A stretch of 58,334 bases of DNA from Bacteroidota bacterium. Lineage in GTDB: Bacteria; Bacteroidota; Bacteroidia; Chitinophagales; Chitinophagaceae. Shown here piece after piece: positions 1 to 58,334 of the stretch (position 1 is the stretch's first letter; every line of letters starts with the position of its first letter). The notes beneath the pieces are model-generated. The model worked only from the letters and a program-made list of their open reading frames with translations. It had not been told where the DNA came from and did no database searches. A program made the position numbers and the translations under genes. The DNA lies in NCBI GenBank assembly GCA_016868455.1, contig VGGV01000016.1, positions 1 through 58,334 on the forward strand, given 5' to 3'.

Positions 1-1
1 A

Positions 2-397
2 GCCGGCGGAGGCAAATTTGCAGCTCCGGCCCAGCGGCTGGCGGATTTTTGTGAGAATAAATTGTCTCCTACACTGCCGGATTGTTCTTATCTGCCGGGT
101 ATTAGTCCGGCGCTGTTAAAAGAAGTGCTGCCTGCCTTTATTTATAAAAGCCTGCAGCAGGGTTTTAAAGAATTTGGGAAAAAGATGAGCGGATATTATA
201 CCAATGAAGCTGTGGTAGTGGCCACAGAATCAAGAACCTCTTCTCCCGTAAGAATACCGAGAGACAAAGAGACCCTCCAGCATTCTCAAATAAAAAACCT
301 GTATCCCTGCGGAGAAGGCGCCGGCTATGCCGGCGGTATTGTAAGCGCTGCCATGGATGGAGAAAAAGTGGCAGTGCAGATGGCGTTATCAACCTGA
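2..397 (+). CDS. FAD-dependent oxidoreductase, C-terminal part (COG2509-like)
   Basis: This is the last 131 residues of a protein whose start lies before the window; the frame is open from base 2. It ends with the stretch PCGEGAGYAGGIVSAAMDG, the usual C-terminal FAD-binding motif of the uncharacterised FAD-dependent dehydrogenases related to COG2509. In that family the motif closes the flavin site after an N-terminal Rossmann fold, which is not visible here. The substrate is unknown. No gene follows closely: the next start is about 100 bases on and has its own promoter-like sequence. An upstream partner cannot be judged. The family call rests only on the C-terminal motif. Confidence 0.75.
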   Translation, partial: AGGGKFAAPAQRLADFCENKLSPTLPDCSYLPGISPALLKEVLPAFIYKSLQQGFKEFGKKMSGYYTNEAVVVATESRTSSPVRIPRDKETLQHSQIKNLYPCGEGAGYAGGIVSAAMDGEKVAVQMALST

Positions 398-477
398 CGG
401 CTTACGGCCTGTATGTGCAATTCACCCCGTAAAAAAGATCATTCACCTTTTCCCTTATGTCAATTCATCAGGAGAAC

Positions 478-485
478 TAATTTTG
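478..485 (+). promoter_or_regulatory. Probable -7 element (TAATTTTG) of the ABC exporter operon
   Basis: TAATTTTG matches the Bacteroidota -7 consensus TAnnTTTG exactly. It lies 17 bases before the ATG at 503, which would give a leader of about 13 bases. No clear -33 TTG was identified, so this is a motif-based guess. Confidence 0.4.
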
Positions 486-502
486 ACTAACAATACCAGA
501 AC

Positions 503-1435
503 ATGGCATTACTCGAACTTCAGCACCTGAAAAAATATTTTGCTTCCCAAAAAGCGGTGGATGATATCAGTTTTTCCGTTGAGAAAGGACAAATATTCGG
601 ACTGCTGGGACCCAACGGCGCCGGAAAAACAACCCTCATCCGCATGATTACCGGCATTTTTTACCCCGATGAAGGACGAATCATTTTTGACGGGAAAAAA
701 TTTGAACCGGTTAACGACGTTTCCATGATCGGGTATATGCCGGAAGAAAGGGGACTATATAAAAAAATGAAGATCGGGGAGCAAACCATATACCTGGCGC
801 AATTAAAGGGCTTAAGCCGGGCTGATGCGCAGGCACGGATTAAAGAGTGGTTTGTAAAATTTGAAATGGAAAGCTGGTGGAACAAAAAAGTAGAAGACCT
901 CTCCAAAGGCATGAGCCAGAAACTGCAGTTTGTCACTACCATCCTTCACAACCCCAAACTGATTATATTAGATGAGCCTTTCAGCGGGCTTGACCCGGTG
1001 AACACCAACCTGATCAAAGATGAAATATTCAAACTGGCGCAAAACGGCTCTACGATCATCTTCAGCACCCATCGTATGGAACAGGTGGAGGAAATCTGCG
1101 ATCATATCGTACTGGTGAATAAAGGGAAGAAGATACTGGACGGCTCCGTTACACAGGTAAAACAGGATTTCAAGGAAAACCTGTTCAGTATCGGCACCAG
1201 CCAGCTGCCTGCTGGTAACGGGCATGCTCCGTTCGATGTAGTTGGGGCAAAAGACCATGCTTTGGTTGTACGCATCAGGGAAGGAAGCAGGCCAAATGAT
1301 GTATTACAGTTCCTGCTTCAACAGGGGGCCAGCATTCAGTCATTCAATGAAATCCTTCCTTCTCTCAACGATATATTTATAAAACTGGTGGAAGGAACAC
1401 CCACAGCCCGGCAGTTTCAGACGGTAAAAGCATAA
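503..1435 (+). CDS. ABC transporter ATP-binding protein (NatA-like)
   Basis: This 310-residue ATPase would power an ABC-2 type exporter with the permease encoded 21 bases downstream. Walker A (GPNGAGKTT) lies near residue 38, the signature is in the variant form LSKGMSQ near residue 135, and Walker B with the D-loop is LDEPFSGLDP near 155. The ATPase domain ends around residue 220. The remaining 90 residues match the C-terminal extension seen in NatA-type subunits. NatA/NatB systems are known as Na+ or drug exporters, but the substrate cannot be read from sequence. The two genes form an operon. Confidence 0.9.
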   Translation: MALLELQHLKKYFASQKAVDDISFSVEKGQIFGLLGPNGAGKTTLIRMITGIFYPDEGRIIFDGKKFEPVNDVSMIGYMPEERGLYKKMKIGEQTIYLAQLKGLSRADAQARIKEWFVKFEMESWWNKKVEDLSKGMSQKLQFVTTILHNPKLIILDEPFSGLDPVNTNLIKDEIFKLAQNGSTIIFSTHRMEQVEEICDHIVLVNKGKKILDGSVTQVKQDFKENLFSIGTSQLPAGNGHAPFDVVGAKDHALVVRIREGSRPNDVLQFLLQQGASIQSFNEILPSLNDIFIKLVEGTPTARQFQTVKA

Positions 1436-1456
1436 TTCAAGCATAAAATATTTCTC

Positions 1457-2734
1457 ATGCACAAGATATGGCTCATTATAAAAAGAGAATACCTGACAAG
1501 GGTCAGGAAAAAAACTTTTATTATTTCTACCCTTCTTTTCCCGTTGCTCTATGTGGCATTAATCTTTGGCATGGGCTATATCGCAAAGGAAAGTGTACAG
1601 AACCTGAAAATAGCCGTTATAGATTCATCCGGGTACTTCTCCGAATCCATGGTGACCAGAGAAAATAACGCAGATAAAAGTTCCTCCTTAATTCTGATAA
1701 AGAATAGCCCTGAGAAAATAATTGCAGATTATAAAACAGCCGGGTATGATGGTTATATTGTCATTCCCCCCATTAACTGGAAGGAAGGAACAGACAGTTT
1801 ATTTTTTAAGTCGAATAAATCATATGGCTCATCTGCAACCGTATTAGTTGAAGCAAAACTTAACCGGATTTGGAATGAAATCAAAAATGACAGCTTACAG
1901 ATAGATGCAGACAAGCAGAAGATTCTTCTTGCCAGCCATCTTGGGTTAAAATCAAAAAATATTAAAGACGCAAAAGCAAATGCCAAAACAGCCGAAGGTA
2001 TTGGGTATGTTGCCGGGCTTCTTATTTATTTAATACTTCTTATCTATGGCTCGCAGGTAATGATGGGTGTAATGGAAGAAAAAACAAACCGGATTGCCGA
2101 AGTAATCGTTTCATCCGTCAAGCCTTTTCAGATGATGCTGGGAAAGATTTTGGGTATCGGTCTGGTTGCCCTTACCCAGTTTTTTATCTGGATTGCCTTT
2201 GTATTGGTTATTTATAATATTGCCAAAGCCACAGGCTCAGGCGGTGGCGCAGCCAATGCCATGGTGGGGCAGATGCAAAATATGTTTTCCAGCGTGGATG
2301 TGCCGCTTATTTTATTCTGCTTCGGGTTTTATTTCCTGGCAGGTTTCTTTTTCTATTCTTCCTTATACGGGGCCATTGGCAGCGCAGTAAACGAAGATAT
2401 GCGGGAGGCGCAGTCGCTGAGTTTTCCCATCACTATGCTGGTCATTCTTTCTATTGCCCTGATGACTTCTACAATCTCTAACCCCACAAGCCCGATAGCT
2501 GTATGGGGCAGTATCATTCCTTTCAGCTCACCCATTGTCATGATGGCCCGGGTTCCGTTTGGTGTTCCCAACACGGTACCCTGGTGGCAACTGGGACTTT
2601 CGATGCTGATGCTGATACTGGGTTTTATCTTTACGGTATGGTTTGCCGGCAAAATTTACCGTACCGGTATCCTGATGTACGGTAAAAAGCCAAGCTGGAA
2701 AGAAATGCTGCGCTGGGCTTTCAGGAAGAACTGA
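1457..2734 (+). CDS. ABC-2 type transporter permease (NatB-like)
   Basis: This 425-residue membrane protein is the likely partner of the ATPase encoded just upstream. An N-terminal basic stretch leads into a first membrane segment (about residues 22-43). A large extracytoplasmic domain of about 140 residues follows, then a cluster of five or six membrane segments from about residue 185 to the end. The conserved ABC-2 motif GVMEEKTNRIAEVIVSSVKP lies at the start of the membrane block (about 205-225). This layout is typical of NatB and ABC-2 family permeases. The substrate is unknown. Confidence 0.88.
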   Translation: MHKIWLIIKREYLTRVRKKTFIISTLLFPLLYVALIFGMGYIAKESVQNLKIAVIDSSGYFSESMVTRENNADKSSSLILIKNSPEKIIADYKTAGYDGYIVIPPINWKEGTDSLFFKSNKSYGSSATVLVEAKLNRIWNEIKNDSLQIDADKQKILLASHLGLKSKNIKDAKANAKTAEGIGYVAGLLIYLILLIYGSQVMMGVMEEKTNRIAEVIVSSVKPFQMMLGKILGIGLVALTQFFIWIAFVLVIYNIAKATGSGGGAANAMVGQMQNMFSSVDVPLILFCFGFYFLAGFFFYSSLYGAIGSAVNEDMREAQSLSFPITMLVILSIALMTSTISNPTSPIAVWGSIIPFSSPIVMMARVPFGVPNTVPWWQLGLSMLMLILGFIFTVWFAGKIYRTGILMYGKKPSWKEMLRWAFRKN

Positions 2735-2768
2735 TTTTCGGGCATCAATTTATTACAACTCCCGAAAA
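2735..2768 (+). terminator. Hairpin directly after the exporter operon
   Basis: TTTTCGGG (2735-2742) pairs perfectly with CCCGAAAA (2761-2768) across an 18-base loop, starting at the base after the stop codon. No U-run follows, so it is either a weak terminator or a 3' stabilising hairpin. Confidence 0.35.
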
Positions 2769-2817
2769 AGGGTTTATTTGTTAAATTTTTCTTTATACCA
2801 TGGGAGCCTGTGATAAA

Positions 2818-2855
2818 TACGAAACTAGTCGTATATTTGATACGAAATGTTTCGT
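2818..2855 (+). promoter_or_regulatory. Twin operator with embedded promoter, BlaI/MecI-like
   Basis: There are two inverted repeats. TACGA-6-TCGTA occupies 2818-2833 and ACGAAA-TG-TTTCGT occupies 2842-2855; their centres are 23 bp apart, about two helical turns. The sequence TATATTTG at 2832-2839 fits the -7 consensus TAnnTTTG and lies between them. A dimeric repressor bound here would cover the promoter and the expected start near 2844. The sites resemble operators of BlaI/MecI/CopY-family repressors as I recall them from Bacteroidota. The downstream protein also resembles the tail of BlaR1-type M56 proteins. Confidence 0.5.
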
Positions 2856-2880
2856 TGATATTGCTAATCAAAACAAAAAA

Positions 2881-3741
2881 ATGAACCCGGCGATTTTTAA
2901 AAAAGGAGCCCTCCTGCTGGCATTATTTGCGATCCTGTTCACAGCAGTTCTTGTATCGTGGGGGCAAAAGCAAACACCAGACAACTACGGGCACCAGGTA
3001 AATGACACGACACCCAAAAAGCCTGCCCGGCCCGGTGACGGGAAGGACCCGGACAGGCATAAAAAAGTCCGTGACCTGGATGATGTGCTGGATGAGCTCA
3101 ATGAAGCAGCAATTGATGTGGATATGGACAAAATAAAAGAGGAAATTTCTGAAGCACTGAAGAAAATTGATGCTGAAAAGATAAAGATGGAGATTGAAAA
3201 AGCCCCGAAAGAAGTGGATATAGCCAAAATTCAGAAAGAAGTGCAGGAGTCGCTGGCCAAAGCGGATTTTGAAAAAATAAAAGCAGAGATAACTGAGGCC
3301 TTGAAAGAACTGGACATAGCAAAAATCCAGAAAGAGATTCAGGAATCAATGTCAAAAGTGGATTGGGATAAAATGAAGGAAGAAATGCAGCAGCTGAAAG
3401 AGGTGGATATGAAAAAACCGGATGAAGACATGAAAAAACTGCAGGAGGAGATGAAGGAACTGGGCCCCAAAATGGAAAAAGAGCTGGTCAAAGCAAGGAA
3501 AGAAATTGAAAAAGCAAAAAAGCAGATCAAAGAATTCAAAGGATTTGTGGATGACCTCGAAAAAGACGGCCTTATCAGTAAAAAAGAAGGTTATACCCTG
3601 AAGCATAGGGACGGCGAACTCTTCATTAACGGCAAAAAAGCAGCAGATAAGACTTATAATAAGTACCGCAGCTTTCTGGAAAAACACAGGAAGTTCAATA
3701 TGGAAAAAACTGATGACGATTTTGATATGGACCTTGACTAA
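2881..3741 (+). CDS. Membrane-anchored coiled-coil protein resembling the C-terminal part of M56/BlaR1-type proteins
   Basis: The start at 2881 (MNPAIFKKG) is preferred to an upstream ATG at 2800, because the upstream codons run through the operator and promoter. The 286-residue product has one N-terminal membrane segment or uncleaved signal (about residues 9-27). A short polar region follows, then a long, highly charged coiled coil (about 55-225) with a repeated IKEEI/LKELD pattern whose period is roughly 20-25 residues. The compact end (about 225-286, DGLISKKEGYTLKHRDGEL then INGKKAADKTYNKYRSF) resembles the C-terminal domain often found on Bacteroidota M56 metallopeptidases. No BlaI or M56 gene is nearby. 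The function is unknown. Confidence 0.75.
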   Translation: MNPAIFKKGALLLALFAILFTAVLVSWGQKQTPDNYGHQVNDTTPKKPARPGDGKDPDRHKKVRDLDDVLDELNEAAIDVDMDKIKEEISEALKKIDAEKIKMEIEKAPKEVDIAKIQKEVQESLAKADFEKIKAEITEALKELDIAKIQKEIQESMSKVDWDKMKEEMQQLKEVDMKKPDEDMKKLQEEMKELGPKMEKELVKARKEIEKAKKQIKEFKGFVDDLEKDGLISKKEGYTLKHRDGELFINGKKAADKTYNKYRSFLEKHRKFNMEKTDDDFDMDLD

Positions 3742-3776
3742 GGATAATTCAAACTGAAACAAACCCTGAAAAAAGC

Positions 3777-3814
3777 AGTCCCGCTTCGGTTAAGCCAAAG
3801 CGGGACTGTTTAAT
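3777..3814. terminator. Bidirectional intrinsic terminator
   Basis: AGTCCCGCTTCGG (3777-3789) pairs with CCAAAGCGGGACT (3795-3807) with one mismatch and a 5-base loop. It is flanked by A-rich sequence on the left and GTTTAATT on the right. It lies between two convergent genes and can serve both. Confidence 0.8.
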
Positions 3815-3836
3815 TATGATTTATCCGGGATAAAAA

Positions 3837-4229
3837 TCACATACCGCTGAAATGCCCCGGGGAAGGCATAATATCAAAATCGCCGTACCCGGTCATTTCA
3901 ATATCCATCTGGAAACCTTCATCGGTTTTTACCACCAATTTTTCACGGGTGGCCTTGCGGAAACCTGCCTTTTCAAATACAAACTTATAAGTACCGGGTT
4001 TCAGGTCATCAAATGAGAAAGCGCCATCCTCATCAGTAAGCACTACCTTTTCCTTTTTGGTAACATTGTAAGCGGTGATACTTACATCCTTCAATGGCTT
4101 CCTTGTTTCAGCATCCACTACCAAACCACCGACACCTTCTTTTTTACCATTGCCAGGCCCTATACCGTTTGCCCTGGCAGCAACAAACCCCAACAGACAA
4201 AATCCCAGCAGGAAAAGTTTTTGTCTCAT
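3837..4229 (-). CDS. Small secreted protein with a carboxypeptidase-regulatory-like beta-sandwich
   Basis: The 130-residue product has an N-terminal signal peptide (MRQKLFLLGFCLLGFVAARA). One CarboxypepD_reg-like domain follows (about residues 32-112), with the typical pattern GLVVDAETRKPLKDVSI, then DEDGAFSFDDLKPGTYKFVF. Such domains are common at the N-termini of TonB-dependent receptors and in surface proteins of Bacteroidota. Here the domain is almost the whole protein, so a stand-alone periplasmic or surface role is likely, but no ligand can be named. The gene is monocistronic, with a terminator shared with its convergent neighbour. Confidence 0.7.
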   Translation of the reverse strand: MRQKLFLLGFCLLGFVAARANGIGPGNGKKEGVGGLVVDAETRKPLKDVSITAYNVTKKEKVVLTDEDGAFSFDDLKPGTYKFVFEKAGFRKATREKLVVKTDEGFQMDIEMTGYGDFDIMPSPGHFSGM

Positions 4230-4294
4230 CGTTGTGTTTTGAATGGTTTACAAGAACCCTTTACACATATTCCTTTATTGGTGGTGCAATAAAA

Positions 4295-5248
4295 TTAAAG
4301 CTTTTTCAGGGGTTCGGCCAAACCGTTCATAAATTCCTGCCATACTTTTTTTACGATGTCGCCGGCCGGTAAAATACTGTTCAACAGAGCGCCTGCCTGC
4401 CCTATTTCCAGTTCACCCTCTTCGAGGTCGCCTTCAAACATTCCTTTTTTGGCCCTTGCCCTTCCTAATATCATTTTCAACTCCTCGGCGGTAGCCCCCC
4501 GGTGTTCGGCTTCCTGTACCTGCTGAAAGAATTTGTTTTTGATCATCCTGACCGGGGTGATCTGCTTCAGCGTAAGCTGTGTGCTGCCCTCTTCCATATT
4601 TATCACCGCCTGCTTAAAATTAAGATGCGATGAAGCTTCTTCACTGGCCACAAACCGGCTGCCCATTTGTACCCCTTCTGCCCCCAGCACCATGGCCGCC
4701 AGCATCTGTCTTCCGTTTACAATTCCACCGGCAGCTATCACCGGTACTTTTACAGCCTCTGCCACGGCGGGAACCAGTACCAGGGTTGTTGTTTCCTCTC
4801 TTCCGTTATGTCCGCCTGCCTCAAAGCCCTCAGCCACCACCGCATCACAGCCGGCTTCTTCTGCTTTTCTTGCAAATTTTGAAGAACTGACCACATGGAC
4901 CACTGTAATTCCCTTTTCTTTTAAAACACCCGTCCATGTTTTGGGGTTACCGGCTGATGTAAAAACTATTTTCACTTCCTCATCCAGAATGATCTGAATA
5001 TGCTTATCAATATCGGGGTACAGCAGGGGTACGTTTACACCGAAGGGCCGGGTTGTTGCAGCTTTGCATTTACGGATATGTTCCCGTAAGACATCCGGAT
5101 ACATCGAACCGCTGCCTATAAGGCCCAACGCCCCGGCATTGCTCACTGCACTGGCAAGCCGCCAGCCGCTTGCCCATATCATTCCTGCCTGAATGATGGG
5201 GTAGCCGATACCGAAAAGCCGGGTGCTACGATTGGAAAATTCAGTCAT
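4295..5248 (-). CDS. Nitronate monooxygenase family flavoprotein (NPD/FabK-like)
   Basis: This 317-residue TIM-barrel flavoprotein belongs to the 2-nitropropane dioxygenase family, which binds FMN. The start shows PIIQAGMIWAS. The phosphate-binding part is AEGFEAGGHNGREE (about 140-153) with the family's catalytic His, followed by PVIAAGGIVNGRQM and GAEGVQMGSRFVASEEA. Members act either as nitronate monooxygenases or as FabK-type enoyl-ACP reductases, and sequence reading alone cannot separate the two. The start codon at 5246-5248 overlaps a heptamer-repeat element that occupies the 5' flank. Expression may therefore depend on sequence within that element. Confidence 0.8.
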   Translation of the reverse strand: MTEFSNRSTRLFGIGYPIIQAGMIWASGWRLASAVSNAGALGLIGSGSMYPDVLREHIRKCKAATTRPFGVNVPLLYPDIDKHIQIILDEEVKIVFTSAGNPKTWTGVLKEKGITVVHVVSSSKFARKAEEAGCDAVVAEGFEAGGHNGREETTTLVLVPAVAEAVKVPVIAAGGIVNGRQMLAAMVLGAEGVQMGSRFVASEEASSHLNFKQAVINMEEGSTQLTLKQITPVRMIKNKFFQQVQEAEHRGATAEELKMILGRARAKKGMFEGDLEEGELEIGQAGALLNSILPAGDIVKKVWQEFMNGLAEPLKKL

Positions 5249-5306
5249 GAGTCGTTAGTCTTTAGTCACTGATGTTGGCGGGGTAAAGATAGTTACTGAC
5301 GACTCA
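5243..5306. repeat. Heptamer-phased AGTC repeat with inverted partner
   Basis: AGTC occurs at 5243, 5250, 5257 and 5264, exactly 7 bases apart. TGAGTCGT (5248-5255) has its reverse complement ACGACTCA at 5299-5306. The element covers the start codon and 5' flank of the nitronate monooxygenase gene. Confidence 0.75.
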
Positions 5307-5319
5307 CTAATTACTTAAC

Positions 5320-6309
5320 CTATCCCAGATCAATGCTTGTATTATCCCCGATGTTAAGCGACCGGCTGTCACCACGTAAATTGGTATCGCTGCCAATTAC
5401 AGATTCATTTAGTACTATATCAACCAGGTTGGAAAACGAACCGATAATGGAGTTCTTTACAATGGAATAATAAATAGTGGTATTGTCGCCAATAGTAACA
5501 TCTGGCCCGATAATGGAATTTTTGATATTACAGCCTGAGCCAAAACTTACGGGCGGGATAATAACCGTGTTTTCATATTGAGAAGCATCCGTCGCAGGTG
5601 CAAACTTTTTAAGCAAAGTGGCGTTTGATTCCAGCAGGGTTTCTTTTTTGCCGCAGTCAAACCAGTTTTCCACTTTAAATGATTTAAACTTTGCACCCGT
5701 CTGCAACATGCAGTCCAGGGCATCGGTAAGGCTGTATTCACCATGGCTTCGCAGCCCCTGGCGGATATTACTTTCCAGGCACTGAAACATCTGCTCGCTT
5801 TCTTTTATACGGTATACACCCACCAGGGCCATATTCGATTTGGGTATTTGTGGTTTTTCCACCACATGGCTTATAAAGCCGCTTTCTTCAATTTCCGCTA
5901 CGCCAAAATCACGGGGATCATCCACCTTTCTCACCCCAATCATGGAACAGGGGCTTTTCACCACTTCCTGTATATCGTATTCGCAAATGGTATCACCCAG
6001 TACCACAAACACTTCATCATTGTTTACAATGTTCCGGGTAAGGCGGATGGCATGGCCTACACCTTGCCTGTCTGTCTGGTGCACAAAATGGGCCTTTATT
6101 TCCGGGTATTTGCTTTTTACATAATCCTGAATCTTTTCTCCCAGGTAGCCCACAATGAAAATAATTTCTTTTATGCCCGCCTGTTTCAGCTGATCAACGA
6201 TGATACTGAGTACCGTTTTGCCTGCCAGCGGAATCAATGCCTTGGGTTGCGTGTAACTGTGAGGACGCAGTTTGGTACCTGCACCGGCAGCCGGAATGAT
6301 AGCTTTCAT
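5320..6309 (-). CDS. Sugar-phosphate nucleotidyltransferase (NDP-sugar synthase)
   Basis: This 329-residue enzyme would join a nucleoside triphosphate and a sugar 1-phosphate to give an NDP-sugar. The N-terminal nucleotidyltransferase fold shows PAAGAGTKLRPHSYTQPKALIPLAG (residues 6-30; the GxGT-R/K-L-RP signature with its Lys). VLGDTICEYD (about 104-113) supplies the metal-binding Asp. The last 75 residues are left-handed beta-helix hexapeptide repeats (NSIIGPDVTIGDNTTIYYSIV and following). This matches glucose-1-phosphate thymidylyl/uridylyltransferase-like proteins, but base and sugar specificity cannot be assigned. The gene is separated from its neighbours by about 70-115 bases. Confidence 0.85.
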   Translation of the reverse strand: MKAIIPAAGAGTKLRPHSYTQPKALIPLAGKTVLSIIVDQLKQAGIKEIIFIVGYLGEKIQDYVKSKYPEIKAHFVHQTDRQGVGHAIRLTRNIVNNDEVFVVLGDTICEYDIQEVVKSPCSMIGVRKVDDPRDFGVAEIEESGFISHVVEKPQIPKSNMALVGVYRIKESEQMFQCLESNIRQGLRSHGEYSLTDALDCMLQTGAKFKSFKVENWFDCGKKETLLESNATLLKKFAPATDASQYENTVIIPPVSFGSGCNIKNSIIGPDVTIGDNTTIYYSIVKNSIIGSFSNLVDIVLNESVIGSDTNLRGDSRSLNIGDNTSIDLG

Positions 6310-6413
6310 TATAAGCTAAGTGGTTTGGTAACTAATCAAAAGCCAACGAAAGTAAGACTTTTGAATTAAACGTTATCGGAACGGTTTATCGGCCATTATT
6401 GCCCCTGCTCTCC

Positions 6414-6421
6414 TAATTTTG
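6414..6421 (+). promoter_or_regulatory. Probable -7 element (TAATTTTG) giving a near-leaderless glyA mRNA
   Basis: TAATTTTG ends only four bases before the glyA ATG at 6426. With the usual spacing the transcript would begin at or within a base or two of the start codon. Confidence 0.45.
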
Positions 6422-6425
6422 CGCC

Positions 6426-7703
6426 ATGCAAAAAGACAACCTCGTATTTGACCTCATTAAAAAAGAACTCGAGCGTCAGCGCAACGGAATAGAACTCATT
6501 GCCTCGGAAAATTTTACCTCACTGCAGGTCATGCAGGCCATGGGCACTGTGCCCACCAATAAATATGCGGAAGGATACCCCGGCAAAAGATATTACGGGG
6601 GTTGTGAAGTAGTGGATGAAATTGAAAACCTCGCTATTGACCGGTTAAAGAAAATATTCAACTGCTCTTGGACCAATGTGCAGCCGCACAGCGGGGCCTC
6701 GGCCAACGCAGCCGTCTTTCTTGCCGTGATGAAACCGGGAGAAAAATTCATGGGGCTCGACCTGAGCATGGGCGGGCACCTTACACATGGAAGCCCCGCT
6801 AACTTCAGCGGCAAAACTTATCATGCCATTCATTATGGCGTTACCAAAGAAGGTATTGTGGATTATGATCAGCTTGAAGCCAGGGCAAGGGCTGAAAAAC
6901 CAAAAATGATTATTTGCGGCGCTTCAGCTTACAGCCGCGACTGGAATTATGAACGCATCCGTGCAGTGGCTGATGAAGTTGGGGCCATCGTGTTCGCTGA
7001 CATTGCACATCCTGCTGGATTAATTGCAAAGGGCTTACTAAACGATCCGTTTGAACATTGCCATATCGTTTCATCCACCACGCATAAGACATTGCGGGGG
7101 CCAAGGGGCGGTATCATCATGCTCCGGAATGATTTTGAAAATCCCTGGGGCATCAAAGACCCAAAAGGAAATTTGAGAATGATGAGTTCACTGCTTGACC
7201 TTGCCGTATTTCCCGGCAGTCAGGGCGGACCACTTGAACATGTAATTGCCGCCAAGGCCGTTGCATTTGGCGAAATACTCAGTAATGAATTTGCTTTATA
7301 TGGAAAACAAATCCTTGCAAATGCGCAGGTGATGGCCAAAGCTTTTGTAAACAGGGGGTACAACCTGATCAGCGGGGGCACCGACAATCATTTAATGCTG
7401 ATTGATCTGCGTAATAAAGGAATCACCGGAAAAAAAGCTCAGGAAACGCTTGACAGGGCTCATATTACCGTGAACAGAAATTCTGTACCTTTTGATGATA
7501 AATCACCCTTCGTTACTTCGGGCATGCGACTGGGTGTGCCTGCAGTTACCACAAGGGGTATGAAAGAAGAACACATGGAAATGGTTGCTGCCATGATAGA
7601 TAAAGTGATACTGAATGTTCATGATGATAAAACAGTGGCCGATGTCCGTGTAAAAGTTAAAGAAATGATGCAACAATTTCCCCTGTATCCTGAATTAGGT
7701 TAA
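6426..7703 (+). CDS. glyA: Serine hydroxymethyltransferase
   Basis: This cytoplasmic PLP enzyme interconverts serine and glycine while loading tetrahydrofolate with a one-carbon unit for purine, thymidylate and methionine synthesis. The 425-residue length is normal. The PLP-lysine motif is complete: [14 protein letters not shown] (about residues 217-230, Lys near 222). The N-terminal IELIASENF and [15 protein letters not shown] signatures are also intact. It is followed after 17 bases by a DUF4293 gene and probably cotranscribed with it. The start is fixed by the conserved N-terminus and an adjacent -7-like promoter element. Confidence 0.97.
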
Positions 7704-7720
7704 CCGGAAATATTTTTTTT

Positions 7721-8137
7721 ATGATTCAACGCCAGCAAACACTCTGGCTTTTACTGGCCAGTGCAGCAGCTTTACTAAGCTTTATGTTTCCCTTTGTAAC
7801 CGGGAAAGTGATGGAAAACGGAGTAGAAGCGGATAAAGTATTAAAAGCTGACAGTAGTTTTCTTTTGCTGATTTGCACCGGAGCTTCGCTTATTCTTTCA
7901 ACAGCCATAATTTTTTTATACAAAGACCGGAAACTGCAGATGCGGCTTTGTCTTGCAGGTTTGTTGCTTGCTGTCATTATTATCGTTCTTTACATCACTC
8001 AAATGAACAAGATAACCAAAAGCACCCTCGCTTTATTCTGCGTATTGCCCTTTGCGGTACTGGCCGGTTATTATATGGCTTTCCGCAATATCCGTAAAGA
8101 CGAAAAGCTGGTAAAATCGCTGGACAAACTCAGGTAA
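7721..8137 (+). CDS. DUF4293 family membrane protein
   Basis: The 138-residue protein has four predicted membrane segments (about residues 8-26, 44-64, 73-92 and 100-120) and short basic termini. The opening MIQRQQTLWLLLASAAALLSFMFPF is the hallmark of the Bacteroidota family DUF4293. The function is unknown. It follows glyA by 17 bases, which suggests cotranscription. Its stop codon directly abuts the stop codon of the convergent uvrA gene with no base between, so there is no room for a terminator outside coding sequence. Confidence 0.85.
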   Translation: MIQRQQTLWLLLASAAALLSFMFPFVTGKVMENGVEADKVLKADSSFLLLICTGASLILSTAIIFLYKDRKLQMRLCLAGLLLAVIIIVLYITQMNKITKSTLALFCVLPFAVLAGYYMAFRNIRKDEKLVKSLDKLR

Positions 8138-10963
8138 TCAGAGATACCTGGCTGTATAACTTTCTTTTTGCTTTTTGAGATCAGCGGGTTTGCCTGTAAA
8201 AACAATGTTTCCTCCGCCATCGCCTGCTCCAGGCCCCAGATCAATTACCCAGTCTGCTGAGCGGATCACATCGGTATTGTGTTCTATAACAATAATAGAA
8301 TGTCCCTGTTCAATCAATGCATTGAAGGAAGCCAGCAGTTTTTTTATATCATGAAAGTGAAGTCCGGTGGTCGGTTCATCAAAAATGAAGAGAATCTTGT
8401 TTCCGCTCCTTCCTTTTCCAAGGAAAGAAGCCAGTTTTACCCGTTGCGCCTCGCCGCCAGATAATGTGCCCGATGATTGTCCCAGTTTTATATAACCCAA
8501 TCCCACATCACTAAGCGGTTGCAGGGCATGACTGCAGGAAGAAGGTAAAAAAGAAATTGCTTCATCCACACTCATTTCCAAAACATCATAGATGCTTTTG
8601 TCATTAAACTTCACTTCTAAAACTTCCTCTTTAAATCTTTTTCCCCCGCAGCTTTCGCATATCAGGTGCACATCGGCCAGAAATTGCATCTCCACTATTT
8701 GTTCGCCCTCTCCTTTGCAGGAATCACATCTTCCCCCGTCTACATTAAAAGAAAAATGTTTGGGCTGTAAACCCCGCATTTTACTCAGCGGTTGTTTTGC
8801 AAACAAATCCCTTATTTCGTCATAGGCCTTTATATAAGTAACCGGATTACTGCGGCTCGATTTGCCGATGGGGTTCTGGTCCACCATTTCAATTTGTGCA
8901 ATACTCTCCACATCGCCGCTGAGCTGCTTGTGATACCCTACTTTCTCACCGTATTCGCCTTTTATCTTTTGCAGGGCAGGATACAATATTTGTTTAACCA
9001 ATGTGGTCTTGCCGCTGCCGCTCACTCCGCTTACCACGCAAAGCACATTCAGCGGGAACTCAACTATGATGTTCTTTAAATTATTATGCCGGGCCCCTTC
9101 CACCTTAATGGAGCGGTTCCATTTACGCACTGTTTTAGGCGGCTCAATAGTCAGCTCATGGTTTAGGTATTTGCCGGTAAGGCTGCCGGGGCTTGAAATA
9201 ATTTCATCATAATCACCTTCGGCCACCACTTCACCGCCAAGATGGGAAGCCAGCGGCCCCATGTCAATGATATGGTCGGCTTCCCGCATCATCATCTCAT
9301 CATGCTCTACCACAATCACCGTGTTTCCAAGGTCTCTCAGCTCTTTCAATACTTTAATAAGATTAGCTGTATCCCTTGAATGAAGCCCGATAGAAGGCTC
9401 ATCCAGTATGTATAAAGAATTGGTAAGGTTGCTGCCCAGGCTTCTTGTCAGTTGTATCCGCTGGCTTTCGCCCCCGCTCAGTGAGTTGGCAAGACGGCTC
9501 AGCGTAAGATAACCCAGCCCCACTTTGATCAGTGTGCCCAGGCGGTTGTGCAGTTCAGTTAAAATTCTTTTTGCTATTTCCAGATCCTGCCGGCTGAGGG
9601 TAAGGTTATCAAACCATGCTTTCAAATCTTTTACCGGCATGGTGCTGAGCTCACCAATATGTTTTCCGCCCACTTTCACATACAAGGCTTCTTTCCGCAG
9701 GCGGTAACCATTGCAATCCGGGCATTCTGTTCTTCCGCGGTACCGGCTTAATAAAACCCGGTACTGCACCTTGTAGAGCTGTGATTCCACATCTTTAAAA
9801 AAATCGTTGATGCCGATACCATCCACCCCTTCCCAAAGCTGCCGGTATTGTTTTTCTGTCAGGTCGGCGATGGGTTTATGAACCGGGAAATTGACTGCCA
9901 CGGAACGCTTGATAAAATTCTTCCGCCACCAGTCCAGTTTCTCGCCCTTCCATGGCGCTACGGCGCCTTCATACACACTCAGCCGCCTGTCCGGTATCAC
10001 CAGGTCGGGATCAATGCCCAGCACCTGAGAAAAACCTTCGCAGGTGGGGCAGGCCCCAAAAGGATTATTGAATGAAAATAAATTGGGCTGCGGTTCTTCA
10101 AACTGCATACCGTCCAGTTCAAAACGGTTGTTGAAATGCAGCAGTTTGCTTCCATTCACTTCAAGATACACATCGCCCTCGCCTTCATAAAAAGCAGTAC
10201 TGATTGAGTCGGCCATCCTGTGCCTGTCATCTTCATCAAACTCTTTTACAATTACCCTGTCAACAAGTATATGTGAAATCTTTTTTTGCTTCAGCTCTTT
10301 ATCATTTAACTCTGTCAATTCCTCGATTCTATAAACAACTCCCTGTTTCTGACTATTGACTCCCGACTCATGACTATAGACTCTGCTAAACCCCTTTTGT
10401 GTCAGTATGTTCAGTTCCTCCCTTGTATCCCTGTTCCTGTGTTGTTTAAAGTTGGCAAGAATAAAAACTTTATCCCCTTCATTTAATTTAATGATTGCAT
10501 CCAGCACATCTGTCACATCATCTTTCTTAACCTCCCGGCCTGAAACAGGTGAAAGGGTCTTTCCGGCCCTCGCAAACAGCAGCCGGAGGTAATCATATAT
10601 TTCCGTCATGCTCCCAACAGTGCTCCTCGGTGTTCTGGTAATTACTTTTTGTTCGATGGCGATGGCGGGGCAAAGGCCTTTGATGTAATCCACATCAGGT
10701 TTATTCATACGGGTAAGGAACTGCCGGGCATAAGCGCTGAGGCTTTCGGCATAGCGGCGCTGACCCTCGGCATATAATGTATCAATAGTAAGCGATGACT
10801 TGCCGGAACCTGAAACCCCTGTCACCACAATCAACCTGTTCCTCGGTATCGCTACCTCAATATTCTTCAGGTTATGCACCCGGGCGCCTTTGATGAGGAT
10901 GTTTTCTGCGGAAATTACGGTCTTCGGTTTGGCGGGATTTTTCCCTTTTATTCTCGTCTCCAT
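8138..10963 (-). CDS. uvrA: Excinuclease ABC subunit A, divergent UvrA paralogue
   Basis: UvrA is the damage-sensing ATPase that loads UvrB in nucleotide excision repair. The 941-residue protein has two ABC modules: Walker A at about 49-58 ([10 protein letters not shown]) and again near 636, with signatures LSGGES near 495 and LSGGEA. The C-terminal zinc module is intact (CDSC, 20-odd residues, CESC). The first zinc module is not: the site usually holding the first CxxC pair reads [16 protein letters not shown], leaving only CPTC (305-308), and SPVSG (138-142) replaces a usual CPxCG. This resembles a second UvrA type of Bacteroidota, so a housekeeping uvrA may exist elsewhere. Residues about 194-205 derive from a heptamer-repeat insertion. 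Confidence 0.9.
10351..10382. repeat. Heptamer-phased GACT array inside uvrA
   Basis: GACT occurs at 10351, 10358, 10365, 10372 and 10379, all exactly 7 bases apart, with variable intervening bases. The stretch is translated in uvrA as [12 protein letters not shown]. Confidence 0.8.
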
Positions 10964-11249
10964 CGTATGTCACACAAATGTAAACCCTTGAGGGGCTTGG
11001 TTTTCACCCGAAATCATTAACAATTCTTTGGCAATTAAAGTTACACCAGCAGGTTACAAATCTTTGGTTTTTTCACAGAAAATTCTATTTTTAAACCTCC
11101 AATATCCGAAATATGATTAACCCAAAACTTTTCCAGCCTATCGCATAACTTCTACGTTGTTTTTTTAACCGTTTTTTTGTAACCAATATCCATGAACCAA
11201 TCCCGGACAGTGATTGCTTTTCGGGACGCAACCCAAATCTGCAGGAGTT

Positions 11250-11831
11250 ATGAAAGCTTTAGTAAAGAAAACCGACCATGAACTCATCCATCTGTTCCAG
11301 GATGGAAATCTTGATGCCCTGGAAACCCTGGTGCTGCGGCACAAGGATAAGCTGTATACGTCAATTCTGTTCCTGGTAAAAGACAAATACCTGGCCGAAG
11401 ACATTTTTCAGGATGTTTTTATCCGCATTATTGACACTATGCGGGGCGGCCGTTACACCGAGGAAGGAAAGTTTCTTCCCTGGTCCATGCGTATAGCCCA
11501 TAATTTATGTGTGGATCATTTCCGCAAAGTGAAACGTTCGCCCACCATCCGCAACAGTGAGGACAAAGATATATTTGAGGTACTGAACTTTTCGGAAGAA
11601 TGTGCAGAATCAGGGATGATCAGGAGACAAAGTCATGACCGGGTAAGGGATATGCTGCAAAGCCTGCCCGATGACCAGCGGGAAGTGATCATATTACGTC
11701 ATTACGCCGATATGAGCTTTAAAGAAATTGCTGCCGCCACCAATTGCAGTATTAACACGGCATTGGGACGTATGCGATACGGATTAATTAATTTACGCAA
11801 GCTGATGACACAAAAACAAATTGCATTGTAA
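11250..11831 (+). CDS. RNA polymerase sigma factor, sigma-70 (ECF-like) family
   Basis: This 193-residue alternative sigma factor directs RNA polymerase to a set of promoters that cannot be inferred here. The ATG at 11250 is chosen over the upstream TTG at 11214 because GGAG precedes it at good spacing, a rare clear ribosome binding site in this window. Region 2 is seen in LYTSILFLVKDKYLAEDIFQDVF and nearby residues (about 35-60). Region 4 with its helix-turn-helix is LPDDQREVIILRHYADMSF onward (about 137-185). No anti-sigma factor gene is adjacent. The upstream gap from uvrA (about 286 bases) holds no recognisable gene, so the transcript may have a long leader. Confidence 0.85.
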   Translation: MKALVKKTDHELIHLFQDGNLDALETLVLRHKDKLYTSILFLVKDKYLAEDIFQDVFIRIIDTMRGGRYTEEGKFLPWSMRIAHNLCVDHFRKVKRSPTIRNSEDKDIFEVLNFSEECAESGMIRRQSHDRVRDMLQSLPDDQREVIILRHYADMSFKEIAAATNCSINTALGRMRYGLINLRKLMTQKQIAL

Positions 11832-11850
11832 GTTGAAAATAATTTGCTCC

Positions 11851-11894
11851 TCCCCTCTCCACAGGGTGGAGAGGGGCAGGGGGTGAGGCTCTTG
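11851..11894. repeat. Dispersed hairpin repeat, copy 1
   Basis: CCCCTCTCCAC (11852-11862) pairs perfectly with GTGGAGAGGGG (11866-11876). It is followed by GGGTGAGGCTCTTG (11881-11894), whose exact complement occurs in the related copy at 43738-43751. Confidence 0.75.
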
Positions 11895-11980
11895 TCATTC
11901 TGTATCTCCATCCGGAGAAAAGATTTCTCTTCAGGGATCTTTTGTTTGCTTGCCAAACCGGAAGGCTGGTACAGAATGAC
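11894..11980. repeat. REP/MITE-like element with 11-bp inverted ends
   Basis: GTCATTCTGTA (11894-11904) is the exact reverse complement of TACAGAATGAC (11970-11980). The 65-bp interior has no coding potential. Confidence 0.6.
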
Positions 11981-11990
11981 ACCAAACTGA

Positions 11991-12028
11991 AAATCCCGGT
12001 ATGTCACTGGCAGACCGGGATTTTTCTT
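11991..12028. terminator. Intrinsic terminator between sigma factor and dsbD-like genes
   Basis: AAATCCCGGT (11991-12000) pairs perfectly with ACCGGGATTT (12014-12023), followed by TTCTTTT. The stem lies between two convergent genes and can act on both strands. Confidence 0.8.
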
Positions 12029-12045
12029 TTATTACAGCGATGTGT

Positions 12046-14007
12046 TTATTTTTTACTTTTCTTAAATGCATCCAGTCCGCATTTAAGCCACTTAATAAAC
12101 TCTGATGAGTTGGGGGTATAGAACTTTGTTTTGACCAGCGCTTTCTGGTCTGATGATAAAATAGCATACTGCGGCTGTGAAACGGCTTCAAAATTCTCTT
12201 TCTGAAAGGCGGTCCATTTATCACCTATGGTAACAATCGTTTCCTCATTTCCGGATGAAGCAGCGTAAGTAACCCTGTCTTTAACGGGCAGTTTTGTTCT
12301 TTCATCCACATACAGGGAAACTACAACGAATTGCGTTCGCATAAGTGAATCTACATCCTTATTGGTCCATACTTTTTCTTCCATTCTCCTGCAGTTAACA
12401 CAGGCCCAGCCCGTAAAATCAATCAATACCGGTTTATTCTCCCTTTTTGCCCTGTCAAGCGCTGCCTGCAGGTCATTAACTATCGGTGCTACTCCTTTTG
12501 CATGTAATACATGATGGGGATAGATGCTATAGGATAACGGTGGCGGAAAACCGCTCAACAGTTTCAGGCTTGCCCATTTTGAATTAAAAAGCCCCGGTAC
12601 CAGGTATAAAGTAAACGCCCCAAACAATGCGGTGAATAAAATGCGGAAGAAAGAATATGTGGGTATTACATGTTTTGCCTTTTTTGAAAATACTCCTGCC
12701 AGGTAAAGCGTCGTCAAAAGCCCAATAATTATCCAAAGTCCCACAAAAATTTCTCTTTTAATAAGGCCCCATTGGTTTACATTATCAGCATTAGCAAGAA
12801 ACTTTACGGCAAGAGCCAGTTCCACAAATCCCAGCACGACTTTTACCGAAGTCATCCAGCCCCCGGATGTGGGCAGTGACTGGAGCCAGTTGGGAAACAT
12901 GGCAAATAATGCAAAGGGCAGACTTAATGCCAGACCAAATCCTGCTGCACCTGCTGTTAGCGGCCACGGGCCTTCCTGCAATTGGCCAACCAGCAACGTT
13001 CCAAGTATAGGACCAGTACAGGAAAAAGAAACAATGGTGAGGGTAGCAGCCATAAAGAAAATACCGCCCAGATTTCCGAGTCCCGATTTCGATCCTGCCC
13101 TGTTGGCAATACCGGAAGGAAGTGTGATTTCAAATAAACCAAAAAAAGAAAGGGCAAAAACAACAAAAATCACAAAGAATAAAAGGTTGAGCCAGACATT
13201 GGTTGAAATATTATTAAAAATCTCGCTTTTGGTACCGTCAAGAAAATGAAACGGAACAGTGATCAGGGTGTATATAAGAAAAATAAAAAGCCCGTACATC
13301 GTCGCATTGAAAATACCCTGCTTCCTGTCCTGTGATTTTTTGGTAAAAAACGTAACAGTAACAGGAATCATAGGAAAAACACAGGGGGTGAGTAATGCAA
13401 TAAGACCTCCCAGAAAGCCCAGCAGAAAAATGCCCAAGAGGCTTTTGCCGGAGGTTCCTTCATCACCGCATTGATTTACCGGGTTATTAATATTTATCGC
13501 CTCCACCTTTGGTTTCCATTCCGATTCCACACCTCCCTCCAGGGGCACATTAAAATCAAAAATAGAAGAAGGTATGTATTCCTCATCTCTGCCATAAGTA
13601 TAAAGCATAGTGCCCTGCAGCCTGGCCGGAACAGAACCCTTTATGACAATGATACTTTTCCAGGAAGCCTTTCCTTCAAATACCAGTAGTTCTGCTCCGA
13701 AAATAGAGCTTTTGATTTTTTGTGGCTGTCCTTCTGTAATAAAACTTCCTTCTTGTGTTACAGAAGAATCCGGAAAACTGAGACTGACTGAACTGACGTC
13801 ACCCGGCGCCTGGTTGGGAGCATACACCTGCCAGCCCTGTGCGTCCGGAAGATTAAATGACAGTTCATATTTGCCCTCTCCTATCTTTTTGCTTTGCACC
13901 GTCCAGCCCGGCAGCCCGGAACTATCCTGTGATAATACAGCCTGCGATACCAGTAAAAAAGAAAAAACAAACAGTTTCCGAAGTTGGTTACTAAAACACA
14001 TATTCAT
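12046..14007 (-). CDS. Protein-disulfide reductase, DsbD family
   Basis: This 653-residue protein would move electrons from cytoplasmic thioredoxin across the inner membrane to periplasmic thiols. The order is as in DsbD. A signal peptide leads into a periplasmic N-terminal beta domain (about 28-165). A CcdA/DsbD-like block of about eight membrane segments (about 185-475) carries the key cysteines in LLTPCVFPMIPVTVTFF and SFSCTGPILGTLLVG. A C-terminal thioredoxin domain has GWACVNCRRME near residue 545. The conserved Cys pairs are all visible. The upstream gene on the same strand encodes a second DsbD N-terminal-like domain, so the two probably work together. Confidence 0.9.
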   Translation of the reverse strand: MNMCFSNQLRKLFVFSFLLVSQAVLSQDSSGLPGWTVQSKKIGEGKYELSFNLPDAQGWQVYAPNQAPGDVSSVSLSFPDSSVTQEGSFITEGQPQKIKSSIFGAELLVFEGKASWKSIIVIKGSVPARLQGTMLYTYGRDEEYIPSSIFDFNVPLEGGVESEWKPKVEAININNPVNQCGDEGTSGKSLLGIFLLGFLGGLIALLTPCVFPMIPVTVTFFTKKSQDRKQGIFNATMYGLFIFLIYTLITVPFHFLDGTKSEIFNNISTNVWLNLLFFVIFVVFALSFFGLFEITLPSGIANRAGSKSGLGNLGGIFFMAATLTIVSFSCTGPILGTLLVGQLQEGPWPLTAGAAGFGLALSLPFALFAMFPNWLQSLPTSGGWMTSVKVVLGFVELALAVKFLANADNVNQWGLIKREIFVGLWIIIGLLTTLYLAGVFSKKAKHVIPTYSFFRILFTALFGAFTLYLVPGLFNSKWASLKLLSGFPPPLSYSIYPHHVLHAKGVAPIVNDLQAALDRAKRENKPVLIDFTGWACVNCRRMEEKVWTNKDVDSLMRTQFVVVSLYVDERTKLPVKDRVTYAASSGNEETIVTIGDKWTAFQKENFEAVSQPQYAILSSDQKALVKTKFYTPNSSEFIKWLKCGLDAFKKSKK

Positions 14008-14069
14008 TCTTTAAAAATAAACGAGTTCTTGAGGGAACTCGTTTTCATATTATTTTATACGCCAAATAT

Positions 14070-14522
14070 TTATTTTATTTCTATAGAAATATTTACCGTT
14101 TTTGGCGGCAGGCATTTCTCGTCATCACAGGTCTGGTATTCCACATTGCCGTTAAGTTTTGTTTTGGCGCTTGCTTTCAGTTTCACTTTTTGAACAAAGG
14201 TGACGGTATTCGAATACTGGTTGGCCGAAACCCCAAGCGTCTTATCATAAAACTTTTCCATTTTGCCCACCTCTTTCACTTTCCCATCCAGGACCAGCAA
14301 CGGATTGGCATTAAATTTAAAGGTCGTAGGAATGGCAATAGCATCTTCCGGCTGGCTTTGCGAATACAAATGCCATTTGTTCTGAATAGTGGCTATCATT
14401 TTTACTTCATAGCGCTTTTCGCCGATTTTATTGGCACTGAAAGACCAGGTAACAGGATTCAGCTGTGCCGTTGCTATCAACCCGTTCATTAAAATAACTG
14501 CAGATAATATTCCTTTTCTCAT
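14070..14522 (-). CDS. Secreted DsbD alpha-like domain protein
   Basis: The 150-residue product has a signal peptide (about residues 1-19) and a single beta-sandwich domain like the N-terminal domain of DsbD. The Cys pair in YQTCDDEKCLPP (about 130-141) matches the exchange site CxxxxC of that domain. It lies about 60 bases upstream of the full DsbD homologue on the same strand and is likely cotranscribed. It could act as an extra periplasmic thiol shuttle taking electrons from the membrane reductase. That role is inferred from domain and position only. Confidence 0.75.
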   Translation of the reverse strand: MRKGILSAVILMNGLIATAQLNPVTWSFSANKIGEKRYEVKMIATIQNKWHLYSQSQPEDAIAIPTTFKFNANPLLVLDGKVKEVGKMEKFYDKTLGVSANQYSNTVTFVQKVKLKASAKTKLNGNVEYQTCDDEKCLPPKTVNISIEIK

Positions 14523-14667
14523 TCTGTTCTTTTATAATACTTACGCAAATATCCTGCTCAGGGAGCATACATTCTGTTAAATATGCTGTGCAAATATACA
14601 ACTGGTCTCACGGCCTTTCTGTAAGGAAAATGACGAAATCTGACAAAATAATGATAAGATGACCGGT

Positions 14668-15342
14668 TCAGGAAACAAGTTGCTCAGCCATTAGCAGGTT
14701 TTTAATGATTTCCCGGCCGTCTGTATTGCCAAGGGCTACTGAACAGGCTCTTTCAGGATGCGGCATCATGCCAAATACGTTACGACTGGCATTACAGATA
14801 CCGGCAATATTACGGATGGCTCCGTTAGGATTTACTTCAGCTGTTTTATTGCCGTTTTCAGCGCAGTAAGAGAATAGTACCTGGCCATTGGCCTCCAGTT
14901 CATCCAGCGTTTTCTCATCAGCATAGTAGCGGCCCTCGCCGTGTGCTACAGGGATTTTATACACCTTCCCGGTTTCATTTGTAATAAACACATTCTTGCA
15001 CACAAACTGCTGGTTCGCATTTCTCAGCAAGGCACCTGGTAATAAATGAGACTCACAGAGGATCTGAAAGCCGTTGCATACACCGAACACTTTTCCGCCT
15101 GCATGGGCAAACTCAATCACACTCTGCATCATCGGGCTGAAGCGGGCAATGGCGCCGCAACGCAGGTAATCACCATAAGAAAACCCGCCGGGCAGAATAA
15201 TGCAGTCTTCTGTATTGAATTTACTCAGATCCCGGTCCTTGTGCCAGAGCAGGGTTACATCCTGGTTCATCTCATATTTTAACGCATCATACATGTCCCT
15301 GTCGCAGTTAGAGCCGGGGAATACCACCACGCCGAATTTCAT
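14668..15342 (-). CDS. purQ: Phosphoribosylformylglycinamidine synthase, glutaminase subunit
   Basis: PurQ hydrolyses glutamine and feeds ammonia to PurL in the fourth step of purine synthesis. The start at 15342 ([16 protein letters not shown]) is chosen because the family begins exactly there; the frame extends 24 residues further but that part belongs to the overlapping upstream gene. The class I glutaminase triad is present: the Cys in [11 protein letters not shown] (about 86-96) and His-Glu in MMPHPERA near the C-terminus. At 224 residues it is a normal length for the PurQ/PurS type rather than the large fused PurL. purS and purL are not in the window. Confidence 0.95.
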
Positions 15343-15404
15343 AGCAGAAGAATTTGTTATAAACGGCACAAAGATAAGAAAAGCCGCAGCCACAGCCCTT
15401 TGCT

Positions 15405-16400
15405 TTATCCCCAACCGGCAATATAGTAATACTGGTAGCCAATAATAAATGCCACGGTAAGCCAGAATAGCAACAAGGGCAAAATGCGGAATGACGAGTA
15501 CAGATAGGTGCAGGCATGAAAAGCTGCCAGCGGTATGGCTGCCATAATCCAGTTTTCAAAATTGTCGGTACTGTTTACAAAAGGTATAAAAAGACCCCCA
15601 AACAGGTACAGCAGCAGCAGGCTCCATCCTTTTCTTACCTGTATCAGCATCCTTCGAAGGCCTTCCTGAACATAATAGCCGCCTGCCAAAAAAGGAACAG
15701 CCAGCAGAAAAACACTGCCGGCGAGCCAAACAGATTGCTGCACTACCGGAAGATTGATGGAAAAATATGGCCACAGCCGGCTCCAGCTCCAGTTATTGGT
15801 CACAAATAAATAAACAGTGTAAAAATAAAATGGCGTAGTTACGCCTAGAATACAGACAAGCCACTCATTCAACCGGAAAGACCGCATCACGGCAAGGGCA
15901 AGTAATATCCATATAATAAAAGTTATGGAAGGAAAAAAAACAAAAGAAGCCACGCCGAGAGCAATGCCGATATTGAATACCGAACCCAGTGCCCGGGGCT
16001 GATTGTATATTTTGAACAACCTTGACAATACAAGTACAAGTATAAAGTTTATCAGTAACGGGGCTGAAAAATAATTCCATTCGGGAAACAGGGAAGTAAT
16101 AAGCATATAAGCCATGCCGGGAAAATAATTGGCCCGGCTCATCATACGCTGGGTGTTAATAAAGCCGGTAAGCATTACCGCCTGCAGATAAAGAAAAGTA
16201 AAAGAAAGAAAAGGGTAGATAATGGGGTTGGCTTCACCGTAAGGTTTCAAAAGGTCAAGCAGCGCTTTAAAAAGAATACCATCGGTTGGCTTTTCCACCG
16301 GAATGTGGGGATGAAGAAACGCCGGAAGCTTCAGGAGCGACCCGAAGACCAGCAGCAAAAAAATATTTGCCGGATTTTTCTGTTTAAATATTCCTGTCAC
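15405..16400 (-). CDS. DUF6427 family multi-pass membrane protein
   Basis: The 331-residue protein consists almost entirely of membrane segments, about ten by eye, with short loops. It matches my recollection of DUF6427, a Bacteroidota-restricted family whose members often start with [10 protein letters not shown]-like sequence. The function is unknown; the fold may resemble polytopic glycosyltransferase-type membrane proteins. Its stop lies 63 bases upstream of purQ, and the gene upstream ends 22 bases after its start on the opposite side, so cotranscription with purQ is likely. Confidence 0.6.
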
Positions 16401-16421
16401 AGATAAAGAGGGCCGGTTTTA

Positions 16422-17957
16422 TCAGTTCTGGCTGTAATCAACTTTGGCAAAGCAAATATAAGTACGATAGATGCACGGTATGATCATTTGCTTTGCACTT
16501 ACCTGTTTGCCGTATTTGGGCATAAACTCATAACCTTTATCAAGGTTCTTTAAAGTGGGGTTGCGGGTCAGTTCTCCGGCCGGTGAAATGCTGTAGTCGG
16601 TAAGCAGGTTGATTCTCCTTTCCTGCAGGTTAAAGAGAAAATGCAGCTGGTCGCCGGTATTCATCAGGTGGTAGGAGACCATGTCATCAGTTTCATCATT
16701 AAACTGGCTTTTACCCACCACATTGCTCCATTCCAGTTTTCCTGTTGCATCAAATGAAAAAACGGCTACATTATCTGCATGATAACGTACTGCCTGGCTG
16801 CTGCTGAAGCGGTTGTTCCAGTATGCGTTGGTAAAATAGGGTGAATAGTAATAGATATTATCGTAATAAGGTGAATAAAAAGGCGAGTTGTAAAGGTAAT
16901 TCCAGCGGTTCCAGTTGTTGAAGCGGGATGTGGTATAAAAGGCTTCACTGCCAATGATAAATCCGCCGTCCCGCCGGATGATGATCTGCCGGATAAAATA
17001 ATCGTTGAATGCCATTTTAACCGAAGCATCTCCCCTTGCTTCACGCCTTATTTCTTCACTGAAGGTGACTGTATTCTCATATACCGGCCGGGCCGTTGTT
17101 TTATCCCATACAAAAAAATAAAACCCGTCAATATTCCCCTTTCTCTCCTTGTAAAAAAGGGAAGTAAGCAGGTAACGCCTGTTGAAATTATCCACTTTGA
17201 TATGCACCTCATCCAGCAACGTTTTTTCAATATCCAGTTCCTTTTTCATCAGAGAATCGGCCATAGCGGGCTTCATCATCATGGCAACCTTGCTGATATT
17301 GTCATTACTGTTGCGGAAAAACCAGGAAAACACAAGGTCGCCTTCATTGTCCAGGCTGAAATCTCCAAGGTTTTCATTCCGCTCTTCCATGGGTATTTGC
17401 AGCCGGCTTTTTTTCAATAACTGCAGTTTACCATCATACAGCATTGTAGTCATCACAAAAAGTTTGCGGTTGCGGCTGTTGATTTTAAACACACTAATGC
17501 GGTTTTTGTCCTCGCTGCTTACCGCAGTGTATATCCTGTTGTTGGCTGAGAACCCGATATGGGTGGTGTCCAGTTCCATGATATCGCCTGTTAGTTTGCC
17601 GTTGCCGTCAACACGGGAAGCCATGCAATACACTACATTTTTACGCTGGTACTGGTATATGATATAGCAAAAGTCGGCGTTGGGGAAAAAATCAATATTG
17701 ATCACCCGGTCATTATTCGGCATATAGCTCTGTTCGGTTTTGGCCACCTGCTGCATATCATTATCAAAAGCTACGATCCAGTGCCTGTTTTTAGTGAATT
17801 TATACACCAGGAAGTTGCCGCCTGTCTTGCCGGCCACTTCAAAAGGCATACGCCGGCTGTCTTCCCTTTCGTAATCAGAGTAGATAATTTTTTGTGCGGA
17901 AAGAGACATAACGCCGCACATCATTGCCCAACCAAAAGCCCATATCCGGAGTTTCAT
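16422..17957 (-). CDS. Secreted protein of unknown function with an aromatic-rich insert
   Basis: I do not recognise this 511-residue protein. It has a signal peptide ending SLSAQ (about residues 1-21) and then beta-rich sequence with repeating patterns such as VYKFTKNRHWIVAFDNDMQ and VAVFSFDATGKLEWSNVVG, spaced as in a beta-propeller. Around residues 340-385 lies a low-complexity stretch made largely of Tyr, Asn, Phe, Trp, Ser and Pro. There are very few cysteines. The product is probably periplasmic or surface-exposed. It lies 21 bases upstream of the DUF6427 gene and may share its transcript. Confidence 0.6.
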   Translation of the reverse strand: MKLRIWAFGWAMMCGVMSLSAQKIIYSDYEREDSRRMPFEVAGKTGGNFLVYKFTKNRHWIVAFDNDMQQVAKTEQSYMPNNDRVINIDFFPNADFCYIIYQYQRKNVVYCMASRVDGNGKLTGDIMELDTTHIGFSANNRIYTAVSSEDKNRISVFKINSRNRKLFVMTTMLYDGKLQLLKKSRLQIPMEERNENLGDFSLDNEGDLVFSWFFRNSNDNISKVAMMMKPAMADSLMKKELDIEKTLLDEVHIKVDNFNRRYLLTSLFYKERKGNIDGFYFFVWDKTTARPVYENTVTFSEEIRREARGDASVKMAFNDYFIRQIIIRRDGGFIIGSEAFYTTSRFNNWNRWNYLYNSPFYSPYYDNIYYYSPYFTNAYWNNRFSSSQAVRYHADNVAVFSFDATGKLEWSNVVGKSQFNDETDDMVSYHLMNTGDQLHFLFNLQERRINLLTDYSISPAGELTRNPTLKNLDKGYEFMPKYGKQVSAKQMIIPCIYRTYICFAKVDYSQN

Positions 17958-18260
17958 ATCGCAATTTTTTCTGAATAAAGTTACAGGTTGCCGGAATATC
18001 CTGCCCTGATTTTGGTACGGATGCGCCGGGTTGTCTGATTACATTAACGACGTCTTAAAATAGATCAGCGCTGCTTTTGTTTTATATAAACAATAGCGGC
18101 GGCTGATAAAAGGCAAAAATCCTGCCCTTATTGGTGATACCAGAAATTTGCTTATACCTTTGCAGGCAGTTGCCTCCAGAACCGCAGTTCGTACCTGGCT
18201 GATCACACCTGTAGTAAAGAGACGGCGCACTGGCAGGGAAACACAGCACAACCACTGAAA
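17958..18260. promoter_or_regulatory. Divergent intergenic region with the kup promoter and leader
   Basis: This 303-base gap separates two divergent genes. Going right, TTG (18131-18133) and TACCTTTG (18155-18162), spaced 21 bases, fit -33 and -7 elements and leave a leader of about 94 bases before kup. The leader contains the small palindrome AGGCA-GT-TGCCT near its start. Going left, TAACTTTA, on the minus strand about 25-30 bases before the start of the secreted protein gene, is a weaker -7 candidate. No gene is seen in the gap. Confidence 0.45.
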
Positions 18261-20240
18261 GTGAAAGCACCGACCAACAGAGTTACCGCCGCCGGACTGA
18301 TCATAGCACTTGGAATTATTTATGGCGACATCGGAACATCGCCGCTTTATGTGTTCAATTCCATTATTGGCGACAGGGTGGTAAGTGAAGAGCTTATCGC
18401 GGGTACGCTGTCCTGTATCATCTGGACGCTTACCATTCAAACCACCATCAAGTACGTTATTCTAGTACTGCGTGCCGACAACCGGGGGGAAGGCGGCACA
18501 TTTGCTCTGTATGCCCTGGTGAGGCGGAGAAAAAAATGGCTGGTGATTCCCGCCATGATTGGCGGGGCCTCCCTGCTCGCTGATGGCATCATTACTCCCC
18601 CCATTTCCATTACCTCGGCTGTTGAAGGATTAAAAAAACTTCCGGCGCTGGGCATTGAAGACGGCAGCAATACGGTGGTAATAATTGTTCTTACAATCCT
18701 TACGCTTTTCTTTTTCATGCAACAGTTCGGCACCGCCTCCATCGGGTCTATGTTCGGGCCCATGATGTCTGTTTGGTTTACGATGCTGCTTGTCCTGGGA
18801 CTGGTGCATGTATTTGACGATATGGCCATTTTTAAAGCGCTAAACCCATATTATGCGGTCAGTTTTCTTAAGAACTATCCTGAAGGCTATTGGCTGTTGG
18901 GAGCTGTATTTCTATGTACCACCGGTGCCGAGGCATTATACAGCGATTTGGGTCACTGTGGCCGCGGCAATATCCGTTTCTCCTGGATTTATGTGAAAAC
19001 CTGCCTGCTGGTGAATTATGTGGGACAAGGCTCTTACTTGTTATCGCACCGAAAAGACCTGCATATAACAGAAGAAGTTAAAAGCGCTTTAAGCATAAAT
19101 GCCTTTTATGACCTGATGCCTCATTGGTTTATTATCCCCGGTGTGGTAATTGCCACTGCCGCTGCCATTATTGCCAGTCAGTCCATGATATCCGGCGCTT
19201 TCACCCTCATCAGTGAAGCCATGCGGCTGAACCTTTGGCCCAAATTAAGAATACGGTACCCATCCGAAGCAAAAGGCCAGCTATATATACCCGCCATTAA
19301 TTTTATTATGTTCGCGGGGTGCACCGGCGTGGTGTTGTTCTTCCGCAAATCATCCAATATGGAAGCAGCCTATGGCCTTGCCATTATCGTAACCATGCTG
19401 GCCACAACCATACTGTATGCCAACTACCTGGTGCTGCAGCGGGCGAAATCCTATTGGATATACCTTTTCCTTACTGTTTACCTGGTGGTAGAAACCGGCT
19501 ACCTCGTAGCGCTGATGGTGAAGTTTACCCATGGCGGTTATATTACTCTTGTTATTGGTTCTGTCATGTTCTTTGTTATGTATATCTGGTACAGGGCAAG
19601 AAAAATTAAAAACCGCTATGTGGAGTTTGTACGGCTTGAACATTATATACCTAAGATACAGGAGCTGAGCAACGACAAATCAGTACCCAAATATGCCACC
19701 CACCTGGTATATCTTACCAGCGCCAACAATCCCAAGGAAATTGAGCATAAAATCATTTATTCCATTCTTAACAAAAAACCAAAACGGTCCGATATCTACT
19801 GGTTTGTACATGTGGATACCCGAGATGACCCTTATACCTGTGAGTACAAAGTGGAACACATTATACCCAACGATATTATCCGGGTTGATTTCAGGCTGGG
19901 TTTCCGGATGGAACCCCGCATCAACCTGATGTTCCGCAAGGTAGTGGAAGATCTTGTGGCGAATAAAGAAGTCAATATCATGAGCCGTTATGAAAGCCTG
20001 GCCAGCAGCGGTACGGTTGGCAATTTTCAATTTATGGTAATGGAAAAATACCTGAGCCAGGATAATGAGCTCCCCTTTATGGAACGGGTAATCATGAAAT
20101 TCCATTTCTGGCTGAAAGAACACAGCCTGTCTGAAGAAAAAGGGTTTGGGCTGGATGCCGCCAATGTAACAGTGGAAAAATTTCCGCTCATTGTTGCCCC
20201 CGTTACCAACCTGAAACTAAAGAGGGTGAACGAAGATTAG
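18261..20240 (+). CDS. kup: KUP family potassium uptake protein
   Basis: This 659-residue permease is expected to import K+ with protons through the inner membrane. The start is GTG at 18261; no ATG lies close upstream in frame and the conserved N-terminal motif GIIYGDIGTSPLYVF begins 19 residues in, as expected. About 12 membrane segments fill residues 10-445. The charged motif NRGEGGTFALYAL (about 73-85) is intact. The C-terminal 200 residues form the cytoplasmic domain typical of Kup. It stands alone, with its own promoter and a leader of about 94 bases. Confidence 0.95.
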   Translation: MKAPTNRVTAAGLIIALGIIYGDIGTSPLYVFNSIIGDRVVSEELIAGTLSCIIWTLTIQTTIKYVILVLRADNRGEGGTFALYALVRRRKKWLVIPAMIGGASLLADGIITPPISITSAVEGLKKLPALGIEDGSNTVVIIVLTILTLFFFMQQFGTASIGSMFGPMMSVWFTMLLVLGLVHVFDDMAIFKALNPYYAVSFLKNYPEGYWLLGAVFLCTTGAEALYSDLGHCGRGNIRFSWIYVKTCLLVNYVGQGSYLLSHRKDLHITEEVKSALSINAFYDLMPHWFIIPGVVIATAAAIIASQSMISGAFTLISEAMRLNLWPKLRIRYPSEAKGQLYIPAINFIMFAGCTGVVLFFRKSSNMEAAYGLAIIVTMLATTILYANYLVLQRAKSYWIYLFLTVYLVVETGYLVALMVKFTHGGYITLVIGSVMFFVMYIWYRARKIKNRYVEFVRLEHYIPKIQELSNDKSVPKYATHLVYLTSANNPKEIEHKIIYSILNKKPKRSDIYWFVHVDTRDDPYTCEYKVEHIIPNDIIRVDFRLGFRMEPRINLMFRKVVEDLVANKEVNIMSRYESLASSGTVGNFQFMVMEKYLSQDNELPFMERVIMKFHFWLKEHSLSEEKGFGLDAANVTVEKFPLIVAPVTNLKLKRVNED

Positions 20241-20314
20241 CCATCAGGGCTGCATAAAACGGGTGGTTTACACCAGATAAAGTTTCTTTACTTTCAGGTA
20301 CCAAAATCAATTTC

Positions 20315-21103
20315 TTGCCTCCCTTTATCTGGTATATTATTGGCGGTATTGCCGTTCTTTCCCTGGTGGCTTATTTCCTGCAGGAAAAATTCATCTTCAA
20401 ACCCGAAAAACTAAAGCAGGATTTTGAGTTTAAATACGACGCTCCCTTCAGAGAATATTTTTTTGATATAGAACCCGGCGTTCGTATTAACGGGCTGCAT
20501 TTTTACCGTGAGAACCCCAAGGGCCTGATCCTTTATTTTCATGGCAATACCCGGAGTATAAAAGGCTGGGCCCGCTACGCCAAAGATTTTTACCGGTATG
20601 ATTATGATGTGGTGCTGGTGGATTACCGTGGCTTTGGTAAAAGCACCGGCAAACGAAGTGAGAAAGAAATGCTGAGCGATATGCAGTTTGTCTATAACCG
20701 GCTGAAAGAAAAATATACCGAAGACCATCTGATTATTTACGGTCGCAGCATGGGCAGCGGCTTTGCCACCAAACTGGCCTCCGACAATAATCCCCGCTAC
20801 CTGATCCTGGATGCCCCCTATTACAGCTTCCGGAAGGTAGTGGAAAGGTTTTTACCGGTTTTACCTGTACGGATTGTGCTCCGGTTCCAGCTGCGGACAG
20901 ACAAATGGATAGCAGGAGTAAAATGCCATACCTATATTATACACGGCACCAAAGACTGGCTGATACCCTTCCGCCACAGCGTGGCGCTTCAAAAAATCAA
21001 TCCGAACAAAATCACCCTGATACGGATACAGGGAGGCGGACATAACAACCTTTCTTCTTTTGATGAATATCATAATTTCATCAGGGATATTTTAAAATAC
21101 TGA
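20315..21103 (+). CDS. Membrane-anchored alpha/beta hydrolase, copy 1
   Basis: The 262-residue protein has an N-terminal membrane anchor (about residues 3-22) and an alpha/beta hydrolase fold. The nucleophile elbow is GRSMGSG (about 143-149), the acid is in HGTKDWLIP (about 211-219) and the catalytic His is in GGGHNNL near 245. YFHGNTRSIKGW carries the oxyanion-hole HG. The start is a TTG; no in-frame ATG fits, so the start is uncertain. The downstream gene is a paralogue 6 bases away. The substrate is unknown; the family is often called serine aminopeptidase or esterase-like. Confidence 0.8.
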   Translation: MPPFIWYIIGGIAVLSLVAYFLQEKFIFKPEKLKQDFEFKYDAPFREYFFDIEPGVRINGLHFYRENPKGLILYFHGNTRSIKGWARYAKDFYRYDYDVVLVDYRGFGKSTGKRSEKEMLSDMQFVYNRLKEKYTEDHLIIYGRSMGSGFATKLASDNNPRYLILDAPYYSFRKVVERFLPVLPVRIVLRFQLRTDKWIAGVKCHTYIIHGTKDWLIPFRHSVALQKINPNKITLIRIQGGGHNNLSSFDEYHNFIRDILKY

Positions 21104-21109
21104 CCGACC

Positions 21110-21931
21110 ATGAAGAATCCGGGTTTTGCAAAAGGATGGAAATGGCTGAGGATGATTGCCAGCATTTATGTACTGGGAGGTGTAGCCTTGTATTTCCTTC
21201 AGGATTATATTCTTTTTCACCCGGTAACACTTAAAAGAGATCACCCGTATAAATTTCCTGAACCCCACCGCGACATCAGCATTCCCGTAAATAATGAAGA
21301 TACCCTGAACCTGGTTGATTTTTTTTCAACTGATACCATTACCCGTGGTATTGTGCTGTATTTTCATGGCAATAAAAAAAACATTTCCTGGTACTCCAAA
21401 TACATCCCGTACTTTACCCGGCATGGCTATCAGGTACTGATGATTGATTATCCCGGTTATGGAAAAAGCAGGGGCAGGCTTACCGAACAGAAACTGTATG
21501 ACTGGGCACTGCAAGTTTATAAACTGGCCATCAGTCGTTTTCCTGCCGACAGTATTATTATTTATGGCAAAAGCATGGGAACGGGTATAGCGGCACAGCT
21601 TGCTTCGGTAAGAGACTGTAAAAGGCTCATATTGGAAACGCCGTATTATGATTTTCCTGAAGTGATCAGGCACTACCTGCCTGTGTATCCCGTTCGCTGG
21701 ATGCTTCATTATCAACTGCCTACCTGGCAGTACTTGCAAAATGTTTCAGCTCCCGTCACCATTTTTCACGGCACAAAAGACCGGGTCATAGTATATAAAA
21801 ATGCAAAGCGGCTGAAACCTTTTTTTAAAGACCCGGATGAGCTGATTACCCTCAAAGGCGGGGGCCATAATAACTTATTTACCTATCCTGAAACCATACT
21901 CAAACTGGACTCCCTGCTGCATCTGCCATAA
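21110..21931 (+). CDS. Membrane-anchored alpha/beta hydrolase, copy 2
   Basis: This is a 273-residue paralogue of the protein encoded immediately upstream and belongs to the same operon. It has an N-terminal membrane segment (about 14-31), the HG motif YFHGNKKNISWY, the nucleophile elbow GKSMGTG (about 152-158), the acid in HGTKDRVIV and the catalytic His in GGGHNNLF. The two copies keep the same catalytic layout but differ in most other positions, so the duplication is old. The substrate is unknown. Both products are likely anchored at the inner membrane. Confidence 0.8.
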   Translation: MKNPGFAKGWKWLRMIASIYVLGGVALYFLQDYILFHPVTLKRDHPYKFPEPHRDISIPVNNEDTLNLVDFFSTDTITRGIVLYFHGNKKNISWYSKYIPYFTRHGYQVLMIDYPGYGKSRGRLTEQKLYDWALQVYKLAISRFPADSIIIYGKSMGTGIAAQLASVRDCKRLILETPYYDFPEVIRHYLPVYPVRWMLHYQLPTWQYLQNVSAPVTIFHGTKDRVIVYKNAKRLKPFFKDPDELITLKGGGHNNLFTYPETILKLDSLLHLP

Positions 21932-21971
21932 ATACCTCAAAAGTGGTATTGACCCCCGCTGAAGGTTATTC

Positions 21972-21979
21972 TACTTTTG
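21972..21979 (+). promoter_or_regulatory. Probable -7 element (TACTTTTG) four bases before an ATG
   Basis: TACTTTTG fits TAnnTTTG and ends four bases before the ATG at 21984. It predicts a near-leaderless transcript with the same geometry as at glyA. Confidence 0.45.
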
Positions 21980-21983
21980 TACC

Positions 21984-22535
21984 ATGAAACACCTTATCCT
22001 GGTCGGACTGTTGTTGGGCAGTGCCTGTGTATTTTCACAGGAACCCCTCTCCTACAGCCGGATGCTGGAGAATACAAGGGAAATTGATCTGGCAGACAGT
22101 CTTCAGTTTGATACCAGCCCGGCAGAAGTAGTTGCCCTTGACAGTTTCACCGTTAAAAAATGGTTTGCTCATGTGTTGCCTGCCAATGCAGGTAATAAAT
22201 TTAAAAACCGGAGGTTTTCGCTGGCAGGAAAAATTACACAACAGCCAAATTTTGACCTGTTGCTACTGTTAGAAGAAAAAAAAAGCGACAGCACCGGTAT
22301 GCAGGTTATTTATCTTATTTCAGTAAAGAAGAATGGCGATTATATTGCTTCACTGAAAGCCGCAGCCGGCGGAACGAAGAAGCGAACAGGTTTTAATATC
22401 TCATCCTGCCTGTACAGGGATTACAAGATCGTTCAGGACTCCCGGATCACTATTGACGACAAAGCCTATTATGATATGGCTTATTACAAAATCAACAGCG
22501 GTGGCAGGTTTGTCAGTTACCCGAAATTTGATTAA
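21984..22535 (+). CDS. Secreted protein of unknown function
   Basis: The 183-residue product starts with a clear signal peptide (MKHLILVGLLLGSACVFSQ). The mature part is mixed alpha/beta, with a strand-rich middle (FDLLLLLEEKKSDSTGMQV onward). I recognise no domain. Its last four bases overlap the stop codon of the convergent LD-carboxypeptidase gene. The gene appears to have its own promoter, separate from the hydrolase pair. Confidence 0.65.
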   Translation: MKHLILVGLLLGSACVFSQEPLSYSRMLENTREIDLADSLQFDTSPAEVVALDSFTVKKWFAHVLPANAGNKFKNRRFSLAGKITQQPNFDLLLLLEEKKSDSTGMQVIYLISVKKNGDYIASLKAAAGGTKKRTGFNISSCLYRDYKIVQDSRITIDDKAYYDMAYYKINSGGRFVSYPKFD

Positions 22536-23446
22536 TCACACTCCTCCAGTACCACTTTTTTCTCATTCACCTTAAACCGGTGCCTTACGCCTACTTTAAG
22601 GGCATAGTTTTTATCGGAATGGCTGACAGGAAAGTCAAAGCAAACCGGGTAATCGTACTCCTTTACAATATTCCATAAAATTTCATGCAGGGGCAGGCCA
22701 AAGGGCCTTTCCGTATCTTTATTGTCCGTGAATATGCCGAATATTAATCCGTTCAGTTTATCCAGCTTGCCCGCTCTTTTCAGTTGCCGCATCATCCGGT
22801 CAATATTGTAAAGATGTTCGCCCACATCTTCAATAAACAGGATCCTGCCCTTTGTTTTGCAATCAGAACCGGTACCCACCAAATGGGCCAGTATGGCCAG
22901 GTTACCTCCCACCAGTTCACCTTCTTCACCGCCCTTGCGGTTAAACTCATTTCCGGAAACAGTATAGGACAGTTTCTTTCCTTCCAAGGCATCTTTTAAC
23001 GACAACACATACTCGTTGCCGGCGCCCCCGTTATTAAAAGCGACCGCCATGGGTGAGTGCAGGGTGGAAATGTAATAATTGGAATAAATATGCGAATGCA
23101 GCACGGTAATATCGCTGTAGCCCATTATCCATTTGGGATTTTTCCTGAACTTTTTAAAGCGGATGCTCTCTATGATCCTGCCTGTTCCATAGCCGCCTCT
23201 TGCACAAAGCACGGCATTCACTTCATCATCGTCCAGCATTTGCTGAAGATCAGTCAGCCGCTCTTCATCGGTGCCCGAGAAATAATTCTCCGAATTACTT
23301 TTTACCGTTTTGCCAGCTTTTATTTTATATCCCCATTCCTGCAAAGTATTGATGCAGGCAAGGGTCTTTTCCTCATCCATATAACCGGCCGGGCAAATAA
23401 GGCCAATAGTATCTCCTTTTTTCAAGTAAGGCGGTGTTTCGATCAT
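22532..23446 (-). CDS. Muramoyltetrapeptide (LD-) carboxypeptidase, peptidase family S66
   Basis: This 304-residue serine peptidase would trim the terminal D-amino acid from murein tetrapeptides during peptidoglycan recycling. The family features are present: an N-terminal GDTIGLICPAG, ARGGYGTGRII before the nucleophile, the nucleophile Ser in MGYSDITVLH (about 112-121), the Glu region in GRILFIEDVGEH and the catalytic His in FPVSHSDKNYAL near the C-terminus. No signal peptide is seen, so it is probably cytoplasmic, as LdcA is. It overlaps the convergent upstream gene by four bases. Confidence 0.9.
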   Translation of the reverse strand: MIETPPYLKKGDTIGLICPAGYMDEEKTLACINTLQEWGYKIKAGKTVKSNSENYFSGTDEERLTDLQQMLDDDEVNAVLCARGGYGTGRIIESIRFKKFRKNPKWIMGYSDITVLHSHIYSNYYISTLHSPMAVAFNNGGAGNEYVLSLKDALEGKKLSYTVSGNEFNRKGGEEGELVGGNLAILAHLVGTGSDCKTKGRILFIEDVGEHLYNIDRMMRQLKRAGKLDKLNGLIFGIFTDNKDTERPFGLPLHEILWNIVKEYDYPVCFDFPVSHSDKNYALKVGVRHRFKVNEKKVVLEECD

Positions 23447-23542
23447 AACATTATTTGAATGATAAAGTTATTGTAAATCACTCATTTTGGGAATGGCCTG
23501 CATTACGGTATTTTTGCTGGCTATTAAAGAAAGGTTGTATTA

Positions 23543-25675
23543 ATGATTAATCCCAAACGATATTTGGTTACCGCCGCCCTGCCCTATGCCAACGGCCCCC
23601 TGCATATCGGCCATATCGCCGGCTGTTACCTGCCTTCGGATATTTATGTCCGCTACCAGCGGGCGCAGCAAAGGGATATCAAATATATCTGCGCCAGCGA
23701 TGAGCATGGTGTACCTATCACCATCAGGGCCCTGAAGGAAGGAGTAAGCCCCCAGCAGATAGTGGATAAATACCATGCGCTGATGAAGGAAACTTTTTCA
23801 CAACTCGGCATTTCCTTTGATATTTATTCCCGTACTTCCGGTAAGACACATCATGACACCTCATCTGCTTTTTTCAAAAAACTGTATGATGATGGTTTGT
23901 TTGAAGAAAAAGAGACCGAACAGTATTATGATGAAGAAACAAAAACCTTTCTTGCCGACCGTTATATAACCGGCACCTGTCCCGTATGCGCCAACCCCAA
24001 TGCGTATGGCGACCAGTGCGAAAAATGTGGTTCATCATTAAGTCCTGAGCAACTGATAAACCCCCGCAGCATGCTGAGTGATGCGGTACCGGTGAAAAAG
24101 AAAACCAGGCATTGGTATTTCCCGCTGCAGCGGTATGAACCCTGGTTGAAAGAATGGATACTGCAGGGGCACACCGAATGGAAGAATAATGTATTTGGCC
24201 AGTGCAAAAGCTGGCTGGAAAGCGGGCTGCAGAGCAGGGCTATGACAAGGGACAGTAACTGGGGCGTGAAGGTGCCGCTGCCGGATGCCGAAGGAAAAGT
24301 ATTGTATGTGTGGTTTGATGCGCCCATCGGTTATATCAGCGCCACCAAAGAACTGACTGATCAATGGGCGGATTACTGGTGCAGGGAAGACCTGGCTGCC
24401 GGACAGGCAGGTACAAAGCTGGTACACTTTATCGGAAAAGACAATATTGTTTTTCACTGCATCATTTTTCCTGCCATGCTGAAGGCGCATGGCGGTTTTG
24501 TGCTGCCGGATAATGTGCCGGCCAATGAATTTCTGAATATCGAAGGGGATAAAGTGAGCACCAGCCGCAACTGGGCCGTATGGGTGCATGAATACCTGAA
24601 AGATTTTCCCGGATGTGAAGATGTGCTGCGCTATGTGCTTTGCGCCAACGCACCGGAAACCAAGGATAATGATTTTACCTGGAAAGATTTCCAGGACCGT
24701 AACAACAATGAACTGGTGGCTGTGTTCGGCAATTTTGTGAACCGCACATTTGTGCTGATGCACAAACTCTGCGGCGGTAAAGTACCCAAACTGCATGAAG
24801 AGATACTGGATGAGGCTGATAAAGCCATGATTGCTGAATTTCAGAATACAAAAGCAGAAGAGCAGTCAGCGCTGGAATTTTATCATTTCAGGGATGCCCT
24901 GTTCCAGGTTATTGAACTGTCAAGAAAAGGCAATCAGTATTTGCAGAAGAAAGAACCCTGGAAAAAAGTTCCGGGCGGTAAGATACAAGCCACAAGCGCC
25001 GAAAATCAGAAACTGATAGATAATTGCATCCATATTTGTCTGCAACTGACGGCCAATCTTGCTGTGCTGATCAACCCATTCCTTCCGGGCACCGCAAAGA
25101 AAATGCTGTATATGATGAAAGTGGTGGATAAAATGCTGGATTGGGAAAATGCCGGAAAACCCAACCTGCTGCGTGTGGGTTACAGTCTTCGTCCCCCTGA
25201 ACTGCTTTTCAGGAAAATTGAAGATGAGGAAATAAAAGCACAGGTTGAAAAGCTTAAGGCTGGTCTTGTAAAACCTGCAACAATAAAAAAAATGGAAGAA
25301 ACAAAATCAACAGGTAATCCTTCCTCCGATAAATCTTCGGCAGGCAAGCCAGAGATCGTTTATGACGACTTTGCCAAACTGGAAATGAAAGCCGCTACCG
25401 TCGTTGCCTGCGAAAAAGTAAAAAATGCTGATAAACTCCTGAAACTGGAAGTTGATCTTGGTGCAGAGAAAAGGACCATTGTTTCAGGTATTGCACAACA
25501 CTATACGCCCGAAGAGATGGTGGGAAAGCAGGTGATTGTAGTTACCAACCTTGCCCCCCGCAAAATGAAAGGCATCGAAAGTCAGGGCATGATATTGACT
25601 GCCGAAGACAGTGATGGCAAACTGCAATTACTAAAACCGGAGAACCCGGTTAGCCCCGGGTCAGTTGTAAGCTGA
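23543..25675 (+). CDS. metG: Methionyl-tRNA synthetase
   Basis: MetG charges tRNA-Met for initiation and elongation. The 710-residue protein has the HIGH motif at 21-24 (PLHIGHIAG), a zinc knuckle with CPVC and CEKC (about 148-165), and the signature loop as KVSTS near 337. A C-terminal EMAP/Arc1p-like tRNA-binding domain (about 600-710) lies after a Ser/Lys-rich linker. An extra heptapeptide LAAGQAG at 284-290, between ED and [11 protein letters not shown], comes from a 21-nt palindromic repeat. It lies just before a conserved active-site segment, so the enzyme must tolerate it. Confidence 0.97.
24392..24412 (+). repeat. 21-nt palindromic element inside metG
   Basis: The element begins CTGGCTGCCGGACAGG and encodes LAAGQAG in frame. 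It is one of five related copies in the window (also in rsmH, murC and twice in queA). Confidence 0.75.
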
Positions 25676-25808
25676 TGGATGAACAGAATATTTTAACCGC
25701 TCTGCCTTTTTTCACTACAATGTTTTTAGCATCCGTGGCTAAAGTGGTTAAATAATGCCTGCCATATCGAAGGCATTGTATATCTTTTACCTGCCTTAAC
25801 CTTTCCGT

Positions 25809-26652
25809 ATGATAACAGCCTGCCGGTACCGGAAATATTTTTCCCTGTCTTTGTTTTTCTTTTTTTATTCCCTGACCGCAGTTGCTCAAACCCAGGAAGA
25901 GTTTGATCAAAGGCTGACGGAGATATACACCGTTAATACTACCGATAAAAAAAAGGTGCTGACGATGGCCAAAGAGCTTTACAACATGGCTGAAAAGAAA
26001 AAAAGAGCTTCAGACCATCACCAACTATTACATGCTGAAAAACCTTTTTGAGAATATAACGCCGGATGCGGCGCTGGCCAAAACCTGCGCAGAAAGAGCC
26101 GACAGGCTTACCAGGGAATCAGTAGGTAAAGAAGTACCCAAAGCCGATTACGGAAGCGACAGTATGAATCTATGGTATAACACCCTGTATCCCGGTCTGT
26201 ACGAAACCAAGAACCCGGACAATGCCAAAAAAGCCCTTGCCTTCCTGGATACATACACTTCTTTCCGCACTATGGCCAACTACACCGGCATTGCCTATGC
26301 CTTTGAAAGAAACGGTGATTTTGAAAATGCCCGCAAATATTATTTACATGCACTCAGCTTTGCGGGTGATGAGAAAAATGAACATGTTTCTTATCTCTAC
26401 TATATTCTTTTCCTGACCCGCTCAGGCGATTACCTGAAAGCGGAGGAACTGATAAAAAAGATTGAGGGTCTGGCTCAAACCGCTTCTACTGATATTCTGA
26501 GGATGTCGTACCGCAATGAGGCTTTATCGGCGCATACATTATACTATTATTACATCGGCGATTATGAATCGTATGTAAAATCATCTGAACTGCAAAACAG
26601 GGAGCCGTGGAGTTCTTCCGCAGCGCTGTTCCAGCCTGTTAAATTAAACTGA
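25809..26652 (+). pseudogene. Frameshifted, 3'-truncated secreted TPR-like protein
   Basis: The first frame (25809-26051) encodes a signal peptide and the start of a helical protein (AQTQEEFDQRLTEIYTVNT). The second frame (+1 relative to it) continues the same protein as ELQTITNYYMLKNLFENIT. The switch maps to a run of seven A at 25998-26004; with one A fewer the reading becomes continuous. The helical repeats (YTGIAYAFERNGDFENARKYY, then LTRSGDYLKAEELIKKI) look like TPRs. After about 26600 the frame is the antisense of a PAS-gene remnant, so the native C-terminus is lost. The frameshift could be a sequencing error, but the 3' junction is not explained that way. Confidence 0.65.
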
Positions 26653-26780
26653 AGGTCGGTTTGAATAACCACATGCTGGCGGGTCGTAAATACCTGTGGA
26701 TCTACTACCGCCCGGTGGGCAACGGATAAATAATCAGCGTGTAATCCCTTTACAAAACGTAAAGCGTTTGCCTGGTTCAT
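26604..26780 (-). pseudogene. 5' remnant of a PAS-domain protein, inverted against the TPR remnant
   Basis: The minus-strand frame starting at 26780 (MNQANALRFVKGLHADYLS) runs into VVIQTDLQFNLTGWNSAAE followed by ELHG. This closely fits the start of a PAS domain (TDL-F-I-WN-AAE-LYG). Similarity stops at about 26604, where the sequence becomes the antisense of the TPR gene. Only about 59 residues remain, so the gene is broken. The parent was probably a PAS sensor or histidine kinase. Confidence 0.5.
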
Positions 26781-27038
26781 AGTATTGGATTAGTTGGTTC
26801 TACATAATGCCGGCTTAAAATAGAAAAAATACAATTAAAAAAAATCTATGGTATTGAAATGTTACGGGAGTTTCGTAAAACCCCGGGGCAAAAATCGTTT
26901 TTTTACGGCTGGCTAATGGTATCCTATTACCGGCCAAAGAAGCCGGTTAACTTCCTTACTGTCAAGAGGAAATATCTACTTTAGTAAAAACTACTACCTT
27001 CGGACAGTAAATAGTTGCATAACTAACTAATCAAGGGT
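26781..27038. other. Intergenic region before the beta-oxidation gene
   Basis: No gene is seen. TACTTTAG (from 26979) and TACCTTCG (from 26996) are weak -7 candidates about 50 and 35 bases before the ATG at 27039. The remainder is A/T-rich without notable hairpins. Confidence 0.35.
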
Positions 27039-29420
27039 ATGTCAAAAAGGACAATTAAGAAAGTTGCCGTTCTGGGAAGCGGTGTGATGGGTTCCAGGAT
27101 TGCCTGCCACTTTGCAGGCATAGGGGTTCAGGTTTTATTGCTTGATATTGCGCCGAAGGATTTACCGGCAGAGGCAAAGCCTGCTGAAAGAAACAAGATT
27201 GTGAATGATGCGTTAGCCGCTGCAATAAAATCCAATCCCTCTCCTGTTTACCATAAGGATGTTGTAAAGAAAATAACCACCGGCAATTTTGAAGACAATA
27301 TGAAAGATATTGCCGGCTGCGACTGGGTGATTGAAGTGGTGGTGGAGAGATTAGATATCAAACAGAAAATATTCGAACAGGTTGAAAAATACAGGAAGTC
27401 CGGGACTTTAATTACTTCCAACACATCTGGAATTCCCATCCATATGATGGCTGAAGGCAGAAGCGATGATTTTAAAAGGCATTTCTGCGGCACACATTTT
27501 TTTAATCCGCCCCGTTATTTGCGTTTACTGGAAATCATTCCTGCTCCTTTTACAGATCCCGAAGTAATAAACTTCCTGATGAGCTATGGTGATCTGTATC
27601 TGGGTAAAACGACAGTGCTCTGTAAGGACACTCCCGCCTTCATCGCTAACCGGATTGGTGTGTTTGGCATGATGGCCATCATGAATGTCAAAGATAAACT
27701 CAAACTCAGTATTGATGAAATTGATGCCCTCACCGGGCCAATTATTGGCCGCCCAAAATCAGCCACCTTCCGTACCGGCGATGTAGTTGGTTTGGATACA
27801 TTAGTGAAAGTGGCAAAAGGTGTTGCTGATAACTGTCCGGGTGACGAAGCAAGGGATGAATTCAATATTCCCGCCTGGCTGGATAAAATGATTGCCAATA
27901 ACTGGCTGGGCGATAAGTCCGGTCAGGGTTTCTTTAAAAAGACAAAGGGCGCCGGGGGTGAAAAAGAAATACTGACCCTGGAACTGGAAACGATGGAATA
28001 TAAACCAAGGGTAAAGGCAAAGTTCGCCACTCTTGAAGCCGCTAAACCGTTTGATGATTTATTTGCAAGATTAAAAATGCTGGTGGCCGGGCAGGATAAG
28101 GCCGGTGAGTTCTATCGCCTCTTCCATTATGGTTTGTTCTCTTATATCTCTCACCGCATTCCTGAAATCAGTGATGAACTGTACCGGGTGGATGATGCCA
28201 TGATGGCCGGTTTCGGCTGGGAGATCGGCGCTTTTGAGAGCTGGGATGTGCTTGGGGTTGCAAAAACAACTGAAGCCATGAAAGCAGCCGGATATAAAGT
28301 AGCTCCGTGGGTGGATGAAATGCTGGCCGCAGGCAATAAATCTTTCTATAAAGTAGAAGGCGGTACAAAATATTGCTACGAACCTGCGAGTAAAGCATAT
28401 AAAGTATTGCCGGGTGGTGAGGCCTTTATTGTAATGAGTAATTACACAGATAAACAAATCTGGAAAAACGGCAGTTGCCGTTTGTATGATTTGGGTGATG
28501 ATGTGCTGGGTCTGCAATGGTTTACCAAAATGGGAAGCATTGGCGGCGATGTGCTGAGCGGTATTCAGACAGCCATAGATAAAGCCGAAAAAAATTATAA
28601 AGGACTGGTGATTGCCAATGAAGGCCCCAATTTTTCTGCCGGTGCCAATGTGGGTATGATATTTATGCTTGCCATTGACCAGGAATATGATGAACTGGAT
28701 ATGGCCATCCGCTTATTCCAGAACACCATGATGAGGGCCCGTTATTCCGCAGTACCGGTTGTGGTGGCGCCTCACGGCCTTGCACTGGGCGGCGCCTGCG
28801 AACTGAGCCTGCATGCCGATAAATGCTGCCCCGCTGCTGAAACCTATACGGGGCTTGTTGAACTGGGTGTAGGACTGATTCCCGGCGGTGGCGGCACCAA
28901 AGAATTTGTGCTGAGAGCATCTGATGAAATGCATGAGGACGAACCGGAGACAATAACATTGAAGAATCGTTTTTTTACCATTGCCACGGCCAAAGTAGCT
29001 ACTTCGGCACATGAAGGGTTTGGAATTGGCGTATACAGAAAAGGCCTTGATGAAATAGTAATGAACCAGGCAAGAAGAATTGCAGAAGCAAAAAAATCAG
29101 TGATTGAAATCTTTGACAGCGGTTATGTGGCGCCTGTTCAGCGAAAAGATATAAAGGTACTAGGCCAGTCGGCCCTTGGGGCTTTGTACTCCGGCATTCA
29201 TGCCATGAAAACAGCCAACTATGCCACTGAACATGATGCTGTGGTGGCGATGAAACTTGCATACGTTATGTGCGGCGGTGACCTTAGCGAGCCGACTTTA
29301 GTTTCAGAACAATATCTGCTTGACCTGGAAAGAGAAGCTTTCTTATCTCTTTGCGGTGAAAAGAAGACTTTGGAAAGAATACAGAGTGTGATGAAAAGCG
29401 GAAGGCCTGTCCGCAATTAA
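27039..29420 (+). CDS. 3-hydroxyacyl-CoA dehydrogenase / enoyl-CoA hydratase (FadN-like)
   Basis: The 793-residue fusion would carry out hydration and NAD-dependent oxidation in fatty acid beta-oxidation. The dehydrogenase comes first, as in FadN and unlike FadB: the NAD site is AVLGSGVMGSRIACHFAG (about 10-27) and the catalytic His is in GTHFFNPPRYL (about 150-160). The crotonase-type domain is C-terminal, with the oxyanion-hole segments GPNFSAGANVGM and LALGGACELSLHAD and the GLVELGVGLIPGGGGT loop. Related genes usually sit with thiolase (fadA) and acyl-CoA dehydrogenase (fadE). Neither is present here; both flanks are decayed genes. Confidence 0.9.
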   Translation: MSKRTIKKVAVLGSGVMGSRIACHFAGIGVQVLLLDIAPKDLPAEAKPAERNKIVNDALAAAIKSNPSPVYHKDVVKKITTGNFEDNMKDIAGCDWVIEVVVERLDIKQKIFEQVEKYRKSGTLITSNTSGIPIHMMAEGRSDDFKRHFCGTHFFNPPRYLRLLEIIPAPFTDPEVINFLMSYGDLYLGKTTVLCKDTPAFIANRIGVFGMMAIMNVKDKLKLSIDEIDALTGPIIGRPKSATFRTGDVVGLDTLVKVAKGVADNCPGDEARDEFNIPAWLDKMIANNWLGDKSGQGFFKKTKGAGGEKEILTLELETMEYKPRVKAKFATLEAAKPFDDLFARLKMLVAGQDKAGEFYRLFHYGLFSYISHRIPEISDELYRVDDAMMAGFGWEIGAFESWDVLGVAKTTEAMKAAGYKVAPWVDEMLAAGNKSFYKVEGGTKYCYEPASKAYKVLPGGEAFIVMSNYTDKQIWKNGSCRLYDLGDDVLGLQWFTKMGSIGGDVLSGIQTAIDKAEKNYKGLVIANEGPNFSAGANVGMIFMLAIDQEYDELDMAIRLFQNTMMRARYSAVPVVVAPHGLALGGACELSLHADKCCPAAETYTGLVELGVGLIPGGGGTKEFVLRASDEMHEDEPETITLKNRFFTIATAKVATSAHEGFGIGVYRKGLDEIVMNQARRIAEAKKSVIEIFDSGYVAPVQRKDIKVLGQSALGALYSGIHAMKTANYATEHDAVVAMKLAYVMCGGDLSEPTLVSEQYLLDLEREAFLSLCGEKKTLERIQSVMKSGRPVRN

Positions 29421-29519
29421 ATCCGGGTTGGATAGTCTCTCCTCTTAAACTGCAGCAGCTGAAAATTCAGTCAAAAGACTTACTTTAGACATTGCATTAA
29501 CCAATTTAACCAGGGTCTT

Positions 29520-30194
29520 ATGAGAAGAATATTTCTTACCATCCTGTCGCTTTTGTCCGCCATACTTTCCTTTAGTCAGAAAGATTTAACCGGCGCATAT
29601 GGTTACACTATTCCGTTATAAAAACCTCAGCCCCCTAAAGACAAAACAGCTATTCCCGGCGGACAACTGGTATTAATCAAAATGGAAGACAAAAAATACC
29701 GCTCCTGGCTGGATGTGCTTACAGACCCTCCCGGTTACAACCGGGGCGAAACAGACGGTACCATCACATTTGTAAACGACACTGCCTCCTTCGACAATAC
29801 TTTTGAAAATGCTGAAAATCCCTGCATACTGAAATTCAAATTTACCGGCAGTACCATTAACATCAACAGCCAGTCCACTTCTTTTAACTGCGGATTCGGT
29901 AACGAGGTAAATGCCGATGGCGACTACTCAAGACAGAAAACACAACCTGTACTGGACAATAAATGGTTGCGCAAAGAATATCCCAGCACACCCATGGCAT
30001 CCGTAACTGCCAATAAAGCCGAACTCTTTCAGAATGAGAATTGCCTGGTACCCTTTGCCCCTAAAAGATTTTTTAATAAAGGTGACAGTTTTCTCAGCAT
30101 CGCAGAGACCACAAAAAGTATTTACACCGAATACATTCCTTCCCCGGGAAAATTCATCTGGGGCTGGATAAAGAAATCAGATGTAAAAAAGTAA
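29520..30194 (+). pseudogene. Secreted SH3-like domain protein interrupted by an in-frame stop
   Basis: ATG at 29520 opens a signal peptide (MRRIFLTILSLLSAILSFSQ) and DLTGAYGYTIPL, then TAA at 29619-29621 stops it. The same frame continues at once (KPQPPKDKTAIPGGQLVLIKMED) to the stop at 30192-30194. One base change (CAA to TAA) would account for it. The second part has a beta-rich domain (about 30-120 after the stop) and a C-terminal bacterial SH3-like domain (ASVTANKAELFQ to WGWIKKSDV). Internal initiation at ATG 29682 would give a protein with no signal peptide. Damage, sequencing error and readthrough cannot be told apart here. Confidence 0.6.
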
Positions 30195-30297
30195 GAAGCG
30201 AGGGAAACTGGGGAAAGGAGAGATACGAGGTGACCAAATCACCATTTACTCATATATCATTACTTATGGCAACGCTGCCACGCCGGAGCTGACGGAA

Positions 30298-30900
30298 ATG
30301 ATGCGGGAGGAGATTGAGACCCTTTGGAATGACCCAAAGGGAAGTTTATATATTGATGGAGAAAAACGGGATGTTGTTTTTTCCATCGCTGCCTCGTTTC
30401 TGCCGCTAATTACCGACATAGAGATTTACCAGAACCTCGATCCCCGCAATAATTTTTTCCGCATCGAAGAATTTGCATATGGCAATATTTCTTTCGTTGA
30501 TGGCATTGGCTGTAACAGCGGCTATTTCAAGCTGGAAAACCTTTACAAAGGTTCCACTACCGCAGCGCATGAATACGGCCACACACTGGGACTTGACCAC
30601 CCTGATGATCCCGACCTCCGGGGCAAGGGTGTACCGGGCATCATGTACCCGAGAGGAACCCTGGTTGACCCGCAGTACCAGTATGATGCTTCCAAACCAG
30701 CCGGTGCTGTGGGCGGTACCCTTCATCCCATGCACCGGAGGGTTTTGAAAAGCGATATTGAACAGTTAAACCTGCACAAACTCCGTTTTGAAAACGGGAA
30801 AGCAGCGATTGGTGAGTTCACCAACTGCTGGCACTCCAATCATTCAGATGTTGACCCGCATGATTTTTTGGCTGATTATATTTTCTTTAAGGCTGACTGA
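30298..30900 (+). CDS. Zincin metallopeptidase (M10-like), 5' end doubtful
   Basis: The 200 residues from ATG 30298 include the zinc motif HEYGHTLGLDH (HExxHxxGxxH) and a Met-turn in PGIMYPRGT, which place it among metzincins. The coding pattern clearly continues upstream of that ATG (GDQITIYSYIITYGNAATPEL in the same frame) to about 30223, where AAAGGAG is followed by ATA rather than ATG. No ATG, GTG or TTG lies in that extension, so the true start may have been lost. No signal peptide is present. It overlaps the convergent epimerase gene by 25 bases. Confidence 0.65.
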   Translation: MMREEIETLWNDPKGSLYIDGEKRDVVFSIAASFLPLITDIEIYQNLDPRNNFFRIEEFAYGNISFVDGIGCNSGYFKLENLYKGSTTAAHEYGHTLGLDHPDDPDLRGKGVPGIMYPRGTLVDPQYQYDASKPAGAVGGTLHPMHRRVLKSDIEQLNLHKLRFENGKAAIGEFTNCWHSNHSDVDPHDFLADYIFFKAD

Positions 30901-31793
30901 ATATCCGGGTACTTAAACTGAAAACCGGTTTGTTGAATTTTGCAGCAGCTTACAGTTGCACTTTTCAGTATTTCAGCACTCAGTTCACCCAAAAACAAGC
31001 GAAGAAAAAAAGAAGGGATCCTGAAGGGAATAAAAAACCGCCTCCGGCTCCGGGCAAGCGCCAGCACCAGTTCCCTGTTAGAAACAGGATTTGGCGACAC
31101 AGCATTATACACACCATTCATGTTTTCATTTTTAATAGAAGCGATGAATATATTTACCAGGTCGTCAATATGTATCCAGCTCATCATTTGTTTGCCTCTG
31201 CCCGGTACAGCGGCAATGCCCCATCGCAACGGTTGTATAAATTCTTTTAATGCCCCGCCCTCCCTGCTTAATACAATTCCGATGCGGAATATAACGAGGC
31301 GTATTGGCAAAGTTGCTACAGGTTGGATGCTTTCCTCCCATTGCTTACAGGTGTATCCAATAAAATCAACGGCGGAAGGCATTTCTTCTGTAAAGGGATA
31401 AGGTGAAGGCACGGTTGTATCTGGCCCGTACCAGCCGATGGCTGAAGCGCTGATAACCGCCCTTACTTTATTCGGTATCTCCCGTAAACTTTTTACCAGC
31501 AATTGACTGCTTTGCACCCGGCTGTTTACAATTTCGTGTTTTCTTTTTTTTGTCCATCTTTTTTCAGCTACGCCTTCGCCGGCCAGGTGAATAATATAGT
31601 CGGCACTGCTGACAGCCCCTCTATCAATCATTTGCTTCCCCACATCCCATCTGGCATATGAAAGTGCCGGTTCGGATGATTGTGCAGGGGTTTTTCTGCT
31701 GACGATGATTACTTTGTAACCTCTTTTCAATAATGCCCGTCCCAGCGCTTTGCCAATTAAGCCCGTGCCCCCGGTGATGAGTACAGTTGACAT
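30876..31793 (-). CDS. TIGR01777 family NAD(P)-dependent epimerase (YfcH-like)
   Basis: This is a 305-residue extended short-chain dehydrogenase. The nucleotide site is ITGGTGLIGKALGRALLKRG (about residues 5-24). The core shows DYIIHLAGEGVAEKRWTKKRK, the family signature. The C-terminal DUF1731 domain is recognisable (FLGELSAEILKSATVS to the end). The biological substrate of this family is not established. The gene stands alone, convergent with the metallopeptidase gene. Confidence 0.88.
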   Translation of the reverse strand: MSTVLITGGTGLIGKALGRALLKRGYKVIIVSRKTPAQSSEPALSYARWDVGKQMIDRGAVSSADYIIHLAGEGVAEKRWTKKRKHEIVNSRVQSSQLLVKSLREIPNKVRAVISASAIGWYGPDTTVPSPYPFTEEMPSAVDFIGYTCKQWEESIQPVATLPIRLVIFRIGIVLSREGGALKEFIQPLRWGIAAVPGRGKQMMSWIHIDDLVNIFIASIKNENMNGVYNAVSPNPVSNRELVLALARSRRRFFIPFRIPSFFLRLFLGELSAEILKSATVSCCKIQQTGFQFKYPDIQSALKKI

Positions 31794-31884
31794 AATCGTT
31801 ATTGCAATTTAACAACCATTCACCGTTATTGTTTGGTCTGCATCAAAGGAAACCCATATCTTCAAACCGCAATATTATCAAACA

Positions 31885-32784
31885 ATGAGTATAGTTCTAT
31901 CTGTAAAAAATCTTTCTAAATCATACAGTACCGTCAGGGCATTGAATGATGTGTCATTTGATGTGCCGGAGGGCAGTGTGTTTGGTATTCTTGGCCCCAA
32001 CGGCAGCGGTAAAACAACTTTACTGGGTGTGGTGATGGATGTACTGAAGGCCAACAGCGGCAGTTTTTTATGGTTCAGCAGGCACGGAACTTCTGAACAG
32101 CGAAAAAAGATCGGATCGTTACTTGAAACACCTAATTTCTACAGCTACATGTCCGGTTCTGACAATTTAAGGGTTACTCAGGCCATCAGCGGCCGGGGCG
32201 CTAAAATTGATATTGATGCCGTGTTGAAAAAAGTGAACCTGTATGACCGGCGCTGGGCGCCGTTTAAATCCTTCAGTCTTGGTATGAAACAGCGGCTTGC
32301 CATTGCTGCCGCTTTGCTCGGTAATCCAAAAGTGATGGTGCTGGACGAACCCACAAACGGGCTGGACCCGGTGGGCATTGCAGAGATCAGGCAACTGATC
32401 GTTGAACTGAGGGAACAGGGCCATACCATTATTATGGCCAGCCACCTGCTGGATGAAGTGGAAAAGGTATGTACCCATGCAGCAATTTTAAAGAACGGAC
32501 ATCTCATCACAACCGGTGAGGTAGAAGATATCATGATGGATGATGATGATGTGGTAGAAGTCAGCGCTGCTGACCTTAATGCCCTTGCAGCCGTATTAAG
32601 CAAACTGGGCAAAGAAATAGTAACCGACGAAAAAAACCACACAGTACAAATCACTTTACCCAGAGGTTCAGCAAGGCTTGATGAAATAAACCGTTTTTGT
32701 TTTGACAATGGCATTGTATTGTCGCAACTGGTATTAAAAAAGAAGCGCCTTGAAGCAAGGTTCTTTGAACTGACCAACAATTGA
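31885..32784 (+). CDS. ABC transporter ATP-binding protein
   Basis: The 299-residue ATPase has Walker A GPNGSGKTT (about 38-46), a signature in the variant form FSLGMKQRLAIAAAL, Walker B and D-loop LDEPTNGLDP, and an H-loop His in MASHLLDEVE. A C-terminal extension follows residue 215. The gene directly precedes its likely permease, with the ATG of the permease about five bases after this stop. This is the bacitracin-exporter or gliding-type class of ABC-2 ATPases; the substrate is not known. An upstream promoter may lie in the 91-base gap from the divergent epimerase gene. Confidence 0.9.
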   Translation: MSIVLSVKNLSKSYSTVRALNDVSFDVPEGSVFGILGPNGSGKTTLLGVVMDVLKANSGSFLWFSRHGTSEQRKKIGSLLETPNFYSYMSGSDNLRVTQAISGRGAKIDIDAVLKKVNLYDRRWAPFKSFSLGMKQRLAIAAALLGNPKVMVLDEPTNGLDPVGIAEIRQLIVELREQGHTIIMASHLLDEVEKVCTHAAILKNGHLITTGEVEDIMMDDDDVVEVSAADLNALAAVLSKLGKEIVTDEKNHTVQITLPRGSARLDEINRFCFDNGIVLSQLVLKKKRLEARFFELTNN

Positions 32785-32789
32785 AATTT

Positions 32790-33608
32790 ATGAAAGCGCT
32801 GATTTATACCGAGTGGCTGAAGATGAGGAAGTATAATGCCTTCTGGTGGATCATGGGCATTACCACCCTGTCCTATCCGGGTATTAATTTCATTTTTCAT
32901 TTTGTATATCAGCAGATCGTACAGCAGCAAAGCCAGACGGGACAAATGGCAAAAATACTGCTCGGCAACCCCTTCAGTTTTCCTGAAGCCTGGCATACCG
33001 TTGCTTATTTTTCTTCCTGGTTTGTATTTATCCCCGCTGTCGTAGTCATCATGTTAATCACCAATGAATACGGTTTTAAAACGCACCGACAAAATATTAT
33101 AGATGGCTGGAGCCGCAACCAGTTTCTAAGCAGCAAGCTGATTGATGTGATGCTTATTACCTTGATTATAACGCTTCTCTATTCCGTTATATCATTTGTT
33201 ACCGGTAACCTGAACCAGGAACGGCTCATCAAAAGCACCTGGGAACAGGTGCATTATGTCGGGCTGTTTGCCCTGCAAACTTTCTCACAGCTCTCCCTTG
33301 CATTTTTTATCGGTTTCCTTGTCCGTAAGGCTTTTATTGCCCTCGGCATTTTTATATTCTACTTCTTTCCCTTTGAACCCATCATTGTTGCTCTCTTGAA
33401 AGAATACGGCAATGATTCGGGCCGCTTTCTGCCACTTGAAATTTCCGACCGGCTGATACCCAGGCCTGCTTTTCTTGCCAAACTGGATGAGGCCGGTTAC
33501 AAGGAATCGCTGAATGCAATTCCGCAGCATGTGCTCTACACCCTGCTTCTTACCGGGGTTGTTTGGGGGGTTTGTTTTTGGGTGAATAAGCGGAGGGATT
33601 TGAAATAA
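32790..33608 (+). CDS. ABC-2 type transporter permease
   Basis: The 272-residue protein has six membrane segments by eye (about 21-42, 70-90, 115-137, 160-182, 187-206 and 245-263). ATG 32790 is preferred to TTG 32781, which overlaps the stop codon of the ATPase gene. It begins MKALIYTEWLKMRKYNAFWW, the usual amphipathic cytoplasmic start of ABC-2 permeases. It forms an operon with the preceding ATPase. No substrate-specific feature was seen. Confidence 0.85.
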   Translation: MKALIYTEWLKMRKYNAFWWIMGITTLSYPGINFIFHFVYQQIVQQQSQTGQMAKILLGNPFSFPEAWHTVAYFSSWFVFIPAVVVIMLITNEYGFKTHRQNIIDGWSRNQFLSSKLIDVMLITLIITLLYSVISFVTGNLNQERLIKSTWEQVHYVGLFALQTFSQLSLAFFIGFLVRKAFIALGIFIFYFFPFEPIIVALLKEYGNDSGRFLPLEISDRLIPRPAFLAKLDEAGYKESLNAIPQHVLYTLLLTGVVWGVCFWVNKRRDLK

Positions 33609-33609
33609 C

Positions 33610-33637
33610 AAAAAACCCTCCGGTAGAAACCGGAGGG
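33610..33637 (-). terminator. Intrinsic terminator for the dcw cluster
   Basis: CCCTCCGGT (33616-33624) pairs perfectly with ACCGGAGGG (33629-33637) with a four-base loop. Read on the minus strand it is followed by TTTTTTG, a good U-run, so it terminates transcription coming from ftsZ. On the plus strand there is no U-run. Confidence 0.75.
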
Positions 33638-33705
33638 AACAACTAAAAATCACTAGCTAAATGCTCAGTGGCTTCATTGGAACGAACTTTCTTCGATATA
33701 TTTAT

Positions 33706-33738
33706 GGCTGCACAGGGCGGCCTGCCCTGGGCGCAGCC
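33706..33738 (-). repeat. Long GC-rich hairpin just after the ftsZ stop
   Basis: GGCTGC (33706-33711) pairs with GCAGCC (33733-33738), and inside it CAGGGC (33713-33718) pairs with GCCCTG (33724-33729). It begins seven bases past the ftsZ stop codon and lies upstream of the terminator, so it may stabilise the 3' end of the mRNA. Confidence 0.55.
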
Positions 33739-33744
33739 GAAGGG

Positions 33745-35724
33745 TCAGTCGGGTTTTTTCCCTTCTAAAAATGTATTGATGGAACTGATGTGGCTTTGAT
33801 CTTTGTCGTCGGTCTTTACTTCGTAGTTGCTGTAAAAGTTTTCGACCTGCGAATTGTTATTGTATAATTCCATATTGCGGCGGATATAAGCCGGCACAGT
33901 CTCAAACTCATTATTGGGGTCAGCAGCGTTAACATTGAACGACAAGTTGCGCAACTTGTGTAACCGTTCAGCCGCCCTACGTTTTTGCTCCTCTGTTTCG
34001 TCCCGCATTGCGGGATCCTCAAAATCAGTGAACAAAGGTTGCTGAGCCTGATGGGCCAAGGGCATATCCGCCGCAGGAATGTCATCCCTTTCCACCAACT
34101 GCATTTGCAGGTCAAGGAGTTCCTCCTCTTCCTTGCTGGCAGTAACCGGTGCAGGGACCGGTTCTTCAGCAGAACGCTTTGAGGTGTTTTCCTCTGCTTT
34201 TGATTCTGCGTAGATATTGGACGGTCTGGCCAGGTAGCCCCCTGATGCTGCAGACACCGAGCTACTATCTTTACTGCTGCCGATCAGCGCAGCATCTGTA
34301 TCTTTAATAAAGGGGGAAACGGCCCCGATAGCTATCGGGGGTTTCTTCGCCGAATTTATACTTTCATCTTTCCCCGCTGTTGACATTTTGCTCACAGTAG
34401 TTGCCCCATCCTTTTCAGCCGTAGTATTACTAAGTATTTTCTCCTCTTCCTTTATCACCGGCCCCAGTTCAAAATGAATGATGGCATTTTCATCTTCCTT
34501 CATATCAGAAAAATCAATTACCGGCGCCCGCACAACAGGTATTTCTTCCACCATTTTCGGCATTAAATAATCTTCCCGGGCTACTGGTTTCAGTTTTCCC
34601 TCTTCCGCCTCTTCCTTCTTTTCTGCCACTGGCTCCTCTTTTACTGCTTCCTTTATATTCACCACGGGAGTTTCCTCCTCCGTCTTTCCAAGCACCATCA
34701 CAATCTTTTCTTCAGGTTTTGGTTCCTCTTTTTTCGGAGCCGGTTTGGCAAACGGATCTTTATGATCAAATCCGGTAGCGATCAGGGTAATACCAAGTTT
34801 ATCACCCAGGCCACTGTCGTAACCCATACCCAGAATCACATCAGTATTGTCGCCGGCCTGTGTCAGCAGGTAATTTTGTATCACTTCCACTTCATCCATG
34901 GTAAATTCATGCTCGCCGCTGGCCGATGTGATATTGATGAGTATCCATTTGGCCCCGCTGATATCACTATCGTTCAGCAGCGGTGAATTCAATGCTTCCT
35001 CAATGGCCTTCTGTGCCCGGTTCTCCCCTGCTGCTTCTGCATTGCCCAGTATGGCAACACCGCCGCTCTTCATCACGGTGCATACATCGGCAAAGTCCAC
35101 ATTGATCTGGCCGGTACTGTTGATCACATCCGTGATACATTTGGCCGCCGTGGCCAGTACATTATCGGCCTTGGCAAAAGCCTCCCGCATTTTTAAGTTG
35201 CCGTATTGGTGCCTCAATTTGTCATTGCTGATGACAAGCAGCGTATCCACATATTGCTTCAGATTTTTAATCCCCTCTTCTGCCTGCTGCTGGCGTTTTT
35301 TACCCTCATAAGCAAACGGAGTGGTAACGATGCCTACGGTGAGAACGCCAAGGTCTTTGCATACTTTGGCGATTATGGGCGCCCCGCCGGTTCCTGTTCC
35401 GCCACCCATTCCTGCTGTAATGAAGGCCATCTTGGTGTTGACCTCCAGAATCCTTCTGATTTCTTCCAGAGATTCTTCAGTTGCTTGCCTTCCGATGTCG
35501 GGATTGGCGCCGGCCCCCAGTCCCTGTGTAAGATGGGGTCCCAACTGAACACGGTTAGGTATTCCGCTGCTGGCCAGGGCCTGAGCATCCGTATTACAAA
35601 TGACAAAATTCACCCCGTCAATCTGCTGGCTGAACATATAATTCACAGCATTACCGCCGCCGCCGCCAACTCCTATTACTTTCAGTATGGATGATTTTTC
35701 CTTGGGCAGATCAAAATGTATCAT
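33745..35724 (-). CDS. ftsZ: Cell division protein FtsZ with a very long C-terminal linker
   Basis: FtsZ is the tubulin-like GTPase that forms the division ring. The core (about residues 10-320) has the GTP loop GGGTGTGGAP (about 106-115) and the usual KVIGVGGGGGNAVNYMF start. The protein is 659 residues against about 380 in E. coli. The extra length is an acidic, Pro/Glu/Lys-rich linker of about 275 residues (roughly 320-595) before a conserved-looking tail (VPAYIRRNMELYNNN to SINTFLEGKKPD). A perfect 18-bp palindrome (34323-34340) encodes PIAIG within the linker. It is the last gene of the dcw cluster, about 100 bases after ftsA. Confidence 0.97.
   Translation of the reverse strand: MIHFDLPKEKSSILKVIGVGGGGGNAVNYMFSQQIDGVNFVICNTDAQALASSGIPNRVQLGPHLTQGLGAGANPDIGRQATEESLEEIRRILEVNTKMAFITAGMGGGTGTGGAPIIAKVCKDLGVLTVGIVTTPFAYEGKKRQQQAEEGIKNLKQYVDTLLVISNDKLRHQYGNLKMREAFAKADNVLATAAKCITDVINSTGQINVDFADVCTVMKSGGVAILGNAEAAGENRAQKAIEEALNSPLLNDSDISGAKWILINITSASGEHEFTMDEVEVIQNYLLTQAGDNTDVILGMGYDSGLGDKLGITLIATGFDHKDPFAKPAPKKEEPKPEEKIVMVLGKTEEETPVVNIKEAVKEEPVAEKKEEAEEGKLKPVAREDYLMPKMVEEIPVVRAPVIDFSDMKEDENAIIHFELGPVIKEEEKILSNTTAEKDGATTVSKMSTAGKDESINSAKKPPIAIGAVSPFIKDTDAALIGSSKDSSSVSAASGGYLARPSNIYAESKAEENTSKRSAEEPVPAPVTASKEEEELLDLQMQLVERDDIPAADMPLAHQAQQPLFTDFEDPAMRDETEEQKRRAAERLHKLRNLSFNVNAADPNNEFETVPAYIRRNMELYNNNSQVENFYSNYEVKTDDKDQSHISSINTFLEGKKPD
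34323..34340. repeat. Perfect 18-bp palindrome in the ftsZ linker
   Basis: CCCCGATAGCTATCGGGG is a perfect palindrome in coding sequence, read in frame as PIAIG within the disordered linker. Confidence 0.8.
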
Positions 35725-35825
35725 AAGTACTCGTTTTGTAGGTTAGTTTTAGATTCAAAAAATTATAAGTCAACACTGCATAGCTGGTCCGGAGTGTTTG
35801 ATTTTAATTTTCATTTTACCGGTTT

Positions 35826-37199
35826 TTATAGGTGTTTATCCTCCTCTTCCTTAAAGAGGTCAATAATTCTGTCTTTAAACTTGCTCCAGAATCCCGTCAG
35901 GTTTTTTCTTTTCACCATTTCTTTCTCGCTTACTGAAGTTTCTTCTTCCGGTATTGCTTCCTCCTGCGCTTTTTGTTTCAGTGCATCCGGCACTTCCACA
36001 TTTTTGAAATCCATTTCAAACTGCTTGCGGTTGTGCTCATAATCATCGTAGCCTTTCAGTATAAGCCCGATGCAGGTGGAGTAGGTGGGCCTGGCCAGTT
36101 CTTCGATATGTCCTGCCGCCAGGTGTTCATTCGGGAAGCCGATTCTTGACGGAAGACCGGTTGCGTACTCAGTGAGCTGAATAAGGTGTTTCAACTGCGA
36201 ACCGCCTCCGGTAAGAATGATGCCGCCGTTCAGCATACGGTTATCCAGCCCCACCTGCTTCAGGTGATAGGTAACAAAGTCCATGATTTCACTCATCCTT
36301 GCCTGAATGATGTTGGCCAGGTTCTTTACACTGATCTCCTTGGCAGGCATTCCCCTTAAACCCGGGATGGTGATATAGGCATTGGCTTTGGCTTCGTTTG
36401 CCAGGGCGCTGCCAAACTGCACTTTCATAGCTTCTGCCTGTGTTTTGAGTACACCCAACCCGGTTTTGATATCGTTGGTTATGTTCTCTCCGGCAAAGGG
36501 AATAACAGCTGTATGTTTTAAAATGCCTTCATAGAATACAGCCAGGTCCGTAGTACCTCCGCCAATGTCCACAATGGCAACACCAGCTTCAAGGTCTTCC
36601 TGCCCCATAACGGCTGAAGAAGAAGCCAGCGGCTGCAACACTAAATCTTTTGTATGCAGACCCGATCTCTCCACACTGCGGTTGATATTCCGGATGGCAT
36701 TTTTATCGCCGGTGATGATATGAAAGTTGGCGCCGATCTTAACACCACCATATCCGATGGGATTCGGAATGTTCTGAAAATTATCCACGGTAAATTCCTG
36801 CGGTATTACATCTATGATCTGGTCGCCTGCAGGTATATAGGTTTTGTACTGGTCGTCAACCAGCTGATCAATTTCTTTTTGGGTGATCTCCGTATCTGTA
36901 TGCTGGCGTACAATATCGCCTCTTGTCTGCAGGCTTTTAATGTGGTGACCGGCAATACCGACATACACTTCGCTGATGTTAAGCCCGGGATTGGAGGCAA
37001 AGCAATTGTCCAGCGCCGCCCTGATGGCCTTGATGGTTTCATCAATATTCAGCACCTGTCCGTGCTTTACTCCATTGGAGCTGGATTTACCGAAGCCAAG
37101 TATTTCCAGTTTGCCAAACTCATTTTTGCGCCCGGCAATGACCGCAATCTTGGTAGTCCCGATATCGAGACCGACAATAATGGGTTGTTCGTTGTTCAT
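35826..37199 (-). CDS. ftsA: Cell division protein FtsA
   Basis: This 457-residue actin-like protein tethers FtsZ to the membrane. The nucleotide motifs are GLDIGTTKIAVIAG (about 9-22), VDIGGGTTDLAVF (about 207-219) and GGIILTGGGSQLKHL (about 325-339). The C-terminal amphipathic membrane-targeting helix is seen in LTGFWSKFKDRIIDLFKEE. Three copies of a 13-bp A-rich repeat (minus-strand sense) directly precede the start codon. ftsQ lies 58 bases upstream. Confidence 0.96.
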   Translation of the reverse strand: MNNEQPIIVGLDIGTTKIAVIAGRKNEFGKLEILGFGKSSSNGVKHGQVLNIDETIKAIRAALDNCFASNPGLNISEVYVGIAGHHIKSLQTRGDIVRQHTDTEITQKEIDQLVDDQYKTYIPAGDQIIDVIPQEFTVDNFQNIPNPIGYGGVKIGANFHIITGDKNAIRNINRSVERSGLHTKDLVLQPLASSSAVMGQEDLEAGVAIVDIGGGTTDLAVFYEGILKHTAVIPFAGENITNDIKTGLGVLKTQAEAMKVQFGSALANEAKANAYITIPGLRGMPAKEISVKNLANIIQARMSEIMDFVTYHLKQVGLDNRMLNGGIILTGGGSQLKHLIQLTEYATGLPSRIGFPNEHLAAGHIEELARPTYSTCIGLILKGYDDYEHNRKQFEMDFKNVEVPDALKQKAQEEAIPEEETSVSEKEMVKRKNLTGFWSKFKDRIIDLFKEEEDKHL

Positions 37200-37238
37200 A
37201 GTTGTTGTTTTTAGTTGTTGTTTTTAGTTGTTGTTTAT
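37200..37238. repeat. Three tandem 13-bp repeats abutting the ftsA start codon
   Basis: The unit AGTTGTTGTTTTT repeats at 37200, 37213 and 37226, the third copy ending TAT instead of TTT. Read on the coding strand it is an A/C-rich tract directly before the ATG, in the place where a ribosome binding site would be. Confidence 0.85.
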
Positions 37239-37257
37239 GTCGAAATTTTTATTTCAG

Positions 37258-38421
37258 TTAATTATAACCTCCGTTTTCATCTGCCTCAGGTTTCTTCGGC
37301 ATCACTGCTTTGGGAACTTTTTGCCTCGGCTTTTTGCTGTCTGTTCTCTTTTCTGTTTGTTGTGGTTTATCATCCTTTTTCGCCGTTTTGCTTACAGCCT
37401 GCCCGTCTGCATTTTTAGGTGCAGACGGGGTTGAATTTCCCAGGCCGGGGTCAGGATTGGTTTGCACTTCAGGGTTGCTTGTTCGTTCATCGGGTAACGC
37501 TTCGTTTTTCACAGAGGATGAATCCGGTTCAAGTTTTACAACCGGAGACAGTTTTTTCACAACAGTGTCCGCAGCAGCTTCCATGGATTGCTTTAATAGT
37601 TTCTCTACATTTTTTCTTAACTGCACTGAATCCACTTTGGGATCACCGGCATACCGGGATGCCACCACCTGGCCATTGTACTGCACATCAATCAGTTTGT
37701 ATTTGTCCAACCCGGTTTTACTCAGTACCTGCCGGTAAAAAATCATCAGCCTGTTGAACTTGGCAGGCATATCCGCACCATCACCCAACCTTACCAGGTG
37801 GTTGCCTGCAACCGGAATCATTTCAAATTTCCGGTCGGGTGTAATATCAATCTGGGCTATTTGCGCCAACCAAAAGGGATTATTATTGATACAGGCAGCA
37901 GCAGCCCTTACCTCATCTAATAATACACTGTCCTTAGCGCTGAGAACTTTCTTTTCCGGGAAACCGGTGAATACCGGAACCCTGGCACTCAGTTTATCAG
38001 ACAGGGGCATTCGTCTTCCTTCATTATCGAGATAGAAAGAATTACCCGCCACAGTAAAAACCCTGGCCACAGGTTCTTTTCCCGTTACTGTTACATGCAG
38101 CACATCCCGGTTATCAAAATAGAGTTCCGCTTTACTGATCCAGGCATTTTTTTCCAGCATTTGCTCCAGGGCATTCAGGTTAAATGATTCAACAGCCTTC
38201 CCCCTGATGGCTCCATTGTTTGCTTTTGCCAAAAGTTCTTCCACATCTTTTTCATTGATGAAGAAATTATTCTCGGGCCCCTTTAGGGTAATAACATAAT
38301 CTCTGCACTGTCCGTTCTTCTTGCTGCTAATGGCTGCCAGCAGCAGAGTAAACATGCCCCCGCCTATGCAGAGCCAGACTGCTATAAATAAAATTCTCCG
38401 TATTGTTGTTTTTGCGTTCAC
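37258..38421 (-). CDS. ftsQ: Cell division protein FtsQ
   Basis: This 387-residue bitopic protein links early and late division proteins (FtsQ/DivIB type). It has a short cytoplasmic end, one membrane segment (about 10-30), a POTRA-like domain (about 42-115) and the FtsQ beta domain (about 115-265). The last 115 residues form a disordered Lys/Pro/Glu/Ser-rich tail, longer than in E. coli FtsQ (276 residues). The identification rests on position between murC and ftsA plus the domain layout. The start codon directly abuts the murC stop codon. Confidence 0.88.
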   Translation of the reverse strand: MNAKTTIRRILFIAVWLCIGGGMFTLLLAAISSKKNGQCRDYVITLKGPENNFFINEKDVEELLAKANNGAIRGKAVESFNLNALEQMLEKNAWISKAELYFDNRDVLHVTVTGKEPVARVFTVAGNSFYLDNEGRRMPLSDKLSARVPVFTGFPEKKVLSAKDSVLLDEVRAAAACINNNPFWLAQIAQIDITPDRKFEMIPVAGNHLVRLGDGADMPAKFNRLMIFYRQVLSKTGLDKYKLIDVQYNGQVVASRYAGDPKVDSVQLRKNVEKLLKQSMEAAADTVVKKLSPVVKLEPDSSSVKNEALPDERTSNPEVQTNPDPGLGNSTPSAPKNADGQAVSKTAKKDDKPQQTEKRTDSKKPRQKVPKAVMPKKPEADENGGYN

Positions 38422-39867
38422 TTATATTTCCTTTAATACTTCCTTAATTGGTTCAACCAGCATATCAATATCCCCCGCCCCGGCTGTTATCAATACTTCG
38501 CCAAAATCCCGGTTTACTGTTCGGATAAAATCTTTTTTTAACCATTTCATCAAATCATCATTGCTCTTTACATTCTTATGTTCACTGTTCATCCTTTCCA
38601 GTATCATTTCGCTCCTTACGCCTTCCACCGGCAACTCTCTTGCAGGATAGATGGGCAACAGGATGATTTCATCAGCCAGATCAAGTACTTCAGCAAATCC
38701 ATCGGCCAGGTCTTTTGTACGGGTGTACAGGTGCGGCTGAAATATCACGGTACACTTCCGTTGCCTGAACAGGGCCTTGGCCCCGCTGATTAATGCCCTT
38801 AGTTCTTCGGGGTGATGTGCATAATCATCAATAAATACGAACCGTTCGTTTTTGATGATATACTCAAATCTTCTCTTCACCCCCCTGAAGCTTTCCACTG
38901 ATGCCTTAATCTTATCGTTATCTATTTCCAAAGAACTTGCTGCCGCAATAGCCGCAACTGTATTCTCCACATTGTGCATTCCGCCCATATTTAACCTCAC
39001 ATTTTCTATTTTATCATCCCCCATTACCACATCAAACTCATAACCGCCCTGCATCATCCGGATATTGTCGGCATATACATCAGCGCTCTCATTCTGCAGG
39101 CTGTAAGTAAGCTGCTGATCCCCTTTCAATTCCCTTCCCCGCTTCAGTCCAAACTGGCGAATAAGAATACCCCCTGTTCTTACTTTGCCGCTGAAATCAA
39201 TAAAGGCCTGTTCCATTGCTTCCGCCGTACCATAGATGTCCAGGTGGTCCGCATCCATGGCGGTTATAATAGCGATGTCAGGGCACAGTTTCAAAAAACT
39301 TTGGTCATACTCATCCGCCTCTATTACACATACATTTTTTTTACTGCTCCAGAAATTAGTTCCGTAATTCACAGCTATACCACCGAGAAACGCATTACAA
39401 CCGAAACCGCTGTCGCGAAGCAGGTGGGCCACCATGGTGGTAATGGTTGTCTTACCATGTGTGCCCGCTATACATATATTAAAAGAACTTTCTGTTATTA
39501 ACTGCAATACATCACTTCGTTTCACCACTTTATATCCGTTGTTCCGGTAATATGCCAATTCCCTGTGTTCTGCCGGAACAGCCGGTGTATACACTACTAA
39601 ATCCACCTGTTGGGGTGCCAGTTCCGGATTCTCTTCATAATGCACCGGTATGCCCATCTGCTCCAGCTCTTTTGTCAGCGCCGTTGCTGTTTTATCATAC
39701 CCGCTCACTTTTACCCCTGCCTCATAAAAGAACTTTGCAATGGCGCTCATTCCTATGCCGCCGATCCCGATAAAATAGACAGCTTTCAGTTTGTCAATCC
39801 CTGCCTGTCCGGCAGGCAGGCCCCCAAAGGGGGTATTCATAAGGACAGTATTAACTTGTACGTTCAT
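38422..39867 (-). CDS. murC: UDP-N-acetylmuramate--L-alanine ligase
   Basis: MurC adds L-alanine to UDP-MurNAc, the first amino acid of the murein stem. The 481-residue protein has the UDP-binding start KAVYFIGIGGIGMSAIAKFF, the ATP loop GTHGKTTITTMVAHLL (about 130-145) and the Mur ligase C-terminal domain (FIDDYAHHPEELRALI). The N-terminus carries about 25 extra residues before the conserved KAVYF. This part encodes NTPFGGLPAGQAG and is built from two adjacent palindromes (39799-39833). Translation could also begin at ATG 39840 (residue 10). Confidence 0.96.
   Translation of the reverse strand: MNVQVNTVLMNTPFGGLPAGQAGIDKLKAVYFIGIGGIGMSAIAKFFYEAGVKVSGYDKTATALTKELEQMGIPVHYEENPELAPQQVDLVVYTPAVPAEHRELAYYRNNGYKVVKRSDVLQLITESSFNICIAGTHGKTTITTMVAHLLRDSGFGCNAFLGGIAVNYGTNFWSSKKNVCVIEADEYDQSFLKLCPDIAIITAMDADHLDIYGTAEAMEQAFIDFSGKVRTGGILIRQFGLKRGRELKGDQQLTYSLQNESADVYADNIRMMQGGYEFDVVMGDDKIENVRLNMGGMHNVENTVAAIAAASSLEIDNDKIKASVESFRGVKRRFEYIIKNERFVFIDDYAHHPEELRALISGAKALFRQRKCTVIFQPHLYTRTKDLADGFAEVLDLADEIILLPIYPARELPVEGVRSEMILERMNSEHKNVKSNDDLMKWLKKDFIRTVNRDFGEVLITAGAGDIDMLVEPIKEVLKEI
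39799..39833. repeat. Two adjacent palindromes at the murC N-terminus
   Basis: A 21-nt element with the palindromic pattern CCTGCCTGTCCGGCAGG occupies 39799-39819 and encodes LPAGQAG. CCCCC-AAA-GGGGG (39821-39833) lies beside it. Both are read in frame by murC. Confidence 0.75.
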
Positions 39868-39873
39868 GATATC

Positions 39874-40962
39874 TCAGATCGCTTTCATTATTTCCTCCGC
39901 AATTCTCTCATCAGCATTGGTAATGGCCAGCATTGAAATATTTTTCTTCATTTCCTGCTGTTTCACATCATCTTTTGCCAGTTCAATCGTCATAAATATC
40001 AACTTATCTTTCGCCTCACTGTCTTTCACTATCAATGCTGCATTTCTTTTTACCAGTTGCATTGAATTTACCGTTTGGTGATCCTCGGCTGCAAACGGGT
40101 AAGGCACAAACAAAACCGGCTTTTTTGCAACACAGAGTTCTGCCACTGTCATTGCTCCCGCACGGGCCACTACCAAATCAGTTGCTGCATAAGCATACTC
40201 CATACCCGTTATAAAATCATTAGCCCATACCGATGGATTGCCTTGAGCTCTCTTTTTCGCTCTTGCCGCATAGGGCTTACCACTTTGCCATATCAATTGC
40301 AGCCCCGCATCCACCAGCTTTTCCAGGCCCGCATCAATGGCCTCATTAATTGACTGGGCTCCAAGGCTTCCGCCCACCACCAGTACTGTTTTTTTCGACT
40401 CATCCAGAGAAAAGAATTTTATCCCCTCATTCCTCGTTATTCCCGAACCGGTAATTTGCGGCCTCATAGGATTTCCGGTAACCATTATTTTATCAGCAGG
40501 GAAAAATTTTTCCATACCAGCGGTACCTGTAAAAATCATGGTGGCTTTTTTCCCGAGCATGACATTGGATTTGCCGGCAAAAGAATTCGATTCATGGATA
40601 AAGGTTTTTATCCCCTTTGCCTGTGCAAACCGCACTACCGGGAAACTGGAATAACCACCCACGCCTACTGCTGCATCCGGTTTAAATTGCCTGAAGATGC
40701 GGCGTACCTGCCAGAAACTTTTTATCAGTTTGAATGGCAGTCCAAAATTTTTTATCAAAGAACTTCTGTTGAAACCTGCTATGTCCAGCCCTTCTATTTT
40801 ATATCCTGCCTGCGGCACTTTTTCCATTTCCATCCTTCCTTTTGCACCCACAAACAATATTTCTAAATCCGCATCCAGTTTTTTTAGTGCACCGGCAATC
40901 GCAATCGCCGGAAAAACATGACCTCCTGTGCCGCCCCCCGCTATAATGATCCGTTTGCCCAT
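39874..40962 (-). CDS. murG: UDP-N-acetylglucosamine--lipid I GlcNAc transferase
   Basis: MurG converts lipid I to lipid II at the cytoplasmic face of the inner membrane. The 362-residue length is normal. The first G-loop is GGGTGGHVFPAIAIAGAL (about 9-26), the second is VVGGSLGAQSINEAI (about 190-204), and the donor-site region is VVARAGAMTVAELCVAKKP (about 262-280). It lies six bases before murC in the transcript and 12 bases after ftsW, consistent with tight cotranscription. Confidence 0.97.
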   Translation of the reverse strand: MGKRIIIAGGGTGGHVFPAIAIAGALKKLDADLEILFVGAKGRMEMEKVPQAGYKIEGLDIAGFNRSSLIKNFGLPFKLIKSFWQVRRIFRQFKPDAAVGVGGYSSFPVVRFAQAKGIKTFIHESNSFAGKSNVMLGKKATMIFTGTAGMEKFFPADKIMVTGNPMRPQITGSGITRNEGIKFFSLDESKKTVLVVGGSLGAQSINEAIDAGLEKLVDAGLQLIWQSGKPYAARAKKRAQGNPSVWANDFITGMEYAYAATDLVVARAGAMTVAELCVAKKPVLFVPYPFAAEDHQTVNSMQLVKRNAALIVKDSEAKDKLIFMTIELAKDDVKQQEMKKNISMLAITNADERIAEEIMKAI

Positions 40963-40974
40963 GCACAGTTTATT

Positions 40975-42234
40975 TTACATGCCTGCTGATACTTTTCCCT
41001 CCAGCTGCTCCACATTTCTCGCCACACTTAATATGATACCAATTGCCAGGCAGGTGAATATGAAACTGGTGCCTCCCATACTTACCAATGGCAGTGTTAC
41101 TCCAGTTACCGGGAATAAATTCACTGTTACTGCCATATTTGCAACAGCCTGTATCGCCAGGGTAAAGCTCAGCCCCAATGCCAGGAAAGCGCCAAAGGCA
41201 TAGGGGCAGCGTTTATATATTCTGATACACCGGTATAAAAACACCAGGTAGATAAACATGATAAATGCACCGCCTGTCAGTCCATATTCTTCAATGATGA
41301 TTGCATAAATGAAATCATTGTAAGCCTGGGGCAGGTAATCCCTTGTTTCGCTGTTACCCGGCCCCACACCGAACACACCTCCTTTTGAGATGGCGATCTT
41401 TGCCTGGTTCACCTGGTAAGCATCATTATCAGCATCATGCTTACTTCCGTAAATAAAACTTCCCACCCTTCCGATCCAGGTATCCACCCGGCCGGTGAGT
41501 GTGGAAGAAGCTCTTTTTACACCAGCGTCCTCATTTTTTGTTTTCCCGTGCCGGATAACTGCCGCCGTTATCAGGAACAGCAGCGGTATTAAAGCAATAC
41601 CCACAGTTATCATAATATGTTTTGTACTGACCCTTCCGATAAATAGCAGCACCAGGCAACTTGCACCCAACAATAAGGCGGTAGACAGATTGGCCGGAGC
41701 AATCAGTGCACAGGTAACAGCAACCGGGGTAATCAGCGGCAGGAATCCTTTTCTGAAATCCTTAATAACATCCTGTTTTCTGCTTATCAGTCTTGCGAGG
41801 TACATGAACAATGCAAGACGGGCCAAATCAGAGGTTTGCATGGTCATGTTGATCAGCGGCAGCCTTATCCACCTGCTCCCTTCATTCATTTTCACGCCAA
41901 AGAATAATGTATACACCAGCAGGGGCAGCGACAGGAGAAAAACAATCTTCGCTGCTTTTGAATAAAATGTGTAGTTGACAAGGTGGGCAAAATAGATAAC
42001 CATAATGCCTGCGACTATAAATGCTATTTGCTTAAAGAGATATATCTCCGTATTGCCCCGGTAATTTTTATATGCCAGTAAACCTGTAGCACTGTATACT
42101 GCCAGCAGAGACATCAGTGCCAGCAATATCACCAATGCCCAGATCACCTTATCTCCCCTGGTCCTGCTGATAAGATGTTGCGGGTTGAATGTATTTTTTA
42201 ATCCGCTGAATCCTATGTTCCTTGTTGCTTCCAT
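40975..42234 (-). CDS. ftsW: FtsW, SEDS-family septal peptidoglycan glycosyltransferase
   Basis: FtsW polymerises lipid II at the septum together with FtsI. The 419-residue protein has about ten membrane segments. Family motifs include IYAIIIEEYGLTGGAFIM and PVTGVTLPLVSMGGTSF near the C-terminus. A charged extracytoplasmic loop (about 235-290) separates the two halves. The gene starts five bases after murD in transcript order and is within the dcw cluster, which favours FtsW over RodA. Confidence 0.94.
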   Translation of the reverse strand: MEATRNIGFSGLKNTFNPQHLISRTRGDKVIWALVILLALMSLLAVYSATGLLAYKNYRGNTEIYLFKQIAFIVAGIMVIYFAHLVNYTFYSKAAKIVFLLSLPLLVYTLFFGVKMNEGSRWIRLPLINMTMQTSDLARLALFMYLARLISRKQDVIKDFRKGFLPLITPVAVTCALIAPANLSTALLLGASCLVLLFIGRVSTKHIMITVGIALIPLLFLITAAVIRHGKTKNEDAGVKRASSTLTGRVDTWIGRVGSFIYGSKHDADNDAYQVNQAKIAISKGGVFGVGPGNSETRDYLPQAYNDFIYAIIIEEYGLTGGAFIMFIYLVFLYRCIRIYKRCPYAFGAFLALGLSFTLAIQAVANMAVTVNLFPVTGVTLPLVSMGGTSFIFTCLAIGIILSVARNVEQLEGKVSAGM

Positions 42235-42239
42235 TTATT

Positions 42240-43595
42240 CTATAGTTCCTTTACCGCTTTTTTAAACTGGTTCCCCCTGTCTTCATAGTTTTTAAACAGG
42301 TCGAAACTGGCGCAGGCAGGGCTCAGCAACACCACTTCCCCTTTGCCGGCAAAATGAAATGCTGCCTGGGCTGCTTCTGCAGCGCTGCCTGTGTCCACAA
42401 TAGTGCTTACCATTCCTTGAAAGGCATCATGAATCTTTTTATTATCCTTTCCCAAACAGATGATGGCTTTCACTTTTTCTTTTACCAGATCATTCAGTAA
42501 GGAATAATCATTTCCCTTATCGACTCCGCCCAATACCAGTATCGTTGGCTTCGTCATACTCTCCAGCGCATACCAGGTGGAGTTTACGTTGGTGGCCTTA
42601 CTGTCGTTGATAAACTCCACTCCCCTTACCGTGGCGATAAACTCCATCCTGTGCTCCAGTGCCTGAAAACTCTGAACAGCGTCTCTGATTTTTTCCTTCC
42701 TGATATCAAGAATCGTTGCTGCAACACAGGCGGCCATAGTATTGTAACGGTTGTGTTTCCCCTTCAGGGCAAAATCAAAAACACTCATACTGGTAAAATC
42801 TTGTCCCGTTCTGACATACATGTCTCCGTCTTTTATAAAAGCTCCATTGGGCAGTTCTCTTTTCATACTTATTGGTAGTTGGTTTGAGAGAATATTGATC
42901 CCGATTTTCATCGGAAGGTTTATATTTTTCATAGTTACTTCATCATCGGCGCAGTAAATAAAGGCATCACCTCGCTGCTGGTTCATGGCAATGCGGAATT
43001 TGCTGCGTATATAATTTTCGAAGTTGTATTCGTAGCGGTCCAGGTGATCTTCGGTGATATTGGTCAGTAGGGCTATATCCGGTCTGAATGTTTTTATATC
43101 ATCCAGCTGAAAACTGCTTACTTCCACCACATAAAGCGGTTTGGGATCCAGAGCTACCTGCTTTGCAAAAGAATTCCCGATATTCCCTGCGAGGGCGCAA
43201 TCCAGCCCGGCTTCCCTGCAGATGTGATATATAAGCGCAGTGGTAGTCGTTTTTCCGTTGCTCCCCGTAATGGCAACAACCTTACTGTTGCCTTTAAAAC
43301 GGTAAGCCAGTTCCACTTCGCTGATTATATCAATCCCCTTTGCCCTGATCTTTTTCACAATGGCTGCTTTCTCCGGAATACCCGGGCTTTTCATTACCTC
43401 ATCGGCATTCAGAATTTTATTTTCGGTGTGCTTCTCTTCTTCAAAAGGGATACCTGCTCCTGTCAATTCGTTACGATACTCATCCTTCAAAGAGCTTTCG
43501 TCAGACACAAATACCTCATAGCCTTGTTGCTTCGCCAGCAGCGCCGCTCCTACACCACTCTCACCACCGCCTAATATGACAAACCTTTTGGCCAT
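42240..43595 (-). CDS. murD: UDP-N-acetylmuramoyl-L-alanine--D-glutamate ligase
   Basis: MurD adds D-glutamate, the second residue of the murein stem. The 451-residue protein shows the N-terminal FVILGGGESGVGAALLAKQ, the ATP loop VAITGSNGKTTTTALIYHI (about 108-126), the central NITEDHLDRY and the C-terminal VEFINDSKATNVNSTWYAL. The length is standard. About 275 noncoding bases carrying a repeat lie between it and mraY. Confidence 0.97.
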   Translation of the reverse strand: MAKRFVILGGGESGVGAALLAKQQGYEVFVSDESSLKDEYRNELTGAGIPFEEEKHTENKILNADEVMKSPGIPEKAAIVKKIRAKGIDIISEVELAYRFKGNSKVVAITGSNGKTTTTALIYHICREAGLDCALAGNIGNSFAKQVALDPKPLYVVEVSSFQLDDIKTFRPDIALLTNITEDHLDRYEYNFENYIRSKFRIAMNQQRGDAFIYCADDEVTMKNINLPMKIGINILSNQLPISMKRELPNGAFIKDGDMYVRTGQDFTSMSVFDFALKGKHNRYNTMAACVAATILDIRKEKIRDAVQSFQALEHRMEFIATVRGVEFINDSKATNVNSTWYALESMTKPTILVLGGVDKGNDYSLLNDLVKEKVKAIICLGKDNKKIHDAFQGMVSTIVDTGSAAEAAQAAFHFAGKGEVVLLSPACASFDLFKNYEDRGNQFKKAVKEL

Positions 43596-43737
43596 GCTGC
43601 TTTCATACTTTCAGCATAGTGTACGGAAGATGGTTCTTCACAGGCATTAGTTTTCAATACAACTGCACCACAATTCGGTTAGTCAAAAGCCATAGTTTAT
43701 TGGAGTGTTTCAATGGGATTGGATCATGGGTTTTTCA

Positions 43738-43790
43738 GCAAGAGCCTCACCCTCAGTCCCTCTTCCGCCAGCTGGCGGAGAGGCCGGGTT
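43738..43790. repeat. Dispersed hairpin repeat, copy 2, with a palindromic core
   Basis: CAAGAGCCTCACCC (43738-43751) is the exact complement of 11881-11894. TCCGCCA-GC-TGGCGGA (43764-43779) forms the hairpin. The copy is inverted relative to the first and lies in the murD-mraY gap, so it is transcribed with the dcw genes. Confidence 0.7.
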
Positions 43791-43869
43791 TTATATCTTT
43801 AATCAGCTGTTTGCTGACATATCATCTTCGGTACTACACTCATCTGGAATTCATTTTCATCATTTCCTG

Positions 43870-45153
43870 TTATCTCAGTTTCAGTGTCACAATACTCAGT
43901 ACCACCAGTAATACAGTCACAATCCATAATCTTGTTACAATTTTCACTTCATGGTACCCCTTTACCTGGTAGTGATGATGCAGCGGTGCTTTTAAAAACA
44001 CCCTTCTTCCTTCCCCGTATTTCCGCCGTGTATATTTGAAATAACCCACCTGCAGCATCACACTCACTGTTTCGGCAAAGAATATTCCGCAGAAAATGGG
44101 TATCAGCAATTCTTTGTGTACAATTATGGCCAATGCAGCAATTACGCCTCCCAGCATCAGGCTGCCCGTGTCTCCCATAAAAATTTGCGCCGGGTAGGAA
44201 TTGTACCATAGAAAACCGATACAGGCCCCAATCATTGCAGCGATATAGACAGACAGCTCGCCGAGGTCAGGTATGAACATGATGTTGAGATAATCTGCAA
44301 ATACCATGTTGCCGCTGGCATAAGCGAATATTCCCAGCAGTGACCCTATTATTGCTGATGTACCTGCCGCCAGACCGTCTAATCCGTCGGTAAGGTTGGC
44401 TCCGTTGGATACAGCCGTGATGATGAAAATCACCACCAATATGTAAAGAACCCAGGTATAATCCCTCCACGATGCCGGTAACAGCTTGGAATAATTAAAC
44501 TCATGGTTTTTAACAAAAGGAATAGTAGTTACCGGTGTTTTTGTTTCTACAAAATATTTTGTCGTGTCATTAACTTTTTTCTCAATAATATCAGGGTTCC
44601 TTTTCGCCTCATCAACTGTTCCCACATACTCCCTCCATATTTTCACATTGCTGTTGAAATAAAGCGTGGCGCCAACCAGAATACCCAATCCCACCTGACC
44701 TAATATTTTAAACCATCCTGCCAAACCATCTTTACTTGTTTTCCTGTACACTTCTCCTTTTTCCTGCGCCAGTCTTTCTCCTTTCAGCTTCAGGTAATCA
44801 TCAATAAAACCGATGGCGCCCATCCACACAGTACTGATCAGCATTACCTGCACATATATCTCTGTCAGGTCAGCGAGTAGTAACGTGGGAATCACAATAG
44901 AAAGGACTATGATGATGCCTCCCATGGTAGGTGTGCCGGCTTTGCTTTCCTGGCCTGCCAAACCCTCTTTCCTGATACTTTCCCCTATTTGCTTTTTCTG
45001 CAGGAACTTAATCAGTTTCTTTCCATAGAATGTTGTAATGAACAACGCCAGCAATATCCCGACCAGCACCCTGAAGGTGATGAAGCCGAACAACCTCATG
45101 CCCGGAATATCGATATCTTCCTGTTCAAGCCATTTGTATAAATGGTACAGCAT
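43870..45153 (-). CDS. mraY: Phospho-N-acetylmuramoyl-pentapeptide transferase
   Basis: MraY transfers phospho-MurNAc-pentapeptide to undecaprenyl phosphate, giving lipid I. The 427-residue protein has about ten membrane segments. The metal and substrate motifs are present: FIDDYLKLK (about 116-124), NLTDGLDGLAAGTSA (about 252-266) and MGDTGSLMLGGVIAAL. Compared with the E. coli enzyme (360 residues) there is an extra extracytoplasmic loop of about 60 residues (about 165-230), as I know it from Bacteroidota MraY. Confidence 0.97.
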   Translation of the reverse strand: MLYHLYKWLEQEDIDIPGMRLFGFITFRVLVGILLALFITTFYGKKLIKFLQKKQIGESIRKEGLAGQESKAGTPTMGGIIIVLSIVIPTLLLADLTEIYVQVMLISTVWMGAIGFIDDYLKLKGERLAQEKGEVYRKTSKDGLAGWFKILGQVGLGILVGATLYFNSNVKIWREYVGTVDEAKRNPDIIEKKVNDTTKYFVETKTPVTTIPFVKNHEFNYSKLLPASWRDYTWVLYILVVIFIITAVSNGANLTDGLDGLAAGTSAIIGSLLGIFAYASGNMVFADYLNIMFIPDLGELSVYIAAMIGACIGFLWYNSYPAQIFMGDTGSLMLGGVIAALAIIVHKELLIPIFCGIFFAETVSVMLQVGYFKYTRRKYGEGRRVFLKAPLHHHYQVKGYHEVKIVTRLWIVTVLLVVLSIVTLKLR

Positions 45154-45210
45154 CGCTGGTTATTGGTTTATTATTTTTTTGTCATCGCCTGTGCTGCTAT
45201 CATCGTCCCT

Positions 45211-45349
45211 TCCGCCAACTGGCGGACACTTCAACATCCTGTCCTTTTATCATCAATATTGAACCCCTCCGGGGTTCTAAAACAACTTTTGTTTCACTCA
45301 ATCCCCGGATTTCATCCGGGTCTGCCAACATTCAGCCCCTCCGGGGCTG
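45211..45349. repeat. Cluster of four hairpins between murE and mraY
   Basis: TCCGCCA-AC-TGGCGGA lies at 45211-45226, GAACCCC-TCC-GGGGTTC at 45261-45277, CCCGGAT-TTC-ATCCGGG at 45304-45320 and CAGCCCC-TCC-GGGGCTG at 45333-45349. All four are perfect stems. The 243-base gap holds no gene. Confidence 0.75.
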
Positions 45350-45372
45350 TACACTCATTTCAATCGCTTCCC

Positions 45373-45393
45373 ACTCACCATTCGTTACTCACC
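45373..45393. repeat. Heptamer-phased repeat after the murE stop
   Basis: ACTCACC (45373), ATTCGTT (45380) and ACTCACC (45387) follow one another with a 7-base period, just past the murE stop codon. This is a short, possibly decayed member of the heptamer arrays. Confidence 0.4.
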
Positions 45394-45396
45394 CTT

Positions 45397-46860
45397 TCAT
45401 TTCCCCACCAATTCAAACATCTCCTTTACCATCTCCTTATCATCAAAATAGTTTCTCACTCCGTTGATTTCCTGGTATTTTTCATGCCCTTTCCCTGCTA
45501 TCAGAATGATATCTTCAGGTCTCGCCAGGCTGATCGCCGTTTTGATGGCCTCCTTCCTGTCCACAATTGAGATATACTTTCTTTTATACGCCGGCGCCAG
45601 TCCCGCCTCCATATCTTTTATGATCTCCACCGGGTCTTCTGTTCTCGGGTTGTCGCTGGTGAAAATGACTTTATCACTATGTTCACAGGCTACTTCAGCC
45701 ATGATGGGCCTTTTGGTTTTGTCCCGATCGCCCCCGCAGCCCACTACCGTTATCACCTGCTCAAAACCCTTTCTTAGTTTTTTGATAGCTGCCAGCACAT
45801 TCAGCAAGGCATCCGGTGTGTGAGCATAGTCAACAATGGCCATTACCTTGTCCTTCACCGAAATGATATAATCGAACCTGCCTTCCGCACCGGATAAATC
45901 ACTCAACGCTGTCAGCACCTGCTGTTTATCTTCTCCCAGGCAAACTGCTGTACCATATACAGCCAGCAGGTTATATGCATTGAACTCACCAATCAGCCTG
46001 AAATGCACTTCCACATCATTCACCGTCATCAGTAAACCGCCAAGGCTGTTATCCAGAATCCTGCCTTTAAAATCGGCCGGTGTTCTAAGACTGTAGAAAT
46101 ATTTTCTTGCCTGTGTGTTCTGCAGCATCACCATCCCTCTTTTATCATCTGCGTTACTTATGGCAAAAGCAGAGGATGATAAACCATCAAAGAAGGATTT
46201 CTTCACCCGGATATATTCTTCGAAAGTTTTATGATAATCCAGGTGGTCATGTGTGATATTGCTGAATATCGCCCCACTGTACTGCAAACCGGTTATCCGG
46301 TGCTGGTGCAATGCATGCGAACTGGTTTCCATAAACACATGGCTGCATCCGGCATCTGACATTTGCTTCAGCAGTTGGTTCAGACTCACTGCATCGGGTG
46401 TGGTATGCGTGGCAGGAACCACTTCAGCGCCGATCATATTCTGTACGGTACTTATCAGCCCGCAGGTATATCCCAATCTTGTAAAGAGCTTGTATAATAA
46501 TGTTGCTATTGTTGTTTTTCCGTTGGTGCCGGTTACACCTATCAGCGTAATCTTTTCAGAAGGTTTTTCAAAAAAATTGTGCGCCATCTGCCCGGCCGCG
46601 GCGGCGCTGTTTTCAACCTTTACATATACCACATCTTCTTTTACCACTGCAGGCATCTCTTCACATACAATTACAGCTGCCCCGTTTTCAATTGCTTTAT
46701 CAATGAACTGGTGGCCGTCAGCAGCTGCACCTTTTACAGCAATAAAGACTGTTCCTTTTCTTACTTTTCTTGAATCAATCTGTATGTCGCTCACTTTCAC
46801 TGATGTATTTCCCGCTACCGACCTGATTGCCACCCCGTATAATGCATCCTGTAACAGCAC
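45397..46860 (-). CDS. murE: UDP-MurNAc-L-Ala-D-Glu--2,6-diaminopimelate ligase
   Basis: MurE adds the third stem residue. The 487-residue protein has the ATP loop VTGTNGKTTIATLLYKLF (about 108-125) and the C-terminal motif SDNPRTEDPVEII. The DNPR sequence is the established mark of meso-diaminopimelate specificity, so the murein is predicted to be of the Gram-negative A1-gamma type. The start follows the ftsI stop by 15 bases in transcript order. murF, the next enzyme of the pathway, is not in this cluster. Confidence 0.97.
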   Translation of the reverse strand: MLLQDALYGVAIRSVAGNTSVKVSDIQIDSRKVRKGTVFIAVKGAAADGHQFIDKAIENGAAVIVCEEMPAVVKEDVVYVKVENSAAAAGQMAHNFFEKPSEKITLIGVTGTNGKTTIATLLYKLFTRLGYTCGLISTVQNMIGAEVVPATHTTPDAVSLNQLLKQMSDAGCSHVFMETSSHALHQHRITGLQYSGAIFSNITHDHLDYHKTFEEYIRVKKSFFDGLSSSAFAISNADDKRGMVMLQNTQARKYFYSLRTPADFKGRILDNSLGGLLMTVNDVEVHFRLIGEFNAYNLLAVYGTAVCLGEDKQQVLTALSDLSGAEGRFDYIISVKDKVMAIVDYAHTPDALLNVLAAIKKLRKGFEQVITVVGCGGDRDKTKRPIMAEVACEHSDKVIFTSDNPRTEDPVEIIKDMEAGLAPAYKRKYISIVDRKEAIKTAISLARPEDIILIAGKGHEKYQEINGVRNYFDDKEMVKEMFELVGK

Positions 46861-46875
46861 TTTTGCTTTACTTTT

Positions 46876-49008
46876 TTAGCTCAATTCAAGAAACACTGTG
46901 ATTCCCTTTGCCAATGGTGTACCCGGCGAAACAGACTGTGTAGCCACTTTGCCTTTTCCCCTCACCGATACTTTTACTCCCATATTTTCCAACAGGTATA
47001 AGGCATCTTTAAAACCCATACCCCTAACATTCGGCATTATCATTTTACGAACGGTTACAGGTTTTATAACCGGCTGGTAGTTGCTTGCATAAACCATACT
47101 CCATTCCTGCTGTACAGCAGAGTCAGAATAGCCTATGCCCAATGTGGCCAGTACATTTCTGATATCCTTTGAAGCGCCTGCATAGAAATAAGCAGCGCTG
47201 TCTTTTACTGCTGCATATTGAGATGGGGTTGTTGTTTCCACATACATGGCATACAACTTTGTTGCTATCTCCCTGAATACCGGGGCAGCCAGCGTTCCGC
47301 CGTAATGCGAAGCGGCATGCGGTTTGGTGCGTATCACCACAATGCAGGTGAACTGCGGCCTATCAGCAGGGAAATATCCGACGAAGGTGGCCTGATAAAC
47401 CCCGTGGGCATATTTGATGGCGCCATCAGATACATGGGCCGTGCCGGTTTTACCTGCTAAAGAAAAAGGAACTCCCTTAAATGCCCTGGTGGCTGTTCCT
47501 TCAATCACAGTTGCTTCCATGGCGCTTCTTGCAGCCTTTATCACTTCCGGCCTGCAAATGCTTTCTTCAATTACAACTGGTTTAAACTCCCTGATAAGAA
47601 TTCCATTTTCATGCAGACTGTTTACCAGGTAAGGTTTCATCATCATTCCGTTATTGGCAACAGCATTATATAATGTAAGTGTATGAAGGGGACTCACCTG
47701 CAGGCCGTAACCAAAACTCATCCACAGCATATTGCCCTCGGCACTCCCCTTTTGATCTAATGGGGCCATAGAAGGTTTTGGAACATCAGAAAGATCAACA
47801 GGTGACCTGACATCTAAGTGAAACCTGTGCAGGTATTCTTTCAGTTCGGCCGGACGTTTTGCAAATGCCTTATAGGCCAGTTTGCTCATACCCACATTGG
47901 AGCTGTGAGCAAAACATTCCTTAACGGTAAGCACCGGCCACGGCGATCTTTCTGCATCCGTTACTATTTTACTTCCCACCTGGGCCCTTCCCGCACTTCC
48001 AACCTCCACCCTGTCATCAATGTTACTGGCACCCTTTTCCAAAACAGATAATAAGGTTGCCAGTTTGATGGTGGAGCCCGGTTCAGTCGCCCGTAATGCG
48101 TAGTTATCATCCTCCTGGTAAGAGCCGTCTTTTTGCCTTCCCAGGTTTGCTATGGCCTTGATCTTGCCGGTTGAAGATTCCATTACAATGGCGGTTCCAT
48201 AAGGGCCCTCGCATTGCTGCATCATGCGCAGCAGGGCCGTTTCTGTAATATCCTGGATGTTTACATCAATAGTGGTGTAAATATCTTTTCCGTTTACGGG
48301 GTCAGTTTGTGTCCCTTCCACCGGTATGGCTGTTTGTCCTGCTATGTACCTTACAAGGCGCTGCCCGTCACGGCCGCTGAGCAATGAATCATAACTTCTT
48401 TCAAGACCAACATTTTGCTTTTTTGCTTTCCCGTTACTGGCAATATGTTCCCGGGAAAGACCGATGGTTCTGTTGGCCAGCAAACCAAACGGAAGCAGCC
48501 TTTTGCTGTTCACTTCCGTAATCACACCGCTTTTGTTACGCCCCAGCCGTACCAGCGGAAACTCTCTGAAAGCTTTATAATCTTCAAAACTCAGTTTCTT
48601 TTTCAGCGGGTAGTAGCGGTCGCCCTTATGAAAAGCAAGGGTGAGTTCCTTTTTATATTGGGAGGCTTTCTTATCGCCGAAATAATGGGACAATGCAAGG
48701 GCAAAAGAATCAATGTGCTCGTAGAAGCGTTTTCCTTTTTTCTCCCGCAGGCCATCTGCATTAAAGTCCATATAAATATCGAAAGTGGGAATAGAAGTGC
48801 TGAGCATCTGGCCATCCTCACTATAGATGGTTCCTCTTTCGGCAGTAAGGGGGACAAACCGCCGGTGGAGGCTGTCGCTCATACTGCGCCAGTGGCTGCC
48901 CTGGAAACGCTGTATGTAGAAAGCCCTGCCGAGTACAACCAGGCTCAGCACAGTGATGCCGAGAAAGCTGATGTACACCCTCCACAATATGTCTTTCTTA
49001 ACGTCCAA
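46876..49008 (-). CDS. ftsI: Septal penicillin-binding protein FtsI (PBP3-like) with PASTA domain
   Basis: This class B transpeptidase cross-links septal murein. The 710-residue protein has one N-terminal membrane segment (about 12-30), a pedestal domain, and the transpeptidase with SxxK in GSTIKLATL (near residue 312), SxN in HSSNVGMSKL and KTGTA near 515. A C-terminal PASTA domain (MIMPNVRGMGFKDALYLLEN to the end, about 650-710) follows; E. coli FtsI lacks it. It lies in the dcw cluster, downstream of ftsL. Confidence 0.95.
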   Translation of the reverse strand: MDVKKDILWRVYISFLGITVLSLVVLGRAFYIQRFQGSHWRSMSDSLHRRFVPLTAERGTIYSEDGQMLSTSIPTFDIYMDFNADGLREKKGKRFYEHIDSFALALSHYFGDKKASQYKKELTLAFHKGDRYYPLKKKLSFEDYKAFREFPLVRLGRNKSGVITEVNSKRLLPFGLLANRTIGLSREHIASNGKAKKQNVGLERSYDSLLSGRDGQRLVRYIAGQTAIPVEGTQTDPVNGKDIYTTIDVNIQDITETALLRMMQQCEGPYGTAIVMESSTGKIKAIANLGRQKDGSYQEDDNYALRATEPGSTIKLATLLSVLEKGASNIDDRVEVGSAGRAQVGSKIVTDAERSPWPVLTVKECFAHSSNVGMSKLAYKAFAKRPAELKEYLHRFHLDVRSPVDLSDVPKPSMAPLDQKGSAEGNMLWMSFGYGLQVSPLHTLTLYNAVANNGMMMKPYLVNSLHENGILIREFKPVVIEESICRPEVIKAARSAMEATVIEGTATRAFKGVPFSLAGKTGTAHVSDGAIKYAHGVYQATFVGYFPADRPQFTCIVVIRTKPHAASHYGGTLAAPVFREIATKLYAMYVETTTPSQYAAVKDSAAYFYAGASKDIRNVLATLGIGYSDSAVQQEWSMVYASNYQPVIKPVTVRKMIMPNVRGMGFKDALYLLENMGVKVSVRGKGKVATQSVSPGTPLAKGITVFLELS

Positions 49009-49115
49009 TGTTCAATTTCATCTGCCTGCACCCGTCCCTGGTACCGGCAAATTTTTTTTAGTTGTTTTACCCTCCATAATCCCTCACAAACAGGAGCGAA
49101 GGAGGTTGCCGCTGA

Positions 49116-49499
49116 TTAATCAGGAGCCGCGGTATTTTTTAATACAGCCGGTGAGCCGGTCAGCTCTTTCAACCCGAGCGGCTCCACTGCCTTCACCAGT
49201 TCACTTTGCTTGCTTTTTCCCATCACTTTGCTCTTCACATCAATGTATTCGTATTGCAGTTCCTTTACTTCTTTACCGGTGCGATTGATGTTGCGGATGG
49301 TTTTATCCGCATAGTGGCCATTGTAGATATAAATCACTGCCAGCAATGCCAGAAACAAAAAGAACGGCACCTGCTTTACCACCGAATGGTAATTCAGCCA
49401 GCGTTTCCACCCGGTGGCTGCCGGGTTTCTTCGCACCGTCCCGGTTACCGCTGTATCTATTACCTGTTTTTTTTCTTTTGGAATGAGTTGTTCCTGCAT
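49116..49499 (-). CDS. ftsL: FtsL-like division protein
   Basis: This small bitopic protein is expected to join FtsQ and FtsB in activating FtsW/FtsI. It has a basic cytoplasmic end (about 40 residues), one membrane segment (VPFFLFLALLAVIYIYNGHY) and an extracytoplasmic heptad region (TIRNINRTGKEVKELQYEYI). The assignment rests on position between rsmH and ftsI and on this layout, because FtsL sequences are poorly conserved. ATGs at 49544 and 49523 are alternative starts; 49499 (MQEQLIPKEKK) has A-rich upstream sequence and gives 127 residues. Confidence 0.75.
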   Translation of the reverse strand: MQEQLIPKEKKQVIDTAVTGTVRRNPAATGWKRWLNYHSVVKQVPFFLFLALLAVIYIYNGHYADKTIRNINRTGKEVKELQYEYIDVKSKVMGKSKQSELVKAVEPLGLKELTGSPAVLKNTAAPD

Positions 49500-49618
49500 A
49501 ATTGGTCTTTGGTGGTTTTTCATTTTGCCCCGCACACAATGCAAAGGCCTTTGGTTAAATCAAGGGATATAGATTTTCCGTTTTTATACCCTCTATATTT
49601 ACTGCTCTTAATTCATTG

Positions 49619-50617
49619 TTATACCATCATCACCTTTTCCGCCACCCTTAGTTTTGCACTTCCTGATCTTGGATTTTGCTTCATTTCCTTTTCAGAAGGC
49701 AACACAGGTTTTCTTGTAATTATTTTTAGTTCATTCACCTGTTCTGTATTGATAAACGGATTTTCATCCGGCTCTTCCAATGAACCGCGGCGAAAAAAAT
49801 TCTTTACCAGTCTGTCTTCAAGGGAATGAAACGTAATGATGGCCGCTCTGCCACCCGGTTTTAACAAGGATGGGACTTGCTGTAGCATCTCTTTCAATGC
49901 GCCTAATTCATCATTCACTTCAATACGCAACGCCTGGAAAACCTGGGCAAAGTACTTTTTGGGGTTTCCTTTCACTGTTTCCCGGATGGCATTTTTGAAG
50001 CCTTCAATCGTTTTAAGTGATGTCGTTTGCCTTACCTCAGCAATCTTTTTAGCCAGGGTTTTGGCATTGGTCACTTCGCCGTACTGCTCAAAGAGTTTGT
50101 GCAATCGCTGTTCGGTGTATGTATTCACCACATCAAAGGCTGTCAGGGATTGCCGCTGGTCCATCCGCATATCCATTTCAGCATTGAAACGGGTGGAGAA
50201 CCCTCTTTCCGCTTCATCAAACTGATGACTGCTTACCCCGAGGTCCGCCATGATGCCGTCAACAGCAGTGATGTTATTCAGGCGGAGAAAACGCTGCAGA
50301 TAGCGAAAGTTTTGCGGAATAAAAGTCACTCTTTCATCATCAGGCAGGCCTGCCTTTCCGGTAGGCAGGTTTTTTTTGGCATCCGCATCCTGGTCAAAGG
50401 CGATCAATCTTCCCTCTGTGCTCAGTTTTTCCAAAATGGCCCTGGAATGCCCGCCGCCACCGAAGGTGCAGTCAACATAGATACCATCGGGCTTTATATT
50501 CAGTGCCGTTATTGTTTCCTCAAGCAGAACTGATGTATGGTAGGGATTGGGTATTTGCTTAATTAGGTTATTAGGTTCTTGTGCTTTTGGTTTCTTTTTG
50601 CTCTTTGGTTTTTTCAT
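49619..50617 (-). CDS. rsmH: 16S rRNA (cytosine-1402-N4)-methyltransferase
   Basis: RsmH (MraW) methylates C1402 of 16S rRNA using SAM. The 332-residue protein has the SAM loop VDCTFGGGGHSRAIL (about 48-62), IMADLGVSSHQFD and the C-terminal ITFHSLEDRLVKNFF. Its first 25 residues are a Lys/Pro-rich extension before the conserved YHTSVLLEE. An extra heptapeptide LPTGKAG lies at 84-90, splitting the usual KKNLPDDERVTFIPQNF stretch, and comes from a 21-nt palindromic repeat. The start codon lies within the loop of an octamer-type inverted repeat (50559-50633). Confidence 0.96.
   Translation of the reverse strand: MKKPKSKKKPKAQEPNNLIKQIPNPYHTSVLLEETITALNIKPDGIYVDCTFGGGGHSRAILEKLSTEGRLIAFDQDADAKKNLPTGKAGLPDDERVTFIPQNFRYLQRFLRLNNITAVDGIMADLGVSSHQFDEAERGFSTRFNAEMDMRMDQRQSLTAFDVVNTYTEQRLHKLFEQYGEVTNAKTLAKKIAEVRQTTSLKTIEGFKNAIRETVKGNPKKYFAQVFQALRIEVNDELGALKEMLQQVPSLLKPGGRAAIITFHSLEDRLVKNFFRRGSLEEPDENPFINTEQVNELKIITRKPVLPSEKEMKQNPRSGSAKLRVAEKVMMV
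50348..50368. repeat. 21-nt palindromic element inside rsmH
   Basis: The sequence GCCTGCCTTTCCGGTAGG and the next three bases, read on the coding strand, encode LPTGKAG in frame. It is closely related to the copies in metG, queA and murC. Confidence 0.75.
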
Positions 50618-50633
50618 CCCAATACCTAATTAA
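50559..50633. repeat. Octamer-type repeat with 9-bp inverted arms spanning the rsmH start
   Basis: TTAATTAGG (50559-50567) and CCTAATTAA (50625-50633) are perfect inverted arms. ATTAGGTT is repeated in tandem with an 8-base period next to the first arm. The rsmH start codon (50615-50617) lies in the loop. Confidence 0.55.
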
Positions 50634-50644
50634 CTATTTACTAA

Positions 50645-51103
50645 TTAACTTTCTCCCTTTCTACCCAACACATCCTTTCCCAAATCACTTAATGCATCCG
50701 AAGAAATTGAATCAAAGAACTGTTTGTACTTATTACTATCCCAGATTTCCAGTTTATCTCCTGTTGCCATCAGCACAATATCTTTCTGCAATTCCGCATA
50801 CGCTTTCAGGCTCGGTGGCAACAGTATCCGGCCTGCTGTGTCGGGCTCCACATAAGTGGCCCCGTTTAAAAAAGCCCTTCTGAATTCCCGTTGTTTCGGG
50901 TCGAATTCGTTCAGACCATTGATTTTTGCAAAGAGCGGTTCCCATGTTTTCATGGGATAAAGGGCAAGGCATTTTTCAAATCCCCTGTTGATAACAAAGC
51001 GGCCGGCTTCTCCGTCCGGCAATTGCTTTTTGAATCCCGCCGGGAGGAGGAACCGACCCTTGGCGTCCAAGGTAGCCTCGAATTCTCCGAGAAAGCCTGT
51101 CAT
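50645..51103 (-). CDS. mraZ: MraZ transcriptional regulator
   Basis: MraZ is the DNA-binding regulator that usually heads the dcw cluster and represses it. The 152-residue protein contains two SpoVT/AbrB-like swapped-hairpin domains: one opens FLGEFEATLDAKGRFLLPAGF (about 4-24), the other contains VEPDTAGRILLPPSL (about 82-96). It is the first gene of the transcript and ends 27 bases before rsmH. Phased GTGG repeats and GTGGG words in its upstream region are candidates for its own binding sites. Confidence 0.96.
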   Translation of the reverse strand: MTGFLGEFEATLDAKGRFLLPAGFKKQLPDGEAGRFVINRGFEKCLALYPMKTWEPLFAKINGLNEFDPKQREFRRAFLNGATYVEPDTAGRILLPPSLKAYAELQKDIVLMATGDKLEIWDSNKYKQFFDSISSDALSDLGKDVLGRKGES

Positions 51104-51117
51104 TATCAGTGGATTGA

Positions 51118-51138
51118 GTCAATTTTGAAATAATTGAC
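51118..51138 (-). repeat. Inverted repeat in the mraZ leader
   Basis: GTCAATT (51118-51124) and AATTGAC (51132-51138) are perfect 7-bp arms with a 7-base loop between the predicted promoter and the mraZ start. Confidence 0.45.
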
Positions 51139-51139
51139 A

Positions 51140-51172
51140 CAAAATAACACTTTTTCCCACTTAACTACCAAA
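51140..51172 (-). promoter_or_regulatory. Predicted promoter of mraZ and the dcw cluster
   Basis: On the minus strand TTTGG (51172-51168) and TATTTTG (51146-51140) fit -33 and -7 elements at the usual distance. A GTGGGA word (51160-51155) lies between them, where a bound repressor would block polymerase. Confidence 0.45.
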
Positions 51173-51269
51173 TTTTTCTGATTTTCTTTTTTCCCCACTT
51201 CTTTTTACTCCGAAATCCTCTTTGGACAAGGCTTTCGGCGGATGGCTGGAATTTCTTTTAAAAACTGCT

Positions 51270-51306
51270 GTGGGTTGGTTGTGGATTACAGTGGAAAAGC
51301 TGTGGA
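51270..51306. promoter_or_regulatory. Four helically phased GTGG repeats upstream of mraZ
   Basis: GTGGG at 51270 and GTGGA at 51281, 51291 and 51302 are spaced 11, 10 and 11 bases, so all four face the same side of the helix. Known MraZ boxes are TGGGN direct repeats with about a 10-base period. The words also resemble DnaA boxes (TGTGGATTA differs at one position from the complement of TTATCCACA). MraZ is favoured by context. Confidence 0.5.
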
Positions 51307-51380
51307 TTGAGAGAGATCAGCCATGAATGCTGGCGTCTGATGTCGGAAAAGAACTCTTACTTAGCTGAAAGTATTTTCCA

Positions 51381-51791
51381 ATGGCTACTGCCGGATATTC
51401 GGGCACTCCTCTTTTAAAAAAACTCGGCATTAAACCGGAGATAAAAGTGTTGCTGATAAATCAGCCGCTTGATTATTATGATTTACTGGAAGTAAATATC
51501 AGCAACCCGTTGTGCAGCAAGAATGATGTCCCTGATCTTGTGCACCTTTTTGTAAACTCTTTGAAAGAGTTTGAAGATGAGATGAAGAAGCTGAAAGCTC
51601 TTATAAAAAAGAATACCTCTATTACTATCTGGGTGTCCTGGTATAAGAAGTCAGCCAAAATTCCTACAGATGTGACTGAGGATGTTATCCGCAATTATGC
51701 GCTGAAGAATGACCTGGTGGATGTAAAGGTTTGTGCGGTGAGTGAGATTTGGAGCGGTTTGAAACTCATAGTACCACTCGCAAAACGGTAG
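51381..51791 (+). CDS. DUF3052 family protein
   Basis: The 136-residue protein begins MATAGYSGTPLLKKLGIKP and contains SITIWVSWYKKSAK and the end DVKVCAVSEIWSGLKLI. These are the hallmarks of DUF3052, a small family without a known function. There is no signal peptide or membrane segment, so it is cytoplasmic. It is divergent from mraZ across a 277-base region holding phased repeats, and queA follows after about 40 bases. Confidence 0.85.
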   Translation: MATAGYSGTPLLKKLGIKPEIKVLLINQPLDYYDLLEVNISNPLCSKNDVPDLVHLFVNSLKEFEDEMKKLKALIKKNTSITIWVSWYKKSAKIPTDVTEDVIRNYALKNDLVDVKVCAVSEIWSGLKLIVPLAKR

Positions 51792-51799
51792 TATATTTG
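51792..51799 (+). promoter_or_regulatory. Probable -7 element (TATATTTG) for queA
   Basis: TATATTTG fits TAnnTTTG exactly and begins at the base after the stop codon of the DUF3052 gene. It gives a leader of about 28 bases to the ATG at 51831, or almost none to the ATG at 51807. Confidence 0.45.
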
Positions 51800-51830
51800 A
51801 AGCCTGATGAATACAACAGTTGGTTGTGTT

Positions 51831-53111
51831 ATGAAAGACCCCAGAAATATATCTATCCGGGACTTTACTTACTCCCTCCCGGAACAACGCATCGCCGGAT
51901 ATCCGCTGGCTGAAAGAGATGCTTCCAAACTCCTTATTTACAAAGAGGGCCTGATAACCGAAGACCTTTACAGAAATATCAGCAATTATATTCCTGAAAA
52001 TTCCCTTCTTGTTTTTAATGATACAAAGGTTGTGGAAGCAAGGCTGCTCTTTCAAAAACCCACCGGAGGCGTAATTGAGATTTTTTGCCTGGAGCCGCAT
52101 GAGCAATATCCCGACATCACCACGGCTATGCTGCAGACCTGCCTGCCGGCAGGCAAGGAAGAAAAAGTATGGTGGCATTGCCTGGTAGGCGGCGCTTCCA
52201 AATGGAAACACGGCCAGGTGCTGGAAAAAAGGATCACACAGGAAGGATATGAAATTGTATTGCAGGGAAAGTATGTTGAAAAGAAGCAGGACTCATTTAT
52301 CATAGAACTATCCTGGCATCCCGTTCATTTAAGCTTTGCAGAAATACTTCATTACGCCGGAGCAGTGCCGCTTCCCCCGTACATCAGAAGAGCTGTTGAG
52401 GAGTCCGACAGGGAGAGATACCAGACCGTGTATGCCCATTTTGAAGGATCGGTGGCGGCCCCCACGGCTGGTCTTCACTTTACAGAAAAGATTTTTAATG
52501 CCCTGAAATCAAGAAAAATCAAAACTGAATTTGTCACCCTGCATGTGGGAGCCGGTACTTTTAAGCCCGTGAAAAACGAAACCATGGCTGAACATGAAAT
52601 GCATGCTGAATGGATAGATGTGCGCCGTTCTTCAATCGAAACGATCTTGAACAGTCTTGACCGCGACATTATTGCTGTCGGCACCACTTCTCTGAGAACG
52701 ATAGAAAGTTTATACTGGATGGGGGTAAAAAGTCTGGAGTCATCTGCCGATAGTCAGGAGTCAATATATCTTTCACAATGGGATGTATATGATTTAAACA
52801 AAGGAAACATTTCAGTTAAAGACGCCTTGCAGGCATTGCTTGAACGAATGGCAGAAAACAATTTGGAGCGGCTTGTTGCAAAAACACAAATACTGATAGC
52901 ACCGGGTTACTCTTTTAAAATTGTAAAAGGCCTTATCACCAATTTTCATCAGCCGCAATCCACTTTGTTGTTACTGATAGCATCATTTATTGGTGAAAAC
53001 CTGCCTACCGGACAGGCTGGCTGGAAAAAAGTATACGACTATGCACTGCAAAACGATTTCCGGTTCCTGAGCTATGGAGACGGGAGTTTACTTTGGAGGA
53101 GTACCGGTTAA
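51831..53111 (+). CDS. queA: S-adenosylmethionine:tRNA ribosyltransferase-isomerase
   Basis: QueA transfers the ribosyl moiety of SAM to preQ1-tRNA in queuosine synthesis. ATG 51831 (MKDPRNISIRDFTYSLPEQ) is preferred; ATG 51807 would add eight residues. The conserved core shows LLVFNDTKVVEARLLF, SVAAPTAGLHFTEKIF, LHVGAGTFKPVK and the C-terminal FLSYGDGSLLW. The 426 residues exceed the usual 350 or so. Part of the excess comes from three repeat insertions: a palindrome at 52138-52158, a heptamer-phased AGTC stretch at 52731-52762, and LPTGQAG at 53001-53021. Its end overlaps the convergent histidine kinase gene by four bases. Confidence 0.95.
   Translation: MKDPRNISIRDFTYSLPEQRIAGYPLAERDASKLLIYKEGLITEDLYRNISNYIPENSLLVFNDTKVVEARLLFQKPTGGVIEIFCLEPHEQYPDITTAMLQTCLPAGKEEKVWWHCLVGGASKWKHGQVLEKRITQEGYEIVLQGKYVEKKQDSFIIELSWHPVHLSFAEILHYAGAVPLPPYIRRAVEESDRERYQTVYAHFEGSVAAPTAGLHFTEKIFNALKSRKIKTEFVTLHVGAGTFKPVKNETMAEHEMHAEWIDVRRSSIETILNSLDRDIIAVGTTSLRTIESLYWMGVKSLESSADSQESIYLSQWDVYDLNKGNISVKDALQALLERMAENNLERLVAKTQILIAPGYSFKIVKGLITNFHQPQSTLLLLIASFIGENLPTGQAGWKKVYDYALQNDFRFLSYGDGSLLWRSTG
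52138..52158. repeat. Palindromic element inside queA, copy 1
   Basis: TGCCTGCCGGCAGGCA (52140-52155) is a perfect 16-bp palindrome. It is read in a different frame from the other copies, giving CLPAGK. Confidence 0.75.
52731..52762. repeat. Heptamer-phased AGTC array inside queA
   Basis: AGTC occurs at 52731, 52738, 52752 and 52759, all on one 7-base register with the copy at 52745 lost. It is translated as KSLESSADSQESI. Confidence 0.7.
53001..53021. repeat. Palindromic element inside queA, copy 2
   Basis: The sequence CTGCCTACCGGACAGG and the next five bases encode LPTGQAG, between IGEN and WKKVYDYAL, where related proteins read straight through. Confidence 0.75.
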
Positions 53112-54448
53112 TTTCGTATCAGCGGCAGGTCAACAGTAAAGGTGCTGCCCTTGCCTAAGGTACTTTCCGCTTTTATATCACCATCATGCGCTTCCACCAT
53201 GGTTTTTACATAACTTAAGCCAAGTCCAAAACCTTTTACATTATGCACATTGCCGGTGTGTGCCCGGTAAAATTTTTCAAAAATCCTTTTTACCGTATCC
53301 CTGTTCATGCCAATTCCATTATCCTCAATCTTCATGATAAAATGTTTATCGTTGGATTGGGTGGAAAGTTTTATCAGCGGTGGGGTGTTTTCCCTGGCAT
53401 ACTTCACTGCGTTGTCCACCAGGTTATTCACCAGGTTATTCAAATGAACTTCATCTGCATTAATAAGATCTGTTTGAGCATTTAACTGCATTTCAACCTT
53501 GCCCTGTTTTTCCTGTAACTGTAAGGTGAAATTGTCCACCACATCTTTTATCACATCATGTACATGTACCGGTTTCAGGTTCAGGTCCACTTCCTGTTTT
53601 TCCAGTTGCGATGCTTTTAAAATGGTCTCTACCTGCCGGTTCATCCGCTGGTTTTCTTCCTTAATAATAGCGCTGAAATAACCGAGTTTATCCCGGTTCT
53701 GCACTACTTTTTCATTGCGCATGGCATCTACTGCCAGCGAAATGGTGGCAATCGGGGTCTTAAATTCATGCGTCATATTATTAATAAAGTCATTCTTTAT
53801 TTCGGCCAGTTTCTTCTGCCTCAGCATGGTGCGGACGGTTACATAAAAAGCAGCCACAATAATAAGTGTGAACAGGATGGAAATTGCAATTCTCCAAAAC
53901 AACGACTTTAAAGCCAGCTGCCTGATATTGGGTACCACCACAAAAAGCATTTCATTTACACTCAGATTTTCACCTGCCGTACCGCTCAGCGCCTCCAGCC
54001 CGCAGTTGGCCGAGTAGTTATTCAGTGTATCTTCAAAAGCAGCCACAAAACCCGGTGACGCTTTTTCAAAAACCGGGTTACCGGTCCTGTCAAAAGAAGC
54101 AATGCCAAATTCAAAATCTACATTTTCAAGATTGTTTTTCTTAAATGCGGCCTGAATTTTCTGGCGGATGGTTTCCACATCAAACCGGCTGGCAACAGTT
54201 ACGGGTTTAAAAAGATCAATTGAAAAATCATCGGGCAGAATCAGGCCCCTTTTACTGTTGTTCATTAAATTACTTCCCTTGTCATGTGACAGCTCCTGCC
54301 CCACCATCTGGGTGCTCAGGTTCACATTGTGCTTGATCTGCTCCCTTTTCAGGGAAATCATATTCTTCAGGGCTGAACTTTGGTTAATGATCACCCCTAC
54401 CAGCGACAGGCTGATGAGCAAAGTAATTATGGTAAATATCCGTTTCAA
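53108..54448 (-). CDS. Sensor histidine kinase, no adjacent response regulator
   Basis: The 446-residue kinase has two membrane segments (about 4-24 and 187-207) enclosing an extracytoplasmic sensor domain of about 160 residues. The phosphoacceptor helix is NDFINNMTHEFKTPIATIS (His near 229). The ATP-binding boxes are NLVDNAVKYA (N), KIEDNGIGM (G1), and GFGLGLSYV (G2) with the F-box before it. No response regulator gene lies next to it, so the partner is elsewhere. The stimulus cannot be inferred. Its stop overlaps the convergent queA stop by four bases. Confidence 0.9.
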   Translation of the reverse strand: MKRIFTIITLLISLSLVGVIINQSSALKNMISLKREQIKHNVNLSTQMVGQELSHDKGSNLMNNSKRGLILPDDFSIDLFKPVTVASRFDVETIRQKIQAAFKKNNLENVDFEFGIASFDRTGNPVFEKASPGFVAAFEDTLNNYSANCGLEALSGTAGENLSVNEMLFVVVPNIRQLALKSLFWRIAISILFTLIIVAAFYVTVRTMLRQKKLAEIKNDFINNMTHEFKTPIATISLAVDAMRNEKVVQNRDKLGYFSAIIKEENQRMNRQVETILKASQLEKQEVDLNLKPVHVHDVIKDVVDNFTLQLQEKQGKVEMQLNAQTDLINADEVHLNNLVNNLVDNAVKYARENTPPLIKLSTQSNDKHFIMKIEDNGIGMNRDTVKRIFEKFYRAHTGNVHNVKGFGLGLSYVKTMVEAHDGDIKAESTLGKGSTFTVDLPLIRN

Positions 54449-54650
54449 AACCAGGTATTAACAGCGCCCAAGATAATTGCTTTTGACCAGCAGGGCCAAC
54501 CCCGCAAAAATACATTTCCCCGGCTGATTGCTGTACCCCGAAGCGGGTATGCCGTTTTTTTTAATGGGCTTTTAGCTCCCCGGTGTTCTCAGCCTGTATC
54601 GCTGGTTCAACAACCTGTGCTGATTTTCAAAAAAGATTTTATATTGAAGC

Positions 54651-55202
54651 ATGATTGAACCGGCCCCGGGTATATTATTGATCGCCGACCCCTTTTTGAA
54701 AGATCCCAACTTTCTGAGGACGGTTGTTTTTTTATGCGAACATAAGGAGGAAGGAAGCTTTGGTTTTGTGCTCAACCGACAGTATGAAAACACACTGGAT
54801 GAACTGGTACCCGAACTGGAAGGCCATAAACTGCCGGTTTATTATGGCGGCCCGGTGCAATTGGATACACTTCATTTCCTTCACCAGTTTCCAGATGAAA
54901 TACCCGGTGGTCAGGAAGTGCTGAAAGGTGTGTACTGGGGAGGCGATTTTGATTCCCTGATCAACCTTATAAAGAATGAAGATATAGACACCGGCAAAAT
55001 CCGTTTTTACATTGGCTATTCCGGCTGGGACAGCGGGCAGCTGAATGATGAAATGAACGAAAAAACCTGGTTAACGGTAAAAGCAACCCGTAAACTGGTT
55101 TTTCATACCGATCACCGGGAAATATGGAAAGATTCGCTGAAGCATCTTGGCGGGGATTATGAAATGATGGTGAATTTCCCGATTGACCCGCTACTCAATT
55201 AA
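54651..55202 (+). CDS. YqgE/AlgH family protein (UPF0301)
   Basis: The 183-residue protein begins PAPGILLIADPFLKDPNFLRTVVFLCEH, the family signature. It continues with GSFGFVLNR and the central YYGGPVQLDTLHFLH, then FYIGYSGWDSGQL. Members are widespread cytoplasmic proteins; AlgH of Pseudomonas affects alginate regulation, but the molecular function is not established. TATATTGA ends four bases before the ATG and could be a weak -7 element. The 202-base gap upstream holds a short GC stem (TACCC/GGGTA at 54534-54549) followed by a T-run. Confidence 0.9.
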   Translation: MIEPAPGILLIADPFLKDPNFLRTVVFLCEHKEEGSFGFVLNRQYENTLDELVPELEGHKLPVYYGGPVQLDTLHFLHQFPDEIPGGQEVLKGVYWGGDFDSLINLIKNEDIDTGKIRFYIGYSGWDSGQLNDEMNEKTWLTVKATRKLVFHTDHREIWKDSLKHLGGDYEMMVNFPIDPLLN

Positions 55203-55249
55203 GCAACCAATCTTTTATCCATCACATCTGTCCGGGTCAATACAAAGAA

Positions 55250-55972
55250 ATGAAACGAACAATCTGCATTGTAACAACAGCCTGCATCCTGCTTCTGTCA
55301 CCCGGCTGCAGCACCATGAAAAAACTGGGGCTGGTTCCCACCGAACTGGAAATGATCATGGGTTTGAAGGATGCCCTGTCACAGGGACTGTTTAAAAGCC
55401 TCGATGCCTTTGCCAGCCCCGAAGGCAATCCGCTGGTCCGGTTTGTTTTTCCTGGCGAAGCCGAAAAGATAGAAAATACCCTGCGGGACCTTGGCTTTGA
55501 CAAAACGGTTAACCAGGTAACAGGAAAATTCACCCGGGCTATGTCTTCAGCAGTCAAGGCAGCAAAACCGCTTTTTTTTGATGCGCTAAAAAATATGAGC
55601 ATTAAGGATGCCGCCAAAATACTGGTGACGGATAACCCCCATGCCGCAACGGATTATTTTAAACAGGAAATGAAGCCAGGGCTGATGACGGCTTTTAGGC
55701 CCATTGTGGACAGTACCATTAAAATAGAAGGCGCCGATAAAGAATGGAGCGGCATCACTAAAATTTACAACAGCATACCCTTTATAAACAAACCGCTGGA
55801 GAACAATCTTACGGATTTTATTTCAGCACGGGTTATTGATTTAATGTTTCTGATGGTGGCCAACGAAGAAGAACAGATAAGGGCAAAATATGAGTTGAGA
55901 AAAACCGACATGATGAGAAAAGTATTTACTTGGGCGGAAAAAGAATTACAAAAAAGACTGCAAAAGAATTAA
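55250..55972 (+). CDS. DUF4197 family lipoprotein
   Basis: The 240-residue product has a lipoprotein signal peptide with lipobox LSPGC (Cys at residue 21). The mature part is helical and matches DUF4197: GLKDALSQGLFKSLDAFAS, then KPLFFDALKNMSIKDAAKIL, and PFINKPLENNLTDFISARVID. The function is unknown. It starts 47 bases after the YqgE gene on the same strand and may be cotranscribed. The placement after the Cys (Ser, Thr) does not suggest inner-membrane retention. Confidence 0.85.
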   Translation: MKRTICIVTTACILLLSPGCSTMKKLGLVPTELEMIMGLKDALSQGLFKSLDAFASPEGNPLVRFVFPGEAEKIENTLRDLGFDKTVNQVTGKFTRAMSSAVKAAKPLFFDALKNMSIKDAAKILVTDNPHAATDYFKQEMKPGLMTAFRPIVDSTIKIEGADKEWSGITKIYNSIPFINKPLENNLTDFISARVIDLMFLMVANEEEQIRAKYELRKTDMMRKVFTWAEKELQKRLQKN

Positions 55973-55977
55973 AATAA

Positions 55978-56003
55978 GAACCCCTTTTCAATGAAAAGGG
56001 TTT
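55978..56003. terminator. Bidirectional terminator between the DUF4197 gene and atpC
   Basis: AACCCCTTTT pairs with AAAAGGGTTT around the loop CAATG. A-rich sequence precedes it and TTT follows. It lies between convergent genes. Confidence 0.65.
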
Positions 56004-56039
56004 ACCAGCTGTTTTCACCTACGGATCAGGTTCTCCGTC

Positions 56040-56297
56040 CTAATCTATTGCTGTGGCGCCTTCCACCAGCACCGTTACTTTATTGTTCAGCACTTCTACA
56101 AACCCGCCCTGAATTTCAAAATGGACAAAATGATTTTGCTTGTCTTTCAAAACTTTCAGCTTACCGGCTTTTAGGGCACTTACCAGCGGGGCATGTTTTT
56201 CGAGCACTTCAAAAGAACCGCTAATGCCCGGCATTTGCACGCCGTACACATCGCCGCTGTAGAGTTTTTCTTCAGGGGTTAATATTTCTAAGTTCAT
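56040..56297 (-). CDS. atpC: ATP synthase F1 epsilon subunit, short form
   Basis: Epsilon is part of the rotor stalk that couples F1 to Fo. The 85-residue protein contains only the N-terminal beta-sandwich (LEILTPEEKLYSGDVYGVQMPG to VTVLVEG). The C-terminal helical hairpin that inhibits ATP hydrolysis in other bacteria is absent. Short epsilon subunits are usual in Bacteroidota as far as I know. It follows atpD after about 74 bases filled with an octamer-phased repeat. The other atp genes are not nearby. Confidence 0.93.
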   Translation of the reverse strand: MNLEILTPEEKLYSGDVYGVQMPGISGSFEVLEKHAPLVSALKAGKLKVLKDKQNHFVHFEIQGGFVEVLNNKVTVLVEGATAID

Positions 56298-56303
56298 AAA
56301 ATC

Positions 56304-56371
56304 AATGTGATAATGTGATACTACGCTGATTTGCTATTAAAAATAAATTAGCAGGTTAACACATTAGCTAA

Positions 56372-56374
<3 letters not shown>
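56304..56374. repeat. Octamer-phased repeat filling the atpD-atpC gap
   Basis: AATGTGAT is tandemly repeated at 56304 and 56312. Four octamers ending in TTA follow at 56343, 56351, 56359 and 56367 on an 8-base register. TAATGTG (56311-56317) and CACATTA (56360-56366) are inverted arms. Confidence 0.6.
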
Positions 56375-57970
<1,596 letters not shown>

Positions 57971-57989
57971 TCAGGCCGCAAAGGTAAGG

Positions 57990-58193
57990 GTGAGAGGGTA
58001 AACAGCCAATTACAAAAAAGAAGATTTTTTAAATGTGGAAAAGGAATACAACAAGCCTGGAAAGAGGACTTTAAGACCAGAATTAACCCTGGTTTTTCCG
58101 TATAATCAAGCCCATCGAAGTAACCACAAACTTACCCACCTGCAGTTTCAAATGTATCTTCTGCTGATACGGAAATGTGTCCACAATGAAGCT
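57990..58193. other. Noncoding stretch between atpD and the transposase remnant
   Basis: No gene is supported on either strand. Part of it, nearest 58193, is probably the right end of the insertion sequence. A short stem CCAG/CTGG around 58077-58093 was the only other structure noticed. Confidence 0.35.
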
Positions 58194-58214
58194 CCCAGGG
58201 GCAAGCCCTCTGGG
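58194..58214 (-). mobile_element. Hairpin of the IS200/IS605-type right end
   Basis: CCCAG (58194-58198) and GGGC pair with GCCC and CTGGG (58210-58214) with one bulged T. It lies a few bases after the stop codon of the transposase remnant. Subterminal imperfect hairpins are the recognition sites of IS200/IS605 transposases. Confidence 0.4.
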
Positions 58215-58218
58215 TATC

Positions 58219-58334
58219 TTAGAACAGTCTCAACTGTTTTGAATATACCTTTTCATATTCGTTTACCCTACCTTGACTTTCCACATATTTCCTGATTACA
58301 TCTTCCGTCCCATGTTGACCTACTGTGTTCATAT
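58219..58334 (-). CDS. tnpA: IS200/IS605-type transposase, C-terminal end only
   Basis: The minus-strand frame enters from beyond the window edge and ends at TAA 58219-58221. The visible residues MNTVGQHGTEDVIRKYVESQ continue to YSKQLRLF. A Y-x-x-TVG-x6-8-IRKYIE-Q pattern is the usual end of the Y1 transposase TnpA, but only about 38 residues can be seen and the catalytic parts lie outside. The ATG at 58332-58330 is internal, not a start. The right-end hairpin that follows supports the call. Confidence 0.45.
   Translation of the reverse strand, partial: MNTVGQHGTEDVIRKYVESQGRVNEYEKVYSKQLRLF

Follow-up and report, generated by a model that had tools for sequence, protein, structure and literature searches.

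AGTC arrays in seven-base register in a Chitinophagaceae genome and its congeners: a heptameric repeat family that also enters coding sequence

The STRR heptanucleotides of Calothrix and other cyanobacteria were reportedly described by Mazel in 1990. The Calothrix case is cited in a study of heptameric repeats whose available text describes (GGGANTN)n or GGGAATC units in Xanthomonas and GGGGA(C/T)T units in Nostoc (Rehm et al., 2015, PMC4692102). Direct repeats of the heptamer TAACTGA are recorded from Beggiatoaceae, Cyanobacteria and five Bacteroidetes in the available part of a second account (MacGregor, 2015, PMC4679880), which also cites Mrazek (2007) for heptamers being the commonest long SSR (LSSR) in most of the genomes studied. 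Earlier heptamer arrays (Cyanobacteria, Xanthomonas, Beggiatoaceae) have been explained piecemeal, by quadruplexes or by translational control. The preliminary description of the arrays considered here held that no described class fits them, a view that has to be given up, as the available portions of both Rehm et al. (2015, PMC4692102) and MacGregor (2015, PMC4679880) describe close relatives in kind. In the literature searches, neither a title nor an abstract dealt with AGTC heptamers of Chitinophagaceae.

The stretch of DNA analysed (hereafter the window) comprises 58,334 nucleotides, and gene families were assigned for five of its genes. Inside uvrA (8138..10963, minus strand) five exact cores follow one another at 7-base steps at 10351..10382, with the spacers TAT, ATG, GGG and AAT, as had been reported; since uvrA is on the minus strand, the GACT of the forward strand reads AGTC on the coding strand, and this minus-strand array is in frame at about residues 194–205, within the UvrA_inter domain (PF17760, residues 150–269). 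The array at 5243..5267 (plus strand), for which the same period had been claimed, does hold four exact cores and is intergenic, with an NMO-family gene (4295–5182, minus strand) and an NTP_transferase-family gene (5320–6309, minus strand) on either side. Its probable decayed convergent partner, recognized by eye, consists of GACT/ACT at 7-base steps on the minus strand at 5294..5315, and the orthologous site of a congener (G022) carries an array pair with a clear partner arm. A further plus-strand array (52731..52762) lies in frame within a Queuosine_synth gene (PF02547; 51831–53111); it had been listed under the same rule and obeys it as two plus two AGTC copies, but with a decayed unit between them (four of five cores exact), and the G022 orthologue has a six-unit array at the matching place. 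The plus-strand array at 57885..57912 was rightly described as drifted, as it reads GGTCTGA AGTCTGA AGTCTGA, with two exact AGTC copies and related units; it stands upstream of an ATP-synthase-family gene (56372–57871, minus strand) and has, by eye, a probable decayed convergent partner at 57946..57966 (minus strand). The supposed shorter relative at 45373–45393 contains neither AGTC nor GACT, and all it has is the word ACTCACC twice, at a distance of 14 bases; having no core, it is not counted as an array. The window also contains a 13-base tandem repeat, GTTGTTTTTAGTT, in 3.5 copies at 37191–37236.

Over the whole genome (G000, 2.64 Mb) the pattern AGTC(N3)AGTC(N3)AGTC has 32 matches against 5 for the reversed pattern, and with both gaps left free between 0 and 20 bases (441 combinations) the spacing is exactly 7/7 in 32 of 70 matches. 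The four-unit pattern has three matches (two places) in the window and none in 100 shuffles of the window. The genome-wide excess of the 7-base register anticipated from the window is therefore real, and tandem 7-base units are dispersed above chance in the manner of the heptameric tandem repeats (STRR / heptamer SSR). The three-unit pattern occurs in 30 of the 58 genomes searched, this one included, and its congeners carry from 0 to 183 matches: among those of at most 2.1 Mb one in 15 has a match (a single one), among the larger ones 16 of 19 have at least one, and several congeners rated 100% complete have no three-unit match. Patchiness of this sort among related species is likewise a feature of heptameric tandem repeats. 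The four-unit form was found in 84 of 395 Bacteroidota (this genome included). The reversed-core control is also frequent in the phylum, with 627 matches in one genome (G238) for example, and therefore phased arrays of several cores occur there, AGTC being one among them.

The uvrA array lies opposite a nine-residue gap in the UvrA of T. maritima (3pih). In the corresponding loop AGTC arrays are present in four congeners (G001, G022, G031, and G058) and two units in G029, GGGAGCC heptamers occur in G019, and the remaining congeners seen have unrelated loop sequence. Selection on the protein was rejected as an explanation, as uvrA loops vary in length and sequence; the segment proved to be an insertion in a variable loop rather than conserved protein, so that conserved-protein selection, already discounted in the preliminary description, does not account for it. 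The uvrA gene of G022 has a second AGTC array, in the opposite orientation, in another loop, and at this second position CCCATTG-like heptamers are found in G010; other Chitinophagaceae have other heptamers in their uvrA loops. A search of 107 uvrA frames for windows with 19 or more self-matches in 28 positions gave 22 at lag 7 and 14 at lag 14, against 0, 3, 3, and 6 at the control lags 5, 6, 8, and 9; of the 22, three (L087, L140) are found where a stop-to-stop frame begins, possibly ahead of the start codon, and L041 and L070 represent a single genome counted twice. These frames represent 107 of 110 loci (L057, L060, and L128 were left out), four of the 107 pairs being identical copies of one genome. 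Among named uvrA records the closest belong to MAGs of Chitinophagaceae or Chitinophagales. The uvrA gene of G028 (L252) contains, at about codons 311–331, an in-frame GACTCCC-type array of 16 units.

The surroundings of the arrays were described from 99 arrays in fetched stretches of G000, G001, G022, and G028 by means of a simple gene caller of our own. For G000 the set is complete as to exact three-unit places; for G022, with 108 matches, it takes in nearly all of the 100 that were listed, and for G001 (28 matches) and G028 (183 matches, about 50 listed) most of the listed ones. The arrays are mostly intergenic (71, against 28 in genes), as heptamer repeats are. Pairs within 500 bp are convergent in 23 cases, divergent in none and on the same strand in four, and 16 convergent pairs lie within 100 bp; with G058 added and both arms counted, 41 of 120 arrays have a GACT partner no more than 100 bases away on their 3′ side, and 0 of 120 have one on the 5′ side. 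Where the upstream neighbor is the 3′ end of a gene, the array starts at a median of 2 bases from the stop codon and is nearer to that gene end in 39 of 43 cases, whereas an upstream 5′ end imposes no proximity rule (10 of 26). Single arrays inside genes are in the sense orientation in 20 cases and antisense in 4, and those between tandem genes in 25 and 13, respectively. The last unit is decayed in 38 of the 99 arrays and the first in 13, and 73 of 97 consist of 4 or 5 units, a distribution to be read with the required seed of three exact units, to which shorter arrays are invisible. Stop codons near arrays are TAA in 10, TGA in 16, and TAG in 15 instances, against 306, 164, and 123 in all called genes (P 0.003). 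The stop codon as sole seed was considered and rejected: 20 of 41 stops are in register (TAG, TGA), which is forced where the stop lies inside the array, and the 20 arrays beginning downstream of the stop are spread over different phases.

Such a placement invites the explanation that the arrays are functional 3′-end elements, each convergent pair forming an RNA stem-loop behind the stop codon that acts as a terminator or 3′-end stabilizer, and the singles being decayed halves. The strict convergence with partners on the 3′ side, the hugging of stop codons and the sense bias of singles within genes all favor it, as does the finding of a hairpin followed by seven T in G060 where G058 has an array pair (L264), and of a hairpin with a T run in G028 where G022 has a pair (L188/L228). 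However, cognate arms pair no better than swapped ones (mean −31.16 versus −31.63 kcal/mol, P 0.65, 17 pairs), a comparison that also led us to reject the copying of one arm from the other, and a folding z below −2 is attained by 42 of 121 arrays as against 26 of 110 ordinary gene 3′ ends. Moreover, 79 of 120 arrays are without a partner in a loose test, and 24 singles lie inside genes. Nor is the core more conserved than its surroundings. Between G058 and G060, whose uvrA genes are 86% identical, eight gap-free arrays show 22 changes in 155 core positions, 14 in 93 spacer positions, and 33 in 313 and 54 in 318 flanking positions; because exactness of the core in G058 was the criterion by which arrays were chosen, the real amount of core change is if anything greater. 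These eight arrays, from one species pair, give no indication that the core is under selection. A role as 3′-end element is on balance unlikely.

The composition of the spacers bears on how the arrays are made. The preliminary description assumed a fixed core with a free spacer; the core does recur, but the spacer is restricted: its first base is open, its second avoids C and its third is mostly T or G. None of the 50 spacers examined in G000 or the 149 in G022 has C at position 2 (in G001 one of 36 does), T or G occupies position 3 in 46 and 135 of them, respectively, and the two positions are linked, the G022 spacers ending in GG (45), TT (36), TG (32), or AT (13), with no AG. The spacer GGG is dominant in G028 (41 of 72) and accounts for just 4 of 50 spacers in G000 and 22 of 149 in G022, so that a quadruplex is unnecessary for the architecture. 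Neighboring spacers resemble each other only a little more than shuffled ones do in G000, G022, and G001 (P about 0.09 each) and clearly more in G028; within the arrays of G000 and G022 they are close to independent draws.

Array births and losses can be followed between related genomes. One array at a gene end (L270) is present in G058 only, while G060, G025, G022, and G000 share a plain ending, and its four spacers are all different. At three more places (L264, L265, and L271) G060 and one further genome have no array, G060 keeping a single AGTC at the latter two, and the G058 arrays are mixed; the outgroup is here a single genome beyond G060, and the absence at these three places may reflect loss. 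Arrays are thus mixed already while young, and drift at the distance separating G058 and G060 cannot produce such mixtures. Orthologous G060 stretches were available for 23 G058 arrays but not for two more. In 10 of the 23, G060 retains three or more units in phase with no more than one mismatch in the core, and in 13 it does not; under a stricter rule (three units in a row, two of them exact) 6 of 28 G058/G060 rows have an array, both directions being counted. At about 87% flank identity same-site spacers match at 0.917 versus 0.705 when permuted (6 rows), and at about 74% they match at 0.599 versus 0.576 (P 0.10; 73 rows, some pairs being counted in both directions and some being window/locus duplicates). 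Same-site arrays at the larger distance are without spacer memory. The presence of arrays at the same site in 73 of 159 comparisons is biased upward because most far stretches were fetched for holding arrays; the spacers were not selected.

These data weigh on ordinary slippage of a seven-base unit followed by point-mutation drift, the process that Mrazek proposed for heptamers according to the citations in the available text of PMC4679880 and PMC4692102. Slippage would explain the pure arrays that exist (GTGAGTC in G022, AGTCAAT in G163), the arrays of G028, which are more homogeneous than shuffled ones and include two- and three-unit block repeats (L221, L223), and one site (L261) at which five units appear to have shrunk to a single one in G060. 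It does not explain mixed arrays where close relatives have none, the near-independence of neighboring spacers in G000 and G022, or the linked limits on spacer positions 2 and 3, a pattern not expected of drift from one unit. By itself slippage agrees with G028 and with the pure arrays but not with young arrays that are mixed, and it is doubtful as an account of the family. Because young arrays are mixed and neighboring spacers near-independent (G000, G022), a templated process fits better than slippage plus drift; of the two origins first suggested, templated synthesis or slippage and then drift, it is the former that is favored.

The reading that we tentatively put forward is a neutral, self-propagating family of AGTC arrays built by template switching on the 4-base core; that the arrays are mutational products and not selected sites is held equally tentatively. 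A new array would start at a chance AGTC-like seed, from which a replicating or repairing polymerase would jump among the many existing arrays of the genome, re-anneal on the 4-base core and copy one to three units from each. The outcome would be a constant core and register, with near-random spacers from the genome's own pool. Arrays would be removed by deletion between units and by point mutation, and would survive where they are harmless, that is, just behind stop codons, in intergenic DNA, or, where they are inserted in frame, in variable protein loops, those of UvrA among them. We infer the jumping between arrays, the role of the seed and the harmlessness; copying between arrays is weakly visible. 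Shared strings of three spacers are in weak excess in G058 (2 versus 0.33 expected, P 0.044) and in borderline excess in G028 (24 versus 14.6, P 0.076), with no clear excess in G000 (0 versus 0.11) or G022 (2 versus 0.79, P 0.18). The young array L270 has 23 bases in common with L263, at whose G060 site there is an array too; whole-array copying between places was rejected, as the excess of shared strings is weak. The strict convergence (23:0), the partners on the 3′ side only and the start at stop codons are not predicted by template switching and count against it.

An alternative, which we consider rather unlikely, is a genome-wide synthesis that would lay down phased-core DNA de novo from an RGTC anchor, in steps of 7, 8, or 9 bases and with pooled spacers, so that arrays would be mixed and head to head at birth. 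No description of such patchwork, anchor-based DNA addition was found in the literature. Sister families exist at periods 8 and 9. In G000, RGTC recurs every nine bases with spacers like AAATA and ATATA at six places (C3:26174, C3:74632, C11:60139, C14:11631, C18:4921, and C23:12582; L313–L318), four of which have convergent partners by eye and two of which start near a stop codon; similar strings occur in G001 and G022, and collagen-like GGTCC repeats, also caught by the period-9 search, were set aside by eye. AGTC also recurs at a period of 8, with spacers like CGGA, CGAA, and GGAA, in G001, G058, and G060, and at G060:C3:32376 (L312) a period-8 array stands where G058 has a period-7 array (L267). 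The RGTC core shared by periods 8 and 9 hints that the core itself matters, which speaks against the neutral reading preferred above. Pure or nearly pure CCACTCT and GAGAGAA heptamer arrays were observed beside AGTC arrays in G028 (L218, L221).

One core at periods 7, 8, and 9, its constancy next to restricted neighboring bases and the strand polarity might also be expected of phased binding sites under selection for a nucleoid or RNA-binding protein, a possibility raised in the preliminary description. This is improbable: core, spacer and flanks changed alike in the eight G058/G060 arrays, so that phased binding finds no support there, and the arrays are patchy in one genus, with zero matches in several 100%-complete genomes. 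It is most improbable that the arrays are the ends of a mobile inverted-repeat element (MITE or REP-like) with a variable middle, which would suit the convergent pairs within 100 bp and an AACAGCC(C/A) tail common to four G028 arrays, since within a genome the arrays have few flanks in common other than partner arms, no larger shared element was found except for that tail, and the stretch between the two arrays of G022 uvrA is ordinary uvrA.

Whatever the standing of template switching, which we tentatively prefer, AGTC arrays are, judged by their sequence architecture, members of the known STRR / heptameric-SSR kind. STRR and LSSR heptanucleotides, compared here by citation, are likewise dispersed tandem heptanucleotides, and their sequences differ from AGTC. 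The TAACTGA repeats, in the available part of their description (PMC4679880), share with AGTC arrays the seven-base direct repetition, a patchy occurrence that includes Bacteroidetes, the overlap with stop codons, the location of some copies inside ORFs and, in some species, mixed heptamers. They differ in having one exact unit, here replaced by AGTC and a restricted spacer, and in their position in the BOGUAY genome, which is for the most part immediately ahead of start codons; that part of the account gives no convergent-pair rule. The (GGGANTN)n repeats of Xanthomonas, as far as the available text goes (Rehm et al., 2015, PMC4692102), have a habit of about four units, and they share with AGTC arrays the convergent pairing (23:0 within 500 bp in AGTC arrays) and the hugging of stop codons. 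In contrast to them, AGTC arrays have a different core and units in which a run of three G is not obligatory, they enter the loops of core genes, and their core has been tested for constraint.

A shared architecture with an unrelated core that needs no G tract suggests one general process. The congeners offer a comparative handle on it, as one can follow at defined sites how arrays arise and disappear and how fast their cores change, and the loops of UvrA and of the queuosine enzyme illustrate a route for repeat DNA into proteins, with different heptamers in different species. Compared with the systems described before, what is new is an AGTC family without an obligatory G tract, with a convergence of 23:0 and with a core changing as fast as spacer and flank (eight arrays, one species pair), whose arrays are mixed while young and have no spacer memory at about 74% flank identity, and which has sister families at periods 8 and 9.
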